In this document: one piece after another, positions 1 to 64,000 of the stretch
Layout of the letters: each line of letters opens with the position of its first letter
How positions within the stretch are numbered: the stretch's first letter is position 1
NCBI RefSeq assembly: GCF_021390325.1
Contig: NZ_JAJUWU010000027.1
Location: 1-64,000, forward strand
DNA: 64,000 nucleotides
From: Jiella avicenniae
Lineage (GTDB): Bacteria > Pseudomonadota > Alphaproteobacteria > Rhizobiales > Rhizobiaceae
Reading direction: 5' to 3'
The notes under the pieces: generated by a model
What the model was told of the DNA's origin: nothing
What the model saw: the letters and a program-made list of their open reading frames with translations, nothing else
Database searches by the model: none
Made by a program: the position numbers and the translations under genes

Positions 1-114
1 TTCAACGCCGTCACCGAAAGATCGGGATCCAAGAAGGTCGCGATCATCGCCGTCGCCAGAAAGCTTCTCACCGTCCTCAATGCCATGCAGAGGGACAAAA
101 AGGCCTTTGCATGA
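1..114 (+). mobile_element. IS110-type transposase, C-terminal fragment cut by the window edge
   Basis: The first 37 codons are open in frame 1 and end in TGA at 112-114. The readable residues (KKVAIIAVARKLLTVLNAM) match the conserved C-terminal helix of IS110/IS1111-family transposases, in which a VA-x2-RKLL-x2-LNAM pattern lies close to the stop. The rest of the element lies outside the window, so whether the transposase is intact cannot be judged. It runs toward the 3' end of the oppC gene, with about 146 bases between the two stop codons. Confidence 0.72.
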
Positions 115-260
115 ACACAGTTGCCATTCCAAGTCGCCGAACGAGCGCGTATCGTCGTCGATCTTACCGGCAATTCGCCCGGCTCGAGACGGTGCTCGCC
201 TCGGGGACAGCAAAGCCGAAGCGGCGATCTTCCAGCCGGCCGAGGGAGACGAGGCAACCA

Positions 261-1184
261 TCACCGGTCCTTCGGGTCGAAGGCGTCGCGCAGGCCGTCG
301 CCGATGAAGGCGAGGGCGAGGAGCATGGTCACGAGGACGCCGCCGGGAAAGAGCAGCAGCCAGTCTGCCGCGCCGATGGCGCCGGTGCCTTCGGAGATCA
401 GCGTGCCGAGCGAGGTCAGCGGTTCCTGCACGCCGAAGCCGAGATAGGACAGGAAGCTCTCGGTGATGACGATCTCCGGAATGGTGAGCGAGGCGTAGAT
501 GACCACCGGGCCGACGAGGTTCGGCACGATGTGCCTGAGGATGATCGGAAAGCTGGAAACGCCCGCCGCCCGAGCCGCCTCGACGAACTCCTTCTCCTTG
601 AGCGACAATGTCTGGCCGCGGACGATGCGCGCCATGGTCAGCCATTCCAGGAGCCCGATCGCGGCGAAGAGCAGGAAGACGTTCCGCCCGAACATCACCA
701 TCAGCAGGATGACGAAGAGGATGTAGGGAAGCGCGTACATGACGTCGACGAAGCGCATCATCGCGGAATCGATGCGCCCGCCGGCAAATCCCGAGACCGC
801 GCCGTAGAGGACGCCGACGACGACGGAGACGGCGGTCGCGATCAGCGCCACGAGCAGCGAGATCCGCGTGCCGTAGAGGGTGCGGGCGAGGAGGTCGCGG
901 CCGTTCTGGTCGGTGCCGAAATAGTGGCCGCTCTCGATGGAGGGCGGCGCGGTGAAGGCGTTCCAGTCCGGCGTCTCGTAGTCGTAGGGGATGAGATAGG
1001 GACCGACGAGCGCCGCCAGAACGATGAAGGCGAAGACGAACAGCGCGGTCATCGCCGCCTTGTTGGCGCGCAGCCGCCGCATGGCGTCGCGGGTGACCGA
1101 GCGGGGCTTGCCGCGCGGCATCTCGTCGTCGCGGCCGAGGAAGGCGTCTTCCAGCGCTTCGCGCTTGCCGGCATAGAGGGTCAT
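261..1184 (-). CDS. oppC: Oligopeptide ABC transporter permease OppC
   Basis: 307 residues. Inner-membrane permease of an oligopeptide/dipeptide importer; pairs with OppB to form the channel. The N-terminus has the short cytoplasmic segment and first helix typical of OppC (about residues 35-60), followed by the periplasmic loop with the YFGTDQNGRDLLAR motif and five more membrane segments. The EAA cytoplasmic loop that docks the ATPase reads EFVEAARAAGVSSFPIILRH. Its ATG overlaps the oppB stop (ATGA at 1181-1184), so translation is probably coupled. It is the last gene of the minus-strand operon oppA-oppB-oppC. The ATPase genes oppD/oppF, which usually follow, are not seen before the IS110 fragment. 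Confidence 0.93.
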   Translation of the reverse strand: MTLYAGKREALEDAFLGRDDEMPRGKPRSVTRDAMRRLRANKAAMTALFVFAFIVLAALVGPYLIPYDYETPDWNAFTAPPSIESGHYFGTDQNGRDLLARTLYGTRISLLVALIATAVSVVVGVLYGAVSGFAGGRIDSAMMRFVDVMYALPYILFVILLMVMFGRNVFLLFAAIGLLEWLTMARIVRGQTLSLKEKEFVEAARAAGVSSFPIILRHIVPNLVGPVVIYASLTIPEIVITESFLSYLGFGVQEPLTSLGTLISEGTGAIGAADWLLLFPGGVLVTMLLALAFIGDGLRDAFDPKDR

Positions 1185-2104
1185 CGCTGGCGCACCTTCG
1201 GATCGAGCCAGGCATAGGCGAGATCGACGAGGAGATTCAGCAGAACGATCAGCGCCATGTAGAAGATCACCGTGCCGAGAACCATGCCGTAGTCCCGGTT
1301 GAGCGCGGCGTTGACGAAGTAGCGGCCGATGCCGGGAATGCCGAAGATCTGTTCGACGACGATCGAGCCGGTGAGGAGATAGCCCGCCGCCGGGCCGAGA
1401 TAGGAGACGACCGGGGTCAGCGCCGGGCGCAGCGCATGTCCGAGCACGACGCGCCGGCGGCCGATGCCCTTGGCCGTCGCGGTCTTGATGAAGTTCGAGT
1501 TCATCGTCTCGATCAGCGAGCCGCGCATCAGCCGCGAGATGCGGGCGATATGGGGAAGGGCGAGGACGAGCACCGGCAGGAGCAGGAAGCGCGGTCCGCC
1601 GTCGCCCCAGCCGCCGACCGGGAGCCATCCCAGCCGGACGCCGAAGACGAGCTGCAGGATCGGCGCGACGAGGAAGTTCGGCACGACGAGGCCGGTCATC
1701 GCGACGGCGCCGATCAGCCAGTCGGCCGAGCGGTTGTGATAGAGCGCGCCGTAGATGCCGGCGACGATGCCGCCGAGGATGGCGAGAAGAAACGCCGAGC
1801 CGCCGAGGATCAGCGTATAGGGCAGGCCGATGGCGATCTGCCGCGCGACGGTGAAGTCCTTGGTGACGAAGGAGGGGCCGAGGTCGAGCTGGGCGAGGCG
1901 GCCGAGATAGCGCAGGTACTGGACGATCAGGCTGTCGTCGAGATGGTAGTAGGCGCGCAGATTGGCGAGCACCTCCGGCGGCAGCGCCCGCTCCTGGTCG
2001 AACGGCCCGCCGGGGGCGAGCCGCAGGATGAAGAAGCAGGCGGTGATCGCGATCAGAACGACCGGAATCGTCGAGGCCAGCCGCTTCAGGACGAAGATCA
2101 GCAT
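1181..2104 (-). CDS. oppB: Oligopeptide ABC transporter permease OppB
   Basis: 307 residues, the usual OppB length. N-terminal helix (residues 8-30), then the conserved APGGPFDQER segment, a periplasmic region and five further membrane helices. The EAA loop (around MNSNFIKTATAKGIGRRR) is present, as is the C-terminal GIGRYFVNAALNRDYGMVLG signature of the OppB/DppB family. It lies 117 bases downstream of oppA and overlaps oppC by 4 bases. Substrate is inferred to be peptides from the family and from the adjacent OppA-type binding protein; the exact ligand is not determinable. Confidence 0.93.
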   Translation of the reverse strand: MLIFVLKRLASTIPVVLIAITACFFILRLAPGGPFDQERALPPEVLANLRAYYHLDDSLIVQYLRYLGRLAQLDLGPSFVTKDFTVARQIAIGLPYTLILGGSAFLLAILGGIVAGIYGALYHNRSADWLIGAVAMTGLVVPNFLVAPILQLVFGVRLGWLPVGGWGDGGPRFLLLPVLVLALPHIARISRLMRGSLIETMNSNFIKTATAKGIGRRRVVLGHALRPALTPVVSYLGPAAGYLLTGSIVVEQIFGIPGIGRYFVNAALNRDYGMVLGTVIFYMALIVLLNLLVDLAYAWLDPKVRQR

Positions 2105-2221
2105 GTCGGGAATGGTTTCCGTAAAAGGCCCGGGGCTCGTTGATCGGCCCCGGTGCGAAACGGCGTGTCCGTCACCGCCAAAAGCGGCAGACGGGTCGAA
2201 GACGGCCTGGCGCCTCCGCTC

Positions 2222-3811
2222 CTACTCGGTCATCGACAGCCAGCGGGTGCGGTGCTTGTCGAAGACGTTGTCCTCGAAGCCCTTCACCTTCGGCGAGACG
2301 ATGTTTTCCGACAGGTAGAAATAGATCGGCAGCGCGGCGTCCCGATCGAGCGCGATCTTTTCCGCCTTTTCCAGAATCCCGGCGCGCTGGTCGAGATCCT
2401 GGGTCTTGGCGGCTTCGGCCAGCAACTGGTTGTAGTCCTCGTTCGACCACTGGCCGTAATTCATTTCGATCCCGCTCTTCAGAAGGTCGAGGAAATTGAC
2501 GGGATCGTTGAAGTCGGCGAGCCAGCCGGCGCGGGCGACCTCGAAGGCGCCTTGGCGCAGATTGGCGTAGTGCACCTTCACTTCGGTGTTTTCGAGGCTG
2601 ACATTGACGCCGAGTGGCTTCCACATGGCGGCGATGGCGACGGCGACGCGCTTGTGGTTGTCGTTGGTGTTGTAGCTGAGGGTGACGTTCAGCGGCTTGT
2701 CGGGGCCGTAGCCGGCCTCCTCCAGAAGCGCCTTGGCCTTTTCTAGGCGCTCGGGATAGGGCTCGCTCGCCCAGTCGAAGCGAGCGCCTTCCTCCGGATA
2801 ATTGTTCATGCCGGGCGGCACCCAACCATAGGCAGCCGGCTCGCCCGAACCGAGCACCTTCGGCCCGATGACCTCGCGGTTGACCGCCAGCGACAGCGCC
2901 TCGCGCACCTTTTCGTCGTCGAAGGGCGGCTTGCTGGTGTTGAAGACGTAGTAATAGAGGCCGGCAAAGGGGGCGAAGTGACCTTCGCCCGGCAGGTTCT
3001 CCTGGATGAACTTGAACTGGTCCTTGGGATAGTCGGTCATCAGGTCGATCTCGCCGGCCTGATAGCGGCGGAAACCGGCCGAGACGTCCTCCATCGAGAG
3101 AAAGCGGACGCCGTCGATGTCGAGCTTCTCCTGGCCGCCATGCCAGTATTCGTTCCTGGCGGTGAGCACGTGGCTTCCCGGCACCCACTCCACCGGTTTG
3201 TAGGGTCCGTCGGTGACGATCGTGCCGATCTGCACCCAGTCGTCGCCGACCTTGTCGATCAGGTGCTTGGGCACGGGATAGGCGGTGTAGTGGGTGAGAA
3301 GGCTCGGATAGTAGGGGACCGGCTGCTCGAGGGTGATCTCGAGCGTCTTGTCGTCGACGGCCTTGACGCCGAGCTGATCGAGATCGTCGATCTTGCCGGT
3401 GTTGATCGCGGCGGCGTTCTTGATCGGATATTGCAGATAGGCGTATTGCGCCGCCGTCTTCGGATCCATCAGCCGCTTGAAGGCGAAGACGAAGTCCTCC
3501 GCCGTCACGGGCTCGCCGTCGGACCATTTGGCGTCGTCACGCAGCTTGAACGTCCAGGTCAGGCCGTCCTCGGAGGTCTCGTAGCTTTCGGCGACGCCGG
3601 GAATCGGCTTGGCCTTGGCGTCCTCGGTGAAGAGGCCTTCGAAGATGTCGCCCTCGACGCGGTCTTCCCAGTCGCCCGACAGTTTGTGCGGGTCGAGCGA
3701 GGTCACGTCGCCGCCATTGTACATGACGAGTTCCTTGGCGTGGGCCGCGCCCAGCGCCAGCACTGTCGAGAGCGCGAGCGCGCCCGTGAACGTCTTGAAG
3801 GAGAAGCTCAT
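2222..3811 (-). CDS. oppA: Periplasmic oligopeptide-binding protein OppA
   Basis: 529 residues. Solute-binding protein of family 5 that delivers peptides to OppBC. The start at 3811 gives a clean signal peptide (MSFSFKTFTG..., cleaved near AAHA-KE); an upstream in-frame ATG at 3907 would put about 32 unlikely residues before it. Mature N-terminus has YNGGDVTSLDPHK, a typical OppA/MppA opening, and the ligand-lobe motif YYYVFNTSKPPFDDEKVREA near the middle. First gene of the minus-strand importer operon. The ~450 bases upstream are non-coding and presumably carry its promoter. Confidence 0.93.
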   Translation of the reverse strand: MSFSFKTFTGALALSTVLALGAAHAKELVMYNGGDVTSLDPHKLSGDWEDRVEGDIFEGLFTEDAKAKPIPGVAESYETSEDGLTWTFKLRDDAKWSDGEPVTAEDFVFAFKRLMDPKTAAQYAYLQYPIKNAAAINTGKIDDLDQLGVKAVDDKTLEITLEQPVPYYPSLLTHYTAYPVPKHLIDKVGDDWVQIGTIVTDGPYKPVEWVPGSHVLTARNEYWHGGQEKLDIDGVRFLSMEDVSAGFRRYQAGEIDLMTDYPKDQFKFIQENLPGEGHFAPFAGLYYYVFNTSKPPFDDEKVREALSLAVNREVIGPKVLGSGEPAAYGWVPPGMNNYPEEGARFDWASEPYPERLEKAKALLEEAGYGPDKPLNVTLSYNTNDNHKRVAVAIAAMWKPLGVNVSLENTEVKVHYANLRQGAFEVARAGWLADFNDPVNFLDLLKSGIEMNYGQWSNEDYNQLLAEAAKTQDLDQRAGILEKAEKIALDRDAALPIYFYLSENIVSPKVKGFEDNVFDKHRTRWLSMTE

Positions 3812-4268
3812 TTTCGCCCCGCGGATTGGTGGATGTCGCACCCTGGGGTGCAACCCTGATTTCCAATTGTTCCATTTCCGCTGCGCGTGTCCAGAGGGGG
3901 GCTGCACAAGGATCCGTCATGCCGATGAGGAAGGCAGTGCGTCGACTGTGCGGGCAAAGCCCTTTCAGGCCGGGCGCTCCCCCGGCAAAAAGGGGGGCTC
4001 TGCCGAAAGCGATTGTCCTGTGGACAATTCCTCACGCGACGGGCAAATGCCCGGCGTTTCCTGAGACGACGTATCGATCGAGGCAATCGCGCGCCATGCA
4101 TCGTCCGACGCTCCGGCCGGCGAGGGTCCCCTGATCATCCCGGAATGCGACCTTATATGAGGGGCATCACGGGGATCGATGTCGATCCGTGCTCTCGTTG
4201 CCAAAGAGCGGTGTGCCGCCGGCCTGCGCGGCAGGCCGTGAATGCCCGGAACCTCTCAGGAAATACGC
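3812..4268. promoter_or_regulatory. Divergent intergenic region with a 17-bp dyad
   Basis: About 457 bases separate oppA (minus) from the first exporter gene (plus). No convincing gene is visible. A perfect dyad, ATTGTCC-TGT-GGACAAT at 4012-4028, is the only clear symmetric site and could be an operator. The plus-strand gene has a good ribosome binding site (AGGAA near 4258-4262). Confidence 0.35.
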
Positions 4269-6146
4269 ATGTTCTCGAAATTCGAGAGGCTCGTCGACGC
4301 GTTCCCCGACGGCGAGCTCGACGCACCGCCGCCGAAGACGCTTGCCGGCTTCATCTGGTTCTTTGCCAGGCCCGTCTGGCCGCTGCTGCTCGCCATGGCC
4401 GTCCTGACGGCGGCGATTTCGGTGATCGAGGTCTCGCTGTTCGGCTTCCTCGGCAACGTCGTCGACTGGTTCGGCGATACGCCGCCCGACCGGTTCCTCG
4501 CCGAGCGCGGCTGGCAACTGGCACTGATGGGGCTCGTCATCCTGGTGGCGCTGCCGGGGATCCAGCTGCTCGACGGACTGGTCAATTTCCAGGCGATCTT
4601 CGGCAACTTCCCGATGCGCTTCCGCTACATGATGCATCGCTGGCTGCTCGGCCATTCGCTGAGCTTTTTCCAGGACGAGTTTGCCGGCCGTGTCTCGCAG
4701 AAGCTGATGCAGACGGCGCTCGCCGTGCGCGAGACGGTGATCAAGGCGATCGACGTCTTTCTCTACGTCGCGGTCTATTTCACCGGTGTGCTCGTCGTCG
4801 CCGCGGCCTCCGACTGGAAGCTGGCGCTGCCCTTCGTCGGCTGGCTCGTCCTCTACGCTGCGATGCTGCGCTGGTTCATTCCGCGGCTCGACCGGGTGGC
4901 CGAGCGGCAGGCCGATGCTCGGGCCGAGATGACCGGCCGCATCGTCGACGCCTATGCCAACGTCCAGACGGTGAAGCTCTTCGCCCATACAAGGCGCGAG
5001 GCGGACTATTCGCGCGCCTCGATGCAGGGGTTCCTGCAGACGGTCTACGGCCAGGGCCGGCTGATCACGCTCTTCGTCGTCGCGCTGCAGACGCTGAACT
5101 CGCTGCTGCTCTTCGCGGTCGGGGCAGCCGGTATCGCGCTCTGGACGAACGATCTCGTCACCGTCGGCGCGATTGCCGCGTCCGTCGGCCTGGTGCTTCG
5201 CATCCACGGCATGTCGCAATGGATCATGTGGGAGGTCTCGGCGCTGTTCGAGAACATCGGCACGATCCGCGACGGCATGGCGACCCTCGAAATCCCCCAC
5301 GCCATTACCGACAAGCCCGAGGCACGGCCACTCGCCGTGCCGCAGGGCGAGATCCGCTTCGACGAGGTGTCGTTCCACTACGGCAAGGGCGGCGGCGTGC
5401 TGCGCGACTTCGCCCTGACGATCCGGCCGGGCGAGAAGGTCGGCCTCGTCGGCCGCTCCGGCGCCGGCAAGTCGACCATCCTCAACCTCCTCATGCGTTT
5501 CCACGACGTCGAGGGCGGGCGGATCCTGATCGACGGCACGGACCTTCGCGACGTGCCGCAGGAATCCCTGCGCGAGAAGATCGGCATGGTCACCCAGGAC
5601 ACATCGCTTCTGCACCGCTCGATCCGCGACAACGTCCTTTATGGCCGACCTGGGGCGAGCGAGGCGGAACTCGAACGCGCCATCGCCCGCGCCGAGGCGA
5701 CCGACTTCGTCGCCGAGCTGCGCGATCGGGACGGGCGCGCCGGCCTCGACGCCGAGGTCGGCGAGCGCGGCGTGAAGCTGTCCGGTGGACAGCGCCAGCG
5801 CATCGCCATCGCCCGCGTCATGCTGAAGGACGCGCCGATCCTGCTTCTCGACGAGGCGACCTCGGCGCTGGATTCCGAAGTCGAGGCGGCGATCGCCGAA
5901 AATCTCTACCGGCTGATGGAGGGCAAGACCGTGATTGCCGTCGCCCACCGTCTCTCGACCATCGCCGCCCTGGATCGCCTCGTGGTGCTCGACAAGGGCG
6001 TCGTCGTCGAGGAGGGCACCCATGCCGAGCTCGTCTCGCGCGGCGGTCTCTACGCTTCGCTCTGGTCGCGGCAGGTCGGCGGCTTCCTGCCGGTCGGCGA
6101 GACCGACGACGCGGATCCGGCGTCAGCCATGCGAGCCGCCGAATGA
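4269..6146 (+). CDS. ABC exporter half-transporter (type IV, MsbA/multidrug-like), first of a pair
   Basis: 625 residues: an N-terminal six-helix exporter domain (about 1-320) and a C-terminal nucleotide-binding domain. Walker A GRSGAGKST lies near residue 396, the signature LSGGQ near 503, Walker B LLLDEATSALD just after, and the H-loop in VAHRLST. All catalytic motifs look intact. Start chosen at 4269 because AGGAA sits about 7 bases upstream; an earlier ATG at 4242 lacks this. It overlaps the next exporter gene by 4 bases (ATGATG/TGA), so the two are co-translated and probably form a heterodimer. Substrate unknown; lipid or drug export is the family expectation. Confidence 0.92.
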   Translation: MFSKFERLVDAFPDGELDAPPPKTLAGFIWFFARPVWPLLLAMAVLTAAISVIEVSLFGFLGNVVDWFGDTPPDRFLAERGWQLALMGLVILVALPGIQLLDGLVNFQAIFGNFPMRFRYMMHRWLLGHSLSFFQDEFAGRVSQKLMQTALAVRETVIKAIDVFLYVAVYFTGVLVVAAASDWKLALPFVGWLVLYAAMLRWFIPRLDRVAERQADARAEMTGRIVDAYANVQTVKLFAHTRREADYSRASMQGFLQTVYGQGRLITLFVVALQTLNSLLLFAVGAAGIALWTNDLVTVGAIAASVGLVLRIHGMSQWIMWEVSALFENIGTIRDGMATLEIPHAITDKPEARPLAVPQGEIRFDEVSFHYGKGGGVLRDFALTIRPGEKVGLVGRSGAGKSTILNLLMRFHDVEGGRILIDGTDLRDVPQESLREKIGMVTQDTSLLHRSIRDNVLYGRPGASEAELERAIARAEATDFVAELRDRDGRAGLDAEVGERGVKLSGGQRQRIAIARVMLKDAPILLLDEATSALDSEVEAAIAENLYRLMEGKTVIAVAHRLSTIAALDRLVVLDKGVVVEEGTHAELVSRGGLYASLWSRQVGGFLPVGETDDADPASAMRAAE

Positions 6147-8053
6147 TGGACCGACTGCTCCAGCGCTTCGAAAACGTCCTCGATCCGTTCGAGGACGCCG
6201 AGCGGCCCGGCGAGGACGGGGCTTACCGCACCGGCTATCTGAAGCCGCTGCCGGCCGAGACCAACGCCTTCATCTGGCATTTCGCCATGCAGGCGAAGTG
6301 GCCGCTGATCGGCCTCCTCGTCGTCGGCGGCCTGACGGGCGGCGTCGAGGCGATGCTCTTCACCGGCGTCGGCTGGCTGGTCGACGCGCTGAACCGCTCG
6401 ACACCCGAGACGCTGATGACCGAGCATTTCTGGCTGATCGCCGGGCTGCTTTTCCTCACGCTGATCGGTCGTGCGGCCGTGCTGTTTGCTTCGTCCGTGC
6501 TCGAAGAACAGGTGATAAGCCCCAGTTTCTACAACAGGATCCGCTGGCAGAGCTACCGTCGGCTGATGGAGCAGGCCTACACCTTCTTCCAGAACGACTT
6601 CGCCGGTCGTCTCGGCCAGAAGGTCCAGCAGGTCGGCATGGCGACCGGCGATTTCATCACCACGATCCTGCAGACCTTCTGGTCCTTCGTCACCTTCATC
6701 ATCCTCACCGTCACCATCCTCGGCACGATCGACTGGCGGATGGCCGTGGTTCTCGCGGTCTGGGTGCTCGGCTACGTCTGGATCGTCCGGACGCTTCTGC
6801 CGAAGATCAGGGAATATGGCCGTGCTTCGGCCGATGCGCGCTCGATCGTCTCCGGCCGCGTCGTCGACAGCTTCACCAACATTCTTTCGGTCAAGCTGTT
6901 CGACAGCTCCAAGCGCGAGGACGAGTTCGTCAAGGACGGCTTCGCCTATCTCGTCGAAATGACCCGCCGGGCCACGCGGGCGATCACCGAGGTGCGCACC
7001 GTCGTGGCGCTCCTGAACGGTTTCATGATGACCGGCGTCGGCATCGTCGCGATCCTCGGCTGGCAGGCCGGCACGGTGACGGCCGGCGGCGTCGCGACGG
7101 CGCTCGGCCTCGTCCTTCGGCTCAATCAGATGTCCGGCTGGATGATGTTCAATATCAACGGCCTCGTGCGCAATTACGGCACCATCCAGGACGCCGTGGC
7201 CACGGTGACGCGGCTGCCGACGCTGGTCGACGCGCCGGACGCCCGGCCGCTCGTCGCCGAGACGGGGGCGATCCGCTACGACGACGTCACCTTCCATTAT
7301 GGCAAGGGCGAGGGCGTCATCTCGAAGCTTTCCCTCGACATTCGGGCCGGCGAGAAGGTCGGGCTGGTGGGCCGCTCGGGGGCCGGCAAGACGACCCTCG
7401 TCAATCTCCTGCTGCGGCTCTACGACGTCGAAGGCGGCCGCATCCTGATCGATGGGCAGGATATCTCGAAGGTCACCCAGGATTCGCTTCGCGCGGCCAT
7501 CGGCGTCGTCACCCAGGACACCTCGCTTCTCCACCGCTCGATCCGCGACAACATCGCCTTCGGTCGGCCCGACGCCGAGGAAGACGAGGTGCTGCTCGCG
7601 GCCGAACGGGCCAATGCCGAGGATTTCATCCCGGGCCTGCGCGATCCGAAGGGTCGCACCGGCTACGACGCCCATGTCGGCGAGCGCGGCATCAAACTGT
7701 CCGGCGGCCAGCGCCAGCGTATCTCCATTGCCCGCGTTCTCCTCAAGGATGCGCCGATCCTCGTCCTCGACGAGGCGACCTCGGCGCTCGATTCCGAGGT
7801 CGAGGCGGCGATTCAGGAGAACCTCACCCGGATGATGACGGGCAAGACGGTGATCGCCATCGCCCACCGCCTGTCGACCATCGCGGCGATGGACCGGCTC
7901 ATCGTGCTCGACAAGGGCGCCATCGTCGAGGAAGGCAGCCACGAGCAGCTTCTGGCGAGGAACGGCCTCTACGCCAGCCTGTGGCGCCGCCAGTCCGGCG
8001 GCTTCCTGTTCGGCGGCGACGGGCAGGAGGACGAGAGCGCCGCGGCGGAGTGA
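6143..8053 (+). CDS. ABC exporter half-transporter, second of a pair
   Basis: 636 residues with the same exporter-plus-NBD layout as its upstream neighbour. Walker A GRSGAGKTT near residue 410, LSGGQ near 519, Walker B LVLDEATSALD and H-loop IAHRLST are all present, so both members of the pair look catalytically competent. Start ATG at 6143 overlaps the upstream stop; a second ATG follows directly at 6146. The NBDs of the pair are nearly identical over long runs (for example the HVGERG/EVGERG...KLSGGQRQRI block), which points to tandem duplication followed by divergence of the membrane domains. Confidence 0.92.
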   Translation: MMDRLLQRFENVLDPFEDAERPGEDGAYRTGYLKPLPAETNAFIWHFAMQAKWPLIGLLVVGGLTGGVEAMLFTGVGWLVDALNRSTPETLMTEHFWLIAGLLFLTLIGRAAVLFASSVLEEQVISPSFYNRIRWQSYRRLMEQAYTFFQNDFAGRLGQKVQQVGMATGDFITTILQTFWSFVTFIILTVTILGTIDWRMAVVLAVWVLGYVWIVRTLLPKIREYGRASADARSIVSGRVVDSFTNILSVKLFDSSKREDEFVKDGFAYLVEMTRRATRAITEVRTVVALLNGFMMTGVGIVAILGWQAGTVTAGGVATALGLVLRLNQMSGWMMFNINGLVRNYGTIQDAVATVTRLPTLVDAPDARPLVAETGAIRYDDVTFHYGKGEGVISKLSLDIRAGEKVGLVGRSGAGKTTLVNLLLRLYDVEGGRILIDGQDISKVTQDSLRAAIGVVTQDTSLLHRSIRDNIAFGRPDAEEDEVLLAAERANAEDFIPGLRDPKGRTGYDAHVGERGIKLSGGQRQRISIARVLLKDAPILVLDEATSALDSEVEAAIQENLTRMMTGKTVIAIAHRLSTIAAMDRLIVLDKGAIVEEGSHEQLLARNGLYASLWRRQSGGFLFGGDGQEDESAAAE

Positions 8054-8111
8054 GGGCGCACCGGCGATGAGATTCGTCGAAAGGCGGTGCCGTCGACCGT
8101 CCGCGCCGGCT

Positions 8112-8465
8112 TCATTTTGCCTGAATGCTCTTCAGATAGGTGACGATTGCCGCGGCCTTTGCGGGCGTGAAGACGAACTGCGGCATGTCGGGGTGGCCCG
8201 TCGACAGGCCCTCGACGAGGGCTTCCTCGATCTGTTCGACGGGATAGCGCTCGGACAGCGTGCGAAAGGGCGGTGCCGCCGGGTGCGGACTGTCTCCGGA
8301 CCCCGTGACGGCGTGGCAGCGGGAGCAGTTCTCCTCGAGCAACTGCTGACCGACCGCCAGTTGCGATCGCTCTTCCGCCGTCGCCGTCAGCGCTCCGGCG
8401 AGGAGGAGGAAACAGCCTGCCAGCAGCCCCGACGTCCTCGGCAAATTCATTCGTCGCGCTGTCAT
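8112..8465 (-). CDS. Secreted mono-heme class I cytochrome c
   Basis: 117 residues. Signal peptide with a hydrophobic core at about residues 13-30 and likely cleavage after TATA, so it is exported to the periplasm. The heme-c attachment site is C47-S-R-C50-H51, and M94 in HPDMPQF is the likely distal heme ligand. Start at 8465 is supported by AGGAGG about 10 bases upstream on the minus strand; a second ATG (8450) is also possible. It faces the exporter pair convergently. Electron-transfer partner not identifiable from context. Confidence 0.9.
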   Translation of the reverse strand: MTARRMNLPRTSGLLAGCFLLLAGALTATAEERSQLAVGQQLLEENCSRCHAVTGSGDSPHPAAPPFRTLSERYPVEQIEEALVEGLSTGHPDMPQFVFTPAKAAAIVTYLKSIQAK

Positions 8466-8600
8466 CGTCCGATCTCCTCCTATGTCGAGGTGATGAAGTC
8501 GCATTGCCTTGCCGCCGCCGCCTTGATCCCCGTCAAGGCGGCGCCGTCGAAGTTCGGCGAGGCATCGCGGCGAGGGCGGGGACATCGAGGGAGACGGGCG

Positions 8601-10145
8601 ATGAAGGACGAGGGCCAGGCAGAGGTGATCGCCTTCCTGAAGACCGGCGGCCTTCTCGGGGATCCGGACGCCGTCGCGGAGGTCACGACCCACATCTCGC
8701 ATCTCCTCCTCGGGCGAAAGACCGCGCTGAAGCTGAAGCGGGCGCTGAAACGCCCCTATGTCGATTTCTCGACGCCCGACCTCCGGCTTGCGGCGGCAGA
8801 GCGCGAGGTCGAGCTCAACCGGCGCACCGCGCCGCAGCTCTATCGTGGCGTCCGGCGCATCACCCGTGAGCCGTCCGGCGAACTGGCACTGGATGGCGGC
8901 GGCGATCTCGCCGACGTGGTGGTCGAAATGGCCCGCTTCGACGAGGAGACGCTGTTCGACCGCATGGCCGTCGCCGGCACGCTGACGAACGAGCTGATCG
9001 AGACCCTGGCGCGGCAGATCGCCGACTTCCATCGGGGCATCGAGGCTGCGCCGCGTAACGACGGCGCAGCGCATATGGCCGGCGTCCTCGACGTCAACGA
9101 GGCGGCGCTCGCCGGCGGCGACGTCTTCGCCGACGATGCGGTGGCGGCCTTCAACGGCCGCTTCCGCGAGAAGCATGCGGCACTTTCGGAACTCCTCGAC
9201 CGGCGCGGCCGTGCCGGCATGATCCGCCGCTGCCACGGCGACCTTCATCTCAAGAACGTCTGCCTCGTCGGTGGCGAGCCGACGATCTTCGACTGTCTGG
9301 AATTCGACGAGGATCTCGGCACCACCGATCTCCTCTACGATCTCGCCTTCCTGCTGATGGACCTTTGGCACCGCGATCTTCGCGATCACGCCAACCTCGT
9401 CCTCAACCGCTATCTCGATCTCACCGGCGACGAGGCCGGCCTGCCGCTGGTGCCGTATTTCATGGCGGTCCGGGCGGCGGTGCGTGCCCATGTGGCGGCG
9501 ACGGTCGCGGCGGACATGGACGAGGGCGCCGAGGAAAAGCGGGCCGAGGCGACGAACTATTTCGACCTCGCGTCCCGCCTTCTGGACGAGAGGGCGCCGC
9601 TCCTCGTCGCGGTCGGCGGGCTGTCCGGCTCCGGCAAGTCGACGGTCGCACGGATGATCGCACCACGGATCGGTCCGGCGCCGGGCGCGCGGACGCTGTC
9701 GAGCGACCGGCTGCGCAAGGCGCGCTACGGGGTGTCTCCTCAGACCCGGCTGGGCGCGGACGCCTATGCGTCGGCGGTGACGGCGGCCGTCTACCGCGAC
9801 CTTTCCGAACGGGCTGGCGCAATCGTTTCTCTGGGGCATGCCGCCGTCGCCGACGCGACCTTTTCGACGTCAGAGGAACGCGCGGCGATCGAGGCGGCCG
9901 CCAAGCAGGCGGGCGTCCCGTTTCGCGGCATCTGGCTCGACGTTCCGGCGGACGAACTCGTTCGCCGCGTGGGTTCGAGGTCCGGCGATCCGTCCGACGC
10001 GACGCCCGAGATCGTCCGCCGCCAGATCGCGAACACCACCGGGGCGATCGGATGGGCGGTCATCGATGGCGAGGGCACGGCCGCTTCGGTGCGCGATCGT
10101 GTTCTGGCAATGCTGGAAGAAACGCGCGACGAATCCACCCCGTGA
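8601..10145 (+). CDS. Two-domain kinase: APH-like phosphotransferase fused to a P-loop (zeta/AAA-type) kinase
   Basis: 514 residues. The N-terminal domain (about 1-320) is of the aminoglycoside-phosphotransferase type, with the catalytic loop CHGDLHLKN around residue 211 and the metal-binding FDCLEFDEDLG around 229. The C-terminal domain (about 330-514) is a P-loop kinase with Walker A GGLSGSGKST near residue 340. This corresponds to the widespread uncharacterised COG2187+COG0645 fusion. Start at 8601 has GAGGGAG upstream. It is divergent from the cytochrome gene. Substrate unknown; antibiotic resistance should not be assumed from the APH fold. Confidence 0.88.
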   Translation: MKDEGQAEVIAFLKTGGLLGDPDAVAEVTTHISHLLLGRKTALKLKRALKRPYVDFSTPDLRLAAAEREVELNRRTAPQLYRGVRRITREPSGELALDGGGDLADVVVEMARFDEETLFDRMAVAGTLTNELIETLARQIADFHRGIEAAPRNDGAAHMAGVLDVNEAALAGGDVFADDAVAAFNGRFREKHAALSELLDRRGRAGMIRRCHGDLHLKNVCLVGGEPTIFDCLEFDEDLGTTDLLYDLAFLLMDLWHRDLRDHANLVLNRYLDLTGDEAGLPLVPYFMAVRAAVRAHVAATVAADMDEGAEEKRAEATNYFDLASRLLDERAPLLVAVGGLSGSGKSTVARMIAPRIGPAPGARTLSSDRLRKARYGVSPQTRLGADAYASAVTAAVYRDLSERAGAIVSLGHAAVADATFSTSEERAAIEAAAKQAGVPFRGIWLDVPADELVRRVGSRSGDPSDATPEIVRRQIANTTGAIGWAVIDGEGTAASVRDRVLAMLEETRDESTP

Positions 10146-10317
10146 ACGCGCCGCCGCGATCCGGCACGAGCCGGCGGAACTTCGAGTTTCCCAAGAAAAA
10201 CTTCGTGGACGATCCACTTTGAGACGCTGGGTCATGGACTTTTCGTTCCGGCTGCTGGAATCGCCATTGCGGTCGACCTCGCGCTGGGCGAGGTCTGCGA
10301 TGACGGAAAGGCGATCG

Positions 10318-10806
10318 ATGAAGAAATTCATGGGGATGGGTCTGGTCGCGTTCGGCCTTCTGGCCGGTTGCACGACGACGGAGGAAGCCAACCAGGCGAT
10401 CCAGGGCCGCTGGATCGGCCAGCCGAGCGACGCCTTCTTCTCGCAATACGGCCCGCCTTCCAGCGAGTTCCCGCTCAACAGCGGCGGCACCGTCTACACC
10501 TGGCGTGGTGGCGAGACGTCGCGCACCGTCTCGGCCCAGTACCGGGACATGACCAAGCAGGAGCGAGAATACGAAGAGAAGCGCCGCGGTTCGACGATCA
10601 TCAACATCGGCGGCAACATGGCGATGGACGCGACGCCGCCGGGCAAGGTGCTGCTCGCACCATCCCGCACCGAAGAACTCGGCTGCGAGGCGCAGATCTC
10701 CACCAATCCCGCCGGGATCATCACCAATATCCGCACCAGCCGCGACACCGACGGCGAGGGCTTCAGCTTCTCGCGCTGCGCCGAGGTCTTCGGCGTCACC
10801 AGCTGA
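10318..10806 (+). CDS. Small outer-envelope lipoprotein, function unknown
   Basis: 162 residues. Lipobox LLAGC with C18 as the lipidated cysteine after a short signal peptide. The mature part begins with TTTEEANQAIQGRWIG and a WIGQPSDAFFSQYGPP stretch, which resembles the small lipoproteins with a repeated substrate-like beta fold common in rhizobia. Only two more cysteines occur (in LGCEAQ and SRCAEV) and they may form a disulfide. GGAAAGG lies upstream of the start. The palindromic repeat copy A begins directly after its stop codon. Confidence 0.8.
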   Translation: MKKFMGMGLVAFGLLAGCTTTEEANQAIQGRWIGQPSDAFFSQYGPPSSEFPLNSGGTVYTWRGGETSRTVSAQYRDMTKQEREYEEKRRGSTIINIGGNMAMDATPPGKVLLAPSRTEELGCEAQISTNPAGIITNIRTSRDTDGEGFSFSRCAEVFGVTS

Positions 10807-10903
10807 GCATGATCCCGAAAGGTGGGAACCGGCTTTCGGGAAAGATCATGCTCCAACAGGAAGGTCGAGCGGAAGGGTGAGCGAAGCTCGTCTCATGCCG
10901 CTC
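10807..10903 (+). repeat. Composite palindromic repeat, copy A (RIME-like)
   Basis: Begins at the base after the lipoprotein stop. It contains the dyad GCATGATCCCGAAA ... TTTCGGGAAAGATCATGC (10807-10851), followed by a second block with GAGCGGAAGGGTGAGCGAAG. The reverse complement of 12592-12687 matches it almost base for base over its whole length. The dyad resembles the intergenic palindromes frequent in rhizobial genomes. The hairpin could also end lipoprotein transcription. Confidence 0.85.
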
Positions 10904-10985
10904 TCACGGGGAAGGCTGGCGTTTCGGCCGGTTGACGGGTAGGGCGGAGCGAAACAGACTGTCCGCCTCACCCGAAGGATGCCCG

Positions 10986-11399
10986 ATGACCCGCGCCGAC
11001 ACCGAAGCCCTGATCCGCCGCTATCTCGACGCCTTCAATGCGGGCGACGTCGACACGATGCTTGAGTTGCTCGACGAGGACGTCGCCCACGACGTCAACG
11101 AGGGCGGCCGGGAGATCGGCCGGGAGGGCTTCCGCCGCTTCATGGCGACGATGCACCGCCACTATGACGAGACGCTCGCCGACATCGTCGTCTTCGCCTC
11201 CGAAGACGGGACGCGGGCCGCCGCCGAGTTCACCGTGCGCGGGCGCTACCGCGAGACGGCGCCCGGCCTGCCGGAAGCCTCGAACCAGGCCTATTCGATC
11301 CCGGCCGGCCAGTTCTTCTCGCTCGAGGACGGCCGCATCACCCGCGTCACCACCTATTACAACCTCGCCGCCTGGATCGCGGCGGTCTCGAAGGCTTGA
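10986..11399 (+). CDS. NTF2/SnoaL-like family protein (ketosteroid-isomerase fold)
   Basis: 137 residues. The opening (EALIRRYLDAFNAGDVDTMLELLDEDVAHDVN) is the standard NTF2-like cone-fold N-terminus, and the C-terminal strand DGRITRVTTYYN closes the fold. Start at 10986 has GAAGGAT about 8 bases upstream. The stop overlaps a possible TTG of the following acetyltransferase gene and the two reading frames are directly adjacent, so they are probably one operon. Ligand or reaction unknown: the fold covers isomerases, hydrolases and non-enzymes. Confidence 0.85.
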   Translation: MTRADTEALIRRYLDAFNAGDVDTMLELLDEDVAHDVNEGGREIGREGFRRFMATMHRHYDETLADIVVFASEDGTRAAAEFTVRGRYRETAPGLPEASNQAYSIPAGQFFSLEDGRITRVTTYYNLAAWIAAVSKA

Positions 11400-11413
11400 G
11401 CGGCGAAGGCGGC

Positions 11414-12022
11414 ATGGCGGAGACGACCGGCGGGCTTTCCTTCGACGTGCTTTCGGGCGAGGCGATCGCGAGCGTCCTCGACGATCTCGCTCGGCTGCGC
11501 ATCGTCGTCTTTGGGGCCTATCCCTATCTCTACGACGGCGACGAGGCCTATGAGCGGACCTATCTCGCCTCCTATGCGAGATCGCCCGGCACCATGGTGG
11601 TGATCGCCAGGACCGGCGAGGGCGAGATCGTCGGCGCCGCGACGGCAGCACCGCTCGGCGACCACCAGCCGCAGCTTGCGAAGGCCTTCCGGGACAACGG
11701 CGTCGATCCGGCAGAGGTGTTCTATCTCGGCGAGTCGGTGCTCCTGCCGGACTATCGGGGCAGGGGCGCCGGCCACCGCTTCTTCGATGGGCGGGAGGAG
11801 GCGGGGCGCCGTCAGGGCTTCGGTGTCGCGGCCTTCTGCGGTGTCGTTCGGCCTTCGGATCACCCCGCGAGGCCGGAAGGCTATGTACCGCTCGACGGCT
11901 TCTGGAAAAAGCGCGGATACGAGCGGATCGACGGCCTCGTCTCCTCGATGCGCTGGCGCGACGTCGGCGAAGCGGACGAGACGGACAAGCCGATGCAGTT
12001 CTGGATACGCCGATTGAATTGA
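11414..12022 (+). CDS. GNAT-family N-acetyltransferase
   Basis: 202 residues from ATG 11414, which has GAAGG close upstream; a TTG at 11396 overlapping the previous stop would add six residues. The acetyl-CoA-binding motif A is VLLPDYRGRGAGHRFFDG (RGRGAG being the Q/R-x2-G-x-G/A loop). The C-terminal part (FWKKRGYERIDGLVSSMRWRDV) is typical of uncharacterised rhizobial GNAT proteins. Acceptor substrate unknown. It follows the NTF2-like gene with 14 bases between the stop and the chosen start. Confidence 0.87.
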   Translation: MAETTGGLSFDVLSGEAIASVLDDLARLRIVVFGAYPYLYDGDEAYERTYLASYARSPGTMVVIARTGEGEIVGAATAAPLGDHQPQLAKAFRDNGVDPAEVFYLGESVLLPDYRGRGAGHRFFDGREEAGRRQGFGVAAFCGVVRPSDHPARPEGYVPLDGFWKKRGYERIDGLVSSMRWRDVGEADETDKPMQFWIRRLN

Positions 12023-12202
12023 TGAAGCAAACGTCTCTTCGGCCCCAGGTTCAGCTGTCTCCTCGCCGCCTATCTTCCCATGCGTCATAGTCTGAATGCG
12101 ACATGAATGTCGCCTTCCGTCACGGTTCAGCGGCCCCCTGGCATCTTCACATCATCGGCGGACGAAAACCGCCGAGATACCGAAGCCCAAGGAGAAGCCC
12201 CG

Positions 12203-12544
12203 ATGTTCCAGAAATTCGCCAAGACCCTCTGCCTCGTCGCCGCTCTCGGTGCCGCCGGCGTCGCCGCTCCGACCGCTGCTTCGGCCGCCGACTATCGCGC
12301 CACCATCACGATCGGCAACGGCGGCGTCGAACTCGTCCGCCATCGCGGCCACGGCCGGCATTGGAACCGCGGCACCTGCACGCCGCGCCACGCGCTGCGC
12401 AAGGCCCGGCATTTCGGCGTCCGCCACGCCCATATCCGCGGCGTCAACCGCCGTTCCATCACCGTCGCCGGTCGCAAGCATCGTAGTCATACGCTGGTGC
12501 GCTTCGCCCGCGTCCGCGGTTGCCCGGTCATCGGCTACCGCTGA
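12203..12544 (+). CDS. Small secreted basic protein, His/Arg-rich, function unknown
   Basis: 113 residues. Clear signal peptide (hydrophobic residues 9-22, cleavage near ASA-AD). The mature ~85 residues are strongly basic with many His and Arg (for example RHRGHGRHWNRGTC) and contain two cysteines that could pair. AAGGAG lies about 8 bases upstream of the ATG. No family recognised. The composition suggests binding to an anionic polymer, metal or heme, but this is inference only. Confidence 0.72.
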   Translation: MFQKFAKTLCLVAALGAAGVAAPTAASAADYRATITIGNGGVELVRHRGHGRHWNRGTCTPRHALRKARHFGVRHAHIRGVNRRSITVAGRKHRSHTLVRFARVRGCPVIGYR

Positions 12545-12591
12545 ACGATCGGCTCCCGTCCTTCATGCGCCGGTCCGCCTCGGCTCTTCTG

Positions 12592-12687
12592 GAGCGGAAT
12601 GAGATGAGCTTCGCTCACCCTTCCGCTCCATCTCCTCGCTGGAGCAGGATCTTTCCCGAAAGCAGGTTCCGACATTCGGGATCATGC
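12592..12687 (-). repeat. Composite palindromic repeat, copy B (inverted relative to copy A)
   Basis: On the minus strand it reads GCATGATCCCGAATGTCGG ... GGGAAAGATCCTGCTCC ... GGAGCGGAAGGGTGAGCGAAG, closely matching copy A at 10807-10903. It lies between the small secreted protein gene and the convergent deacetylase-family gene. Together the copies form an inverted pair about 1.7 kb apart. Confidence 0.85.
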
Positions 12688-12718
12688 TGCGAAAGCCCGG
12701 ACGGATCGGCGCGAAGCG

Positions 12719-13795
12719 TCAGCCCCCGCTGGCGTCCATGAAGGCCGAGACGAAGGCCGGCGCGGCCTCGGAGACGGCGGTCAGCGAATAGCCACCCTCC
12801 TGGACGATGACGGTGGGCAGCTTCAGCCGGCCGAGGATTTCGCCGGCGCGCGGATAGGCCTCGCTGGTCACGGCGAGCTTCGACAAGGGGTCGTTCTGGT
12901 GGGCGTCCCACCCGGCCGAGACCACCACCGCCTCGGCGCCGAATTCGACGGCACGTTGCGCAAGCGTTTCGACAGCCCCGAGGAACACGTCGTCTCCCGA
13001 GCCGAAGGCGAGCGGCAGGTTGAGGTTCGCGCCTTCCCCCGCGCCGACGCCGGTCTCGTCGCCATAGCCGAGGAAATGCGGGTAGTAGGCCGACGGATCG
13101 GTGTGGACCGAGCCGAAGAACACGTCGCCGCGTGCATAGAAGATCGTCTGCGTGCCGTCGCCGTGATGGGTGTCGAAGTCGAGGATCGCCACCTTGCCGA
13201 ACCGCTCGCGCAGAAGCTCGGCGGCGATGGCGGCGTTGTTGAGGAAGCAGAAGCCCGAGGAGCGGTCCGGATAGGCGTGGTGGCCGGGCGGGCGGCAGAG
13301 CGCGAAGGCGCTGGTTTCGCCCGAAAGCATGGTCCGGGTCGCCGCGATCGCGCTCGCCGCCGAGGCGAAGGCGGCGGCCGCCGTCCCTTCGGTCATCGCG
13401 CAGGAGAGATCGCCGACATACCAGCCGGTCTGGCCGATGATGCCGGTGGTGCGCGGCGCAGGCCGGGCGCCGGAGGCGAGCGGCGAGGGCGCATAGGGCC
13501 GGTCGGCGGCGAAATAGGGATGGACGTTCGGAATGACCTCCGGCCCGGCATTCGGCAGGGCCTGGAACCGCTCGAAGGCGGTTTGGAGGAAATCCAGATA
13601 GTGCCCCGGATGCACCCGCTCGATCGCCGCACGATCCGCCGCCGCCGGTTCGTCGGCCACGAGCCCCAGCCGCGCCAGGCTCGCGATCAGCGTTTCCGCC
13701 CGGTTCGGGTTCTCCAGCGGCCGCACGAGCTTGCCATGCACGCCGTATTGGGTCGGTTGGTGATCCAGCTGCGTCCTGGAGAAGAAGACCTTCAT
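12719..13795 (-). CDS. Histone-deacetylase-fold amidohydrolase (acetylpolyamine amidohydrolase-like)
   Basis: 358 residues. Zn-dependent deacetylase of the HDAC/AcuC/acetylpolyamine amidohydrolase superfamily. The catalytic His pair is H172-H173 in RPPGHHAYPD, and the zinc site includes D208 and H210 in LDFDTHHGDG. The GGYS motif near the C-terminus (IVQEGGYSLT) carries the family pattern. The N-terminus KVFFSRTQLDHQP is that of the acetylpolyamine amidohydrolase branch rather than AcuC. Start at 13795. Likely removes acetyl groups from polyamines or other small amines; the substrate is inferred from the branch. Confidence 0.88.
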   Translation of the reverse strand: MKVFFSRTQLDHQPTQYGVHGKLVRPLENPNRAETLIASLARLGLVADEPAAADRAAIERVHPGHYLDFLQTAFERFQALPNAGPEVIPNVHPYFAADRPYAPSPLASGARPAPRTTGIIGQTGWYVGDLSCAMTEGTAAAAFASAASAIAATRTMLSGETSAFALCRPPGHHAYPDRSSGFCFLNNAAIAAELLRERFGKVAILDFDTHHGDGTQTIFYARGDVFFGSVHTDPSAYYPHFLGYGDETGVGAGEGANLNLPLAFGSGDDVFLGAVETLAQRAVEFGAEAVVVSAGWDAHQNDPLSKLAVTSEAYPRAGEILGRLKLPTVIVQEGGYSLTAVSEAAPAFVSAFMDASGG

Positions 13796-14068
13796 CGCTT
13801 GCCTCGTTCGATCCCGCGTCCGACGCCGCTCGGGCAGGAGCAGCGTCTTCTTTCGGGGGAATAGGCCATTCGGCCCGGCTTGTCGTCCCGCTTTCCGGCC
13901 TTCGATGCGCGATGCTGCGAAACCTCGGGAGATCGGGAGCCTTCACGCTTTCTCGGCCGTCATTGCAGCTTGCGCCTTCGGCCGGCCGGGACTAGGTTCG
14001 CGCCGTTTGTCAAGGTGCCCGGAACGAGTCCGGCGCCGCGTCTCATCTGATCATCATCGGAGACCTGA

Positions 14069-15274
<1,206 letters not shown>

Positions 15275-15303
15275 CCATCCACTGCCCGGATCAAGACGGC
15301 GGA

Positions 15304-15332
15304 GCGGGCGGTCCCATGGGCCGCCCGCTTTT
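15304..15332 (+). terminator. Rho-independent terminator of aatA
   Basis: GCGGGCGG-TCCCATGGG-CCGCCCGC is a perfect 8-bp stem followed by TTTT and a T-rich stretch, 30 bases after the aatA stop. Confidence 0.85.
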
Positions 15333-15438
15333 CGTTTGCCCGTAACGCCCGCATCGCGGCCGTCCGACGCGCCCCCCGGAACAAGCGCGGCGGTCTTGCC
15401 ACGGCGGCAGGAATGCAGGCTCTCGGCATGCGAAAGGC

Positions 15439-15547
15439 AAAAAAAAGCCGGGTCCAAAAGAACCCGGCCAATCGTGGTCTCGAAAGACCGTATGGGAGGA
15501 AACAGTCGGACGGATCGACTGGGAGGAGGTGCCGACGCATCCGACTG
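15439..15547 (-). ncRNA. Candidate trans-acting sRNA of the AbcR/alpha-r15 type
   Basis: About 108 bases on the minus strand forming three consecutive hairpins. Hairpin 1: arms CAGTCGGA/TCCGACTG (15540-15547 with 15503-15510) display a loop with CCTCCTCCCA (complement of 15520-15529). A single-stranded stretch follows with CCTCCCA (15493-15499). Hairpin 2 is GGTCT-TTCG-AGACC (15476-15489). Hairpin 3 is a GCCGGGT...ACCCGGC terminator (15447-15468) followed by eight T (15439-15446). AbcR sRNAs of rhizobia and Brucella are ~110 nt, have this three-hairpin plan, and use unpaired CUCCCA-type anti-Shine-Dalgarno motifs to repress ABC-transporter mRNAs. Their linkage to aatA in relatives is recalled knowledge. 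Strand and 5' end are inferred from the promoter-like site. Confidence 0.78.
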
Positions 15548-15552
15548 ACGCC

Positions 15553-15580
15553 AATCTAATTCGTCATACGAACAGATCAA
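15553..15580 (-). promoter_or_regulatory. Promoter-like site for the AbcR-like sRNA
   Basis: On the minus strand, TTGATC (15575-15580) and TAGATT (15553-15558) are separated by 16 bases, a reasonable housekeeping sigma factor arrangement. The predicted start falls about 6-7 bases further on, at the foot of the first hairpin. Confidence 0.55.
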
Positions 15581-15850
15581 ATGCCGAGCCGGCATGCCAG
15601 CCATGCATTTCGACGATAGCTGATTTCGATCGCTGACCTGAAATCGCACGGATTTTCGAAAACACTCGATAGAAATATTCTATCGAACGACCGCTTTCGT
15701 ATGCGTATCGTGCAGATCTTGCGTTGCGCGACCATCGGCGGCCGACCGCCTTACGCCGCTCGCGCCCGTCGGCATTAACCATCCGTCGCCTTCATTGCGG
15801 CCATCGAGCGAAATCGGCGGCGCGAGGCTTACGCCAGTCGAGGGAAAGTC

Positions 15851-15866
15851 TTAATCTCCTGTTAAC
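15851..15866 (+). promoter_or_regulatory. CtrA-type binding box (TTAA-N7-TTAAC)
   Basis: TTAA at 15851-15854 and TTAAC at 15862-15866 are separated by exactly seven bases, matching the full CtrA consensus of alphaproteobacteria. It lies 57 bases upstream of the start of the membrane protein at 15923, a normal position for a CtrA-controlled promoter. Binding is inferred. Confidence 0.6.
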
Positions 15867-15922
15867 GCAATGCGATGGGGCGACGACGCCTCGCCGTCAG
15901 TCCCTCCAGGAGTCCCGCGTTC

Positions 15923-17242
15923 ATGGGTGCATCGCAGTCTTACACCTTGCGGGGACAGGTCACGCGGCTCGACGCCACGACCCGGATCACCCTGTCGGTG
16001 TTGGCGCTGGCCAGCGGCGTCTATACCTATCTCGGCGTGCGCGAGCTTCTCGACGGCGACGAGACGACGGTCTTCCTCGGGGCCATCGTCTACTCTTCGG
16101 CCGTCTCCGTCGCCATCTACGCCTTCTGGTCCTATCTCATGCGTTTCATGCCGCATGTGCGCAGCGGCCGAGGCATGCTCTATCTCGCCATGGCGATCGG
16201 CTCGGCGATGATCATCGCCATGTCCTCCTGGCTGAACGCCTCGGCGCTTGCGGGGTCCGCGGCGCTCGAACAGCATCTCGCGGTTACAACCGAGGCCTAT
16301 CAGCAGAAGCTCACCGAGGCGCACGAAAACGCGCTGGCGGCACAGAGCCTCCTGCCGGACATTCAGCTCGCCTCCCAGCGCTTTGCCGGGCTTTCCGATC
16401 AGGAGGCCCGCTCGGGCGTCCTCACCGGGACGTCCGGGTCCGGGACGGTCGTCCAACTCCTGCGCCAGATGTCGAACCAGCTCTCCGGCCTCCAGGCGGA
16501 GATCGAAGGCTCGCGGCAGCAGGTCAAGACGCTGTTCGAACAGGGCGGCGAGCATCTGGCGACGATGCGCAAGCTCGTCTCTTCGCAAGGGCCGGTCGCC
16601 GAACGTTCCAACGCCTATGGCGAGGAGGCGGTGGCGCTCTCCGGCCTGCTCACCTCGCTCGAACAGACCTCCGTCGCCCCCGCCGTGCGCCGCGCCGCCG
16701 AAGATCTCGGCCGCAGCTTCATCGCGCCGATCTCCGACGGGACCGACGCCGATCTGCGCGATCGCCAAAGCCGCGTCGTCGGCACGATCGAGGCGGCGGT
16801 GAAGACCCAGAGCCAGGCCCTGGCGACCGCTGCCGACGAGATCCTCGCCCGGCCGAAGGTCGAGCCGTTGCGCTTCACGCCGCTTTCGGCGCCGGAGGCG
16901 GTCATCCGTTATGCCCGGGATTTCCTGCCATCCTGGGCCGGGGCGATTTCCATCGACCTTTTGCCGGCGGTGCTGATCTTCGTCCTGTGCATCGTCCAGG
17001 ACGTGATCCGCCGCGAGGAGGGCGAGGAGTTCGAGGTCGGCGACATGAGCGCCGGCGAAATGATGCGGGCGCTGCGCATCCAGAAGAAGCTGAAGGCCGC
17101 CGAGCGCTCCGACGATGGAGACGAGGCTGCCTCTGCGCCCTATTACGGCGAGATCTCCGGCCCGCCGCGCGAAGAGGACGACATCGTCCAGCGCAACCGG
17201 CCGGCGGGTGCGACGCCCTTCCCGAAGACCGCGGCACGATAG
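15923..17242 (+). CDS. Polytopic membrane protein with a large periplasmic coiled region, function unknown
   Basis: 439 residues. Three membrane segments near the N-terminus (roughly 22-42, 50-75 and 85-112), a ~220-residue segment rich in Ala/Gln/Glu that looks helical (for example NQLSGLQAEIEGSRQQVKT), then a fourth helix ISIDLLPAVLIFVLCIVQDVI and a charged C-terminal tail. Start 15923 chosen because AGGAG lies about 10 bases upstream. No named domain recognised; similar proteins occur in rhizobia as hypothetical genes. It is followed 57 bases later by a membrane-anchored ClpP-fold protein on the same strand, and preceded by a CtrA-type box, so a cell-cycle-linked envelope role is a reasonable guess. 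Confidence 0.78.
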   Translation: MGASQSYTLRGQVTRLDATTRITLSVLALASGVYTYLGVRELLDGDETTVFLGAIVYSSAVSVAIYAFWSYLMRFMPHVRSGRGMLYLAMAIGSAMIIAMSSWLNASALAGSAALEQHLAVTTEAYQQKLTEAHENALAAQSLLPDIQLASQRFAGLSDQEARSGVLTGTSGSGTVVQLLRQMSNQLSGLQAEIEGSRQQVKTLFEQGGEHLATMRKLVSSQGPVAERSNAYGEEAVALSGLLTSLEQTSVAPAVRRAAEDLGRSFIAPISDGTDADLRDRQSRVVGTIEAAVKTQSQALATAADEILARPKVEPLRFTPLSAPEAVIRYARDFLPSWAGAISIDLLPAVLIFVLCIVQDVIRREEGEEFEVGDMSAGEMMRALRIQKKLKAAERSDDGDEAASAPYYGEISGPPREEDDIVQRNRPAGATPFPKTAAR

Positions 17243-17299
17243 GGCGCGCGGGATGACGCAGCCACGCCGCGCGGCGGCCGTCGCAGAGGGAAGCGTTCG

Positions 17300-18262
17300 G
17301 TGATCGGCGAAGAGACGCCGCCCGGCCGGCTGGAACGGCTGGTCCTCAGGCTGCCCGAGGGCTCGGTGCTGCGTCTGGTGTTCCTGGCGCTGCTCGGGAT
17401 CGCGGTCGCGATGATCACGCTCGACTATCAGACGATGGCCGGCCGCTCGGCCGAGCGCGAGCGGCTGAGCCGCACCGAGCCTTTGCCGCTGAGGCGGCCG
17501 AGTCCGGGCGATCAGATCCGGCCCTATCTGCCGCGCACGATGCCGGTCGGTCCGGATCGCGGCGAGCCGACCCTGCCGGGCTATGACGGCCCCGTCGAAG
17601 GCGAGGCTCTGGCCGCGCCGATGCGCTTCTTCATCGGCCCCAAGGGCGAGGCGACGGCGATGGGGCGGATCGAGATCGGCACCGGCGAGGCGCTGCGCGA
17701 GTTCCTGGCGACGCCCGAGGCCGCGGGCGTCGAGACACTCGTCCTCCATTCGCCGGGCGGCTCGGTCGCCGACGCCATGGCGATGGCGCGCGATCTGCGC
17801 TCGCAGAAGATTTCCACCCGCGTTCCGGCCGACGGCTACTGTGCCTCGGCCTGCCCGCTGGTGTTCGCCGGCGGCCTGACCCGCCGGGCCGGGGAGAATT
17901 CCTGGGTCGGCGTCCATCAGGTCTATGCCGTGTCGGGGGCCGAACCGGGACTGCCGTCGACGGTCGACCGCTCCATCGCCGAGATTCAGGCGACCACCGC
18001 CGAGTGCCAGACCCTGCTTGCCGAGATGGGGGTCGATCCGGCGCTCTGGATCAAGGCGATGCAGACGCCCTCGGCCAGCCTCTACGTGCTGACGCGGGAG
18101 GAGCTTCTCGCATACCGTCTGGTCCGCCCCTTGCCGGACGGCCCGAGCTTCGTCGGCCCGCCGGCCCCGACCTATCCGCAATTCGAGCCGCCGAAGACCG
18201 CCGACGCGGCGGCGGGCGGAGATCGGCCCACGGATGCGCGGCCGGACGGCTCGCTGCTCTGA
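17300..18262 (+). CDS. Membrane-anchored periplasmic protein with a ClpP/crotonase-like fold
   Basis: 320 residues, GTG start. A single N-terminal membrane anchor (about 24-44) and a proline-rich linker precede a domain carrying the ClpP-family landmarks: glycine loop HSPGGSVADAM (150-160), the nucleophile candidate S183 in YCASACPLVFAGG, and H206 in WVGVHQ. This corresponds to uncharacterised proteins grouped as COG3904 (predicted periplasmic ClpP-like). C181 and C185 flank the serine and might form a disulfide. The tail after residue 280 is low-complexity. Linked with the preceding membrane protein gene, which may be its partner. Proteolysis is inferred, not shown. Confidence 0.8.
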   Translation: MIGEETPPGRLERLVLRLPEGSVLRLVFLALLGIAVAMITLDYQTMAGRSAERERLSRTEPLPLRRPSPGDQIRPYLPRTMPVGPDRGEPTLPGYDGPVEGEALAAPMRFFIGPKGEATAMGRIEIGTGEALREFLATPEAAGVETLVLHSPGGSVADAMAMARDLRSQKISTRVPADGYCASACPLVFAGGLTRRAGENSWVGVHQVYAVSGAEPGLPSTVDRSIAEIQATTAECQTLLAEMGVDPALWIKAMQTPSASLYVLTREELLAYRLVRPLPDGPSFVGPPAPTYPQFEPPKTADAAAGGDRPTDARPDGSLL

Positions 18263-18328
18263 TCCCGCCCGCGGCGGACGCCGCCGGCGAGTTGCGATCC
18301 AGGCAACGCGAGACTCGGTCGGCAGGCT

Positions 18329-18781
18329 TCAGATGTGACGCTCGATGATCTTCACGCCGCGAAGGACGAGCAGCGTCACCACCACGGCAAGAATGCCGAT
18401 CCGGAATTCGCCGAGGCCGCAGGCAAGGCCGATCGCCCCGGAGAGCCACAGCGACGCGCCGGTCGTGAGGCCGCGAACCTCGCCCTTCGCCTGGATGATC
18501 GCGCCGGCCGCGAGGAATGCGACGCCGGAGGTGATCGCCCCGATCATGCGGATCGGATCGGCGCGGACCTGGTCGCCGTCGTAGAGGTCGACGAGAACCG
18601 TCATCAGCAGCGTGAAGACGCAGGCGCCGACGCCGACCAGCATGTGCGTCCTCAGCCCGGCCGAACGCTCCTTCCTCTCGCGCTCGAAGCCGATCGCGCC
18701 GCAGAGCAGAGCGGCGAGCGAGAGCCGGAGGGCGTCGGTGCCGAGAGCCTGAAGATCGAGGAAACTGCCGAGGTCGCTCAT
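18329..18781 (-). CDS. MgtC/SapB-family inner-membrane protein
   Basis: 150 residues, the length of the hydrophobic MgtC N-terminal domain without the soluble C-terminal ACT-like domain. The conserved N-terminal pattern LRLSLAALLCGAIGFERERKERSAGLRTHMLVGVGA is clear, as is the membrane block GVAFLAAGAIIQAKGEVRGLTTGASLW. Four to five membrane helices predicted. MgtC itself helps survival at low Mg2+ and in macrophages; short SapB/YhiD-type relatives like this one have no firm function. No clear ribosome binding site precedes the ATG. Confidence 0.88.
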   Translation of the reverse strand: MSDLGSFLDLQALGTDALRLSLAALLCGAIGFERERKERSAGLRTHMLVGVGACVFTLLMTVLVDLYDGDQVRADPIRMIGAITSGVAFLAAGAIIQAKGEVRGLTTGASLWLSGAIGLACGLGEFRIGILAVVVTLLVLRGVKIIERHI

Positions 18782-18888
18782 GGCGGGGAGAGCGTGTCAC
18801 GGCAAAATTGGTTCCCGCCTCGATGCGCCCGATCCGGTCGACGAGATGCGCCGGTAAGGGCGTCCGCCCCGGCGCCGCCGCTCACCGT

Positions 18889-19914
18889 CTACGAAGCGCC
18901 CGCCGCCGCGTCCCCGTCGGTGGCGGCAATCAGAAAGCGTTCGAGCGAGCGCATCGCCGCCGCGCGAATGGGTTCGATCTCCATCAGCGTCTCGTGCCGC
19001 GCTCCATCGATGACGTGGGTCTCCACGTGGTCGCAGTCGAGTGCCTGCATCGCCTCGGCGAGTTCGCCGATCGCCTTGCCGCCGCGTGTCGCCGGATCCT
19101 TCGAGCCGCCCAGAAGGTGGATCGGCAGGTGCGGCGGCAGGAGCGACAGCCCGGCCTTGGAGCCGGCCTCGAAAACCAGCTTCGCGATGTCCTCCATCAT
19201 CGAGACCGTCGGCGTGAAACCGCACAGGGGATCGCGGATATAGGCGTCGACGACGGCCTCGTCGTGGCTCAGCCAGTCGAACTGCGTCCGGCGCGGCGAG
19301 ACGGACTTCGCCCAGGCACCGAACATGACGCGCTGCGACAGGTCGCTGGCGACGTCCGACCCTTTCAGCGCCTTCTCGGCCTTCAGCGCGAACCGCCCGA
19401 GACGCCGCTCCATCCCGTGCGAGAGATCGGCGTTCCAGACACACAGGCCGGCGAGCCGGCGGCCGTAGCGCTCGCCGTAATTCAGCGCGATCGTCCCGCC
19501 GAGGGAGTGGCCGAAAACGACGAGGGGCAATTCGCCGAAGGTCTCCTCGGCATGGAGATGGACGGCGTGGCAGTCCCGCAGCAGCTTCTCCGCGCCGCCC
19601 TTGACGGCGAAGCGGCGGAGCGGCGCGTCGGGCGCCACCGTCGAGCCGTGGCCGCGATGGTCGTGGGCGAGGACGTGAAATCCGAGAGCCGCGAGATCGC
19701 GGGCGAAGCGGCCGTAGCGGCCGGCATGTTCGGCGAGGCCGTGGAAGACGAGGACGGTGCCGCGGGGCTCGTTTTCGGCCTCCGTCACGTAAAGATGCAG
19801 CGTCGCGCCGGAGCGGCTTTCGATCGACGTCTCCTGGTCGAAATCCACGGCGAAGCGACTCCTCTGTTGTTCGGGCCCGTCTGTGACATAGGGCTCTCTC
19901 CCGGTCTGTCGCAT
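18889..19914 (-). CDS. Alpha/beta hydrolase, monoacylglycerol-lipase/lysophospholipase type
   Basis: 341 residues. Serine hydrolase with oxyanion region FHGLAEHAGRY, DHRGHG, and nucleophile elbow GHSLGG; the acid and the terminal histidine (GARHETLMEIEP) complete the triad. This set is typical of the Serine aminopeptidase S33/monoacylglycerol lipase group. No signal peptide is evident, so a cytoplasmic role in lipid turnover is likely. The start at 19914 has no strong ribosome binding site; the conserved part begins only about 30 residues later, so a downstream start is possible. Divergent from the RNase T2 gene. Confidence 0.88.
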   Translation of the reverse strand: MRQTGREPYVTDGPEQQRSRFAVDFDQETSIESRSGATLHLYVTEAENEPRGTVLVFHGLAEHAGRYGRFARDLAALGFHVLAHDHRGHGSTVAPDAPLRRFAVKGGAEKLLRDCHAVHLHAEETFGELPLVVFGHSLGGTIALNYGERYGRRLAGLCVWNADLSHGMERRLGRFALKAEKALKGSDVASDLSQRVMFGAWAKSVSPRRTQFDWLSHDEAVVDAYIRDPLCGFTPTVSMMEDIAKLVFEAGSKAGLSLLPPHLPIHLLGGSKDPATRGGKAIGELAEAMQALDCDHVETHVIDGARHETLMEIEPIRAAAMRSLERFLIAATDGDAAAGAS

Positions 19915-20052
19915 CGGATGTGCAGACGCGTCGGGAACCTTCGCGCAACGGTGGCCTGCACGATTGCCCCAGGGGACAAAACTCGTAGAATGCAACCAGA
20001 ACGGCAGGGCCCGCCGGACCGGCGCCCGGCCGATGCCGAGGGGGATCGAACG

Positions 20053-21168
20053 ATGCGCATTCTGGTGTTGTTGGCGACCGTCGCAGCGAGCCTCGTCGGT
20101 TCGGCGGCCTTCGCCCAGGAGCCGCTCGACGGCTATCTCATCGCCCGCAAGGCGTGCAAGGCCACCGTGTCGATCCGCAATGCCGCCAGCGAAAGCGGCA
20201 CGACGCTCGAAATCGACCGCGCCTATCATCTCATCGGCGAGAACCGGCTGAACGGCTCGCACTATTACGTCGTTGTTCCCGGCACCGAGCCGGACCGGCG
20301 CTGGGTGCAAAAGACATGCGGCGACTGGGTGAAGCTGGTAGCGCGCGCCGATGCCTTCGACCGTCCGGGCTCGGGCGGTTCCATCGCCACCAGGAGCGAC
20401 GACGCGAACGGCGAAGTCGCTCAACAGGGCAGGACGGCCGAGTCGCAAACGGCGGGCGCTGCCACACCGTCGGACGCCGGCGCCGGCGGCCGCGACGCGC
20501 AGGGCGGCAAGGTCCCGCGCGACCTCCTTCTCGCCATCAGCTGGCAGCCGGCCTTCTGCGACACCCATCAGAGCAAGACCGAATGCCGCTCGCAGACGCG
20601 CGACCGCTTCGATGCCGATCACTTCGCCCTGCACGGTCTCTGGCCGCAGCCGCGCGGCGTCGAATATTGCGGCGTCGGCGCCAAGCAGAAGAGCGACGAC
20701 AAGGCCGGCGACTGGGACAAGCTGCCGCCGCTCGAGGTCGATGCCGAGACCCGGGCCGAGATGGAAAAGGCGATGCCCGGCACCCTGTCGATGCTCGATC
20801 GCCACGAATGGACCCGGCACGGCACCTGTTACGCGACTTCCACCGACGAATATTTCGACGATGCGCTGGCGGTGCTCGGCAAGATCAATGGCTCCAAGGT
20901 TCGTGACCTCTTCGCCGGGGCCATCGGCCGGACGCTCACCCGTCAAGAGATCCGCGCGGCCTTCGACGAGGCGTTCGGCGCGGGAGCCGGCGAGCGGGTG
21001 CGGATCGCCTGCTCGCGCGACGGCAAACGCCAGCTGATCGGCGAACTGACCATCGGTCTCGTCGGGGAGATCACGCCCGATCCCGACGTTTCCGGCTTGA
21101 TCGCCGCCGCCAGACCGACCGATGGTGGCTGCAACGAAGGCATCGTCGACGCGATCGGATTTCAATAG
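20053..21168 (+). CDS. Secreted RNase T2-family ribonuclease with an N-terminal extension
   Basis: 371 residues. Signal peptide cleaved near AFA-QE, so it acts in the periplasm or outside the cell. The RNase T2 domain occupies about residues 155-371 and has both active-site segments: CAS I FALHGLWPQ around 192 and CAS II HEWTRHGTC around 250, each with its catalytic histidine. Before it stands an extra ~110-residue module (YLIARKACKATVSIRN ... VQKTCGDWV, two cysteines) and a Ser/Ala/Gly linker. Typical bacterial RNase I is shorter and lacks this module. Function: non-specific RNA cleavage for scavenging or defence. Confidence 0.9.
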   Translation: MRILVLLATVAASLVGSAAFAQEPLDGYLIARKACKATVSIRNAASESGTTLEIDRAYHLIGENRLNGSHYYVVVPGTEPDRRWVQKTCGDWVKLVARADAFDRPGSGGSIATRSDDANGEVAQQGRTAESQTAGAATPSDAGAGGRDAQGGKVPRDLLLAISWQPAFCDTHQSKTECRSQTRDRFDADHFALHGLWPQPRGVEYCGVGAKQKSDDKAGDWDKLPPLEVDAETRAEMEKAMPGTLSMLDRHEWTRHGTCYATSTDEYFDDALAVLGKINGSKVRDLFAGAIGRTLTRQEIRAAFDEAFGAGAGERVRIACSRDGKRQLIGELTIGLVGEITPDPDVSGLIAAARPTDGGCNEGIVDAIGFQ

Positions 21169-21225
21169 GAAGCGCGGTTCCGTCGTCGGCTATCTTCCCC
21201 GGCCGCTCTGCGCCGGCGACGGGCG

Positions 21226-22290
21226 TCATGCCTGCCGCAGCAGCCCGGAGAGGAGGCTCGTCACGCCGACGCTTTCGAGCGCTACCCACAGGACGATGGC
21301 GACGTAGAGCACCATCAGGAAGATGCTCTCCCTGCGGGTGAGCAGCATGCCGGTGCGCATGGCGAGGAACAGCGCCACCGTCGCGACGGTGAGGAGCCCC
21401 ATCATCGGCGCGGCGACCGAGAAGTTGATGACGGTCGCGCCGGCGACGAGGACGCCGGCCGGGATCGCCACCAGAAGGTCGAAGATGTTCGAGCCGAGGA
21501 CGTTCGCCAGCGCCGTCACGCCGTTGTTCCTGCGCGCCGCCCGGACCGAGACGAAGGCGTCCGGCACCGAGGTGCCGGCGGCGACGACCGTGAAGCCCCA
21601 CAGGAAGCTGGGCGTCTCGAAAATCTCGCCGAGATTGATCGCCGCCCGCACGAGGCCCTCGACGCCGAGGACGATGACGAGGAGCGACGCGCCGAAGAAC
21701 ATCCATTCCCGGCCGGGGCTGATGGCCTCCTCGCTCTTCTCGGCGGGATGGTCCCGCGTTTCCAGATACTGGATGACGACGTAGAGCAGGTAGAAGGCGA
21801 TCGGGATGAGGGCGAGGAGCCGGGTCAGCGTGCCGGTGATCACGCCATCCGCCTGCTGGTCGGTCGGATTGTAGATCACGGCGAAGGAAAAGGTGATCAG
21901 CAGCACCGCCACCGACACCATGTAGAACTGCGATTCCTTGTAGACGAGCTCGCGGTTGGATTCGAGCCGCTTCGGGCTGAACAGGCCGCAGAGCGCCGGG
22001 ATGACGAGGATGTTGAAGATCGCCGAGCCGACGATCGCTGCGACGCCGAGCTGAAACTCGCCGTGGATCAGCGAGGAAAGGACCGTCGTCGACAGCTCCG
22101 GAAAGCTCGAACCGACGGCGACGACGATCGAACCATGGACCACCGGAGGGAGCCGATAGTGCGTGGAGAGCCGCGTACTGGAGCTTTCGAGAAGCCCGCT
22201 GCCCTTCCAGACGATCGCGGTGGCGACGATCGCCACCGCCACCCACAAGACGATTCCACCCGACACGACAGCTCCCTCGGCTCGAGGCAT
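21226..22290 (-). CDS. Calcium/cation antiporter (CaCA family, YrbG-like)
   Basis: 354 residues with about ten membrane helices. Both alpha-repeat motifs of the Ca2+:cation antiporter superfamily are present: VAVGSSFPELSTTVLSSL...VGSAIFNILV in the first half and VAAGTSVPDAFVSV...LGSNIFDLLVAIP in the second, containing the ion-binding acidic residues. Expected to expel Ca2+ in exchange for H+ or Na+; the ion pair cannot be decided from sequence. Convergent with the RNase T2 gene, only 57 bases apart. Confidence 0.88.
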   Translation of the reverse strand: MPRAEGAVVSGGIVLWVAVAIVATAIVWKGSGLLESSSTRLSTHYRLPPVVHGSIVVAVGSSFPELSTTVLSSLIHGEFQLGVAAIVGSAIFNILVIPALCGLFSPKRLESNRELVYKESQFYMVSVAVLLITFSFAVIYNPTDQQADGVITGTLTRLLALIPIAFYLLYVVIQYLETRDHPAEKSEEAISPGREWMFFGASLLVIVLGVEGLVRAAINLGEIFETPSFLWGFTVVAAGTSVPDAFVSVRAARRNNGVTALANVLGSNIFDLLVAIPAGVLVAGATVINFSVAAPMMGLLTVATVALFLAMRTGMLLTRRESIFLMVLYVAIVLWVALESVGVTSLLSGLLRQA

Positions 22291-22424
22291 GCCTGTCGGC
22301 AGCTAGGGCGCAGGCGGGCAAGGCGAGGGCCGCCGGCGGAAAAGTTCGGACCCGGCCAACGCTGGCGGCACTCGTATCCGATCGTTGGCCCGGTCTTTTT
22401 CGCCGCCCGGTGGTCGGCGCCCCA

Positions 22425-24251
22425 TCAGTCGGGCGCGCGCCAGAAGGCCGGCAGGAAATAGCCGTAGAGCGGCGTCGTGTCGGGATGCTTGATGAAATTC
22501 CAGCGGGCAAGGCGCTGCTCGGGCAGATGGAACAGCGGGACGACGTAGTGGCCGGAGATCAGCGCCCGGTCGTAGGCCCTGACGGCGGCGACGAAATCCT
22601 CGCGCGAGCGCGCGGTGACGATGTCGTCGATCAGGGCGTCGATCGCCGGGTCCGCCGCCCCGGCATAGTTGAAGGAGCCGTTGACGTCCTTCGACTTCGA
22701 ACTCCAGCGATAGGCCTGCTCGGCGCCCGGCGAGAGCGAGGCCGAGTAGGAGGCGATGATCATGTCGAATTCGAAGGCGTTCTTTCGGGCCTGATACTGG
22801 CTGTCGTCGACGAGGCGCACGCTCGCCGCGATGCCGAGGCGCCCGAGCGTACGCGTGTAGGCCTGCGCCATCTTCACCTGTTCGGGCGACTGGGCGAGAA
22901 TCTCGAAGGCGAGGGGTTTGCCGTCCGGCCCGACGAGCCGGCGGCCCTCGAGACGGTAGCCGGCCGCCTCGAACTGATCCAGCGCCGCGCGCATCACCTT
23001 GCGGTCCGAGCCCGAGCCGTCGCTGACGCTCGGGCGATAGGTGCCGTCCATGACCTCGGGGTCGACGTCGTCCGGATAGGGCGCAAGCAGCGCCTTCTCC
23101 TTTTCACTCGCCGGCCGGCCGAGGGCGGACAGTTCGGAATTCTGGAAATACGAGCCGGTCCGCTCATAGGCGTCGTAATAGAGCGTCTTGTTGGCCCATT
23201 CGAAGTCGAACAGCATCGACAGCGCCTTGCGCACCTTCCGGTCGGAGAAGATCGGCCGCCTGGTGTTGAAGACGAAGGCCAGCATGTTGGGCGGCGCGCC
23301 GGTCTCGAACGTTTCCTTGACGATCCGGCCGTCCTTCACCGCCGGAAAATCGTAGGCGGTGCGCCAGTGGTTCGGGTCGCCTTCGAGATAGATGTGGCAG
23401 TTGCCCTTCTTGAACCCCTCGAACTGGGCGTTGGTGTCGCGATAGTAGTCGATCACCACGGTGCCGTAGTTGAAGATCCCCTTGCGGATCGGCAGGTCCC
23501 TGGCCCAGTAGTCGGGGTTCTTCTCGTAGACGATCTCCTGGCCCGGCTTCACGTCGGCGATCACATAGGGGCCGGAGCCGATCACCGGCTTCAGCGTCGT
23601 GCGCTCGAAGGTCTTCTCGTCGAAGGCGTGCTCGGGCAATACCGGCAGGCCGGCGATCAAAAGCGGCGTCTCCCGGTCGGCCGTCTCGTCGAAGGTGAAG
23701 CGGACGCCGTCGTCGCCGACCTTTTCGATCTTCACCGCCGGGCGCAGCCAGTTCGCATAGATCGGCCGTCCATGCTCGCGCAGCATGCGGACCGTGAACA
23801 GGACGTCTTCGGGGGTGATCTTCACCCCGTCGGAGAACGTCGCCCGCGGATCGAGCCGGAACTCGACGAAGCTGCGCTTGTCGTCGGTCTCGATGGTCTC
23901 GGCGATCAGGCCGTACATGGTGAAGGGCTCGTCCGGCGAGCGCTGCATCAGCGGCTCGAAGACGAGGTTGCCGAACTCCTTGTCGAACCAGATGCCCCGC
24001 GCCGTGGTCAGCGCGCCGCGCACGATCACCGGGTTGAGATTGTCGAAATTGCCGAAGACGCAGTAGCGCATCGTGCCGCCCTGCGGCGCGTCGGGATTGG
24101 CATAGGGAAGGGTCTGATAGTCCGCCGGCAGCGCCGGCTCTCCCTGCATGGCGATCGCATGGGCCGGCGCGGCGCTTGCGGCATCGGCGGCGGCGGCGAG
24201 CGGCACCGCTGCGAAGACGAAGGCGCAGACGGCGGCATGGTGTTTGCGCAT
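22425..24251 (-). CDS. Periplasmic peptide-binding protein of ABC importers (family 5, YejA-like), orphan
   Basis: 608 residues. Signal peptide MRKHHAAVCAFVFAAVPLAA with a cleavage site near ASA-AP. The mature part contains the YejA-type opening (LPYANPDAPQGGTMRYCVFGNFDNLNPV) and the lobe motif IGSGPYVIADVKPGQEIVYEKNPDYWARDLP. YejA-type proteins bind oligopeptides or microcin-like peptides and work with YejBEF, but no permease or ATPase gene flanks this copy. Start chosen at 24251 because it gives a proper signal peptide and GGGAA lies upstream. Confidence 0.9.
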   Translation of the reverse strand: MRKHHAAVCAFVFAAVPLAAAADAASAAPAHAIAMQGEPALPADYQTLPYANPDAPQGGTMRYCVFGNFDNLNPVIVRGALTTARGIWFDKEFGNLVFEPLMQRSPDEPFTMYGLIAETIETDDKRSFVEFRLDPRATFSDGVKITPEDVLFTVRMLREHGRPIYANWLRPAVKIEKVGDDGVRFTFDETADRETPLLIAGLPVLPEHAFDEKTFERTTLKPVIGSGPYVIADVKPGQEIVYEKNPDYWARDLPIRKGIFNYGTVVIDYYRDTNAQFEGFKKGNCHIYLEGDPNHWRTAYDFPAVKDGRIVKETFETGAPPNMLAFVFNTRRPIFSDRKVRKALSMLFDFEWANKTLYYDAYERTGSYFQNSELSALGRPASEKEKALLAPYPDDVDPEVMDGTYRPSVSDGSGSDRKVMRAALDQFEAAGYRLEGRRLVGPDGKPLAFEILAQSPEQVKMAQAYTRTLGRLGIAASVRLVDDSQYQARKNAFEFDMIIASYSASLSPGAEQAYRWSSKSKDVNGSFNYAGAADPAIDALIDDIVTARSREDFVAAVRAYDRALISGHYVVPLFHLPEQRLARWNFIKHPDTTPLYGYFLPAFWRAPD

Positions 24252-24558
24252 CGGATATTCCCGGTTTCGGTTCGATGGTTCCGGCCGGCCGGCATCCTTC
24301 CGGTCGGCGGTTTCGATGGCAGGACGGCGGCGGCGCGACAAAGGCTCGCTCCGCGCCAGCCAGATCACGACAAACCGGCGAATGTTTGTGGCCGCCTCCC
24401 GTTTGCCGCGCCGAATCTACCTGCGGCGGCGAGGTTTGCCCACCGGCAATTCCGCTTGCCGCCGCGAACCGGTCGATCGGCGTCAGTCCAAACGACGAAG
24501 CCCCGGATCGACGATCCGGGGCTTCAATGGGTCACGAGACTTGCTCCGGCGTTGCGCC
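24252..24558. other. Intergenic region between gpr and the peptide-binding gene
   Basis: 307 bases with no gene. Apart from the hairpin listed separately at 24497-24525, no clear signal is visible; the promoter of the peptide-binding gene should be here. Confidence 0.5.
24497..24525 (-). terminator. Perfect 14-bp hairpin downstream of the gpr gene
   Basis: GAAGCCCCGGATCG-A-CGATCCGGGGCTTC is a perfect inverted repeat 34 bases beyond the gpr stop. There is no long T run on the minus strand (only TTCGTCGTTT), so termination efficiency is uncertain. Confidence 0.6.
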
Positions 24559-27500
24559 CTAGCTGTCGAACCGCCCGGAGGCGTGGGCCAGCATCGTGTA
24601 GACCTTGCCCGTATCGGAGGCGAGATAGGTCCGCGACACCCGGTTCTCCGGGTCGTTGCGGGCGATGTCCTGCAGCAGCGCCTCGAAGTCGGCGATGTAA
24701 CGATCCACCGCCTCCCGGAACTCGGGGTCGCGCTGATACTTGCGGCGGATGTCGTCGAAGGTCTGCTGGCCCTGCATGGTGTAGAGCCGGCGGGTGAAGA
24801 CGTTGCGCTCGCCGCGGCGGTAGCGGTCCCACAGTTCGATCGACGCGTTGTGGTCGATCGCCCGGGCGATGTCCATCGACAGCGAGTTCAGCGATTCGAC
24901 GACGTGGTCGGGTGAACGCTCGGGCGTTGCCGGCGTCCGCCCGGCGGCTGCCGAGGCCGGCGGGGACTGCGACGCGTCCGGGGAAGGCGCGAAGTCGTCG
25001 CCGAAGGCGTCGTCGTCCTCCGATGCGCGGCGCAGCAGGTTCGACACCCATCCGCCGCCGCGGTCCGCCTCGTTGCGGCCGGCGTCGGAAGATTTGCGGC
25101 CGCCGTCGTCCGGGCGAGCCGGCCGGGCCGGGCCCTGCGCCGCCGGAGCCGAGGGAGCCGCCGATCCGCCGACGGCCGTCCGGCCGGACGCCGGGGCAGC
25201 GCCCGAAGGTCCGTTCTGAGCCGAAGCGGGCCGCTGGCCGCCGCCCTGCGGTGCCGCGCGCGCGGTCGCAGGCTGCGCCGTTGTCCCCGAGGCGTCCGAG
25301 GTCCTGGCTTCGCTGGTCGGCCGCGTCGGCTCGGAGCGGCTCGGCTCGAAGTTTCCGCCCCTCAGATCGCGGGCGAGGTTGCCGTCGCTCATGAAGGATG
25401 CGGCGATCTCGCGTTCGACGTCCAAAGCGTCCTCGTCGTCGAAGTCGAAGTCCGGCTTTGCCGGTTCGGGCTTCGGTGCCGCCGCCCGCGGCTCGGGACG
25501 CGTCTCGCGCTGCGGCCGCGCCGGGGCGGGCCGCGAACGGTCGGCGACGTCGAATGCCCGGCCGGACTGCGAGACGATGTCGGAGAGTTCGCGCAGCGCC
25601 CGGATCTGGTCGGACACGGCCCGACGCATCGCCTCGGTGCTGGTGCGGGTCTCCTCGGGCAGTTCGAAGACGCCGCGCTTGATCTCGGACCGGGCAGTCT
25701 CGAGTTCCGTGCGGATCGCCTCGGCGGCCTCGCGGATCTCCTCCGTCGAGCGTTCGAACCGCGCGCCGGCATCTCCCAGCGCCGCCTGCACCTCGTCGCG
25801 CAGCACCGCTGCCGTGCGCTGCGAACGCGCCTCGGCTTCCTGCAGCTGCCGGTCGACGTCGCCGAGGGAGGAGCCCAGTTCGCCCGACAGCCGCTCGGAA
25901 ATCATCCGCGAGCGCTGTTCGGTGCGGTCGAACAGGCCGGTGACGACCTCCTCGAAGGCGTGCATCAGGCCGCCGATCTCCTCCGAGCGCCGGACGAGAT
26001 TGGTGGACAGTTCGTCGAGGCCGGCATGGCCGCCGTCGAGCACCTGGCGCAGGCCGTCCTCCCGGGTTTCCAGAAGCCCGACGGTCTCGGACAGGACGGC
26101 GCCGTGCTCCTCGAAGCGCTGGGCCATCGAGGCGATCCGCGAAAACGCCGCCAGCGAAAGCTGATCGAGCTTTTCGACGTTGTTGTCGAGCATGCGGGCG
26201 CTCAGCGAGATCGAGTTCGAGGCCTCCTGGGCGTCTTCGGCAAAGCGGGCGCCGCTGTCCTTGAGGAGGTTGTCGATGGCACCCAGATTGCCGGCCGTCT
26301 CCTCGACGAGGCCGCGCAGCGAGCTCGACGTCTGGGCGAGCCTGCCGATGAGCGAGCCGACGTCGCGCTGGAGCTGCTCGCGCATCTCGCCGACCATGCC
26401 CACCGTCGCGGCGGCCCGCTCGTCCAGCGCGCCGAGAATGGCGTCGGAGGACTGGGTGAGGGCGGCGATGGTGTCCTGGGCCCGCCGGCCGAGCGCCGCG
26501 GCGAGCGAGGCGTTCTCGGACCGCAGCCTTTCGGCGGCGTCGCGGGTGGTGGCCTGGAGAAGCCGCGCCAGCTCCGTGCCGCCTTCGCCGATCTGCGACA
26601 GCATCGGCCGGGCTTCCTCTTCGAGCATTCGGCTGATCTCGGCGTTGCGGGCCGACAGCATCGCCGCGAGGTTGCGGGTCTTCTCCTCCATCTCGTCGTT
26701 CATCGTCCGCGTGCGGGTGGCGAGCTGGCGCTCGGTCTCGCTCATCCGGTCGGCCAGTTCCTCGCCGACCGTGCCGGCGCTGTCGATGAGGGCCGAGCGG
26801 GCGCGCTCGGTCTCCAGCCGGATGATTTCGGAGATCGCCGCGATCTGGGTCGACAGGTCGCCGCCCCGGTTGGCGATTTCGTCGCGGACGCTCTCGGCGT
26901 CCTGCAGGAGCTGACCGGACACGGTCGCGACTTCGCCGCGCAACTGGCCGACGACGCCCTCGACCTCGCCGCGGATGGCGTTGGTGGTGGCGACGAGTTC
27001 CTCGCGCAGCCGCGCCGTCGAGGCGTCGATCTCGCCGGTGACCGGGTTTTCCGCAAGCAGGCCGGCGAGACGCTGGGTCGTCGCCTCGAGTTCCGCCGAG
27101 AAGGCGTCGGCTTTCGCTTCCAGCGCGGCGGCGATGTCGCCGGTCGCATTGCGCATGGAGCCGGCCGCTCGGTTCACCCGGCCGGTGAAGTCCTCGCCGG
27201 AGGCCTTCAACGCGCCCTGGGCGGTCTCCGTCAGTTCGCCCATGCGGGCGATGGCCGTCTCGAACTCCGCCGCCAGCCGGTTCGTGTCGCCGGCAAAGCG
27301 CGAGCGGTTGTCCTCGGCGATCTGCCGCAGCTCTTCGGCGGCAGTGGTGATCCGCTCGGCGAAGCTCTCGGTGTTGCGGTCGAACTCGCCGGCCACGACG
27401 CCCGAGATGCCGGACAACGTGTCGACCAGCGCCATGCGCTGCTGCGCCAGCTGCTCGCGCACCTCGTCGGTTTCCTTGCGGATGCCGTGGGTGAGTCCGG

Positions 27501-30500
27501 CGATCTGGTTGGCCAGGGCCTCCGCCTCGGTGGCAAAGCGCGACCGCGATTCCTCCGACAGGGAGCGGATGGCCTCGGCCGAGCCGGTGATCGTCTCGGC
27601 GATCCGTCCGCCCTCGGTGACGAGCTTGGTTCCGGCGCTTTCGGTACGCTGGTTGAGTTCGCTCGCCAGCTGTTCGAGGCGGCCGGTGAGCCGCTCGGCT
27701 TCGGCGGCGATGCGGCTGCGCGCTTCCTCGCTGGCCGTGTCGAACACGCGGGAAATCTCGCCGACGCTGGACGAAACCTTCTCGGTTTCGGCCATCAGGC
27801 CTTCGCGGGCACGGCTGGCCTCCTGCGCCATCGCCGTCGTCGCCTCGGTGATGGTGTTGCGGATCGCCTCGGCGACCGTCGCGGCGCGCGCGTTCAGCGT
27901 GCGCTCGACGTTTCCGAGCCCGCGTTCGAGCGCGGTGGCGATCGCTTCGGTGCGCTGGTCGAGTGCGCCGACGAGGCTCGACGAGCCGCTTTCGAGGACG
28001 GCGAGGAGATCCTCGCGGCGGCCGTCGAGGGTCTGCGACACGTCGCCGACCGACTGTTCGATGGTCCGGCGGACGTCGTCCGCCCGGTCCTCGAAGGTCG
28101 CGGCGGCGGAGGAGACCGCGCCGTCGATGAGCGAAGCGAGGCTGTCGCGGCGCTCGTCGAAGGCGGTGGCGAGCTTGAGGTCGGCTTCGAACAGGGCGTC
28201 GGAAAGGGCGGTGACCCGCTCTTCCAGCGTCGCGGCCAGCGCCGAGCGGCCGCTTTCGATCTGCCGGCCGAATTCGTCGCGGCGTGCGTCGAGCGCCGCG
28301 AGAAGCGTGCCTTCCGAGCCGTCCACCACCCGCTGGATGGCGCCGAGCCGCTCGTCGAGGCCCTCGACGAGAATGCCGCGGGCGTCCTCGATGATGGTGC
28401 GCAGGGCCGCGGTCCGACCGTCGAGATTCTCCGCGAGACGGTTGACCCGCTCGCCGATCTCGTCGCGGATCGAGCCGATCCCCTGATCGAGCGTGCCGGA
28501 GACCTCGTCGCGGCTGGCCGCGAGCAGGCCTTCGAGTGTCTGAATCCGCTGATCGAGGCTTTCGCGCACGCCCGTCTCGGCGGCCTGCGATGCCGACTTG
28601 AGTTCGGCGATCCGCGTCTCGATCGCGGCCGAGAGGGACTGGCCGCCGGTGTCGACCTCGCCGGAGAAACCTTCGAGGCCGGACGCGATGGTCTGGCGGA
28701 GCTTCTCGATTTCGGCCGAGAGACCCTTTTCGATGTCGCCCCTGGCGCCCTCGGCCGCGGCCGACAGGCGTGAAAGCCGCTCGTCGAGGCCTTCGACGAC
28801 CATCGACAGGGCGCTTTCGATGGCGACGAGCTGGCTGCTCGCAGACACCGACAGATGATCCTCGAAGCCCTGTGTGCGCTCGTCCATCTCGGCGCGGAAC
28901 CGTCCGGTCTCGGCGTCCACCGTGCCGACCAGGGCGTTGCGGGTCTCTGCCAGCGATGCGCCGAGCGAAGCGATGCGCTCGGACAGATCGCCGACGATCT
29001 GGTCGACGACGTCGTCGAAGCCGGTCGCGACGTTACGCAGACGCTCGTCGATCGCCGATGCGACCTGGGCCGCCATCTCGTCGCCGATCGCCCGCAGCGA
29101 CGCCGATCGCCCGTCGAGGATCTCGGACAGTTCCGACTTGCGCGCGTCGAAGCTCGACATCAGCGCGTCCTGGGCCTCGCCCATCAGTCGCTCGTTGGCG
29201 TGCAGGCGGTCGGCCAGCCCCGTATTGAGCGCACCGGTGCGCTGATCGAGGTTCTCGAACAGAGCCTGAGACTTTTCGTCGATCGTCTTGACGAAGCTGG
29301 AGCTTTCGCCATCGAGCGTGCGCTGCATCTCGGCGCCGCGATCGGCCAGCGTCGAGGCGATCGCGTCGATCCGATGATCGAGCGAATTGACGATCCGGTC
29401 CTGCGACATCGACAGGATTTCCTCGATCGCGCCGCGGCGTTCCTCGAACAGCGCCGAGAAGGCCGCCGCCCGCTCGTCGAGGCCCTCGGCCAGCAGGCCC
29501 TCGGCCGTGGCGACCGCCTCGCGGATCTCCGCCAGAACCGCTTCGACCCGCTCGGCGACCCGGCCGGTCCGTTCATCCATGTCGTCGGCGACGAGCCGCT
29601 GGGCGTCGTCGAGAGCCCGCGCGAAACGCTGGGTCTGGCCGGCGAGTTTCTCTTCCAGCATCCGCATGCGGTCGGCGAAGCTCGTCTCGAAGCCCTCGGC
29701 GACGCGGCCCATGACGACCTCGATCTCGTCGCGGCGCTCGGTGAGGACGCCGTGAATCCGCTCGGCGGCGCTGTCGAGCTTGGTGCCGACCTCGCCAGCG
29801 CGTTCGCCGATCGCCTCGATGCGGCTGTCGGCGGCCAGATCGAAGGACAGGAGCCGCTGATCGAGCACCTCGGCGAGGCCGCCCGTGCGCTCCGTCAGCA
29901 GTGCGTCGAGGCCGGAGAGACGGTCGCTCAGCAGCGAGCGGAGTTCGTTGGTCCGCGCTTCCAGCGTCTCGTTGGCCGACTGGACGGCGCCCTGGCTCAG
30001 TCCGGCCAGCTCCGAATGGCCCTTGTCGAACGCTCCGACGATGTCGCGCGTCCGGTCGGCGAGCGTCTGGGCGAAGTCGATCGAGCGGTCGTTGAGGGCG
30101 GCCGACACCCGTTCGGTCGACACCTCGATGGCATTGGCCCGGTTTTCGATCGCCGCGAGCAGGGCCGGCCCCCGTTCGCCGAGCGCTTTCTCGATGTCCT
30201 CCATGCGGCGGTCGAGACCGCCGAGCATCGCATCGTTGTCGGCCGACAGGAGATGTTCGATCCGCGCCGTCCGCTCGCCGAGTTCGGTCTCAGCGCTCTT
30301 CAGGAAGCGGCTCGCGCTGTCCTCCAGCCGCTGCCGGCGGCCGTCGATTTCCTCGGCGATCCCGGCCTTGAAGCCGTCGCCGTGTTTCTCGATCGCCTCG
30401 AGGCGCTCGCGGAAGAGGCTGTCGAGACCGTCGAGGAAGGTCTCGCCCTGCAGCCGCATCGTGAGCGTCCGATCGTCCAGCGCCTGTGCCAGCGTCTCGA

Positions 30501-33192
30501 CGAACTTGTCGCCATATTCGGACAGCATCTCGGTTCGCGAGCGAACGAGGCCGGTGGCGGCGTCGGCGGAGGCGATCATGCGGCCGACGATCTCGGTGCC
30601 GACCGACGTCATCTGCGCACTGATGTCGCCGGCCCGCGAAACGAGTTCGCCCGAGGACGTGCCGAGCGTGTCGTTGGCGGCCTGGCTGGCGGCCGTGATC
30701 TCGCGAACCGCGGTCTCGGACGTGCCGCTCAGCTCGGAGATGAGCGTGCGGGTGGTGTCGCCGAGCGAAGCGGAAAGCGTCGTGCCACGCTCCGACAGCG
30801 CCGCGACGGCCCGCTCGACATGCTGATCGAACTCGCCGGTGAGGCGCTCGATCTGCTCCTGGACGCTGCGTTCGGTCGTCTCGCCGGCTTCGACGATGCT
30901 GGCAGCCGCGGCCTCGGCGCCGAGCGAGAGCCCGAGGACGAGCTGTTCGTTCGACTCGCGGACGTTCGACTGCAGCGTCGCGCTCCGCTCGGCGAAGTCG
31001 CTGAGAAGGAGCTGGCCGCGGGTCGAGAAGTCCTCCGCGATCGCGGCGTTTCGTTCGGCAAGGGTGCGGGCGACGGTTTCGCCCGTCTCGCCGAGTCGGC
31101 CGACCGCCGCTTCGCCGGCGCCGGTGATCGCCGCGAGCAGCCGCTCGCTGGTGCCGTTCGCCTGATCCACAAGGGCGGAGGACTGATCGCCGAAAGCGGC
31201 GAGGAGTTGGCGGCTGCGATCGTCGAAGTCGTTCGCCAGCCCGTCGCTCTTCTCCGACAGGGTGCGGGCGACGACGGCACTAGTCTCGCCGAGCCGGCCG
31301 ACCGCCAATTCACCGGCCGACGTGATGGTCGACAGGAGCTCTTCGCTGGCGCCGTTGGCCGCGCCGACGATCGCCGCCGTGCGCTCGTCGAAGGCCGACA
31401 GCAGCTGCTGGCTGCGGCCGTCGAACTCCGCCGCGAGCCGGGTGGCGCGCTCGTCGAGAGCTTGGGACACCTGGTCGCCGGCCGAAGTGATCTGGCTGGT
31501 GGCGTTTTCGGCCGTGAAAGAAATGTCGGCGACGAGACGATCGCCGAGGTCGCTGACGCGGGAATCGAGCGCGGCGCTCTTCTCGTCGAAGACCCGGATC
31601 AGCTCCCTGCTGCGGCTTTCGACGCCGTCGGCGAGGGCGCGGCTGCGCTCTTCGCTCTCGCGGGCGAGCGTCTCGTTGGTCTCGGCCAGGCGGCGGACGG
31701 ACTGATCGGCGCTGCTGGTGATCCGTTCGATGAGCGATTCGGAATCGGCTGCGATCGCCTGCTTGATGCCGTCGGCGCGTTCGCCGAGCAGGGCGACGAG
31801 GGTCGTGCTGCGCTCGTCGATTTCGCCGCCGATGCGGCTGGAGCGCTCGTCGAGATCGCCGGCGACCTTCTCGCCGACGTCGACGAGTTTGCGGCCGGCA
31901 TTGTCGGCGACCTCGTCGAGCCGCGAGAGCAGCGTCTCGCCCTCGGAGGTCAGCTGTTCGCTCAAGGTGCGACCGCGGGCGTCGAACAGCTCGGAGAGCT
32001 GCTGGTTGCGGGTTTCGTAGTCGGTGATGAAGCTGGCGCTGCGCTCGTCGATGAGGGCGGTGAAACGCTGCGACGCCTCTTCGATGCGTCCCAGCACCGC
32101 GTCCGAGGTCGCCTCGACGTCGCCGACCAGCCGCTGGTGCGAACCGAGGACGGCCGAGCGAAGACGCTCGGCATGGGACAGCATCGCCTCGCGCTCGTTG
32201 CCGAGATCCTGGACCAGCGTGCGGATCTTCACTTCGTTGTCGGCATAGGCGCGTTCGAGCGCGCTCACCTCGTCGCGCACGAGGCTTTCGAGGTTCGAGG
32301 TCCGCGACAGCGCCCGCTCGACGCCTTCGGCAAGGCCGGAAATCTCCCGTCGCACCGCCTGGCCGACGCTCATCACCCGCTCGGTGGCGACGCTTTCGGG
32401 CTCCGCGAGGCGCATCGCCACCTCGGCGAGGGAGCGGCTCATCAGGCGAAGGTCGGCGGAGCGGCGGACCATCAGGCCGATCGCCATGAACAGGATGGGC
32501 GGCAGGATCGCCAGTGCGAGAAGCGCGAGCATTTCGCCCTGGCGCAGCGGATCGGCGGCGCCGCTTGCCAAAAGCTCGAGATCGGTTCCGTAGATGGTCG
32601 AAGCACCGGCCGCGACGGCGACCAGCCACAGCACCGAGGCGACGGCGGCGATCCAGATCGGCGTCCGGGACGCGCGCCGCTGCAGCAGCGCCTCGGCCCA
32701 GACGGCATTTCGCCGGGCCTCGTCATTGGCGGCGGCCTGGCTGTAGGCGCGGGGCTGTTCGCCGAATGATGAGCGATTCTCCTGCGTCTCCGGCCGCTGG
32801 GCGGGCTCCGCGGAGGCCTCCGCGCGTTCGCCAGGCCGGGGGGAAGGGCGCGTCGCCTCTGCGGCGGAGGCTGCCGCTGCCGCGGCAAAACCTGCGGACG
32901 CCGGGTCGCCCGCACCGCCCGTCGAGGCAGCCTCGCCAAGGGCCGGCTCCGCGTCGCCGTCTTCGTCGCGCAACTGACCGGCGGTCTCGCTGATCTGCCG
33001 CTCGAAGTCTTCGAGCGAGAGGACGACGTCGACGTTCTCCTCGCTGGCGGAGGTCTCGAGATGTCCGGTCGCCGTGCCAGAGGCGGAAGTCTCCTCCGCC
33101 TCGTCGTCCGCGATGTCGATCCCGGCAAGCGCCTCTTCCAGCTCGTTGACCGTGTCGTCGGAAAGCTGATCGAAGGGTTTCGTCTTGGACAT
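24559..33192 (-). CDS. gpr: Giant GPR/RgsE-like polar-growth protein, coiled-coil repeats with two membrane helices
   Basis: 2877 residues from ATG 33192. Residues 1-175 are acidic/Ala-rich and cytoplasmic; two membrane helices follow (about 178-199 and 221-242). Residues ~260-2480 are nearly all helical, built from recurring units containing LDER/FDER or closely similar motifs, reminiscent of apolipoprotein repeats. A Pro/Ala/Ser-rich linker follows, and the final ~115 residues (from VVESLNSLSMDIARAID) form a conserved terminal domain. This plan matches GPR (growth pole ring) of Agrobacterium and RgsE of Sinorhizobium, which ring the growing pole and are needed for unipolar growth and rod shape. 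The known protein is near 2100 residues, so this one is longer, apparently by added repeats. Divergent from an Hpt-protein gene. Assignment rests on architecture rather than alignment. Confidence 0.85.
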   Translation of the reverse strand: MSKTKPFDQLSDDTVNELEEALAGIDIADDEAEETSASGTATGHLETSASEENVDVVLSLEDFERQISETAGQLRDEDGDAEPALGEAASTGGAGDPASAGFAAAAAASAAEATRPSPRPGERAEASAEPAQRPETQENRSSFGEQPRAYSQAAANDEARRNAVWAEALLQRRASRTPIWIAAVASVLWLVAVAAGASTIYGTDLELLASGAADPLRQGEMLALLALAILPPILFMAIGLMVRRSADLRLMSRSLAEVAMRLAEPESVATERVMSVGQAVRREISGLAEGVERALSRTSNLESLVRDEVSALERAYADNEVKIRTLVQDLGNEREAMLSHAERLRSAVLGSHQRLVGDVEATSDAVLGRIEEASQRFTALIDERSASFITDYETRNQQLSELFDARGRTLSEQLTSEGETLLSRLDEVADNAGRKLVDVGEKVAGDLDERSSRIGGEIDERSTTLVALLGERADGIKQAIAADSESLIERITSSADQSVRRLAETNETLARESEERSRALADGVESRSRELIRVFDEKSAALDSRVSDLGDRLVADISFTAENATSQITSAGDQVSQALDERATRLAAEFDGRSQQLLSAFDERTAAIVGAANGASEELLSTITSAGELAVGRLGETSAVVARTLSEKSDGLANDFDDRSRQLLAAFGDQSSALVDQANGTSERLLAAITGAGEAAVGRLGETGETVARTLAERNAAIAEDFSTRGQLLLSDFAERSATLQSNVRESNEQLVLGLSLGAEAAAASIVEAGETTERSVQEQIERLTGEFDQHVERAVAALSERGTTLSASLGDTTRTLISELSGTSETAVREITAASQAANDTLGTSSGELVSRAGDISAQMTSVGTEIVGRMIASADAATGLVRSRTEMLSEYGDKFVETLAQALDDRTLTMRLQGETFLDGLDSLFRERLEAIEKHGDGFKAGIAEEIDGRRQRLEDSASRFLKSAETELGERTARIEHLLSADNDAMLGGLDRRMEDIEKALGERGPALLAAIENRANAIEVSTERVSAALNDRSIDFAQTLADRTRDIVGAFDKGHSELAGLSQGAVQSANETLEARTNELRSLLSDRLSGLDALLTERTGGLAEVLDQRLLSFDLAADSRIEAIGERAGEVGTKLDSAAERIHGVLTERRDEIEVVMGRVAEGFETSFADRMRMLEEKLAGQTQRFARALDDAQRLVADDMDERTGRVAERVEAVLAEIREAVATAEGLLAEGLDERAAAFSALFEERRGAIEEILSMSQDRIVNSLDHRIDAIASTLADRGAEMQRTLDGESSSFVKTIDEKSQALFENLDQRTGALNTGLADRLHANERLMGEAQDALMSSFDARKSELSEILDGRSASLRAIGDEMAAQVASAIDERLRNVATGFDDVVDQIVGDLSERIASLGASLAETRNALVGTVDAETGRFRAEMDERTQGFEDHLSVSASSQLVAIESALSMVVEGLDERLSRLSAAAEGARGDIEKGLSAEIEKLRQTIASGLEGFSGEVDTGGQSLSAAIETRIAELKSASQAAETGVRESLDQRIQTLEGLLAASRDEVSGTLDQGIGSIRDEIGERVNRLAENLDGRTAALRTIIEDARGILVEGLDERLGAIQRVVDGSEGTLLAALDARRDEFGRQIESGRSALAATLEERVTALSDALFEADLKLATAFDERRDSLASLIDGAVSSAAATFEDRADDVRRTIEQSVGDVSQTLDGRREDLLAVLESGSSSLVGALDQRTEAIATALERGLGNVERTLNARAATVAEAIRNTITEATTAMAQEASRAREGLMAETEKVSSSVGEISRVFDTASEEARSRIAAEAERLTGRLEQLASELNQRTESAGTKLVTEGGRIAETITGSAEAIRSLSEESRSRFATEAEALANQIAGLTHGIRKETDEVREQLAQQRMALVDTLSGISGVVAGEFDRNTESFAERITTAAEELRQIAEDNRSRFAGDTNRLAAEFETAIARMGELTETAQGALKASGEDFTGRVNRAAGSMRNATGDIAAALEAKADAFSAELEATTQRLAGLLAENPVTGEIDASTARLREELVATTNAIRGEVEGVVGQLRGEVATVSGQLLQDAESVRDEIANRGGDLSTQIAAISEIIRLETERARSALIDSAGTVGEELADRMSETERQLATRTRTMNDEMEEKTRNLAAMLSARNAEISRMLEEEARPMLSQIGEGGTELARLLQATTRDAAERLRSENASLAAALGRRAQDTIAALTQSSDAILGALDERAAATVGMVGEMREQLQRDVGSLIGRLAQTSSSLRGLVEETAGNLGAIDNLLKDSGARFAEDAQEASNSISLSARMLDNNVEKLDQLSLAAFSRIASMAQRFEEHGAVLSETVGLLETREDGLRQVLDGGHAGLDELSTNLVRRSEEIGGLMHAFEEVVTGLFDRTEQRSRMISERLSGELGSSLGDVDRQLQEAEARSQRTAAVLRDEVQAALGDAGARFERSTEEIREAAEAIRTELETARSEIKRGVFELPEETRTSTEAMRRAVSDQIRALRELSDIVSQSGRAFDVADRSRPAPARPQRETRPEPRAAAPKPEPAKPDFDFDDEDALDVEREIAASFMSDGNLARDLRGGNFEPSRSEPTRPTSEARTSDASGTTAQPATARAAPQGGGQRPASAQNGPSGAAPASGRTAVGGSAAPSAPAAQGPARPARPDDGGRKSSDAGRNEADRGGGWVSNLLRRASEDDDAFGDDFAPSPDASQSPPASAAAGRTPATPERSPDHVVESLNSLSMDIARAIDHNASIELWDRYRRGERNVFTRRLYTMQGQQTFDDIRRKYQRDPEFREAVDRYIADFEALLQDIARNDPENRVSRTYLASDTGKVYTMLAHASGRFDS
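31000..31440 (-). repeat. Tandem ~66-residue repeat units inside gpr
   Basis: Consecutive units of about 198-201 bases are recognisable, for example the paired segments SAFDERTAAIVGAANGASEE and AAFGDQSSALVDQANGTSER, each followed by LL-x2-IT-x-AGE-x-AVGRLGET. The similarity between units suggests recent internal duplication. Boundaries are approximate. Confidence 0.6.
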
Positions 33193-33618
33193 GGCCGTCG
33201 CGCCTCGATACTCTCTACATCCGCCCATGGCGGCCAGATGCCGACCGTTATGGCACCATCTGGCCGCCGGCATCGGCGCATCTCGCTCGGCCCGAGGCCG
33301 GACGAGGGCGCGACGTCCGCGGTTCTTCACCTTACGATGTTAGTGGCCCCCCGGTCCGAAAGAAACCGTAAAGCCGGCCAATCCCTACAAGTTTAAACAT
33401 AAGGTTAACGACGGCGGGGCAATTGCGAATTTTTTCGCCGGAAAGCTTGCTTGGGCGGGCTTGCGAACGATCGGCGGAAAGGACACGAAGGCTCGACCGG
33501 CGTGGATTCGATCTACCACCTTAACCAATTGCTCACCGAACCGCGAGACGATTCCGCTTTGGCTTCAACGAATGGCGTCGCGCTGCCGAAACCGGCGCGG
33601 CCGCCGATGGAGGATGCG
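33193..33618. promoter_or_regulatory. Divergent promoter region between gpr and the Hpt gene, with CtrA-like half sites
   Basis: About 426 bases without a confident gene. TTAA (33393-33396) and TTAAC (33405-33409) are separated by eight bases, one more than the CtrA consensus, and a further TTAACC occurs near 33521. The stretch 33385-33440 is clearly AT-richer than its surroundings (GTTTAAACATAAGG, then AATTTTTTCG), as expected for promoters. An in-frame GTG at 33502 could extend the Hpt protein N-terminally. Confidence 0.4.
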
Positions 33619-33999
33619 ATGTCGCGGCCGATCGAAAGACAGCCCGAAGGCGGCGCTGCGCCGCTAGGCGGGCCGTTGCTGCCATCCCGTCGCTCGCCGA
33701 TCGATCTCGTGCATCTGGCGCGCCAGACGGCCGGCGATCGGGCACTCGAGGTCGAGGTGCTGGGGCTTCTCGTCATTCAGATCGAGCGTGCGAGGCCGGC
33801 GATCCTGGCCGCCGACCCGCAGGAGCGATGCCGGCTCGGCCATGCTTTGAAGGGTGCGGCCCGCAATCTCGGCGCCTTCCGGCTCGCCGACGCCGCCGAA
33901 GAGCTGGAACGGGACCCGGACGGTCCGGCGGCGGTGGAGGACCTCCTTGCCGAACTCGAGCGGACGGGGCGATTCGCCAGGGATCTCTCGGGCCTCTGA
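33619..33999 (+). CDS. Hpt-domain (histidine phosphotransfer) protein
   Basis: 126 residues. The Hpt motif is HALKGAARNLGAF, whose His would accept phosphate in a phosphorelay; the flanking sequence is helical as expected for a four-helix bundle (DRALEVEVLGLLVIQIERARP, then DLLAELERTGRFARDL). Start chosen at 33619 because GGAGG lies about 6 bases upstream; upstream starts at 33607 or GTG 33502 stay in frame. No kinase or receiver gene is adjacent. It is divergent from gpr, so a link to cell-cycle or polarity signalling is possible. Confidence 0.8.
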   Translation: MSRPIERQPEGGAAPLGGPLLPSRRSPIDLVHLARQTAGDRALEVEVLGLLVIQIERARPAILAADPQERCRLGHALKGAARNLGAFRLADAAEELERDPDGPAAVEDLLAELERTGRFARDLSGL

Positions 34000-34198
34000 A
34001 GGCGCGACCGGCAGCACCCGCGCGGATGGATGCCCACGCCGCGCCCTCCGAATTTGGAATGGTGGCGATTGACTTGTCGGCGGTGGGCTCACTAACTCCG
34101 GGCCGACGCGGCCCATTCTACCGCGCCGATCAGCGCTCGCCGACGGCGAGGTGGGGCGGAGGGCGCTTCGAGCGATATCCAACCAAGGCTTGTCCGGC

Positions 34199-34519
34199 AT
34201 GACCAAGATCACCTTCGAGACGGTGGATGGGACCCGCTACGACCTCGACGCCCGCGACGGAACCACGGCGATGGAGAACGCCGTCCGGAACGACGTGCCG
34301 GGCATCGAGGCCGAGTGTGGCGGCGCTTGCGCCTGCGCGACGTGCCACGTCTATGTCGACGAGGCCTGGCGCGAGATCGTCGGCGAGCCGGAAGCGATGG
34401 AGGAGGACATGCTGGACTTCGCCCACGAACCGCAGCCGAATTCCCGGCTGTCCTGCCAGATCAAGGTCCGGCCCGAATTCGACGGGCTGGTGCTCTACGT
34501 CCCGGAGCGGCAGGGCTGA
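34199..34519 (+). CDS. [2Fe-2S] ferredoxin, adrenodoxin-type
   Basis: 106 residues. The cluster ligands are C40, C46, C49 and C86, in the C-x5-C-x2-C...C arrangement of vertebrate-type/ISC-type ferredoxins ([11 protein letters not shown] and RLSCQIKV). C44 is an additional cysteine inside the loop. The acidic surface segment [13 protein letters not shown] is also characteristic. Electron donor to cytochromes P450, heme oxygenases or Fe-S assembly; the partner is not evident from neighbours. AAGG lies about 11 bases upstream of the ATG. Confidence 0.92.
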
Positions 34520-34660
34520 GACGGGCCTGGATTCGGCGAAATTTTCGGACGGAAGCTCGGCGACTCCGAGCGTCTGTCGGTCGGGCCATCGGGCGACCGG
34601 TGTTCTCGTGACGTTCGGTCGTGTTGGCGGCAACCGTGCGGGGATCGACGATCAACCGGG

Positions 34661-35269
34661 TCAGCGGGAACTCTGTTCGTCGACGGCGCGCGCCAGCGCC
34701 CGGCGCAGCCGGAAGTTGACCTCGCGGCCTTCGATGGTGTCGAACTCGATCTGCGCGCGTTCGTGCCCGGCGAGATAGCGCTGCGTGACGGTGTTCACCA
34801 TCGCTTCCATGGCGGAGCATGTGGGCTCCGTCCGCAGATTGCGGATCGCGGACTCCATCCGCTTCAGCCAGTTCGTGGCGATGGCCGCGTGGCGGTTTTC
34901 ATGCCGGTGGATGTCTTTCTCGAGCGTTTCCCAGATCAGCTTGGTGCGGGCGGGAACCCGCTTCGGCTGGATCCATTTGGGCAGCGTCATTTCGAGATCG
35001 AGGCTGAGATTGGTCGCGTCGACGGCGCAGCCATCCGGCGTCCGCTTGTAGGTGACCTTGCCGTCGAATTTGACCTGGGTTGCGCCCGGATGGCGGATCC
35101 CGGTGTCCGAGACGTAGGGTCCGCGCCGGTTGAGATCCTGGTCGAGTTCGGCGAGGGTGGATCCGCGCACGGCGAAATAGGTGGTCTTCTCGCGAATCGA
35201 CGCCGCATCGGCGACCGCCGGCAGACAGAGCGCGACCACCGCCACGCACAACCCCAACCTCGATTTCAT
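34661..35269 (-). CDS. Secreted DUF922-like putative metalloprotease
   Basis: 202 residues. Signal peptide with likely cleavage near ADA-AS. The N-terminal half has the DUF922 pattern (TTYFAVRGSTLAELDQDLNRRGP), and the zincin motif HENRH (HExxH) lies near residue 130 in DIHRHENRHAAIATNW. Two cysteines (in DGCAVDATN and PTCSAM) may pair. Predicted Zn-dependent peptidase in the periplasm; the reaction has not been shown for the family. Convergent with the ferredoxin gene and divergent from folP. Confidence 0.82.
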   Translation of the reverse strand: MKSRLGLCVAVVALCLPAVADAASIREKTTYFAVRGSTLAELDQDLNRRGPYVSDTGIRHPGATQVKFDGKVTYKRTPDGCAVDATNLSLDLEMTLPKWIQPKRVPARTKLIWETLEKDIHRHENRHAAIATNWLKRMESAIRNLRTEPTCSAMEAMVNTVTQRYLAGHERAQIEFDTIEGREVNFRLRRALARAVDEQSSR

Positions 35270-35432
35270 GCGCGCCGCCTCTGGAATAAGTCGAAAGAAG
35301 GTCGTGCTACGGTACCTCAACCGGGCCCGGAAGCAAGCGCGTCCGGCGACACAATTGCGCAATCTTTCCGGTGAGGTTACCCAAGGGGCCGCAGGCTCGC
35401 GATGGCTCGCAGCCGATCGTGGAGAAGGCCGG

Positions 35433-36293
35433 ATGGACGTGATTTCACCGCGTGGCGGAACCTGGAAGCTGGCCCATGGTCGCAGCATCGTTCTCGGCGA
35501 AACCGCGACGATCATGGGCGTCCTCAACGCGACGCCGGACTCCTTTTCCGACGGCGGGCGCTACGCCTCGGTGGGCGCGGCGGTCGACGAGTCGCTGCGG
35601 ATGGTGGAGCAGGGCGCCGCGATCGTCGACATCGGCGGCGAGTCGACGCGGCCGGGCGCGACGCCCGTCGATGCAGCCGAGGAACAGCGCCGCATTCTGC
35701 CGGTGATCGAAGAGCTGGTGCGGCGCTCCGACTGCCTGATCTCGGTCGATACCTATCGGGCGGAGACGGCGCGTCTGGCGGTCGAGGCCGGGGCGCACAT
35801 CATCAACGACGTCCACGGCGCCCAGCGCGAGCCGGCGATCGCCGAGGTCGCGGCGGCGACTGGGGCGGGGCTCTGCCTTATGCACACCGGGCGCGACCGC
35901 GAGAAACTCGCCGACGTCATCGAGGACCAGTTCCACTTCCTCCGCCGTTCGCTCGAGATCGCCGGGGCGGCCGGAGTCGCAAACGAGGCGATCGTGCTCG
36001 ATCCGGGCTTCGGCTTCGAGAAGGACGGGCCGGAAAACCTCATTCTGCTCGCGCGCGTCCACGAGGTCATGGCGCTCGGCTATCCGCTCCTCGTCGGGAC
36101 CTCGCGCAAGCGCTTCGTGCGCGGGGCGATCGGCCGGGCCGATCCGGAGCCGGACATCGCCACGGCGGCGACGAGCGTGCTTCTGCGCGAGCGCGGGGCC
36201 GACATCATCCGGGTTCACAACGTGCCGGCCAATCGCGACGCGCTGGCCATCGCCGACGCCATGCGGCGGGCGCTGAAGGGCGAACGCTGGTGA
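35433..36293 (+). CDS. folP: Dihydropteroate synthase
   Basis: 286 residues. Condenses p-aminobenzoate with hydroxymethyl-dihydropterin diphosphate in folate synthesis; the target of sulfonamides. Family motifs in order: GVLNATPDSFSDGG, GGESTRPGA, IINDVHG, DPGFGFEKD, GTSRKRF and the C-terminal RVHN. All are intact. GGAG lies about 9 bases upstream of ATG 35433. Its stop overlaps the GTG of folK (GTGA), so the two are translationally coupled. folB, often located between folP and folK in relatives, is absent here. Confidence 0.96.
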   Translation: MDVISPRGGTWKLAHGRSIVLGETATIMGVLNATPDSFSDGGRYASVGAAVDESLRMVEQGAAIVDIGGESTRPGATPVDAAEEQRRILPVIEELVRRSDCLISVDTYRAETARLAVEAGAHIINDVHGAQREPAIAEVAAATGAGLCLMHTGRDREKLADVIEDQFHFLRRSLEIAGAAGVANEAIVLDPGFGFEKDGPENLILLARVHEVMALGYPLLVGTSRKRFVRGAIGRADPEPDIATAATSVLLRERGADIIRVHNVPANRDALAIADAMRRALKGERW

Positions 36294-36790
36294 GCGTCAA
36301 AGCGTATCTCGGGCTCGGCGGCAATCTTGGCGATCCGAAGGTGGCGATTGCCGCCGCGCTTCGGACGATCGACGCGAGGACCGATTGCACGGTCGTCGCG
36401 GTCTCGCGTCTCTTCCGCACTCCGCCTTGGGGCAAGACGGATCAGCCGGACTTTCTCAACGCCTGCGCCGCCGTCGAGACGGAACTGTCGGCGCGCCGGC
36501 TTCTCGACCTCTGCCTCCAGACGGAGCGGGAGTTCAAGCGCGAACGGGCCGAGCGCTGGGGTCCGCGCACCCTCGACATCGACGTTCTCGACTTCGGCGG
36601 CACGACGCATGGCGACGAGGCCTTGACGCTGCCGCATCCGCGCATCGCCGAGCGGGCCTTCGTGCTCGTGCCGCTCGCCGACATCGCGCCCGACCTCGCC
36701 ATCGGCGGTCGGCGGGTGGCAGAGCGCGTCGACGCGCTGGACCAGGGCGTGATCGTGCCGGTCACCCAGGATGGCGGCTGGTGGCGCTGA
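36290..36790 (+). CDS. folK: 2-Amino-4-hydroxy-6-hydroxymethyldihydropteridine pyrophosphokinase
   Basis: 166 residues, GTG start overlapping the folP stop. Transfers diphosphate from ATP to hydroxymethyl-dihydropterin, the step before FolP. Motifs LGLGGNLGDP near the N-terminus, LFRTPPWG, and the signature GPRTLDIDVLDFG with metal-binding aspartates, then LPHPRIAERAFVLVPLADIAP. Complete and of normal length. Confidence 0.95.
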   Translation: MSVKAYLGLGGNLGDPKVAIAAALRTIDARTDCTVVAVSRLFRTPPWGKTDQPDFLNACAAVETELSARRLLDLCLQTEREFKRERAERWGPRTLDIDVLDFGGTTHGDEALTLPHPRIAERAFVLVPLADIAPDLAIGGRRVAERVDALDQGVIVPVTQDGGWWR

Positions 36791-37074
36791 AGGCCTGCGA
36801 GGTTTACGAATTTCCCCCGGCGGTTGATCGGCACGGAGCGCCAAGGCTTGCGACCCGGGGCGATGTGCGCGCCTCTGATGCGAAATTCAGTCGTTGAATC
36901 CTTCGAATTGACTTTGCGTGAATGGTTGCTGGAAGCGATCATTCGCAGGAATTTCAGCCGCGACACTCATCTTCTGACTCCCTCCGTGTTGTTTTGTCGC
37001 AGGCGAATCGCTTAGCTTGCAAGATATCGGTAAAGTTGCACAAATCGACGTCTGATTCTCTGCAACTGATCAGG

Positions 37075-38556
37075 ATGGCCATGCGGCATCGCTTGCGGTC
37101 GGCCGAAACATTCACGATGTGTTGTGGCGTCCTCGTCGCGTCCTTCGGGGCGATCGACTGGCTCGACTGGTCGATCGGCACCGGACTTCTGGTGGCCGGC
37201 TCGCGCTACACCGCGACGGCCCCTCTCGCCGCGCTGGGTTTCCTCGTCACGGGGATTGCCCTCGTCGCCGCGGTTCGTCGCCACTATCGGACCGCGAACC
37301 TGCTTGCGGCCGCTCTCGCCGTGCTCGTCGTCCTCAATGTCTGTCTCTTCGCCTTCGGCGCTGCGGAATGGCCGGCGCAGGCTTTGTCGTTTCACGCGGG
37401 TGGGCCGGAACATGCGGTCATGTCGTGGGCGACGAGCCTGTGTTTTTCTCTCGCCGCCCTGTCGATCCGGTTGTTTCACGCCCGGGCGCGTCGATCGGTG
37501 GCCGTGGCCGCGATCTCGGCATCGATCGGCCTGATCGTCGTCGTAATTTCGCTTCTCAGCATCCTGTTCGACGTCGGGGCGATCTATTCCGTGCCGTTTT
37601 TCGTCGGCCACGCCCTTTCCTCGGCGCTGGCCTTCCTCGTCTCTTTCGCCGGCCTCTTGATGCTCCGGCCGGCGCGCAGTTGGACCGCGATCCTGCTCGG
37701 ACGAGGCGCCGGGAGCATGATGGCGCGCTGGCTGTTTCCGTTCACAATCCTGATCCCCGTGGTGCTTTGCTATGCCGGCTATCGAGCGATGGCGGGAGAT
37801 GTCCTGCCCGATTCCGTCGTCGTCAGCATCATCGCGGCCCTGTCCTCGTTTCTTCTCGGCGCGAGCGTTCTCTGGAGCGGGCATCTCGTCAACGAGCGCG
37901 AAGCCCGCCTCGCCGAGATGATGCGGAAGATGGAACTCTACGCCCGGGATCGCGACCTGCTGCTGCGCGAGGTCAACCACCGCGTGAAGAACAATCTCGC
38001 GCAGGTCCATGCGATGCTCGGGCTGCAGGCGCGCCGCGTCGCCGATCCCGTCGCCAGGCAGGGCCTCATCGACATGAAGGGGCGGATCGAGGCGTTGAGC
38101 ACGCTGCACCGGATCCTCCTCGCCAAGGACAATCCGAGCACGCTGTGCGCGCAGGAGTACTTCACTGCCCTGTGCGAGCGGATCGAGGAGGGGCTGGGGG
38201 CGAGGCAGCGCGGCATCCGCATAGCCGTGCATTCGGACCGCGTCCAACTGCAGCCCGACTTTGCCATTTCCACCGGGATGCTGCTCAACGAACTGGCCGG
38301 CAATGCGATCAAGCATGCTTTCGCGGCAAGCGGGGGCGGAACGGTCGACGTGTCGTTCCGGGTGGTCGAGGGTGACCGCTGCGAACTATCCGTGGAGGAC
38401 GACGGTTCCGGCCTCCAGCCTTCCGCCCCACGATGCCCGGAAGACGGCCTCGGGACGAAGATCATTCAGGCCATCGTCGCGCAGCTTCGCGGCAGCATGG
38501 AAGTGTCGCATGAATCGGGAAGCCGGTTCTCCATCCGAATGCCCGTGGGGAGATGA
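37075..38556 (+). CDS. Membrane-bound HisKA_2-type sensor histidine kinase
   Basis: 493 residues. About eight membrane helices occupy residues ~5-265, with no obvious separate ligand-binding domain. The cytoplasmic part has the HisKA_2 phosphoacceptor motif REVNHRVKNNLAQV with H302, followed by an HATPase domain (LLNELAGNAIKHAF as N-box, DDGSGL and GLGTKI as G-boxes). HisKA_2 kinases with a stand-alone receiver are common in the general stress and light responses of alphaproteobacteria. Start 37075 is uncertain; ATG 37081 is an alternative. It is followed 4 bases later by a receiver-only regulator, its likely partner. Confidence 0.87.
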   Translation: MAMRHRLRSAETFTMCCGVLVASFGAIDWLDWSIGTGLLVAGSRYTATAPLAALGFLVTGIALVAAVRRHYRTANLLAAALAVLVVLNVCLFAFGAAEWPAQALSFHAGGPEHAVMSWATSLCFSLAALSIRLFHARARRSVAVAAISASIGLIVVVISLLSILFDVGAIYSVPFFVGHALSSALAFLVSFAGLLMLRPARSWTAILLGRGAGSMMARWLFPFTILIPVVLCYAGYRAMAGDVLPDSVVVSIIAALSSFLLGASVLWSGHLVNEREARLAEMMRKMELYARDRDLLLREVNHRVKNNLAQVHAMLGLQARRVADPVARQGLIDMKGRIEALSTLHRILLAKDNPSTLCAQEYFTALCERIEEGLGARQRGIRIAVHSDRVQLQPDFAISTGMLLNELAGNAIKHAFAASGGGTVDVSFRVVEGDRCELSVEDDGSGLQPSAPRCPEDGLGTKIIQAIVAQLRGSMEVSHESGSRFSIRMPVGR

Positions 38557-38560
38557 GCGA

Positions 38561-38932
38561 ATGGACAGACGGTTCAGTGTCGTGATCGTCGAGGACGACT
38601 TCCTGATCATGGAATATCTGCGCGAGCTGTCGGAGGAAATCGGACTGAACGTTCTCGGAACGGCGGACGTCGCCGATCAGGCGGTGACGACGATTCTGCA
38701 AAACCGGCCCGACTTCGTGTTCATGGACCTTCGGCTGGCGGGCGATCGGGACGGCGTCGACGTCGCCCAGGCGATTCAGCCCGAACTGCCCGATCTCAAA
38801 GTCATCTACATCACCGGCTCGAACGAGCCGAATTCGCTCGCGCGCATCAGCCTCGACCATCCGTATGAGGTGCTGATCAAGCCCGTCGTCGAGCGCGACT
38901 TGCGCCGCGCCATCGGTCTGTCCGTCAACTGA
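38561..38932 (+). CDS. Single-domain response regulator
   Basis: 123 residues, a CheY-like receiver with no output domain. Acidic pocket EDD at 11-13, phosphoacceptor D56 in VFMDLRLAG, the Thr/Ser of IYITGS and the conserved Lys of LIKPVV near 106. GGGGAG precedes the ATG. Encoded directly after the HisKA_2 kinase and on the same strand, so it is probably phosphorylated by it or acts as a phosphate sink. Without an output domain it must act by protein contact. Confidence 0.9.
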   Translation: MDRRFSVVIVEDDFLIMEYLRELSEEIGLNVLGTADVADQAVTTILQNRPDFVFMDLRLAGDRDGVDVAQAIQPELPDLKVIYITGSNEPNSLARISLDHPYEVLIKPVVERDLRRAIGLSVN

Positions 38933-39001
38933 CTTTCCCGCCGCGCCGGGCGTCGAGCCGCAGCCTCGGGTTTCGGGCGGCCGGCTGCCGCCGCGGTCGG
39001 A

Positions 39002-39535
39002 TCAGTCGGAGAGCGCGCTCTGGCGGGTGCCGGCGGCCCGCTTCAGGTTCATCCCGATGACCGGCACGAGCTGCGAGGAGACCCGGACGGAGACGGTGAT
39101 CGCCAGCGAATCGTCGTCGGCGAGACGGGCGATCATCGCGCCCTTGAGCTGCTTGCGGTCGAGCCCGACGACGATGTGGTCGCCGGCGACTTCCCCCGAA
39201 ACGATGTCGAGGCCCTTGCCCGCCGCCCCGTCCTGGAAGGCGCCACGATAGGACTTGCCGGCGCGCACGACCTCGGCCCGCATCGGCTGCGAGAACAGGC
39301 CGACCCGGCAGGAGCCCTCGAGTTCGACGCCGACCTTTTTCGGATGCTCGGCACCGGCGAAGTTGCAGACGAACTTCGTGCCCTTGAATTTGCCGGCGAC
39401 GATCTCGCCCGGGCCGGACCACTGGCCGGTGACGCGCCTGAAGAAGGCTTCGTCACTGTCGGCTTTCGCCGGAACGATGGTCGCGGCCGAAACTGCGAGG
39501 CTGAGGGCGAGACCGGCTGTCATCAGACGCGACAT
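39002..39535 (-). CDS. Secreted protein of unknown function
   Basis: 177 residues. Signal peptide with cleavage near AKA-DS. The mature region contains FFRRVTGQWSGPGEIVAGKFKGTKFVCNF and KQLKGAMIARLADDDSLAITVSVRV, suggesting a beta-rich lipocalin-like barrel, with two cysteines (VCNF and SCRVG). Conserved hypothetical in rhizobia by its look; no named domain recognised. Convergent with the response regulator gene, 69 bases away. Confidence 0.78.
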   Translation of the reverse strand: MSRLMTAGLALSLAVSAATIVPAKADSDEAFFRRVTGQWSGPGEIVAGKFKGTKFVCNFAGAEHPKKVGVELEGSCRVGLFSQPMRAEVVRAGKSYRGAFQDGAAGKGLDIVSGEVAGDHIVVGLDRKQLKGAMIARLADDDSLAITVSVRVSSQLVPVIGMNLKRAAGTRQSALSD

Positions 39536-39633
39536 GGAGAAAACTTCCTGAATGAAGACCGTTTACCATGTCATTGTCGCTTCAAAGGGTTAACCAAGCC
39601 TTTCGGCGGGCCCGCCGCGCCGCCTGAAGGGCC

Positions 39634-40722
39634 TCATGATCGTTTGCCGGCGGACGGTTCGATGCCGGAATGGGCGGTGAGTTCGGACAGAATGGCCCCG
39701 ATCCGCGGGCGTCTGGCGCGCAGGAACGGCAGCGGTCGGCAAAGATCCATCGCGGCGAGGCCGACCCGCGCCGTCAGGAGGCCGTTGACGACGCCTTCGC
39801 CGAGCCGCTGGGAGAGGCGCGCCGCGAGTCCATGGCCGATGACCTGCTGCACCAGGCTGTCGCCGACCGCGATCGAGCCGGTGACCGCGAGATGGCCGAG
39901 GACGTCCCGCGTCAGTTTGACGAGGCCGAGCATGCCCGGCCGCGCGCCGTAGAGTTCGGCCATCTTGCGGATCAGCTTGACGTTCTCGAAGACGACATAG
40001 GCGACGTCGACCAGCGCCTTCGGGCTGACGGCAGTCACCACCGAGACCCGCTTTGCCGAGGCGAGCACCAGCGCCCGCGCCTTGGCGTCGAGCGGCCCCA
40101 GCATCCGCTCTTCGGCCAGGGCGATCAGGTCGGCGCCGTCGATCACCTCGCCTTCGAGCGCGGCGATGTCGGCGCGGCCGCGGGCGGTTTCGGGCCGGTC
40201 GGAGAGGAGGGTCTCCAGCGTCGCGACGGCGAGTTTCGCCTCGGCGAGCGAATCCCCCCGATAGGCGGCCAGCGCCCGCTTGCGCTCCCGGTCGACGGCG
40301 GCGAGCCGCATCAGGCCGACTGTCTCGCGGATGACGACGGCGAGAAGGGCGAAAAGGGCGAGGAGGGCAAGGCCGAGGGCGGTCCAGCCGAGCCACTCGG
40401 ACCGCTCGAAGACGTCGCGCACGATGGCGTCGATCGCAAGTCCGATCCCGATCGACAGGAGAAGGCCGAGCGAGGCGGCGAGGAGTTTGCCGAAGGAAAA
40501 GCGCCGGCGTGTCTCGATCTCCGGCTCGCCGGTCGCCGCGACGTCTTCATCGATCGCCTCGTCGGGGTCGAATTCGATCGTCTCGACAGCCGCGATCGAG
40601 CGCGGCATGCGCGGCGGCGCGAAATCCGTTTCTTCTCGCCTCTCGGCCTCGCGCGGCGGCTTGCTTCCCGGCAGGTCGAACGCGCCCGGCGCGCGCCGGC
40701 GAGGGCCTTGCTCGTCGCTCAT
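39634..40722 (-). CDS. YcjF/DUF697-family inner-membrane protein
   Basis: 362 residues. Acidic/proline-rich cytoplasmic N-terminus (1-90), two membrane helices (about 100-150), then a soluble domain and the DUF697-type C-terminus (VSPKALVDVAYVVFENVKLIRKMAELYG ... LGHLAVTGSIAVGDSLVQQ). The TIGR01620/YcjF family is found with YcjX-type P-loop proteins, as here. Its ATG overlaps the stop of that gene (ATGA at 40719-40722). Function unknown; in gammaproteobacteria the pair is part of the phage-shock response, but no pspA is near. Confidence 0.85.
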   Translation of the reverse strand: MSDEQGPRRRAPGAFDLPGSKPPREAERREETDFAPPRMPRSIAAVETIEFDPDEAIDEDVAATGEPEIETRRRFSFGKLLAASLGLLLSIGIGLAIDAIVRDVFERSEWLGWTALGLALLALFALLAVVIRETVGLMRLAAVDRERKRALAAYRGDSLAEAKLAVATLETLLSDRPETARGRADIAALEGEVIDGADLIALAEERMLGPLDAKARALVLASAKRVSVVTAVSPKALVDVAYVVFENVKLIRKMAELYGARPGMLGLVKLTRDVLGHLAVTGSIAVGDSLVQQVIGHGLAARLSQRLGEGVVNGLLTARVGLAAMDLCRPLPFLRARRPRIGAILSELTAHSGIEPSAGKRS

Positions 40723-42170
40723 TGCAGCCTGTCTCCCAGGAGGAATTCCAGCGCCCGGTCGAGCCGGATGTGCGGCAGCGAAAGCGAAAGTCCTTCGGGG
40801 CTGTGCTGGAGCTTCGGCGGGCGAAACCGCACGAAGCGCAGCGACCCGGCCGCAACGCCGTCTTTCGGATCGAACAGACGGCGTGGATCGTCCGGCAGGT
40901 CGCCCGGAAACACCGCCGTCTCGCTCTGGCCGTCGAAGCTGCGCTCGCCGATGGTCTCGCCGGCGGCGGGGATGCCGACGATCACCGGCAGGTCCTCGCC
41001 CCCGTCGCTGACCGTCGCCTCGCGAGTGGCGCGCACCGCCGCCATGGCGAGGACCTCGGTCTTGGCACCGGAGAACTTCGCCCGGGCGACCGCGTCGTCG
41101 ACCATGACGCGGACGATCGCCTCCAGCCGCCGATGGCTCTCGTGGTGGAGATGATCGGCCTTGGTCGCGGCGACGAGGATGCGGTCGATGCGGCGGGTGA
41201 GGAAGGAGCCGAGCCAGCTCGATCGGCCCGGACGGAAGCAGGCGAGGATGTCGGCGAGCGCGGTTTCGAGATCGCTCACCGCCTCCGGCCCGGCATTGAT
41301 CGCCTGGAGCGCGTCGATCAACAGGATCTGCCGGTCGAGCCTCGCAAAGTGATTGCGGAAGAACGGTTTGACGACGACGGTCTTGTAGGCCTCGTAGCGG
41401 CGGGAAAGATGCGCCGCCATCGAGCCCTTCGGATAGGTTTTGCCCTTTTCCACCGGCAGCGGCGCGAAGGTGAGGGCGGGGGATCCGTCGAGATCGCCGG
41501 GCATCAGGAAGCGTCCGGGCGGCAAGGTCGAGAGCGCCGCGGAGTCCGCCCGACATGCCTTGAGATACTCGGCGAAGAGCACGCTGAGATCGCGCGCCGT
41601 CACCTCGTCCGCCGGCGCATCGAGATCGACGGTTTCGAGCTTCGCCAGAAAGGGGCCGGCTTCCTTCCGCCGCGAGGGCAGGCGGGCCCGCTCCAGGGCT
41701 TCCGCCGAGAAGGTGGCGAAATCCTTGTCGATCAGCGGCAGGTCGAGCAGCCACTCGCCGGGATAGTCGACGATGTCGAGGGTGAGCTTGCCGCCGGGCA
41801 GCATGCGGCGCCAAGCCTCGGCGGATTCGAAGGCGATCGTGAGGCGCAGTTCGGAGATCGCCCGGGTCGATTCCGGCCAGACCCGCTCCTCGACGATGCG
41901 GCGGATGTGATCCTCGTACTGGAAGCGCGGCACCGCGTCGTCCGGCTGCTCCTTGAGATCGGCGCCGAGGATGCGGCCGTTCGCCTGCGCCTTGAACAGC
42001 GGCAGCCGGCCACCGGACAGAAGGTTGTGGACGAGGGCGGTGATGAACACCGTCTTGCCGGCGCGCGAAAGCCCGGTGACGCCGAGGCGAAGATGCGGAT
42101 TGAAGATCGACGCGGTCCGGTCGGTGAAATTGTCGAAGACGAGGCGGGCCTCGTCGGCAATCGATGTCAT
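40719..42170 (-). CDS. YcjX-family P-loop protein (DUF463)
   Basis: 483 residues. Walker A-like loop GLSRAGKTVFITALVHNLL near residue 33, followed by a large alpha/beta domain with the conserved DYPGEWLLDLPL. This is the YcjX/DUF463 family of predicted GTP/ATP-binding proteins. Encoded next to its usual partner, the YcjF/DUF697 membrane protein, with a 4-base overlap. Likely cytoplasmic, membrane-associated through YcjF. Role unproven; stress or envelope integrity is inferred from the gammaproteobacterial psp regulon. Confidence 0.9.
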   Translation of the reverse strand: MTSIADEARLVFDNFTDRTASIFNPHLRLGVTGLSRAGKTVFITALVHNLLSGGRLPLFKAQANGRILGADLKEQPDDAVPRFQYEDHIRRIVEERVWPESTRAISELRLTIAFESAEAWRRMLPGGKLTLDIVDYPGEWLLDLPLIDKDFATFSAEALERARLPSRRKEAGPFLAKLETVDLDAPADEVTARDLSVLFAEYLKACRADSAALSTLPPGRFLMPGDLDGSPALTFAPLPVEKGKTYPKGSMAAHLSRRYEAYKTVVVKPFFRNHFARLDRQILLIDALQAINAGPEAVSDLETALADILACFRPGRSSWLGSFLTRRIDRILVAATKADHLHHESHRRLEAIVRVMVDDAVARAKFSGAKTEVLAMAAVRATREATVSDGGEDLPVIVGIPAAGETIGERSFDGQSETAVFPGDLPDDPRRLFDPKDGVAAGSLRFVRFRPPKLQHSPEGLSLSLPHIRLDRALEFLLGDRLQ

Positions 42171-42313
42171 GGGCGGCGCTGGTCTTCGAGACGGGCTGAG
42201 GGGCGGGTTTCAGGGCAAGGAGCCTCGACCGGCATATAGGAAGGCTGCGCCCCGCTTCGAAGGGGACCGGCGATGAACCGGCCTGAAGGCCGTTCAGTCC
42301 GCACGCCGAGCCG

Positions 42314-42826
42314 TCAGGGCCGGACGATCCTCAGGAGACGGCCGGATTTGGCGGCGATCTCGGCGAGCGGACGGTCGAGACCGACGATCGCCAGGGCCGC
42401 CGTGGGAAACCCGCCGGCGATCGCCGCGATGGCGTCCTCCTCGCCGCTGTCGCAGAGCGACCGGGTGAAGTCCTCGACCATCGGGTTGTGGCCGACGATG
42501 AGAAGGTTGCCGACGTCGCCCGCGTCTTTCGCCGCGGCGAAATAGGCCTCGGTGCCGAGCGCGTAGAGTTCGTCGGCATAGGCGACGGGAACCCTCTGAC
42601 TGAGGGTCGGGAGGAGGGGTGCGAGCGTATCCACGGCCCGCTTCGCCGTGGAGCAGGCGACGGCGTCGACCGGCAGCGCTTCATCGGCGAAGATTTGCGC
42701 CAGCCGCTCGGCGTCGGCGGCGCCGCGGTCGTCGAGCGGGCGCTGATGGTCGCGCTCGCCGGGCCGCGCCCAGGACGAATGGGCGTGCCTGAGGATCAAG
42801 ATGTGGTGCGCGAAGCGTGCCGTCAT
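42314..42826 (-). CDS. sixA: Phosphohistidine phosphatase SixA
   Basis: 170 residues. Small histidine phosphatase: the catalytic RHG-type motif is LRHAHSSW with H14, and the second His lies in LIVGHNPMVED. SixA removes phosphate from histidines, for example on Hpt domains. Start at 42826; longer in-frame starts would add a region without homology. On the same strand, 143 bases upstream of ycjX, so possibly the head of that operon. An Hpt protein is encoded at 33.6 kb, a possible distant substrate. Confidence 0.9.
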   Translation of the reverse strand: MTARFAHHILILRHAHSSWARPGERDHQRPLDDRGAADAERLAQIFADEALPVDAVACSTAKRAVDTLAPLLPTLSQRVPVAYADELYALGTEAYFAAAKDAGDVGNLLIVGHNPMVEDFTRSLCDSGEEDAIAAIAGGFPTAALAIVGLDRPLAEIAAKSGRLLRIVRP

Positions 42827-43112
42827 GAAAAATTCGATAAGCTGAAACCTTCCGTCAGGCAATCGTCGCGCGTGCTCATCCGGCCCCGGACGCGGTCCGG
42901 CGCATCCCGGCCGCCTGACGAGCGCACGAGCCCAAGGTGCGAAAGAACCTTGGAATCCGTCGAATTTTCGATGGTTGGACACGCTTCGAGGCTGGCGCGA
43001 CGCTGGATCGGCGGTCGCCGCGGCATCGCCCGGCCGCCTGAGCTTTCCAATTCGTCAAGCAAATCCGAGTCTTAGAATCACATCCAGCGGATGACTGTGA
43101 CGCAGACTCAAC

Positions 43113-43141
43113 TTGTTCGACTGCCAAACCGCCGCTATAAG
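43113..43141 (+). promoter_or_regulatory. Promoter-like site upstream of dksA
   Basis: TTGTTC (43113-43118) and TATAAG (43136-43141) are separated by 17 bases, about 27 bases ahead of the dksA start, giving a short leader that includes the GGAGGTG ribosome binding site. Confidence 0.5.
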
Positions 43142-43168
43142 GCCGGCCAGCGGGAATGGAGGTGCGTA

Positions 43169-43585
43169 ATGAGCGAAACACTCAATGCCGAACTGAAGCT
43201 GTCCGAAGACGGCCCCTTCATGAACGACCGCCAGAAGGAATACTTCCGGCGCAAGCTCCTGACCTGGAAGGCCGAGATCCTGCGCGAGGCGCGCGAGACG
43301 CTCGACACCCTCGCCAACGACAACTCCAATCTCGCCGACGTCGCCGACCGCGCCTCGTCCGAGACCGATCGGGCGATCGAGCTCCGAGCCCGCGACCGGC
43401 AGCGCAAGCTCATCTCGAAGATCGACGCGGCCCTGGAGCGGATCGAGGACGGGTCCTATGGCTATTGCGAAGAGACCGGCGAGCCGATCAGCCTGAAGCG
43501 TCTCGACGCCCGGCCGATCGCGACGCTCTCTCTGGAGGCCCAGGAGCGGCACGAGCGTCGCGAAAAGGTCTATCGCGACGAATGA
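43169..43585 (+). CDS. dksA: RNA polymerase-binding transcription factor DksA
   Basis: 138 residues. Binds the RNA polymerase secondary channel and potentiates ppGpp. The coiled-coil tip carries the essential D57-x2-D60-x-A62 motif (LADVADRASSE). The zinc-finger region has only one of the four usual cysteines (C100 in YGYCEETGEP), as is normal for alphaproteobacterial DksA of the zinc-independent kind. Start at 43169 is fixed by GGAGGTG close upstream; an in-frame ATG at 43091 is too far away. Confidence 0.93.
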   Translation: MSETLNAELKLSEDGPFMNDRQKEYFRRKLLTWKAEILREARETLDTLANDNSNLADVADRASSETDRAIELRARDRQRKLISKIDAALERIEDGSYGYCEETGEPISLKRLDARPIATLSLEAQERHERREKVYRDE

Positions 43586-43890
43586 GCCGAGCGCGAAGGC
43601 TTCGTCGCCCTTCGCTTCGCGCGTAAAGCTCCGCCGTCCATCCTCTGCTCGCCCGGCACGGGCAGACGGAGTTGGCGCACCTGCGGCGCAGGTCATAGAA
43701 GCCGCCGCGGATCGGAAACGGCGAGGGCGTCGGCTGAACCTGCCGCCGGCGCGACTGTCCCATCACGCCAAAGGAACACGGCCCCAATGTGACGGGCCGT
43801 GGGGTTTTCCCGGAAAGATCTGCCGCTCGTCGCCGCTTCGCGCTGGCCGGTGCCCCGGAGCGGGTGCCCCGGAGCGGTCGACTTCGTGGA
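43586..43890. other. Intergenic region downstream of dksA with a terminator-like hairpin
   Basis: 305 bases between dksA and the DUF805 gene, which are convergent. A stem ACGGCCC/GGGCCGT at 43778-43800 followed by GGGGTTTT is a candidate plus-strand terminator. No gene is convincing here; open frames have no recognisable product. Confidence 0.5.
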
Positions 43891-44331
43891 TCATTCGAAG
43901 ACGGATTCCGCCGTCGCGCCGATCCTGTCCTTCGGATCCGGGCCAAAACGATTGCTGCCCGTCGTTCCGTCGAGACACATCAGCACCAGGAACCAGATCG
44001 AGCCGATCAGCGGGATGAGGGTGATGAACATCCACCAGCCCCGGCGATCCGTATCGTGCAGCCGGCGAACCGAGCAGGCGAGCAACGGAATGAAATTCGC
44101 GATGCCCCAGATCGCCGTCAGGACGCCGCCTTCGGCGCTTGCGCTGGCGCTGAAGCCGTCGACCGTATCGACAGCCGTCTGCGTCGGGCCGCCGAGGCCG
44201 AGCGCCGAGTCGACGAAGATCAGGACGAATCCGACCACGTAGAAGAGCAGCATATAGAGCCAGTACTCCTTGCGGCGGGCCCGGCTCGAGAAGTTGAAAT
44301 AGCGTCGATAGGGCATGAGCATGGTCGACAC
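43891..44331 (-). CDS. DUF805 membrane protein
   Basis: 146 residues with four membrane segments. DUF805 landmarks: YFNFSSRARRKEYW near the N-terminus, the cytoplasmic turn SVRRLHDTDRRGWW, and the C-terminal GSNRFGPDP. Start is GTG 44331, supported by AGGAG at 44338-44342; ATG codons at 44322 and 44316 are alternatives. DUF805 proteins have no established function; many lie near stress or phage genes, which is not the case here. Confidence 0.88.
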   Translation of the reverse strand: MSTMLMPYRRYFNFSSRARRKEYWLYMLLFYVVGFVLIFVDSALGLGGPTQTAVDTVDGFSASASAEGGVLTAIWGIANFIPLLACSVRRLHDTDRRGWWMFITLIPLIGSIWFLVLMCLDGTTGSNRFGPDPKDRIGATAESVFE

Positions 44332-44511
44332 GGCGGACTCCTGACCGTTGAGGGAGGGCTATGGCTTACAGAGCCGGCAGGCCGGTGCCAAGATGGCGAC
44401 GGACGATCCCGGCCCCGCGCCGATCGTCCCGAGGGTGCCCGTCGCACCCGGCTTTGCGGAGGCCGGGAAAGCGCGTTGCGGTCGGCGCGCGGCGAGGCTA
44501 TCACGCCGCCC

Positions 44512-45393
44512 ATGCATCTGACCGTCGCCGCCTTCTATCGCTTCCTGTCGCTCGCCGATCTCGGGCCCATGCGCGCAGCTCTGCTCGGCTTCTGCCACGA
44601 CCGCAACCTGCGCGGCACCATCCTGATCGCGTCGGAGGGCGTCAACGGGACGGTCGCCGGCGAAAAGCCCGCAATGGAGGAATTTCTCGCCGAGCTGTCG
44701 CGTCGCTTCTCGCTGACCGACGAGCATCTGCGCCTGTCGGCCGCCGGCGACTGGCCCTTCGCCCGCATGAAGGTCCGCATCCGCCCGGAGATCATCACCC
44801 TTCGCGACGTGGCGGGCGACCCCTCGGCGAAGACCGGCGTTCACGTCGCCCCGGAAGACTGGAACGCGCTCGTCGCGGACCCGGACGTCCTCCTCCTCGA
44901 CACGCGCAATCGCTACGAGACGAGGGTCGGCATCTTCGAGGGCGCCGTCGATCCGGGGATCGACCGGTTCACCGATTTCAAGCGCTATGTCGAGGAGACG
45001 CTCGACCCGGCGAAGACCCCGAGGGTCGCGATGTTCTGCACCGGCGGCATCCGCTGCGAGAAGGCCTCGGCCTTCATGCTGGAGAAGGGCTTCGCCGAGG
45101 TCTACCAGCTGAAGGGCGGGATCCTGTCCTATCTCGAGAAGGTGCCGGAGCCCGAAAGCCGCTGGCGCGGCGACTGCTACGTCTTCGACGGCCGGGTGGC
45201 ACTCGGCCATGGACTAACCGAGACCGGCTGGACCGCCTGCTTCGCCTGCGGCGCGCCGCTGTCGGAAGAAGACCGGGCGGCGACCGAGTATGAGGAAGGC
45301 GTGTCCTGTGCGGGCTGCGTGGGCGAGAGGCCCGAAAGCGAGGTCGCTGCGCTGCGCGAACGCCATCGGCGGATGACGATTGGCGAGGGGTGA
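44512..45393 (+). CDS. trhO: tRNA U34 hydroxylase TrhO (rhodanese domain)
   Basis: 293 residues. Oxygen-dependent formation of 5-hydroxyuridine at tRNA position 34. N-terminal acylphosphatase-like domain (LRGTILIASEGVNGTVAG), then a rhodanese domain with VLLLDTRNRYETRVGIF and the active-site loop FCTGGIRCEKA, where C182 is the expected catalytic residue. The C-terminus has two C-x2-C pairs (CFACG and CAGC), suggesting a bound metal; this tail is usual in the family. Start 44512 has no strong ribosome binding site. Confidence 0.93.
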   Translation: MHLTVAAFYRFLSLADLGPMRAALLGFCHDRNLRGTILIASEGVNGTVAGEKPAMEEFLAELSRRFSLTDEHLRLSAAGDWPFARMKVRIRPEIITLRDVAGDPSAKTGVHVAPEDWNALVADPDVLLLDTRNRYETRVGIFEGAVDPGIDRFTDFKRYVEETLDPAKTPRVAMFCTGGIRCEKASAFMLEKGFAEVYQLKGGILSYLEKVPEPESRWRGDCYVFDGRVALGHGLTETGWTACFACGAPLSEEDRAATEYEEGVSCAGCVGERPESEVAALRERHRRMTIGEG

Positions 45394-45400
45394 GCGAAAA

Positions 45401-45668
45401 GGTGCCCTCTCTCCCCCTTGTGGGAGAGAACGTCATTCCAAGGAATTGGGCCGAGCAGAGCGAGGACCAAACCTTGAGAATGACAAGAGAGGGGTTTCAC
45501 CATCGAATTCGCCGTGACCGCCGCCTGAGAAAGCATCATGTCCGGTCTGCCTGCGACAGACAGCGGCTGTACCGGTGAAACCCCTCTCTTGCGATTTCTA
45601 TCGTTTAGCGAGTTCCTCGCTAAGCCGATGAAATCGCTTTCTCTCCCGCAAAGGGGAGAGAGGGCGCC
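45401..45668. repeat. Nested inverted-repeat element, ~268 bp, between trhO and yciB
   Basis: Outer arms 45401-45429 (GGTGCCCTCTCTCCC...) and 45640-45668 are near-perfect inverted copies; inner arms 45484-45501 and 45574-45591 (GGTGAAACCCCTCTCTTG) are perfect ones. A third hairpin (TTAGCGAG-TTC-CTCGCTAA, 45605-45623) is nested in the right half. No coding potential. Looks like a rhizobial intergenic repeat or MITE-type element able to fold into one large structure. Confidence 0.8.
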
Positions 45669-45690
45669 CGCATCATTGAGCGATCCCCGG

Positions 45691-46371
45691 CTACTCCTTC
45701 TTCACCCCCAGCGGCTCCGTCGCATGGCGCTTGATCAGCGGGATCTGGGTCAGCATGAAAACGATGGTGATCGGCATCGTCGCCCAGACCTTGAAGTCGA
45801 CCCAGAGGTCGTCGGACGTCTGGCCCGGGCCGTAATAGGCGTCGGCGGCTTTCCAGACGACGACGTTGAGGACCGCCAGAAAGATGAAGAACAGCCCCCA
45901 GCGGAAGGTCAGCTTGCGCCAGCCCTCGTCGTCGAGCTTGAAGGCCTGGTCGAAGACGTAGCCGAGGAAGGACTTGCCGAAGAACAGCCCGCCGAGGAGG
46001 ACGGCGGCGAACAGGCCGTTGACGATGGTCGGCTTCATCTTGATGAAGGTCTCGTCCTGCAGCCAAAGCGTCAGCCCGCCGAAGACGAGGACGACGGCGA
46101 GCGTCACCAGCGGCATGATCGGTAAGGTGCGCGTCACGGCCCAGGAAACGCCAAGCGCGATCACCATCGCGGCCATGAACAGGGCCGTCGCGATGAACAG
46201 CGGTCCGCCCAGTTCGCCGAGGATGGGGAAGGCGGCGGCGAGATCCTCGCCTCGCGAATTGGCGAAGAAGAAGACCATCAGCGGCCCCAGCTCCAGCGCG
46301 AATTTGAGCAGCGGGCTCATCTCCTTGCGGCCGGGCTTGTTGGGGGCTTCCTCGATGATGTGTTCGGTCAT
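45691..46371 (-). CDS. yciB: Inner-membrane septation/intracellular spread protein YciB (IspZ)
   Basis: 226 residues. Polytopic protein of the IspZ/YciB family: opening [22 protein letters not shown], five to six helices, and the C-terminal [20 protein letters not shown]...[27 protein letters not shown]. Its E. coli homologue contacts cell elongation and division proteins. It is the last gene of the minus-strand set dapF-mtaB-ftsY-yciB, with 210 bases (holding an inverted repeat) between ftsY and itself. Confidence 0.93.
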
Positions 46372-46395
46372 GTCGCGATAATCGCCTTCTCAGCC

Positions 46396-46532
46396 TCGTC
46401 ATCCCGGGCTTGACCCGGGATCCAGTCCAGATCGCCGCGGAAGGCCATTTCGGCCGGCGGGCATAGCTATTTTGGACTGACCCGTCGCTCACATGGCTTG
46501 GAATCGACCCCGGCTCAAGGCCGGGATGACGA
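46396..46532. repeat. Inverted repeat pair with CGTCATCCCGG arms
   Basis: Left arm 46396-46427 (TCGTCATCCCGGGCTTGACC...) and right arm 46498-46532, whose complement reads TCGTCATCCCGGCCTTGAGC. The arms share about 85% identity and enclose ~70 bases. This short GTCATCCCGG motif family is common between genes in alphaproteobacteria. It lies between ftsY and yciB. Confidence 0.75.
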
Positions 46533-46581
46533 CTTCGACCATTTTGCCGGTCGATTTATGGCGGTGCCGTCCGATGAACGG

Positions 46582-47943
46582 TCAATTCAACGGCGTTCCC
46601 GCGATCGCGCTGGCGAAATCCTTCGCCTTGAAGGGCTCCAGATCGTCGATGCCTTCGCCGACGCCGACGAAGTAGACCGGCAGGCGGTGTTTCGCCGCAA
46701 TCGCGACGAGGATGCCGCCGCGCGCCGTGCCGTCCAGCTTGGTCATGACGAGGCCGTTGACGCCCGAGACGTTGCGGAAGATCTCGACCTGGGAGAGCGC
46801 GTTCTGCCCGGTCGTGGCGTCGAGGGTCTGCAGCACGGTGTGCGGCGCGTCCGGCTCGCGTTTCGCCAGCACGCGGTTGATCTTTTCGAGCTCGGCCATC
46901 AGCTCGGCCTTGTTCTGCAGCCGCCCGGCGGTGTCGATGATGAGGACGTCGGAATCGTTTTCGAGCGCCCGGTCGTAGGCCTCGAAGGCAAGGCCCGCCG
47001 CATCGGCGCCGATCTGCTTGGCGATCACCTCCGAGCCGGTGCGCTCGCCCCAGATCTTGAGCTGCTCGACGGCCGCGGCGCGGAAGGTGTCGCCGGCGCA
47101 GAGCGTGACCTTCAGGCCGCCGCGGGTGAGCTTCGCCGCCAGCTTGCCGATGGTCGTGGTCTTGCCGGTGCCGTTGACGCCGACGACGAGGATGACGTGG
47201 GGCTTCTTCTCGAGGTCGAGTTCCAGCGGCTGGGCGACCGGCGTGAGCGTCTTCTCGATCTCCTCGGCGAGGATGCGTCGGACCTCCTGGCCGGTGACCT
47301 CCTTGCCGAAGCGGCCTTCCGACAGCCGATCGGTGATCCGCATCGCCGTCTCGACGCCGAGATCGGCCTGGATCAGGATGTCCTCGAAGTCCTGGAGCGT
47401 GTCCTCGTCGAGCTTGCGCTTGGTGAACAGCGCGGTGATCGAGCCGGAAAGCTGGCTGGAGGAGCGGGCAAGGCCCTGGCGCAGCCGCTCGGCCCAGGAA
47501 ACGTGTGGTGCAGGAGCGGCGGGAGCAGGGGCCGCCGGCCGTTCGCGCAGGCGGAAGCCGGCATCGTCCGGAACGGGCGCCCGCGGCGGAGCGGCGGGAA
47601 CGCCCGGCGCCGCCGGCTCGCTCCGCTCTTCCTCCTCGGGGGGCAGGTCGGCATCAAGCCAGGAGAAGTCCGCCTCGTCTTCGCCGAGATCGTCTTCCTC
47701 GCCGACCTCCGCCGGCTCGATGCCGACGTGATCCTCTTCGCCGGCCGGTTCGACCTCGGGGGCGAGGGCATCGGCCTCCGGCGAGGGTTCCCGCGTCGCG
47801 GTCTCGACCGGTTCGACGCGCTCTTCGAGGAAGGAAAAGTCCGCAGGAGTTTCGGGGAGGGGTTCGGCGGTTTCGAGGAAGGCGAAATCGCCGTCCGTCT
47901 CTTCGGTGTCGGCCGTGGCCATCGGGCGCGGCTCGACTTCCAC
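46582..47943 (-). CDS. ftsY: Signal recognition particle receptor FtsY, main reading frame (N, G and part of the acidic domain)
   Basis: 453 residues if begun at the first available GTG (47943). GTPase that receives SRP-ribosome complexes at the membrane. Acidic region (EEDDLGEDEADFSWLDADLPPEEEE), N domain starting near SWAERLRQGLARSSSQLSG, then G motifs GVNGTGKTTTIGK, DTFRAAAVEQL, DTAGR and TKLDG; all intact. The genuine protein almost certainly begins further upstream: the piece at 47979-48290 in another frame is the expected FtsY N-terminus, and the two are joined by a nine-A tract. Operon: after mtaB, before yciB. Confidence 0.9.
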   Translation of the reverse strand: MEVEPRPMATADTEETDGDFAFLETAEPLPETPADFSFLEERVEPVETATREPSPEADALAPEVEPAGEEDHVGIEPAEVGEEDDLGEDEADFSWLDADLPPEEEERSEPAAPGVPAAPPRAPVPDDAGFRLRERPAAPAPAAPAPHVSWAERLRQGLARSSSQLSGSITALFTKRKLDEDTLQDFEDILIQADLGVETAMRITDRLSEGRFGKEVTGQEVRRILAEEIEKTLTPVAQPLELDLEKKPHVILVVGVNGTGKTTTIGKLAAKLTRGGLKVTLCAGDTFRAAAVEQLKIWGERTGSEVIAKQIGADAAGLAFEAYDRALENDSDVLIIDTAGRLQNKAELMAELEKINRVLAKREPDAPHTVLQTLDATTGQNALSQVEIFRNVSGVNGLVMTKLDGTARGGILVAIAAKHRLPVYFVGVGEGIDDLEPFKAKDFASAIAGTPLN

Positions 47944-47978
47944 CCGCGGCGGTGCGGAGGGGTCGACGTCGCGTGTCT

Positions 47979-48290
47979 CTAGCGGGCCTTCATCCCGGAC
48001 GACGGAGTTTTTTTTTGAGCCTCGCCGACCGGCTCGGTGGCCGTCGACGCGTCTTCGCCACGTGGCTCTAGCGGCTCGATGCCGCCGTCGTCGGAGGGAG
48101 CGGCGCCGGCCTCGGCGTCGGCGACGGAACTCGCCGCCGCCTGCGGCCGGACCTCGGGGTCGGGTGCGCCCTCGCGGCCGAACTCCGAATCGGATGGCCG
48201 AGGCGTCTGGCCCTTTTCCGGCGTGCGCGCCTCTTCGCTGTCGGAACCGAAGGAGAAGATCCGCCGGAAGAAGCCCTTTTTCTCAGCCAT
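47979..48290 (-). CDS. ftsY: FtsY N-terminal segment, separated from the main frame by a frameshift
   Basis: 103 residues, MAEKKGFFRRIFSFGSD at the start: the basic amphipathic opening that FtsY uses for membrane binding, followed by an acidic Pro/Glu/Ala-rich stretch. It runs into nine A and, after 11 further codons, stops at 47979. Shifting the frame by -1 within the A run (or adding one A) leads straight into the FtsY frame at 46582-47943 with no stop between. It begins 18 bases after the mtaB stop. As an independent protein it would make no sense. Either a sequence error, a real frameshift mutation, or slippage. Confidence 0.8.
   Translation of the reverse strand: MAEKKGFFRRIFSFGSDSEEARTPEKGQTPRPSDSEFGREGAPDPEVRPQAAASSVADAEAGAAPSDDGGIEPLEPRGEDASTATEPVGEAQKKTPSSGMKAR
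48008..48016 (-). other. A9 tract: possible slippage site in ftsY
   Basis: On the minus strand the bases are GAGGCTC followed by nine A and CTCCG. In the upstream frame the codons are CAA AAA AAA ACT, containing the classical A-AAA-AAA shift heptamer; a -1 move enters the FtsY frame. Long A runs also permit RNA polymerase slippage and are prone to sequencing error. Confidence 0.75.
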
Positions 48291-48307
48291 GCCTGTCCTT
48301 CGTCATT

Positions 48308-49606
48308 CTAGCCGGCCTGCGTCGCCGGAAAAGCCGCCTCGACCGGCCGGGCAATCGCCGCTCCGTCCGAGGCACCGGTAATGATAGCGTCGACGATCTC
48401 GCCGGGGAGACCGGCATCGATCCGGCAGAGGGTAAAATTCTCCGCCCGGCCAATGCCTTCGCGCTCGATCAGGACGTTCTGCCGGCTGCCGACGAGACGT
48501 GCGAGATGCGCCGCATGCGCCGCCTCGCCCTCCGCCCGCAGCCGCGCAGCCCGCTCCTTGATCACCGGCTTTTCGAGCTGCGGCATGCGCGCCGCCGGCG
48601 TTCCCTCGCGCGGCGAGAACGGGAAGACGTGCAGGAAGGTCAGCCCGCATTCCTCGACGATCCGCAGCGAGTTTTCGAACATCTCTCCGGTTTCGGTCGG
48701 GAATCCGGCGATGATGTCGGCGCCGAAGACGATGTCCGGGCGCTTGTCGCGGATCTCGGTGCAGAAGCGGATGGAATCGTCCCGAGAGTGGCGGCGCTTC
48801 ATCCGCTTCAGGATCATGTCGTCGCCGGCCTGCAGCGACAGGTGCAGATGCGGCATGAAGCGCTCTTCCGAGGCGATCGCGTCGATCAGCGCGGCGTCGG
48901 CCTCGATGGAATCGATCGAGGAAAGCCGCAGCCGCTTCAGCTCGGGCACGTGTCGAAGGATCGACTGGACGAGATTGCCCAGCCTCGGGCTGCCGGGCAG
49001 GTCGGCGCCCCAGCTGGTCATGTCGACGCCCGACAGGACGACCTCGTTGTAGCCGGCATCGACCAGCCGCTTCATCTGCTCGACGACGGCGCCCATCGGC
49101 ACCGAGCGCGAATTGCCCCGGCCATAGGGGATGATGCAGAAGGTGCAGCGATGGTCGCAGCCGTTCTGGATCTGCACGATCGCCCGCGAGCGGCCCTCGA
49201 TGGCGTCGATCATGTGGCCGGCGGTCTCGGTCACGCTCATGATGTCGTTGACGCGGACCTTCTCCTCGGCCGCGACGCCGAAGTCGGGCAGCTTGCGATA
49301 GCTCTCGGCTGACAGCTTTTCCATGTTGCCGATGACGGCGTCGACCTCGGCCATCTCGGCGAAGCGTGCCGGCTCAGTCTGCGCCGCGCAACCGGTGACG
49401 ACGATCCGCGCGTCCGGGTTCTCGCGCCGCGCCTTGCGGATCTGCTGGCGGGCCTGGCGCACCGCCTCGGCCGTCACCGCGCAGGTGTTGAAGACGATCG
49501 CGCCGCGCGCCTCCTCGCCGAGGCCGGCTTCCTCGGCCTCGCGCTTCATCACAGCCGACTCGTAGGTGTTGAGCCGGCAGCCGAAGGATACGACCTCGAC
49601 GCCCAT
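48308..49606 (-). CDS. mtaB: tRNA t6A37 methylthiotransferase MtaB
   Basis: 432 residues. Radical-SAM enzyme adding a methylthio group to t6A37 of tRNAs decoding ANN codons. The N-terminal MTTase domain carries three Fe-S cysteines (SFGCRLN, FNTCAV, VTGCAAQ), followed by the radical-SAM cluster motif GCDHRCTFCIIPYGRG and a C-terminal TRAM-like part. Complete. Its ATG overlaps the dapF stop by one base (TGATG), and ftsY follows after 18 bases. Confidence 0.95.
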   Translation of the reverse strand: MGVEVVSFGCRLNTYESAVMKREAEEAGLGEEARGAIVFNTCAVTAEAVRQARQQIRKARRENPDARIVVTGCAAQTEPARFAEMAEVDAVIGNMEKLSAESYRKLPDFGVAAEEKVRVNDIMSVTETAGHMIDAIEGRSRAIVQIQNGCDHRCTFCIIPYGRGNSRSVPMGAVVEQMKRLVDAGYNEVVLSGVDMTSWGADLPGSPRLGNLVQSILRHVPELKRLRLSSIDSIEADAALIDAIASEERFMPHLHLSLQAGDDMILKRMKRRHSRDDSIRFCTEIRDKRPDIVFGADIIAGFPTETGEMFENSLRIVEECGLTFLHVFPFSPREGTPAARMPQLEKPVIKERAARLRAEGEAAHAAHLARLVGSRQNVLIEREGIGRAENFTLCRIDAGLPGEIVDAIITGASDGAAIARPVEAAFPATQAG

Positions 49607-50511
49607 CAGCCGATCTCCCGCTCCGCGTGGGACTCGGCTGGCGCGTCACGAAGATAGTCGCCCGTCTCCGGGTCGAGCCGGCCGGACCATTCCCATTCGG
49701 CCGGTCCCGTCATGACCACGTGGTCGTCGTCGCGCCACAGGATCGTCAGCGTTCCGCCCGGCTGGGTGACGGCGACCTCACGGCCGGTGCGCCGGGTTCT
49801 GGCCGCGGACACGGCGGCGGCGCAGGCGGCGGAGCCGCAGGCGCGGGTCAGCCCGACCCCGCGCTCCCACGTCCGCATGATGAGCGAGGAGGGCGAGGTG
49901 ACCTCTGCGATCGAGACGTTCGCCCGCTCCGGAAAGATCGGATGGTTCTCGAGGATCGGCCCGAACCGGTCGAGGGCGTAGGAGCCGACGTCGCCCTTCA
50001 CCCAGAAGACGGCATGGGGATTCCCCATCGAGACGACGGAGGGGGAATGCAGTACCGGCGCCTCGATCGGCCCGATCTGCAGTTCGATCGCCCTTGTGTC
50101 GCGGAATTCCTCGGCAAGCGGAATATCCTGCCAGGAAAAGCGCGGCTTGCCCATGTCGACGGAAATCGTGCCATCCGCATGCTCCTCGGCGAGAAGCAGC
50201 CCGGCTCGGGTCTCGAAGGTGAAGCCCGTCCGGCCGGTCTCGGCGGCAAGCGCCTGGACGACGCAGCGCGTGCCGTTGCCGCAGGCTTCGGCTTCCGAGC
50301 CGTCGGCATTGATGATCCGCACATAGGCGTCGGTGCCGGGCGTCGCGGGGCGGTGGATCGCCATGATCTGGTCGAAATGCGTCTCCGGACCGGCGGCCAG
50401 CGTCCTCGCGGCTTCGGGCCGGATGCGCGCGTCGGTTTCGCGCATGTCGACGACGAGGATCTCGTTGCCGCAGCCATTCATGCGGGCGAAGGGGACGGAG
50501 GGAACTGCCAA
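49606..50511 (-). CDS. dapF: Diaminopimelate epimerase
   Basis: 301 residues from TTG 50511. Converts LL- to meso-diaminopimelate for lysine and peptidoglycan. Catalytic cysteines are in [10 protein letters not shown] and [10 protein letters not shown]; the opening [19 protein letters not shown] is typical. A first ATG in frame (in ARMNGCGN, 50481) would cut into the conserved N-terminal strand, so the TTG start that gives [12 protein letters not shown] is preferred although its ribosome binding site is weak. First gene of the run dapF-mtaB-ftsY-yciB. Confidence 0.92.
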
Positions 50512-50672
50512 GGCTTTCGGACCGGTCGCTGCGAAAATCGAGCCGTATATGGCAAGAAACCTCGCCGATTGCCACCGGTGGAAGCCCGGCTTGTCGGCTC
50601 CATTCGAACGAAGACGCCGCGCGGCAGGGCCGGCGGCGCCCTTCATCGTCGTCGAGGCAGCGGAATACGGCC

Positions 50673-51353
50673 TCAGCGCGTGACCGGGAAGGCCGGCGCT
50701 TCGGCTTTCCAGGATCCGTCCTCGCCGCGCACCGAGATCAGGTAGCGATCGCCGGAGATCTCGGCCGGCAGCTTGACCGCGGCCTGCAGGGTCCCCTCCG
50801 GCGTGGTGCGCGCTTCGTCGAGCTGCGCGAAGGCTGCTCCCGGGCTGCCGCCGCCGATGATCACCGGCTGGTCCTCGGGAAGACCGGTGGCGGAAATCGT
50901 GACGGTCGATCCCGGCGCCGGGGACGCCGGGTCGAGCGAGACCTCGGCGGGCTGCTGCCCCTCGCTCAGGCCGAGCCGCGTCCCGAGGTCGCGAATGTTG
51001 GACTGGAGCTGGGGATTGTCGCTCAGAAAGCCCTGCACCGACGACTTCACCTGCGACCCGACGTTTTCGGCGGCCTGCGAAAGCCCTTGGCCGGCGCTCG
51101 TCGCCATGGACTTCAGCTCGTCCATCGGACCGGTCAGGCTGACCGCCTGGCCGACCCGGAGGTCGGCCGAGCCGTCGATGCGCGGATTGGCCCGGAGGAT
51201 CAGACCCTCCGTGACCGCGCAGCGCGAGGCGATCGAACTCAGCGTGTCGCCGGCCCGCACCTCGACCTCGCGGCCGCAAGGCTCGGTCGTCTGGGCGGAG
51301 GCCGTGGACGCGGCGAAGATCAGTCCGCTCAATGCAAATGCGCGTGTCAGCAT
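50673..51353 (-). CDS. Secreted LysM-domain protein
   Basis: 226 residues. Signal peptide cleaved near ASA-QT. One LysM peptidoglycan-binding module at about 26-75 ([30 protein letters not shown]...), a helical spacer (80-130), and a C-terminal beta domain ([29 protein letters not shown]) resembling an Ig-like or IPT fold. GGAGA precedes the start. Likely an envelope protein at the cell wall. Followed 160 bases later by dapF on the same strand. Confidence 0.85.
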
Positions 51354-51385
51354 GGGTCTCTCCGTTTGCCTTACCGCAACGTCGG

Positions 51386-51763
51386 TCACTGACCGGTCGT
51401 GGTGCCGGTTCCGGTCGTGCCCTCGCCAGCGGTGCCGACGGCGCCGTCGGCTCCGCCTGCCGCACCGCCGGTCTCGGCGTTGCCCGTCGCAGGCGCGCTC
51501 TCCGTGGCGGGGGCGGTTTCTCCGCCAGCGCTGCTGGCCGTCCCGGCCGCCGGTTCGGTTGCCGCCGGTTCGGTGGTGACCGCCTCGTTGGTCGCGCCGC
51601 CGAAGTAGTTGCCGTTGAGCAGGAAATAGCCGCCGACGATTACCACGACGATGATGATGCCGGCGATCAGCCAGCCGGAACCCCCGCCGCCTCCGCCGCC
51701 GCGATCGTTGTTGACGATCGTCGTCCTGTCCCCGTCCGGCTTCCGGCCGTTGGTATTGCTCAT
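51386..51763 (-). CDS. Small single-pass membrane protein with a Gly/Thr/Ala-rich tail
   Basis: 125 residues. A short polar N-terminus with a glycine run, one membrane helix (about 31-49, [21 protein letters not shown]) and a ~75-residue periplasmic tail made almost only of Ala, Gly, Thr and Glu. No domain recognised. Start 51763 has GGAG about 9 bases upstream. Just 32 bases upstream of the LysM gene on the same strand, so the two may be co-transcribed. Confidence 0.7.
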
Positions 51764-52169
51764 GATGCAGCGCTCCAATCAAGGCCGCCTCGTCGCCATT
51801 CACCGGGCCCGGCTCTTGAACGGAGCCTTGGTCTCGCATGGCCGACAGGCGGCATGTCCCTTCCTGCGACCAAATGTCGATGGGCGGCGATCGTTCCTCG
51901 GCTGCCGCGGAAATGTGCATCGACTGCTCCTCGGTACGGCAGGCGAAAGCAGCGAATGCGAACGGCGGCCACGCCGCTGAGGCATGATCCGGCCTCGTGA
52001 TTTCCGGGAAGAAGCGAAGGATCGGCCGAAAATCTGCGTCAATCTCAACCGGGCGGTGGACGGAATCGCTGATAATTCGATCGAGAAACTGCTGACTAGC
52101 GGCTGAAAACGCTGCGCATTCGCTCGTTCCGATGAAATGGCTGAAGCAGGACTCGTGTCGACGCCGTCC
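51764..52169. other. Intergenic region, nothing recognised
   Basis: 406 bases between the small membrane protein and the EEP-family gene, both minus strand. Short open frames have no recognisable product or ribosome binding site. Presumably carries the promoter of the membrane protein/LysM pair. Confidence 0.4.
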
Positions 52170-53249
52170 TCACTTTTCCCAGTCCGTGCCGATCGCCTCG
52201 CGGTCGAGTTTCCTGGCGTCTTCGACGATCTCCCGGCTCTCCGCCAGGTCGCTTTCGTCCGCCTCTTCGGGATAATCCGCGCCGTCGGCGTCGCGGGTCA
52301 GCGCCACCTTGAAAAGCATCGGGAAATGGTCCGATCCGATGTGTTTCAGGCGCCGCATGGCGATGAGGTCGAAGCGGGCGTTGTGGAACAGGTGGTCGAG
52401 CGGCCAGCGCAGCAGCGGGTATCGCGCATCGAAGGTGTTGTAGAAGCCGCGGCCGACGCGCGGGTCGAGCAGCCGCGAGACGCGCTGGAAATGCCGCGTC
52501 GTATGGGACCAGGCGACATCGTTGAGATCGCCGCAGACGATCGCGGGCAGCAGGTCCTCGTCGACCAGTTCCGCGACCCGCACGAGCTCGGCGTCGCGCC
52601 CGGCGGAATCGGCATACGGAACCGGCGGCTCCGGATGGACGCAGTAGAGCGAGAAGTCGTGGCCGCTTCGCAGCGTGACCCTGGCGATGATCGACGGCAC
52701 CTTGTCCATGACCAGATTGGCCAGCCGGACGTCGGAAAGCTCCAGCTTCGAATAGAGGATCATGCCGTAGCTGTTGTCGAGGGGCTGGGATACGACATGC
52801 GGCATCGAGCGTCCGAGCGGCTCCAGCGCCTCGGCCCAGCCTTCGTCGACCTCCATGAACAGCGCCAGATCCGGCGCTTCCCGTTCGATGAGATCGACGG
52901 CGTCCTGGTAGCGCCTGTTGGACATCTTGACGTTGTAGGAAACGATCGAGACCGTGTTCGGCCCGTCCGGATCGCCCTCGTAGCGCTTCGACTGGCGGGG
53001 CCTGAGGGGCAGGAACTGGGCGATGCAGGCCGCCTGGACGCCGGCGACGATCAGCAGGCCCCCGACGATCCAGTTCCGGGCAGTCCCGTCGAGTAGCCAG
53101 ATCGACAGGGCCGCGACGATCAGGGTGATCGTCAGGATCTGCAGACGCGGGAAGGCGAACACCCGCACCAAGCCGTGCGAAATGTGTAGAAAGGGAATTC
53201 CGGTCGCGGCCAGAAGCATGAGGGTGAGGGCGGCGAACAGAATGACCAT
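52170..53249 (-). CDS. Membrane-anchored endonuclease/exonuclease/phosphatase-family protein
   Basis: 359 residues. Three N-terminal membrane helices (about 1-20, 38-53, 59-80), then an EEP-fold catalytic domain: VSIVSYNVKMSNR, the acidic FMEVDEGW, the metal/phosphate motif CGDLNDVAWS, and the terminal GSDHFPM with catalytic His. This arrangement (short membrane anchor + EEP) is frequent in rhizobia. Substrate may be a phosphodiester such as a lipid, nucleic acid or inositol phosphate; not decidable. Start ATG 53249. Confidence 0.88.
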   Translation of the reverse strand: MVILFAALTLMLLAATGIPFLHISHGLVRVFAFPRLQILTITLIVAALSIWLLDGTARNWIVGGLLIVAGVQAACIAQFLPLRPRQSKRYEGDPDGPNTVSIVSYNVKMSNRRYQDAVDLIEREAPDLALFMEVDEGWAEALEPLGRSMPHVVSQPLDNSYGMILYSKLELSDVRLANLVMDKVPSIIARVTLRSGHDFSLYCVHPEPPVPYADSAGRDAELVRVAELVDEDLLPAIVCGDLNDVAWSHTTRHFQRVSRLLDPRVGRGFYNTFDARYPLLRWPLDHLFHNARFDLIAMRRLKHIGSDHFPMLFKVALTRDADGADYPEEADESDLAESREIVEDARKLDREAIGTDWEK

Positions 53250-53861
53250 CTCGGGCGGAGGCTCCGGCTGGTTGTGGGCTGGCTGTGGCGCGACCCGGCT
53301 GGAATTGCCGCGACGAACCGTTCGGCAGTTGCAGCCAAACTATCCGGTCTGCCGCGGTCTTCCATGGCAGAGCCAAGGAAATTTCCGTCCGAGTGCCGAT
53401 ACACCCGACAAAAGAGCCAGCGCGGCCTTTCGGCCGCGCTGGTCCTACCTTTCGGCTCGCTTTTGGGGCGTTGAAGCGAGCGAAAGAGTTCGCTGAACTG
53501 ATCGGGGCGCGCCGTGAAGATGCGCCCCCCTGCGGTTTTCGCCAGCCCCCAAACGGGGGTAGCCTCGGGGTCGGGCGGCGTCCTCGTCGCCATCACCGAC
53601 GGAGTGGAAGGCCTGGAGCCGCTTTTGCAGCGGGGATGCGAAGATATCCACCTTTACGAGGGCTGTTTTCGCACAAACCGTTTTTCCGGCTTGCGTTTTT
53701 GCCTCCAGAGTTTTTTGCCGCTGGCTCGACCGCTTCGCAGGAGCGGCCCGCGGACCTTGCAGATGCCGATCCGAGCTGGAGCCGCGGGCCGGACGCGATC
53801 GGTTACGCTTCGACCGAAGTCGAGCCGATGCAGGGATGTCGCTGGGCGCGGAGCCGGCGCC
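53250..53861. other. Intergenic region with an unassigned minus-strand terminator
   Basis: 612 bases between the EEP gene and the LuxR-type gene, both minus strand. No gene is convincing; a 68-codon frame at 53445-53651 (GTG, weak AGGTG) ends just ahead of the hairpin at 53410-53442. The stretch 53660-53720 is AT-rich with several T runs, suggesting a promoter for either a small RNA or the EEP gene. Confidence 0.4.
53410..53442 (-). terminator. Rho-independent terminator, minus strand, owner unknown
   Basis: CCAGCGCGGCC-GAAA-GGCCGCGCTGG, a perfect 11-bp stem with a GAAA loop, is followed by CTCTTTT on the minus strand. It could end the LuxR-type transcript (420 bases further up) or an unannotated short transcript. 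Confidence 0.7.
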
Positions 53862-54968
53862 TCAGACGTTGGCGAGCGCCGCGATCCGCGTCGCGATTTC
53901 CGGCTGACGGCGGACTCCGAGCTTGTCGCAGACATGCTTCAGCCGCTTGCGGATCGTCTGTTCGGAGAGCCCGGTCTCTTCGGCGAAGGCTTTGACCGTC
54001 AGCCCGCGATAGACGCCGATGGCGAGTGCGGCCTCGCCGTTGCTGAGGCCGGTGGCGGCCCGGACGAAGGCGATGTCGGGCACGCGCCGTTCCGCCGGGT
54101 CGGCAAATTTGACGACGCCGTAGCGGGCGCGTCCTTCATGCGAAGGCGCCGCGAAGAAACGCAGGAACAGCGGCGGGCGGCCGTCCGGTCGCGGGACCGG
54201 GACGGGCCTTGGAAGCGTCAGGTCGCTACCGGCGAGGACGCGGATGGTCTTGCCGACCGCCCGGGTGACCGCCTCGGTCGCCTCCGGCTGACCGGCGATC
54301 AGCCGGCGGCCGACGAGGCGCAGGCCGTGTCGCCCGTCGATCAGCCGTCTGGCGGCCGGATTCAGGTGGACCACAAGCCCGTTGACGTCGAAGATCGCGA
54401 TCGCGTCGTCGAGCCCGTCGAAGGCGGCCAGCGCGCCGTGGCGGGCGATCGCCCCGCTCGGCACGATGTCCCGCAAATGGGCGATCCGGGCGAGATGGTT
54501 GGCGAAGATCATCAGACTGGGCTGGTCTCTGCGCCAGCCTTCCGGATGGAAGCGACGGCGATGGGCCGCCACGACGACGAGGCCGCCTTCGCTGCGGCCG
54601 AAGACCATCGCCGTGTTCCAGCATTCGGGATGCCGCCGGTAGAATTCCTGATGGACGGGACAGGTCGCGATCTCTTCCGGGCTCATCAGATCTTCGGTGG
54701 TCACGAAGCCGCTCGGCCGGGCGATCAGTCGCGGAAACCGCGCATCCCGCGGCAGATAGGTGGTGACGTATTCGAGCGCGGGTTCCGGATCGAACGGATG
54801 CGTGAACTGGCGGGCGGTCCCGTCGCCACCCGCGGTGATGAGATTGAACCGGTCGGAGCCCGTCGCCTCGGCCCCATGCCGAACGGTTTCCTGCCAGTCG
54901 CTGCCGCTCGCCAGCGATTGGTAAAGCCCGTCGAGGGCACCGGCCAGAGCCGTCAGCGTATCGCTCAT
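53862..54968 (-). CDS. LuxR/GerE-type transcriptional regulator with a sensory N-terminal domain
   Basis: 368 residues. The C-terminal ~65 residues form a GerE helix-turn-helix (LSNGEAALAIGVYRGLTVKAFAEETGLSEQTIRKRLKHVCDKLGV), which binds DNA. Residues 1-290 have no autoinducer-type signature; the central part around IAIFDVNGLVVHLNPAARRLI looks PAS-like. No luxI gene or receiver is adjacent. Target genes unknown; its nearest downstream neighbour is the EEP protein gene. Start ATG 54968. Confidence 0.86.
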   Translation of the reverse strand: MSDTLTALAGALDGLYQSLASGSDWQETVRHGAEATGSDRFNLITAGGDGTARQFTHPFDPEPALEYVTTYLPRDARFPRLIARPSGFVTTEDLMSPEEIATCPVHQEFYRRHPECWNTAMVFGRSEGGLVVVAAHRRRFHPEGWRRDQPSLMIFANHLARIAHLRDIVPSGAIARHGALAAFDGLDDAIAIFDVNGLVVHLNPAARRLIDGRHGLRLVGRRLIAGQPEATEAVTRAVGKTIRVLAGSDLTLPRPVPVPRPDGRPPLFLRFFAAPSHEGRARYGVVKFADPAERRVPDIAFVRAATGLSNGEAALAIGVYRGLTVKAFAEETGLSEQTIRKRLKHVCDKLGVRRQPEIATRIAALANV

Positions 54969-55377
54969 CGACCGGCCATCATTAATTCCGGCGACCGCCG
55001 CCCGGCTCGCCGCGCGAAGGCGCGTCGATTGCTCCCGCCGCTCGGGGCGGCGAGGGCACCCGACGCCGCATCGCCGGTTCGGCGATCGTCCGTCAGCGCC
55101 GACGCGCTACGCTCACGGGGCTCTGCTGAATCGGGAATGCGAATGTCGAATTTCCTTTTCATCCGGCGTGGATGCCCGGCCCCGCCCATCGGACGCGACG
55201 AACGCGAAGACCATGCCGATCCCCCATCCCGGAAAGAAGAACGAGACGCCTGCCGCCCGATCGTCGCGTCAGCGGATCATGCGGAAAAGCATAGCAAGAG
55301 CCCGATAAGTCATCAATACTGCCATATCACCAGGATCCGCCCCGGAGGCGCGGCGAATCCTGCGGCCGGACGTTGGG
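54969..55377. other. Intergenic region upstream of the chloride-channel remnant
   Basis: 409 bases with no recognisable gene. The expected ~400 codons of the ClC channel are absent here. The segment 55280-55330 is AT-richer than the flanks. Confidence 0.4.
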
Positions 55378-55878
55378 GCATCGTTCTTCGGCTACTCCTT
55401 CTCCCCCTCGCGGCTGCATCTGCGAGGCGAGACGATCCGCTCGGCGCGGGACGTCGGCTGGGTGAAGACGCTGACGGCCGGCCGCATGATGCGCAGGGAG
55501 ACGCGGGCGACGCCGGCTGCCCGGACCATCGCCGAGTTCCGCCGCCGCTTTCCCCTCGGCTCGACCTCCCGCGTCGTGCTGATCGAGGAGAAGGAGCGCT
55601 ATGCCGGCATCGTCGTCACTCCCACCGCCCATGCCGACAGTCTCGACCCCGCCGCCCCGATCGCCGAGGTCGCGGTCCTCACCGACGCGGCGCTCCGCCC
55701 GGAGATGGACATTTCCAAGGTCATGGAAGCCTTCGACGCGGCCACCGCCGACGAACTCGCGGTGGTCGGTGCGGAGGGGCAGGTGCTGGGGCTGCTGTCG
55801 GAAAGCTTCGTCAGAAAGCGCTATGCCGAGGAAATGGAGAAGAACCAGCGCGATCTGTTCGGGGAGCGAAGCGCTTGA
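55378..55878 (+). pseudogene. 3' remnant of a ClC chloride channel gene (CBS-domain tail)
   Basis: The frame ending at 55878 reads, from about 55378, SFFGYSFSPSRLHLRGETI, DVGWVKTLTAGRMMRR and, at the end, VLGLLSESFVRKRYAEEMEK. These are the membrane-exit segment, the CBS pair and the C-terminal helix of ClC-type chloride channels with a CBS tail, well known in rhizobia. The ~400-residue channel domain is missing, and coding similarity precedes the first usable start (GTG 55462, 138 aa), so it is a truncated gene rather than a small independent protein. Expression as a CBS-only protein cannot be excluded. A terminator follows at 56023-56058. Confidence 0.75.
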
Positions 55879-56022
55879 GGCGCTGGACGCCGACCTTGAC
55901 AAGCGCCCGCCATGCTGCTTCAACCCCCGCAAATCCGCGACATGCCGTCCGCGATCCGCCGACCGGGCCCCTCGTCCTGACAGGAAATTCCTGAAAGGGC
56001 CGCCGAGCCGCCCGGAGGTCAA

Positions 56023-56058
56023 CATCCCCCAGCGAGTTTCGCCCGGGGATGCGTTTTT
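56023..56058 (+). terminator. Rho-independent terminator ahead of ffh
   Basis: CATCCCC (56023-56029) pairs with GGGGATG (56045-56051), followed by CG and five T (56054-56058). It closes the chloride-channel remnant and separates it from ffh. Confidence 0.7.
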
Positions 56059-56152
56059 GCTTTGCGCCGTTTCCGGCGCGGGCAACGGGTTTGCGTATGG
56101 CGGTCGGTCGCCCCACCTTCCGTCTGATCACGGAAGGACGGAAGGAAGCTTG

Positions 56153-57709
56153 ATGTTCGATTCGCTCCAGGACCGCCTCGGGTCCATCCTGAACGGCCTC
56201 ACCGGTCGCGGCGCGCTTTCCGACAAGGACGTGTCGGCGGCGCTGCGCGAGGTGCGGCGGGCGCTGCTGGAGGCCGACGTCTCGCTGGAGGTCGTCCGCG
56301 GCTTCACCGACCGGGTGCGCGAAAAGGCCGTCGGCGCCGAGATCCTGAAGTCGATCAAGCCCGGCCAGATGGTCGTCAAGATCGTCCATGACGAGCTGAT
56401 CGCCACCCTCGGCGAAACCCAGGTGCCGATCGACCTCAACGCGCCGGCTCCGGTCGTGGTGATGATGGTCGGCCTCCAGGGCTCCGGCAAGACGACCACC
56501 ACCGGCAAGATCGCCAAGCGGCTGAGCGAGCGTCAGAAGAAGAAGGTCCTGATGGCCTCGCTCGATACGCGGCGGCCGGCCGCGCAGGAGCAGCTGAAGG
56601 TCCTCGGTGAGCAGACCGGCGTCGCCACCCTGCCGATCATCGCCGGGCAGGGGCCGGTCGAGATCGCCGGACGAGCAGAACAGGCCGCCCGCCTCGGCGG
56701 CTACGACGTCGTCATCCTCGACACCGCCGGCCGCACCCATATCGACGAGCCCTTGATGGTCGAGATGGCCGACATCAAGGCCAAGACCCGGCCGCACGAG
56801 ATTCTCCTCGTCGCCGACTCGTTGACCGGCCAGGACGCCGTCAATCTCGCCCGTTCCTTCGACGAGCGCGTCGGAATCACCGGCATCGTCTTGACCCGCG
56901 TCGACGGCGACGGCCGCGGCGGCGCAGCCCTGTCGATGCGCGCGGTCACCGGCAAGCCGATCAAGCTGATCGGCGTCGGCGAGAAGATGGACGCGCTGGA
57001 GGACTTCCATCCGGCCCGCATCGCCGACCGCATCCTCGGCATGGGCGACATCGTCAGCCTCGTCGAGAAGGCGGCGGAGAACATCGACGCGGAAAAAGCC
57101 GCGGCGATGGCCAGGAAGATGCAGTCGGGCAAGTTCGACCTGAACGACCTCGCCGATCAGATCGGGCAGATGCAGAAGATGGGCGGCATGGGTGGCATGA
57201 TGGGCCTGATGCCCGGCATGGGGAAGATGAAGAGCCAGATGGCCGCCGCCGGCCTCGACGACAAGATGCTGAAGCGCCAGCTCGCCATCATCTCCTCGAT
57301 GACCAAGGCCGAGCGCGCCAATCCCGATCTCCTGAAGCATAGCCGCAAGAAGCGCATCGCGGCCGGCTCCGGCACCAATGCCGCCGAGATCAACAAGCTG
57401 CTCAAGATGCACCGCCAGATGGCCGACATGATGAAGGCCATGGGCAAGGGCGGCAAGGGCGGCATGATGCAGAAGATGATGGGCGGCCTCGCCGGCAAGA
57501 TGGGCCTGCCCGGCGGCGGTATGCCGGGCGGGATGCCGGACCTGTCGAAGATGGACCCGAAGGAACTCGAGGCGCTGGCGAAGGCCGCGCAGTCCGGCGG
57601 CGGGATGCCCGGGATGCCGAAGGGCCTGCCCCCCGGCTTCGGCGGTCCGGGCGGCGGCATGCCGGGCGGATTTCCGGGTCTGCCCGGTCTGCCGGGAAAG
57701 AAGAAATAA
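56153..57709 (+). CDS. ffh: Signal recognition particle protein Ffh
   Basis: 518 residues. GTPase of SRP that binds signal sequences and 4.5S RNA and docks on FtsY. N domain ([16 protein letters not shown]...), G motifs [29 protein letters not shown] and [10 protein letters not shown], then a methionine-rich M domain ([17 protein letters not shown]) and an unusually long Gly/Met/Pro-rich tail. GGAAG lies ~6 bases upstream of ATG 56153. First gene of the translation-linked cluster with rpsP, rimM and trmD. Its receptor ftsY lies about 8 kb away on the other strand. Confidence 0.97.
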
Positions 57710-57800
57710 CCGAGGCGTCGGCCTCTCCCGAAACACCAACGATGCGGATGCCGGCGACCCAAGAAGGCCGGTGCCGAGACAACCTCAGAAGGAAGACGAA

Positions 57801-58205
57801 ATGCCCCTGAAGATGCGCCTGGCCCGTGCCGGCTCGAAGAAGCGCCCCTACTACCACATCGTCGTCGCCGACGCCCGTTCGCCCCGCGACGGCCGCTTCA
57901 TCGAGCAGATCGGCGCCTGGAATCCGATGCTGCCGAAGGACGCCGAGCGCGTCACGCTGAAGGAAGACCGGATCAAGCACTGGCTGTCGGAAGGCGCCCA
58001 GCCGACCGACCGCGTCCTGCGCTTCCTCGACAAGGCCGGCATTGCGTCGCGCCCCGAGCGCAAGAACCCGACCAAGGGCCTGCCGGGCAAAAAGGCCCAG
58101 GAGCGGGAAGCCGAGCGCAAGCAGCGCGAGGAAGACGCCGCTGCGGCAGCAGCCGAGGCCGAGGCCGCCAAGAACGCGCCCGCCGAGGAAGCTTCGGCCG
58201 AGTGA
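57801..58205 (+). CDS. rpsP: 30S ribosomal protein bS16
   Basis: 134 residues. Core bS16 (1-85: [31 protein letters not shown]...) with an extra Lys/Glu/Ala-rich tail of ~45 residues, which is usual in alphaproteobacteria. GAAGGAAG lies upstream of the start. 91 bases after ffh. A strong hairpin follows at 58245-58271, which separates it from the downstream diguanylate cyclase gene. Confidence 0.97.
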
Positions 58206-58244
58206 CGGCCAGGGCCGACGGGTGAATCGGCCTCGATCGTTTCG

Positions 58245-58271
58245 ACGGGCGGCGTCCTCGACGCCGCCCGT
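58245..58271 (+). terminator. Hairpin terminator after rpsP
   Basis: ACGGGCGGCGTC-CTC-GACGCCGCCCGT is a perfect 12-bp stem, followed by TTCGATT. It comes 39 bases after the rpsP stop and would limit read-through into the next gene. Confidence 0.7.
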
Positions 58272-58413
58272 TTCGATTCATGGTACCAATTGCTGAGAGG
58301 TTTATCATTTCATAACGCGACGGTAAGGTTTACCTCGAAATAATGCGGCCGCGACGATTCGAAGCCGGTCGCGCCGATTTCCATTGCTTCGCAGAGCGTA
58401 GCGCGACCGAGCC

Positions 58414-59928
58414 ATGGATACCTTTTCGATGGAAGCCATGCCCATGGACACCCGATACGATGCGGATGCGATCGGGGACATATTCCAGCTTGCGCCCCTG
58501 CCGCTCTGGCTGGAAGACTTCAGCGCCGTCAAGAAACTGCTCGATGCCTGGCGGGCCGAGGGCGTGACCAATCTCCGGGCTCACCTCGAGGCCAATCCGG
58601 AGCTCGTGCGCAAGGCGGCGCTTTCGATCCGGGTGATCGCCGTCAACCAGAAGACCGTCGAACTCTTCGAGGCGGACGACGCCGACCATCTCATCGCCCA
58701 TCTCGACATCGTCTTTTCCCGCGACATGCTGTCCTCCCACATGGGCGAACTCTGCCAGCTCTGGGAGCGCGACGACGGCTTCGAGAGCCAGGCCGTCAAC
58801 TACACCCTGTCCGGCCGGCGTCTCGACGTGCAGCTCAAGGCCCGCATCCTGCCCGGGCACGAGGCCGACTGGAGCCGGGTGATCCTGTCGACGGAAGACG
58901 TGACGGAACGCGAGGAGGGCCGCAGGCGGCTCGCCTCCAGCGAGGCCTTCGCCCGCGGCCTGTTCGAATATTCGCCGATCTCGCTGTGGGTCGAGGATTT
59001 TTCCGTCGTCAAGACGCTGATGGACGAGGTTCGCGACCGCGGCGTCGTCGACTTCCGCACCTTTCTCGACGTGCATCCGGAATTCGTCGGCCGCTGCATG
59101 AGCGAGATCCGCGTCCTCGACGTCAACCAGCATACGCTGGACCTGTTCAAGGCCGAGGACAAGGCGATGTTGCTCAGCCGGCTCGGCGAGGTTTTCCGCG
59201 ACGACATGGAGCCGCATTTTCGCGAGCAGCTCATCGATCTCTGGAACGGTACCCTGTTTCAGCAGCGCGAGGTGGTGAACTATACGCTCGACGGCGAGCT
59301 GCTGCATGTCCACCTGCAGTTCTCCGTCTTTCCAGGCCGCGATTCCGATTGGTCGCTGGTCCAGGTGGCCCTCACCGACATCACCGCCCGCAAGAAGGCC
59401 GAGGCCTATCTCGAATTCCTCGGCAAGCACGACATCCTGACCAAGCTCTACAACCGCTCCTTCTTCGTCGACGAGCTGAACCGGCTGGAACGCAAGGGCC
59501 CGGCGCCGGTGACGGTCATCGTCGCGGATCTCAACGGATTGAAGGCGGTCAACGATACGCTCGGTCATGCCGCCGGCGACGCGTTGCTGCGCAGGGCGGG
59601 CGAGGTGTTGCGCGAGGCGGTGCAGAAGCCTCACTGCGCGGCGCGGATCGGCGGCGACGAGTTCGTCATCCTCCTGCCGGCGAGCGGCGAGGCCGACGGC
59701 CTTCAGATGGTCGCGGACATCGAGGAACTGGTCGAGGTCAACAATCAGTTCTACACGGGGGCCGTCCTGTCCTTCTCGCTCGGCGTCGCCACGGCGATGC
59801 AGACGGAGCGCCTCGAAGATACGGTGAAGCGCGCCGACAAGCGGATGTACGAGGAAAAACGCAGGCACTATGCCGAAGCCGGCGGGGACGCCGGCAAGCC
59901 TCGCGGCAAGCGAAGCCGGCAGATGTGA
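58414..59928 (+). CDS. Diguanylate cyclase with two tandem PAS-type domains
   Basis: 504 residues. Two successive, mutually similar sensory modules (about 20-175 and 180-330, each with a LPLWLEDFS/ISLWVEDFS opening, an N-Y-T-L segment and a DVT/DIT end) precede a GGDEF domain (GGDEF at 413-417) with the intact motif, so it should make c-di-GMP. No I-site RxxD or EAL domain seen. Start: ATG 58414, or ATG 58444, which has GGAAG about 8 bases upstream and may be the true one. Lies between rpsP and rimM, which are adjacent in most bacteria; the terminator after rpsP suggests its own promoter. Confidence 0.9.
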   Translation: MDTFSMEAMPMDTRYDADAIGDIFQLAPLPLWLEDFSAVKKLLDAWRAEGVTNLRAHLEANPELVRKAALSIRVIAVNQKTVELFEADDADHLIAHLDIVFSRDMLSSHMGELCQLWERDDGFESQAVNYTLSGRRLDVQLKARILPGHEADWSRVILSTEDVTEREEGRRRLASSEAFARGLFEYSPISLWVEDFSVVKTLMDEVRDRGVVDFRTFLDVHPEFVGRCMSEIRVLDVNQHTLDLFKAEDKAMLLSRLGEVFRDDMEPHFREQLIDLWNGTLFQQREVVNYTLDGELLHVHLQFSVFPGRDSDWSLVQVALTDITARKKAEAYLEFLGKHDILTKLYNRSFFVDELNRLERKGPAPVTVIVADLNGLKAVNDTLGHAAGDALLRRAGEVLREAVQKPHCAARIGGDEFVILLPASGEADGLQMVADIEELVEVNNQFYTGAVLSFSLGVATAMQTERLEDTVKRADKRMYEEKRRHYAEAGGDAGKPRGKRSRQM

Positions 59929-60134
59929 CGGCATCGCCTGCCGCCCGATACTTCCGGGCGCGGCGAAAGGGCGATGACGAGAGCATCGACGGCGGTGCCG
60001 GAACGGTCTATGCGATCGGCGGCGCCCGCGATTCCGCCGAAGCGGACCGGCGGGCCTCGCCGTCGACGAGGCATGGTCTGGCGCGGCGATCGCCTCATCG
60101 GAGCGCCGCGGGAAAAACGGGAACGAAGACGCCT

Positions 60135-60794
60135 TTGCCTGCCAGACCAATCAACCGCGACGAAACGCTGAGACCGGCCGCCGCGGAGCCGGCCGACGAG
60201 GGGCGATCTCCCGTCCTTCTCGCGGTCATCGGCGGCGCCCACGGCATTCGTGGCGAGTGCCGGGTCAAATCCTTCACCGAGGAGCCGGAGGCATTCGGCC
60301 GCTACGGGCCGCTCTTCGACGCGAAGGGCAATCGCTACACGGTGAAGGCCGCCCGGCCGCAGAAGAACGTGCTGCTCGTCCGCTTCGCCGAGGTTGCCGA
60401 CCGCAATCACGCCGAGCGTCTGAACGGCACCGAACTCTTCGTCGACCGCTCGGTGCTGCCCGAGCCCGAAGACGACGACGAGTTCTATCTGGAAGACCTG
60501 ATCGGGCTCGAAGCGCGGACGAGCGATGGCGAGATCGTCGGTCGCATCGTCGCGGTTCACGACTTCGGCGCCGGCGACATTCTGGAACTGGCCCCCCTCA
60601 AGGGCCCGACCGTGATGATCCCGTTTTCGGAAGCCGCGGTGCCGGAACTCGATCTCGACGCCGGCTTCATCCTCGTCGACCCGCGCGCGGCGGGTCTCGT
60701 CGACGGCGACGAGGAAGCGGACGACGAGGAAACGGAAAGCGGGCAAGCCGGCGATGCGCCGGACCCGACAGAACGACGAGAGGAAACGCCATGA
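60135..60794 (+). CDS. rimM: Ribosome maturation factor RimM
   Basis: 219 residues from TTG 60135; no ATG lies in frame before the conserved part. Assists 30S head assembly with bS19. The RimM N-domain starts PVLLAVIGGAHGIRGECRVKSF, and the PRC-barrel includes EFYLEDLIGLEARTSDGEIVGR and a C-terminal PFSEAAVPELDLDAGFILVDPR. An acidic tail follows. Its TGA overlaps the ATG of the monooxygenase gene (ATGA). Part of the rimM-trmD arrangement. Confidence 0.93.
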   Translation: MPARPINRDETLRPAAAEPADEGRSPVLLAVIGGAHGIRGECRVKSFTEEPEAFGRYGPLFDAKGNRYTVKAARPQKNVLLVRFAEVADRNHAERLNGTELFVDRSVLPEPEDDDEFYLEDLIGLEARTSDGEIVGRIVAVHDFGAGDILELAPLKGPTVMIPFSEAAVPELDLDAGFILVDPRAAGLVDGDEEADDEETESGQAGDAPDPTERREETP

Positions 60795-61093
60795 TCATCG
60801 TCTCCGGTATCCTGCGGCTCAGCCCGGCCGACCTTGCAAGCGTCAGGGTCGCGGCGGCCGCGGTCCTCAGCGCCACCCGCGCGGAAGACGGCTGCATCGT
60901 CTATTCGTTTGCCGAAGATTTTTTGGAGCCCGGCCTCGTCAGGATCTACGAGGAGTGGGAAAGCCGCGAGGCGCTCGCCGCGCACGGCAAGTCCGCTCAC
61001 ATCGCCGCCTGGCACGAGGCGCTGCGCGCCGTCACCGTCGTCGAGCGCGACCTCGAGCTGATCGAGGCCGGCAAGGCGGAGCCGCTCGGCTGA
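60791..61093 (+). CDS. ABM-type (antibiotic biosynthesis monooxygenase-like) small protein
   Basis: 100 residues. The ABM fold shows in the opening [21 protein letters not shown], the [16 protein letters not shown] strand, and the [19 protein letters not shown] segment with His. Family members act as quinol monooxygenases or heme-degrading enzymes, but most are uncharacterised. It overlaps rimM by 4 bases and lies 4 bases before trmD, so it is firmly within the operon. Function in relation to tRNA or ribosome assembly is unknown. Confidence 0.87.
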
Positions 61094-61097
61094 TCCC

Positions 61098-61811
61098 ATG
61101 CCGTTCCGTGCCACCGTCCTCACGCTCTATCCGGAGATGTTTCCGGGTCCGCTCGGCGTTTCGCTCGCAGGCAGGGCGCTGGACCGGGGCGAGGCGGTCT
61201 TGGAAACCCGGCAGATCCGCGACTTCGGCCGTGGCCGGCACCGCGCGGTGGACGACACGCCGGCCGGCGGCGGCGCGGGCATGGTGCTGCGGGCCGACGT
61301 TCTGGCGGACGCGATCGACGCGGCGTCTCCCGAGGGCGACGGGCGCCCACGGCTCCTGATGAGTCCCCGCGGTAGGCCGTTGACCCAGAGCTTCGTGCGG
61401 GAGTTGGCGGCGGGCGAGGGGGCGCTGATCGTCTGCGGCCGCTTCGAGGGCGTCGACGAGCGGATCATCGAGGCGCGGGGCCTCACGGAGATTTCGATCG
61501 GCGACTACGTGCTGTCGGGCGGCGAGATCGCCGCGATGGTGCTGCTCGATGCGGTGATCCGCATTCTGCCGGGGGTAATGGGCAACGATCAGTCGGGCGT
61601 CCACGAAAGCTTCGAGGCGCCGTTCCTGGAGCATCCGCACTATACCCGCCCCGCCGAATGGGCGGGGCGGCCGATCCCCGAGGTTCTGACGTCGGGCAAT
61701 CACGGCGCCATCGAGCGCTGGCGCCGAGCCGAAGCGGAGCGATTGACCCGCGAGCGGCGTCCGGACCTGTTGCGGCGCGGCGCGGGAAAGACGAACGGCG
61801 ACGATCTGTGA
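61098..61811 (+). CDS. trmD: tRNA (guanine(37)-N1)-methyltransferase TrmD
   Basis: 237 residues. SPOUT-family enzyme methylating G37 from SAM, preventing +1 frameshifts. Knot motif [28 protein letters not shown] and the [12 protein letters not shown] and [12 protein letters not shown] blocks are intact. The C-terminal domain has the usual [22 protein letters not shown]. Start ATG 61098, four bases after the ABM gene. rplS (bL19), normally next, does not follow; the next gene is on the other strand. Confidence 0.95.
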
Positions 61812-61876
61812 CCGCCGGCGTTCGATGACTTGGATTTCGTCGACGCAGGGCGTCCTGGAAGAAGCTTGACCTCCGG

Positions 61877-63958
61877 TCAGCGACGGCGGGTCGACCCGGT
61901 CGGACCCTTGCCGCCGCGCGACCGCGAGGCCTGGGACTTGCCACGCGGCTTCGCCGGCTTCTTGGGACGGTCGGTCGCCGTTTCGCTGACGGTGGCCGTC
62001 GCGGCGGCCTCCTTGCGGGGTCTGGCGCCGGCCGGCCCGGCTGGCTGCGTCATCGTCTCGGACGTCTCGCTTGCGCCGTGCGGGCCGACCGCCTCGTCCT
62101 CCTTCGAAGAGGATCCGGATTTCGCGGCGGCAATCGTTTCGGCGGACTCCGTGGCCGAGGCTTCGGCCGCGGCCGGCGTTGCAGCGTCGTCCTGCGGGCC
62201 GGCCTCCACGACCGTCGCGGCTTCTGCGGAAGCGGCCTCAGGGGGCGCGAACGAAGCCTCGCTCGAACCCGTCGCGTCGCCGGGCTCGGCGGACTCGGCG
62301 GGCGCCTGGTCGAGAACATCGAACTCGGCCGAGGCTTCCGGAACTCTCTCCGGCTCGACGGGCAGTGGCGCCGGCACGCGAGATTCGGCGGACTTTCCAA
62401 GGTCGGTGGGGCGTGAAGCGCCGGAACCTTTCGCCGCGGTGAAGGGTGCCGAGAAGCCGGCATTGTTGCCGCCGGCGAAGGAGCCGTAGGAGAGGTTCGC
62501 GGCGTCCAGGGCGCTCGACATCAAGGCCTTGGCCGGCATGGTCATGGCCTCGAACGCCGCGCCGAAGCCATCCAGGCCCGCCACTGCGCCGAAGCTGCTC
62601 TCGCCGCCGAGATTCGAGACGTTGCGGCCGAGGGTGCCGGCCTTGGCGATGCGCTCGGCATAGGCACCCATGCGGCGCGGGCCGGTTTCGTGAGACGCTT
62701 CGCTCTTCGGCGCGCTGGCGCCGGTATGGGTGGTGCCGTGGGTCAGGGCGAAATCGACGATGCGCGGCACGATCTCGGCGCGGAAGCGCGAGCCGTTGAA
62801 GACGCCGTAATGGCCGACCTTCGGCTGGACGTAGTGGACGCGCTTTTCGCCGGGTATGTTGACGCACAGATCCTGTGCCGCTTCGGTCTGCCCGACGCCG
62901 GAGATGTCGTCGTTCTCGCCCTCGACGGTGAGGAGGCCGGTCCGGCGGATCGCCGTGAGGTCGACCCGCTCGCCGCGATGGGTGATCTCGCCCTTCGGCA
63001 GCGAGTGCTTGACGAAGACCTCGTCCACCGTCTGCAGATAGAACTCGGCCGTCATGTCCATGACGGCGTTGTATTCGTCGTAGAAGGTGCGGTGCTTCTC
63101 CGCCGAGTCGCCGTCGTCCTTGACGAGGTGCCAGAAGAAATCCTTGTGGGCGATGACGTGGCGATCGAGATTCATCGACATGAAGCCGGTGAGCTGCAGG
63201 AAGCCCGGATAGACCTGCCGCATGAAGCCGGCATGCGGGAAGGGGACCGGCATGACGACGTTGTCGCGGAACCAGTCGATGCCGCGCTCCTTGGCGAGAT
63301 CGTTGACCGCCGTCGGATTGATCCTGGTGTCGATCGGGCCGCCCATCAGCGTCATGGTCGCGGGCGCGCAGGGATCCTCGGCCTTTTCGAGGACGGCGGT
63401 CGCCATCAGCACCGGCACGGCCGGCTGGCAGACGCCGATCACGTGGGTGTCCGGCCCGAGAAAGCGCAGCATCTCGATGACGTAGTCGACATAGTCGTCG
63501 AGATCGAAGCCGCCGCTGGAGAGCGGCACGGTGCGGGCGTCCTTCCAATCGCTGATATAGACGTCGGCGTAGGGCAGGAGCGCCTCGACCGTGCCGCGCA
63601 GAAGCGTCGCGTAGTGGCCGGACATCGGCGCGACGATGAGGATCCGCGGATCCTTGCCGTGCCCCTTCGGCAAAGCGCGCTCGAAATGCAGGAGATCGCA
63701 GAACGGCTTGCGCCACACCGGCTTGTCGACGACGGGGACGCGCTGGCCACGGATCGTCGTCTCGTCGAGGCCGAATTCCGGCTTGCCGTAAACCCGCGTC
63801 GTGCGCTCGAAAAGTTCCGCCATGGCGGCGACCGAGCGGCCCGCGGCGGTATGGGACAGCGGGTTGAACGGATGCTGGTAGAACAGGCGCGTAGCGTCGG
63901 CAACGGCGCGGAACGGCGTCAGCGCGGCGTGATTCCATTCATAGAGCTGGTATAACAT
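61877..63958 (-). CDS. phaZ: Intracellular PHA depolymerase with a long C-terminal extension
   Basis: 693 residues. Hydrolyses stored polyhydroxyalkanoate granules. The core (1-408) matches the PhaZ family: MLYQLYEWNHAALTPFRAVAD, the nucleophile C177 in HVIGVCQPAVPVL (cysteine instead of serine as in the Ralstonia PhaZ1 type), acidic residue in GENDDISG (350-351) and H383 in VGHYGVFNG. Residues 409-693 form a tail: a moderately conserved first part (PRRMGAYAERIAKAGTLG..., KALMSSALDAANLSYGSF), an Ala/Glu/Ser-rich linker and a basic end (KPRGKSQASRSRGGK). Tail function unknown; convergent with trmD. Confidence 0.92.
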   Translation of the reverse strand: MLYQLYEWNHAALTPFRAVADATRLFYQHPFNPLSHTAAGRSVAAMAELFERTTRVYGKPEFGLDETTIRGQRVPVVDKPVWRKPFCDLLHFERALPKGHGKDPRILIVAPMSGHYATLLRGTVEALLPYADVYISDWKDARTVPLSSGGFDLDDYVDYVIEMLRFLGPDTHVIGVCQPAVPVLMATAVLEKAEDPCAPATMTLMGGPIDTRINPTAVNDLAKERGIDWFRDNVVMPVPFPHAGFMRQVYPGFLQLTGFMSMNLDRHVIAHKDFFWHLVKDDGDSAEKHRTFYDEYNAVMDMTAEFYLQTVDEVFVKHSLPKGEITHRGERVDLTAIRRTGLLTVEGENDDISGVGQTEAAQDLCVNIPGEKRVHYVQPKVGHYGVFNGSRFRAEIVPRIVDFALTHGTTHTGASAPKSEASHETGPRRMGAYAERIAKAGTLGRNVSNLGGESSFGAVAGLDGFGAAFEAMTMPAKALMSSALDAANLSYGSFAGGNNAGFSAPFTAAKGSGASRPTDLGKSAESRVPAPLPVEPERVPEASAEFDVLDQAPAESAEPGDATGSSEASFAPPEAASAEAATVVEAGPQDDAATPAAAEASATESAETIAAAKSGSSSKEDEAVGPHGASETSETMTQPAGPAGARPRKEAAATATVSETATDRPKKPAKPRGKSQASRSRGGKGPTGSTRRR

Positions 63959-64000
63959 CGCAACTGCCTTCTCTTTGGTCCCATCATAGCAAGCGTTGCT

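What the first reader, a model, noticed from the sequence alone, without database searches (positions are those of the whole stretch)
15439..15580. AbcR/alpha-r15-like sRNA gene converging on aatA
Visible: minus-strand promoter-like boxes, three consecutive hairpins, two unpaired CCTCCCA anti-Shine-Dalgarno motifs and a perfect terminator with eight T, all within ~110 bases. Known: AbcR sRNAs of rhizobia, Agrobacterium and Brucella have this size and plan and silence ABC-transporter mRNAs. Several peptide transporter genes (oppA, the YejA-like gene) occur in this same window and are plausible targets. Only one copy is seen here, while many relatives have two.
Basis: partly seen in the sequence, partly recalled or inferred. 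Interest (0 to 1): 0.82.

Follow-up and report, generated by a model that had tools for sequence, protein, structure and literature searches.

The report
Diverged AbcR small RNA beside aatA
This looks like a real small regulatory RNA gene, the local form of the AbcR RNAs with which rhizobia and their relatives silence nutrient-uptake genes, and in this bacterial lineage one of its two target-binding words has been replaced by a second copy of the other.

Summary
The minus-strand RNA gene at 15549-15439 folds far better than shuffles and matches in all 10 genomes of its genus searched, own included. Rfam's ar15 (AbcR) model does not detect it, but four results make it the AbcR orthologue. (1) Model R1, built from its genus alone, hits 26 of 30 Rfam-ar15 loci (23 distinct genes) at E<=0.01, against 1 of 30 ar14 loci. 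(2) It lies beside aatA, where relatives have aatA-abcR-lsrB; Aureimonas glaciei keeps that whole order with the same RNA type. (3) An exact LsrB/VtlR box lies 57 bases upstream, as in 28 of 39 loci. (4) All 31 pairs covary over 39 sequences. One copy was found; NfeR1/ar14 is a separate tandem array. New: AbcR's second seed M2 (GUUCCC) is replaced by GUUUCCUCCCA, a second CUCCCA, in 16 of 52 sequences read; the other 36 have M2. The change falls on one branch with both Aureimonas rows; outside families carry M2. The targets oppA and the YejA-like gene are not supported. No expression data exist here.

The parts
15439..15549 (-). AbcR-type sRNA gene (about 106-111 nt; 5' end estimated at 15549-15545, not mapped)
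   Evidence: Fold z -5.46; DNA match in 10 of 10 genomes of the genus, own included; the one R1 match in the own genome
15503..15547 (-). Hairpin SL1; its 11-base loop ACCUCCUCCCA exposes the first seed
   Evidence: Folds; pairs covary
15520..15529 (-). Seed 1 CCUCCUCCCA, containing AbcR motif M1 CUCCCA
   Evidence: Sequence; M1 as in passages of PMC5461406
15493..15503 (-). Seed 2 GUUUCCUCCCA in the SL1-SL2 linker, where AbcR RNAs have M2 GUUCCC
   Evidence: linker identity 0.97 in the genus
15476..15489 (-). Hairpin SL2
15439..15469 (-). Rho-independent terminator with eight T
15553..15580 (-). Core promoter TTGAT-N17-TAGATT (weak match, inferred)
   Evidence: Spacing as in PabcR1; not found by the sigma-70 scan
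15594..15606 (-). LsrB/VtlR box GCATGGCTGGCAT = GCAT-N3-TG-N3-T
   Evidence: Exact match; exact near -58 in 28 of 39 loci, about 0.4% expected by chance; in 7 of 10 genus loci
14072..15274 (+). aatA, converging with the sRNA; conserved neighbour

Best explanation
The gene encodes the orthologue of AbcR (alpha-r15) in an Aureimonas-like bacterium, a trans-acting sRNA of about 110 nt. Shown by sequence: a conserved three-hairpin RNA beside aatA at the old abcR locus, with an LsrB-type box upstream and two unpaired anti-Shine-Dalgarno seeds. Inferred: the LysR-type regulator LsrB, whose gene lies elsewhere in this genome, activates it; the RNA, probably with Hfq, pairs by its CCUCCC seeds with ribosome-binding sites of mRNAs (by analogy with AbcR, of solute transporters) and blocks translation. 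This lineage has replaced the second seed M2 (GUUCCC) by a second CUCCCA copy, which probably narrowed or shifted the set of targets.
For: R1, built from 10 genus sequences only, finds 26 of 30 ar15 loci (23 distinct genes) at E<=0.01, best 37.4 bits, against 1 of 30 ar14 loci (20.9 bits). Aureimonas glaciei L018: aatA 2501-3697 +, R1 match 3820-3938 -, lsrB 4998-4108 -; L017, L037 and L044 have the same order with Rfam ar15 over its cut-off. LsrB box exact in 28 of 39 loci near -58, the window's included; about 0.4% expected per locus. Covariation: 31 of 31 pairs with both-sided changes, 0 of 500 shuffles as high; RNAalifold alone gives 25 pairs, all with such changes. LsrB orthologue in the own genome, 69% identity; Hfq gene present.
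Against: Rfam ar15 does not detect it; the only ar15 hit in the own genome is 19 bits on another contig. Other families score higher on it than any ar15-clan model: a Betaproteobacterial sRNA 28.1, ar14 24.5, SorY 22.3, suhB 20.4 bits, all below cut-off; SorX beats ar15 on L011, 29.7 against 26.7. M2 is missing. lsrB is not adjacent here. The LsrB box is not exact in 11 of 39 loci, among them 3 of 10 genus loci and both Aureimonas records. R1 gave a match in only 16 of 80 AatA loci, some of them chance. Leaders of 21 solute-binding-protein genes were not more complementary to the seeds than those of 29 dehydrogenase genes. Alignment A3 was fitted to R1, so the pair counts lean towards it. No expression evidence.
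Confidence: 0.87

Rival explanations
1. It is an NfeR1/ar14 ('cuckoo') RNA, another family with CCUCCUCCC loops that also acts by anti-Shine-Dalgarno pairing.
For: Seed 1 holds the exact cuckoo word CCUCCUCCC (passages). Rfam ar14 gives 24.5 bits, more than suhB, the best match kept of the ar15 clan, 20.4.
Against: 24.5 bits is far below the cut-off of 58.8. The own genome has four separate ar14 matches in tandem at G000:C6:109857-110365, two over the cut-off. R1 hits 26 of 30 ar15 loci and 1 of 30 ar14 loci at E<=0.01. Locus and LsrB-box form are those of abcR. ar14 RNAs are described with three such motifs; this RNA has two.
Confidence: 0.06
2. It is a separate, unnamed CUCCC-bearing sRNA that moved next to aatA in place of a lost AbcR.
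For: Rfam ar15 fails, the second seed differs, and lsrB is not adjacent in this genus.
Against: Aureimonas glaciei and an Aureimonas MAG carry the same RNA type between aatA and lsrB; R1 matches ar15 genes end to end; the LsrB box sits at the same distance.
Confidence: 0.05
3. It is a terminator and 3' element of the neighbouring transcript only, with no independent sRNA.
For: No transcript was observed; the sigma-70 scan found no promoter.
Against: The conserved block covers SL1, linker and SL2 and is preceded by a conserved box region (identity 0.72 at -75 to -45 against 0.44 further upstream).
Confidence: 0.02

Closest known systems
AbcR1/AbcR2 (alpha-r15, Rfam RF02345) of Sinorhizobium, Agrobacterium and Brucella
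   Same: Size (121 and 114 nt in S. meliloti), three hairpins, M1 CUCCCA in the SL1 loop, unpaired pyrimidine-rich seed in the SL1-SL2 linker, LsrB/VtlR box at about -60, abcR locus beside aatA in relatives
   Different: Not detected by the Rfam model; M2 GUUCCC replaced by GUUUCCUCCCA; one copy found; lsrB not adjacent in this genus
NfeR1 / cuckoo RNAs (alpha-r14, Rfam RF02344)
   Same: CCUCCUCCC loop word; anti-Shine-Dalgarno mode of action; LsrB-activated in S. meliloti (passages of PMC10746234)
   Different: Separate tandem array in the own genome; three such motifs; score 24.5 against a cut-off of 58.8
SorX and SorY (Rfam RF02784, RF02651)
   Same: CUCCC words and strong terminator; weak matches here and in L011 and L015
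   Different: All below their cut-offs (14.5 and 22.3 bits on the window)

Membership tests
AbcR / alpha-r15 | Rfam RF02345 score at or above the gathering cut-off of 40 bits | tested here: not met
   No ar15 match kept at the locus at E<=10 (the clan competitor suhB was kept at 20.4 bits); own-genome search: one hit, 19 bits, on another contig
AbcR / alpha-r15 | Three hairpins with a Rho-independent terminator, covarying with known ar15 RNAs | tested here: met
AbcR / alpha-r15 | M1 CUCCCA unpaired in the first hairpin | tested here: met
   15525-15520 in the SL1 loop; exact there in 14 of 16 loci of this type
AbcR / alpha-r15 | M2 GUUCCC between hairpins 1 and 2 | tested here: not met
   Absent in 16 of 16 loci of this type, replaced by GUUUCCUCCCA
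AbcR / alpha-r15 | Gene directly downstream of lsrB/vtlR (as in A. tumefaciens and S. meliloti) | tested here: not met
   lsrB lies on another contig; met in two Aureimonas records with the same RNA type
AbcR / alpha-r15 | LsrB/VtlR box GCAT-N3-TG-N3-T upstream of the promoter | tested here: met
   15606-15594, exact; binding itself not tested
AbcR / alpha-r15 | More than one copy per genome (stated for Rhizobiaceae and Brucellaceae, passage of PMC3712013) | tested here: not met
   One R1 match in a 97.65% complete assembly
AbcR / alpha-r15 | Hfq binding and silencing of ABC-transporter mRNAs | not testable with these tools
   Hfq gene present; crude leader test negative
NfeR1 / alpha-r14 | Rfam RF02344 at or above 58.8 bits and three CCUCCUCCC motifs | tested here: not met
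   24.5 bits; one CCUCCUCCC and one UUUCCUCCC

The most novel reading that the evidence does not exclude
In an ancestor of the Aureimonas lineage AbcR lost its otherwise deeply conserved seed M2 and gained a second M1-type anti-Shine-Dalgarno seed. Together with a tandem array of NfeR1-type genes that carry the same word, AbcR would have been rewired from a two-word to a one-word regulator whose targets overlap those of NfeR1: a natural seed swap.
Probability: 0.5. Interest if true: 0.6.

Novelty: new variant of a known kind. Interest (0 to 1): 0.45.

Why it matters
It extends AbcR to a lineage that Rfam's model misses. In Brucella most targets are reported to be regulated by M2 or by both motifs, and M2, not M1, is needed for full virulence (passages of PMC5461406); here is a lineage whose orthologous RNA has no M2. 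That makes testable which AbcR targets depend on which seed and what happens to a regulon when one seed is lost in evolution. It also suggests that the LsrB box can persist at abcR after the lsrB gene has left the locus.

Tried and rejected
Rfam at gathering level gave nothing at the locus. At E<=10, 12 matches were listed for 15280-15860, all below their cut-offs; those on the sRNA strand lean on the CUCCC words and the terminator.

NfeR1/ar14 identity was considered seriously and rejected.

Targets. For oppA (solute-binding protein family 5; start taken at 3811) and the YejA-like gene (24251, same Pfam family) the fractions of 2000 random 60-base windows at least as complementary were 0.69 and 0.73 for seed 1, 0.36 and 0.66 for seed 2; none of the 11 leaders tried was in the best 5% for either seed. 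Solute-binding-protein leaders (21) against short-chain dehydrogenase leaders (29) of the own genome: no enrichment, medians were weaker, one-sided p 0.94 and 0.99. Rows dropped before that count: of 21 Peripla_BP_6 matches 16 were used (1 duplicate, 4 weak or partial left out) and 1 gave no start; of 9 SBP_bac_3 matches 6 were used (1 duplicate, 2 partial); of 52 adh_short matches 30 were fetched and 29 used (1 duplicate). Start codons were chosen by a crude rule and some are surely wrong, so this negative is weak.

The LsrB-type box of NfeR1 promoters (TGCA-N6-GCAT) was looked for once in L149 and not found. A distant nucleotide search of plasmids found nothing.

Full report
What is there. 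On the minus strand at 15549-15439 lies a compact RNA gene: a long hairpin whose 11-base loop is ACCUCCUCCCA, a linker with UUUCCUCCCA, a small hairpin and a strong terminator with eight T. It folds at -52.1 kcal/mol against a shuffle mean of -33.9 (z -5.46; 0 of 200 shuffles as good). A DNA search of 81 genomes, own included, gave a match in 15: all 10 of the genus, own included, and 5 of 39 genomes of other genera in the family; 4 of those 5 (G031, G035, G044, G045) match over only 35-38 bases, and G044 matches at the terminator end alone. Among the 10 genus sequences the linker is 96.9% identical, SL2 96.2%, SL1 81.4%, the terminator 80.8%, the 49 bases downstream 29.1%. All 10 fold into three hairpins.

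Is it Rfam ar15? By the model, no. No ar15 match was kept at the locus at E<=10, where suhB of the same clan was kept at 20.4 bits. The own genome searched with ar15 at E<=10 gave one hit, 19 bits, on another contig. In 61 relatives, own included, ar15 was found in 25 and over the cut-off in 17, but in 0 of the 10 genomes of this genus. Of 12 loci of the window's RNA type given to Rfam at E<=1, ar15 was listed for L011 only (26.7 bits), and there SorX scored more (29.7).

Is it an AbcR orthologue? Four lines say yes. First, model R1, built from the 10 genus sequences, was run over 96 loci. Of the 30 loci fetched with Rfam ar15, 26 had an R1 match at E<=0.01, up to 37.4 bits, at the ar15 gene or its tandem copy; three pairs of loci read the same gene, so these are 23 genes. 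Of the 30 loci fetched with ar14, 1 did (20.9 bits). Second, the locus. Paramesorhizobium deserti (L017), Pseudochrobactrum (L037) and Rhizobium sp. (L044) have aatA, then ar15 over its cut-off on the other strand, then lsrB. Aureimonas glaciei (L018) has aatA 2501-3697 +, an R1 match at 3820-3938 - (50.1 bits) and lsrB 4998-4108 -; an Aureimonas MAG (L016) has the same order. In the window's genus aatA was found within the 1.5-kb flank of the sRNA in 8 of 10 genomes and lsrB in 0 of 10; the own lsrB is G000:C18:16343-17233, 69% identical to the query, with no R1 match at E<=1 within its flanks (L167). lsrB and the sRNA are also apart in G030, G031 and G035. The aatA neighbourhood is not universal: 16 of 80 AatA loci gave an R1 match at E<=1, some of them chance hits, and of the 40 AatA loci given to Rfam, 5 had ar15 over the cut-off. 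Third, the promoter. The published LsrB/VtlR consensus GCAT-N3-TG-N3-T, reported at -61 to -49 in PabcR1 (passages of PMC8844928; PMC7486931), matches exactly at 15606-15594, 57 bases before the R1 start; with the 5' end at 15545 it would be -61. Of 39 loci 28 have an exact box at -75 to -45; 0.4% per locus is expected by chance. In the genus 7 of 10 are exact; several others, the two Aureimonas records included, have A for the first T of the TG. Fourth, covariation: over the 39 sequences of A3 all 31 pairs show both-sided changes, 92.7% of cells are paired, 0 of 500 shuffles as high, and slid versions reach at most 46.2%. A3 was fitted to R1; RNAalifold on it gives 25 pairs, all with both-sided changes. 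Within the genus alone covariation is weaker: 4 of 31 pairs with both-sided changes.

What is different. Brucella work defines M1 CUCCCA in the first hairpin and M2 GUUCCC between the first two hairpins, both also in Agrobacterium AbcR and S. meliloti AbcR1 (passages of PMC5461406); S. meliloti work places aSD2 UUCCCCUC in an ultraconserved stretch (passages of PMC8844928). In one search I read 52 sequences (39 of A3, 13 more). 36 have GUUCCC and not GUUUCCUCCCA (rows L097 and L125 read the same gene, so 35 distinct); 16 have GUUUCCUCCCA and not GUUCCC: the 10 genus loci, L011, L012, L013, L015, L016 and L018. M1 in the SL1 loop is exact in 14 of those 16 (not L008, L018). L210, read later, has M2. 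A further 14 matches, chosen from the weaker ones, were read: 8 have GUUCCC, among them Pleomorphomonas L058, Kaistia L094, three from other family codes (G058, G067, G071) and two Bartonella; 3 have neither word (L118 with GUUACCC, L211, L212); 3 look like chance hits (L059, L038, L021). Not read: ar15 matches for which no locus was returned (four in G023) and the weakest R1 matches (L054, L020, L056). On a tree of 39 LsrB proteins the 15 rows of the new type are one side of a branch, support 100/100, 0 of 500 shuffles as low, and include both Aureimonas rows, labelled Aurantimonadaceae; G045 (L015) is not on that tree. M2 in outside families suggests that its loss is the derived state.

How it most likely works. 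LsrB activates transcription (box shown, binding inferred). The RNA exposes two anti-Shine-Dalgarno seeds (shown by fold) and, probably with Hfq (gene present), occludes ribosome-binding sites (inferred from AbcR1/2 and NfeR1). With M2 gone, targets should be mRNAs with GGGAGG-type sites. I could not show a target: oppA and the YejA-like gene are no better than random, and solute-binding-protein leaders as a class are not enriched. Single leaders fit well, for example L215 (Peripla_BP_6; -15.4 kcal/mol with the linker seed), but dehydrogenase leaders reach -17.8.

Number of copies. One R1 match in the own genome at E<=1 with the more permissive search (150 of 5963 first-look candidates scored). 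The separate NfeR1/ar14 array has four matches at G000:C6:109857-110365, two over the cut-off.

Literature. Library searches for AbcR with Aurantimonadaceae and for AbcR1 with Aureimonas returned 0 papers; none of the 20 papers listed of 49 holds Aurantimonas. The library lacks most subscription papers, and a survey of alphaproteobacterial sRNA families that I asked for is not held. The claim that the M2 change is undescribed is limited to those searches. Of the papers cited I saw search listings and passages, none in full.

Organism.

Noticed in passing
G000:C6:109857-110365 (L149): Four ar14/NfeR1 (cuckoo) matches in tandem in the own genome; 2 to 8 matches, weak ones included, in the other genomes of the genus. 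RNAs with the same CCTCCTCCC word thus coexist with the single AbcR.
   Followed up: partly
window 56008-56059 +: Match to Rfam RF01793 (ffh sRNA), 57.7 bits against a cut-off of 35.
   Followed up: no
window 261-3811 - and 22425-24251 -: Peptide-transporter-type genes: OppC-type permease 261-1628, permease 1181-2104 and solute-binding protein family 5 2222-3811, and a second family 5 binding protein 22425-24251.
   Followed up: partly
G002:C46 and G009:C11: In these two same-genus genomes lsrB lies about 41 and 47 kb from the sRNA on the same contig, which hints at a local rearrangement.
   Followed up: no
G000:C44 and G000:C49: Several matches occur on both contigs with identical scores, as if a stretch is duplicated in the genome or in the assembly.
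   Followed up: no
window 15875-17242 +: A 455-aa open frame without a Pfam match now stands on the lsrB side of the locus; a frame with similar N-terminal residues lies beside the sRNA in L013.
   Followed up: no
window 8067-10145 +: A 692-aa frame with an AAA_33 domain, a phosphotransferase-family (APH) match and a weaker Zeta_toxin-profile match.
   Followed up: no
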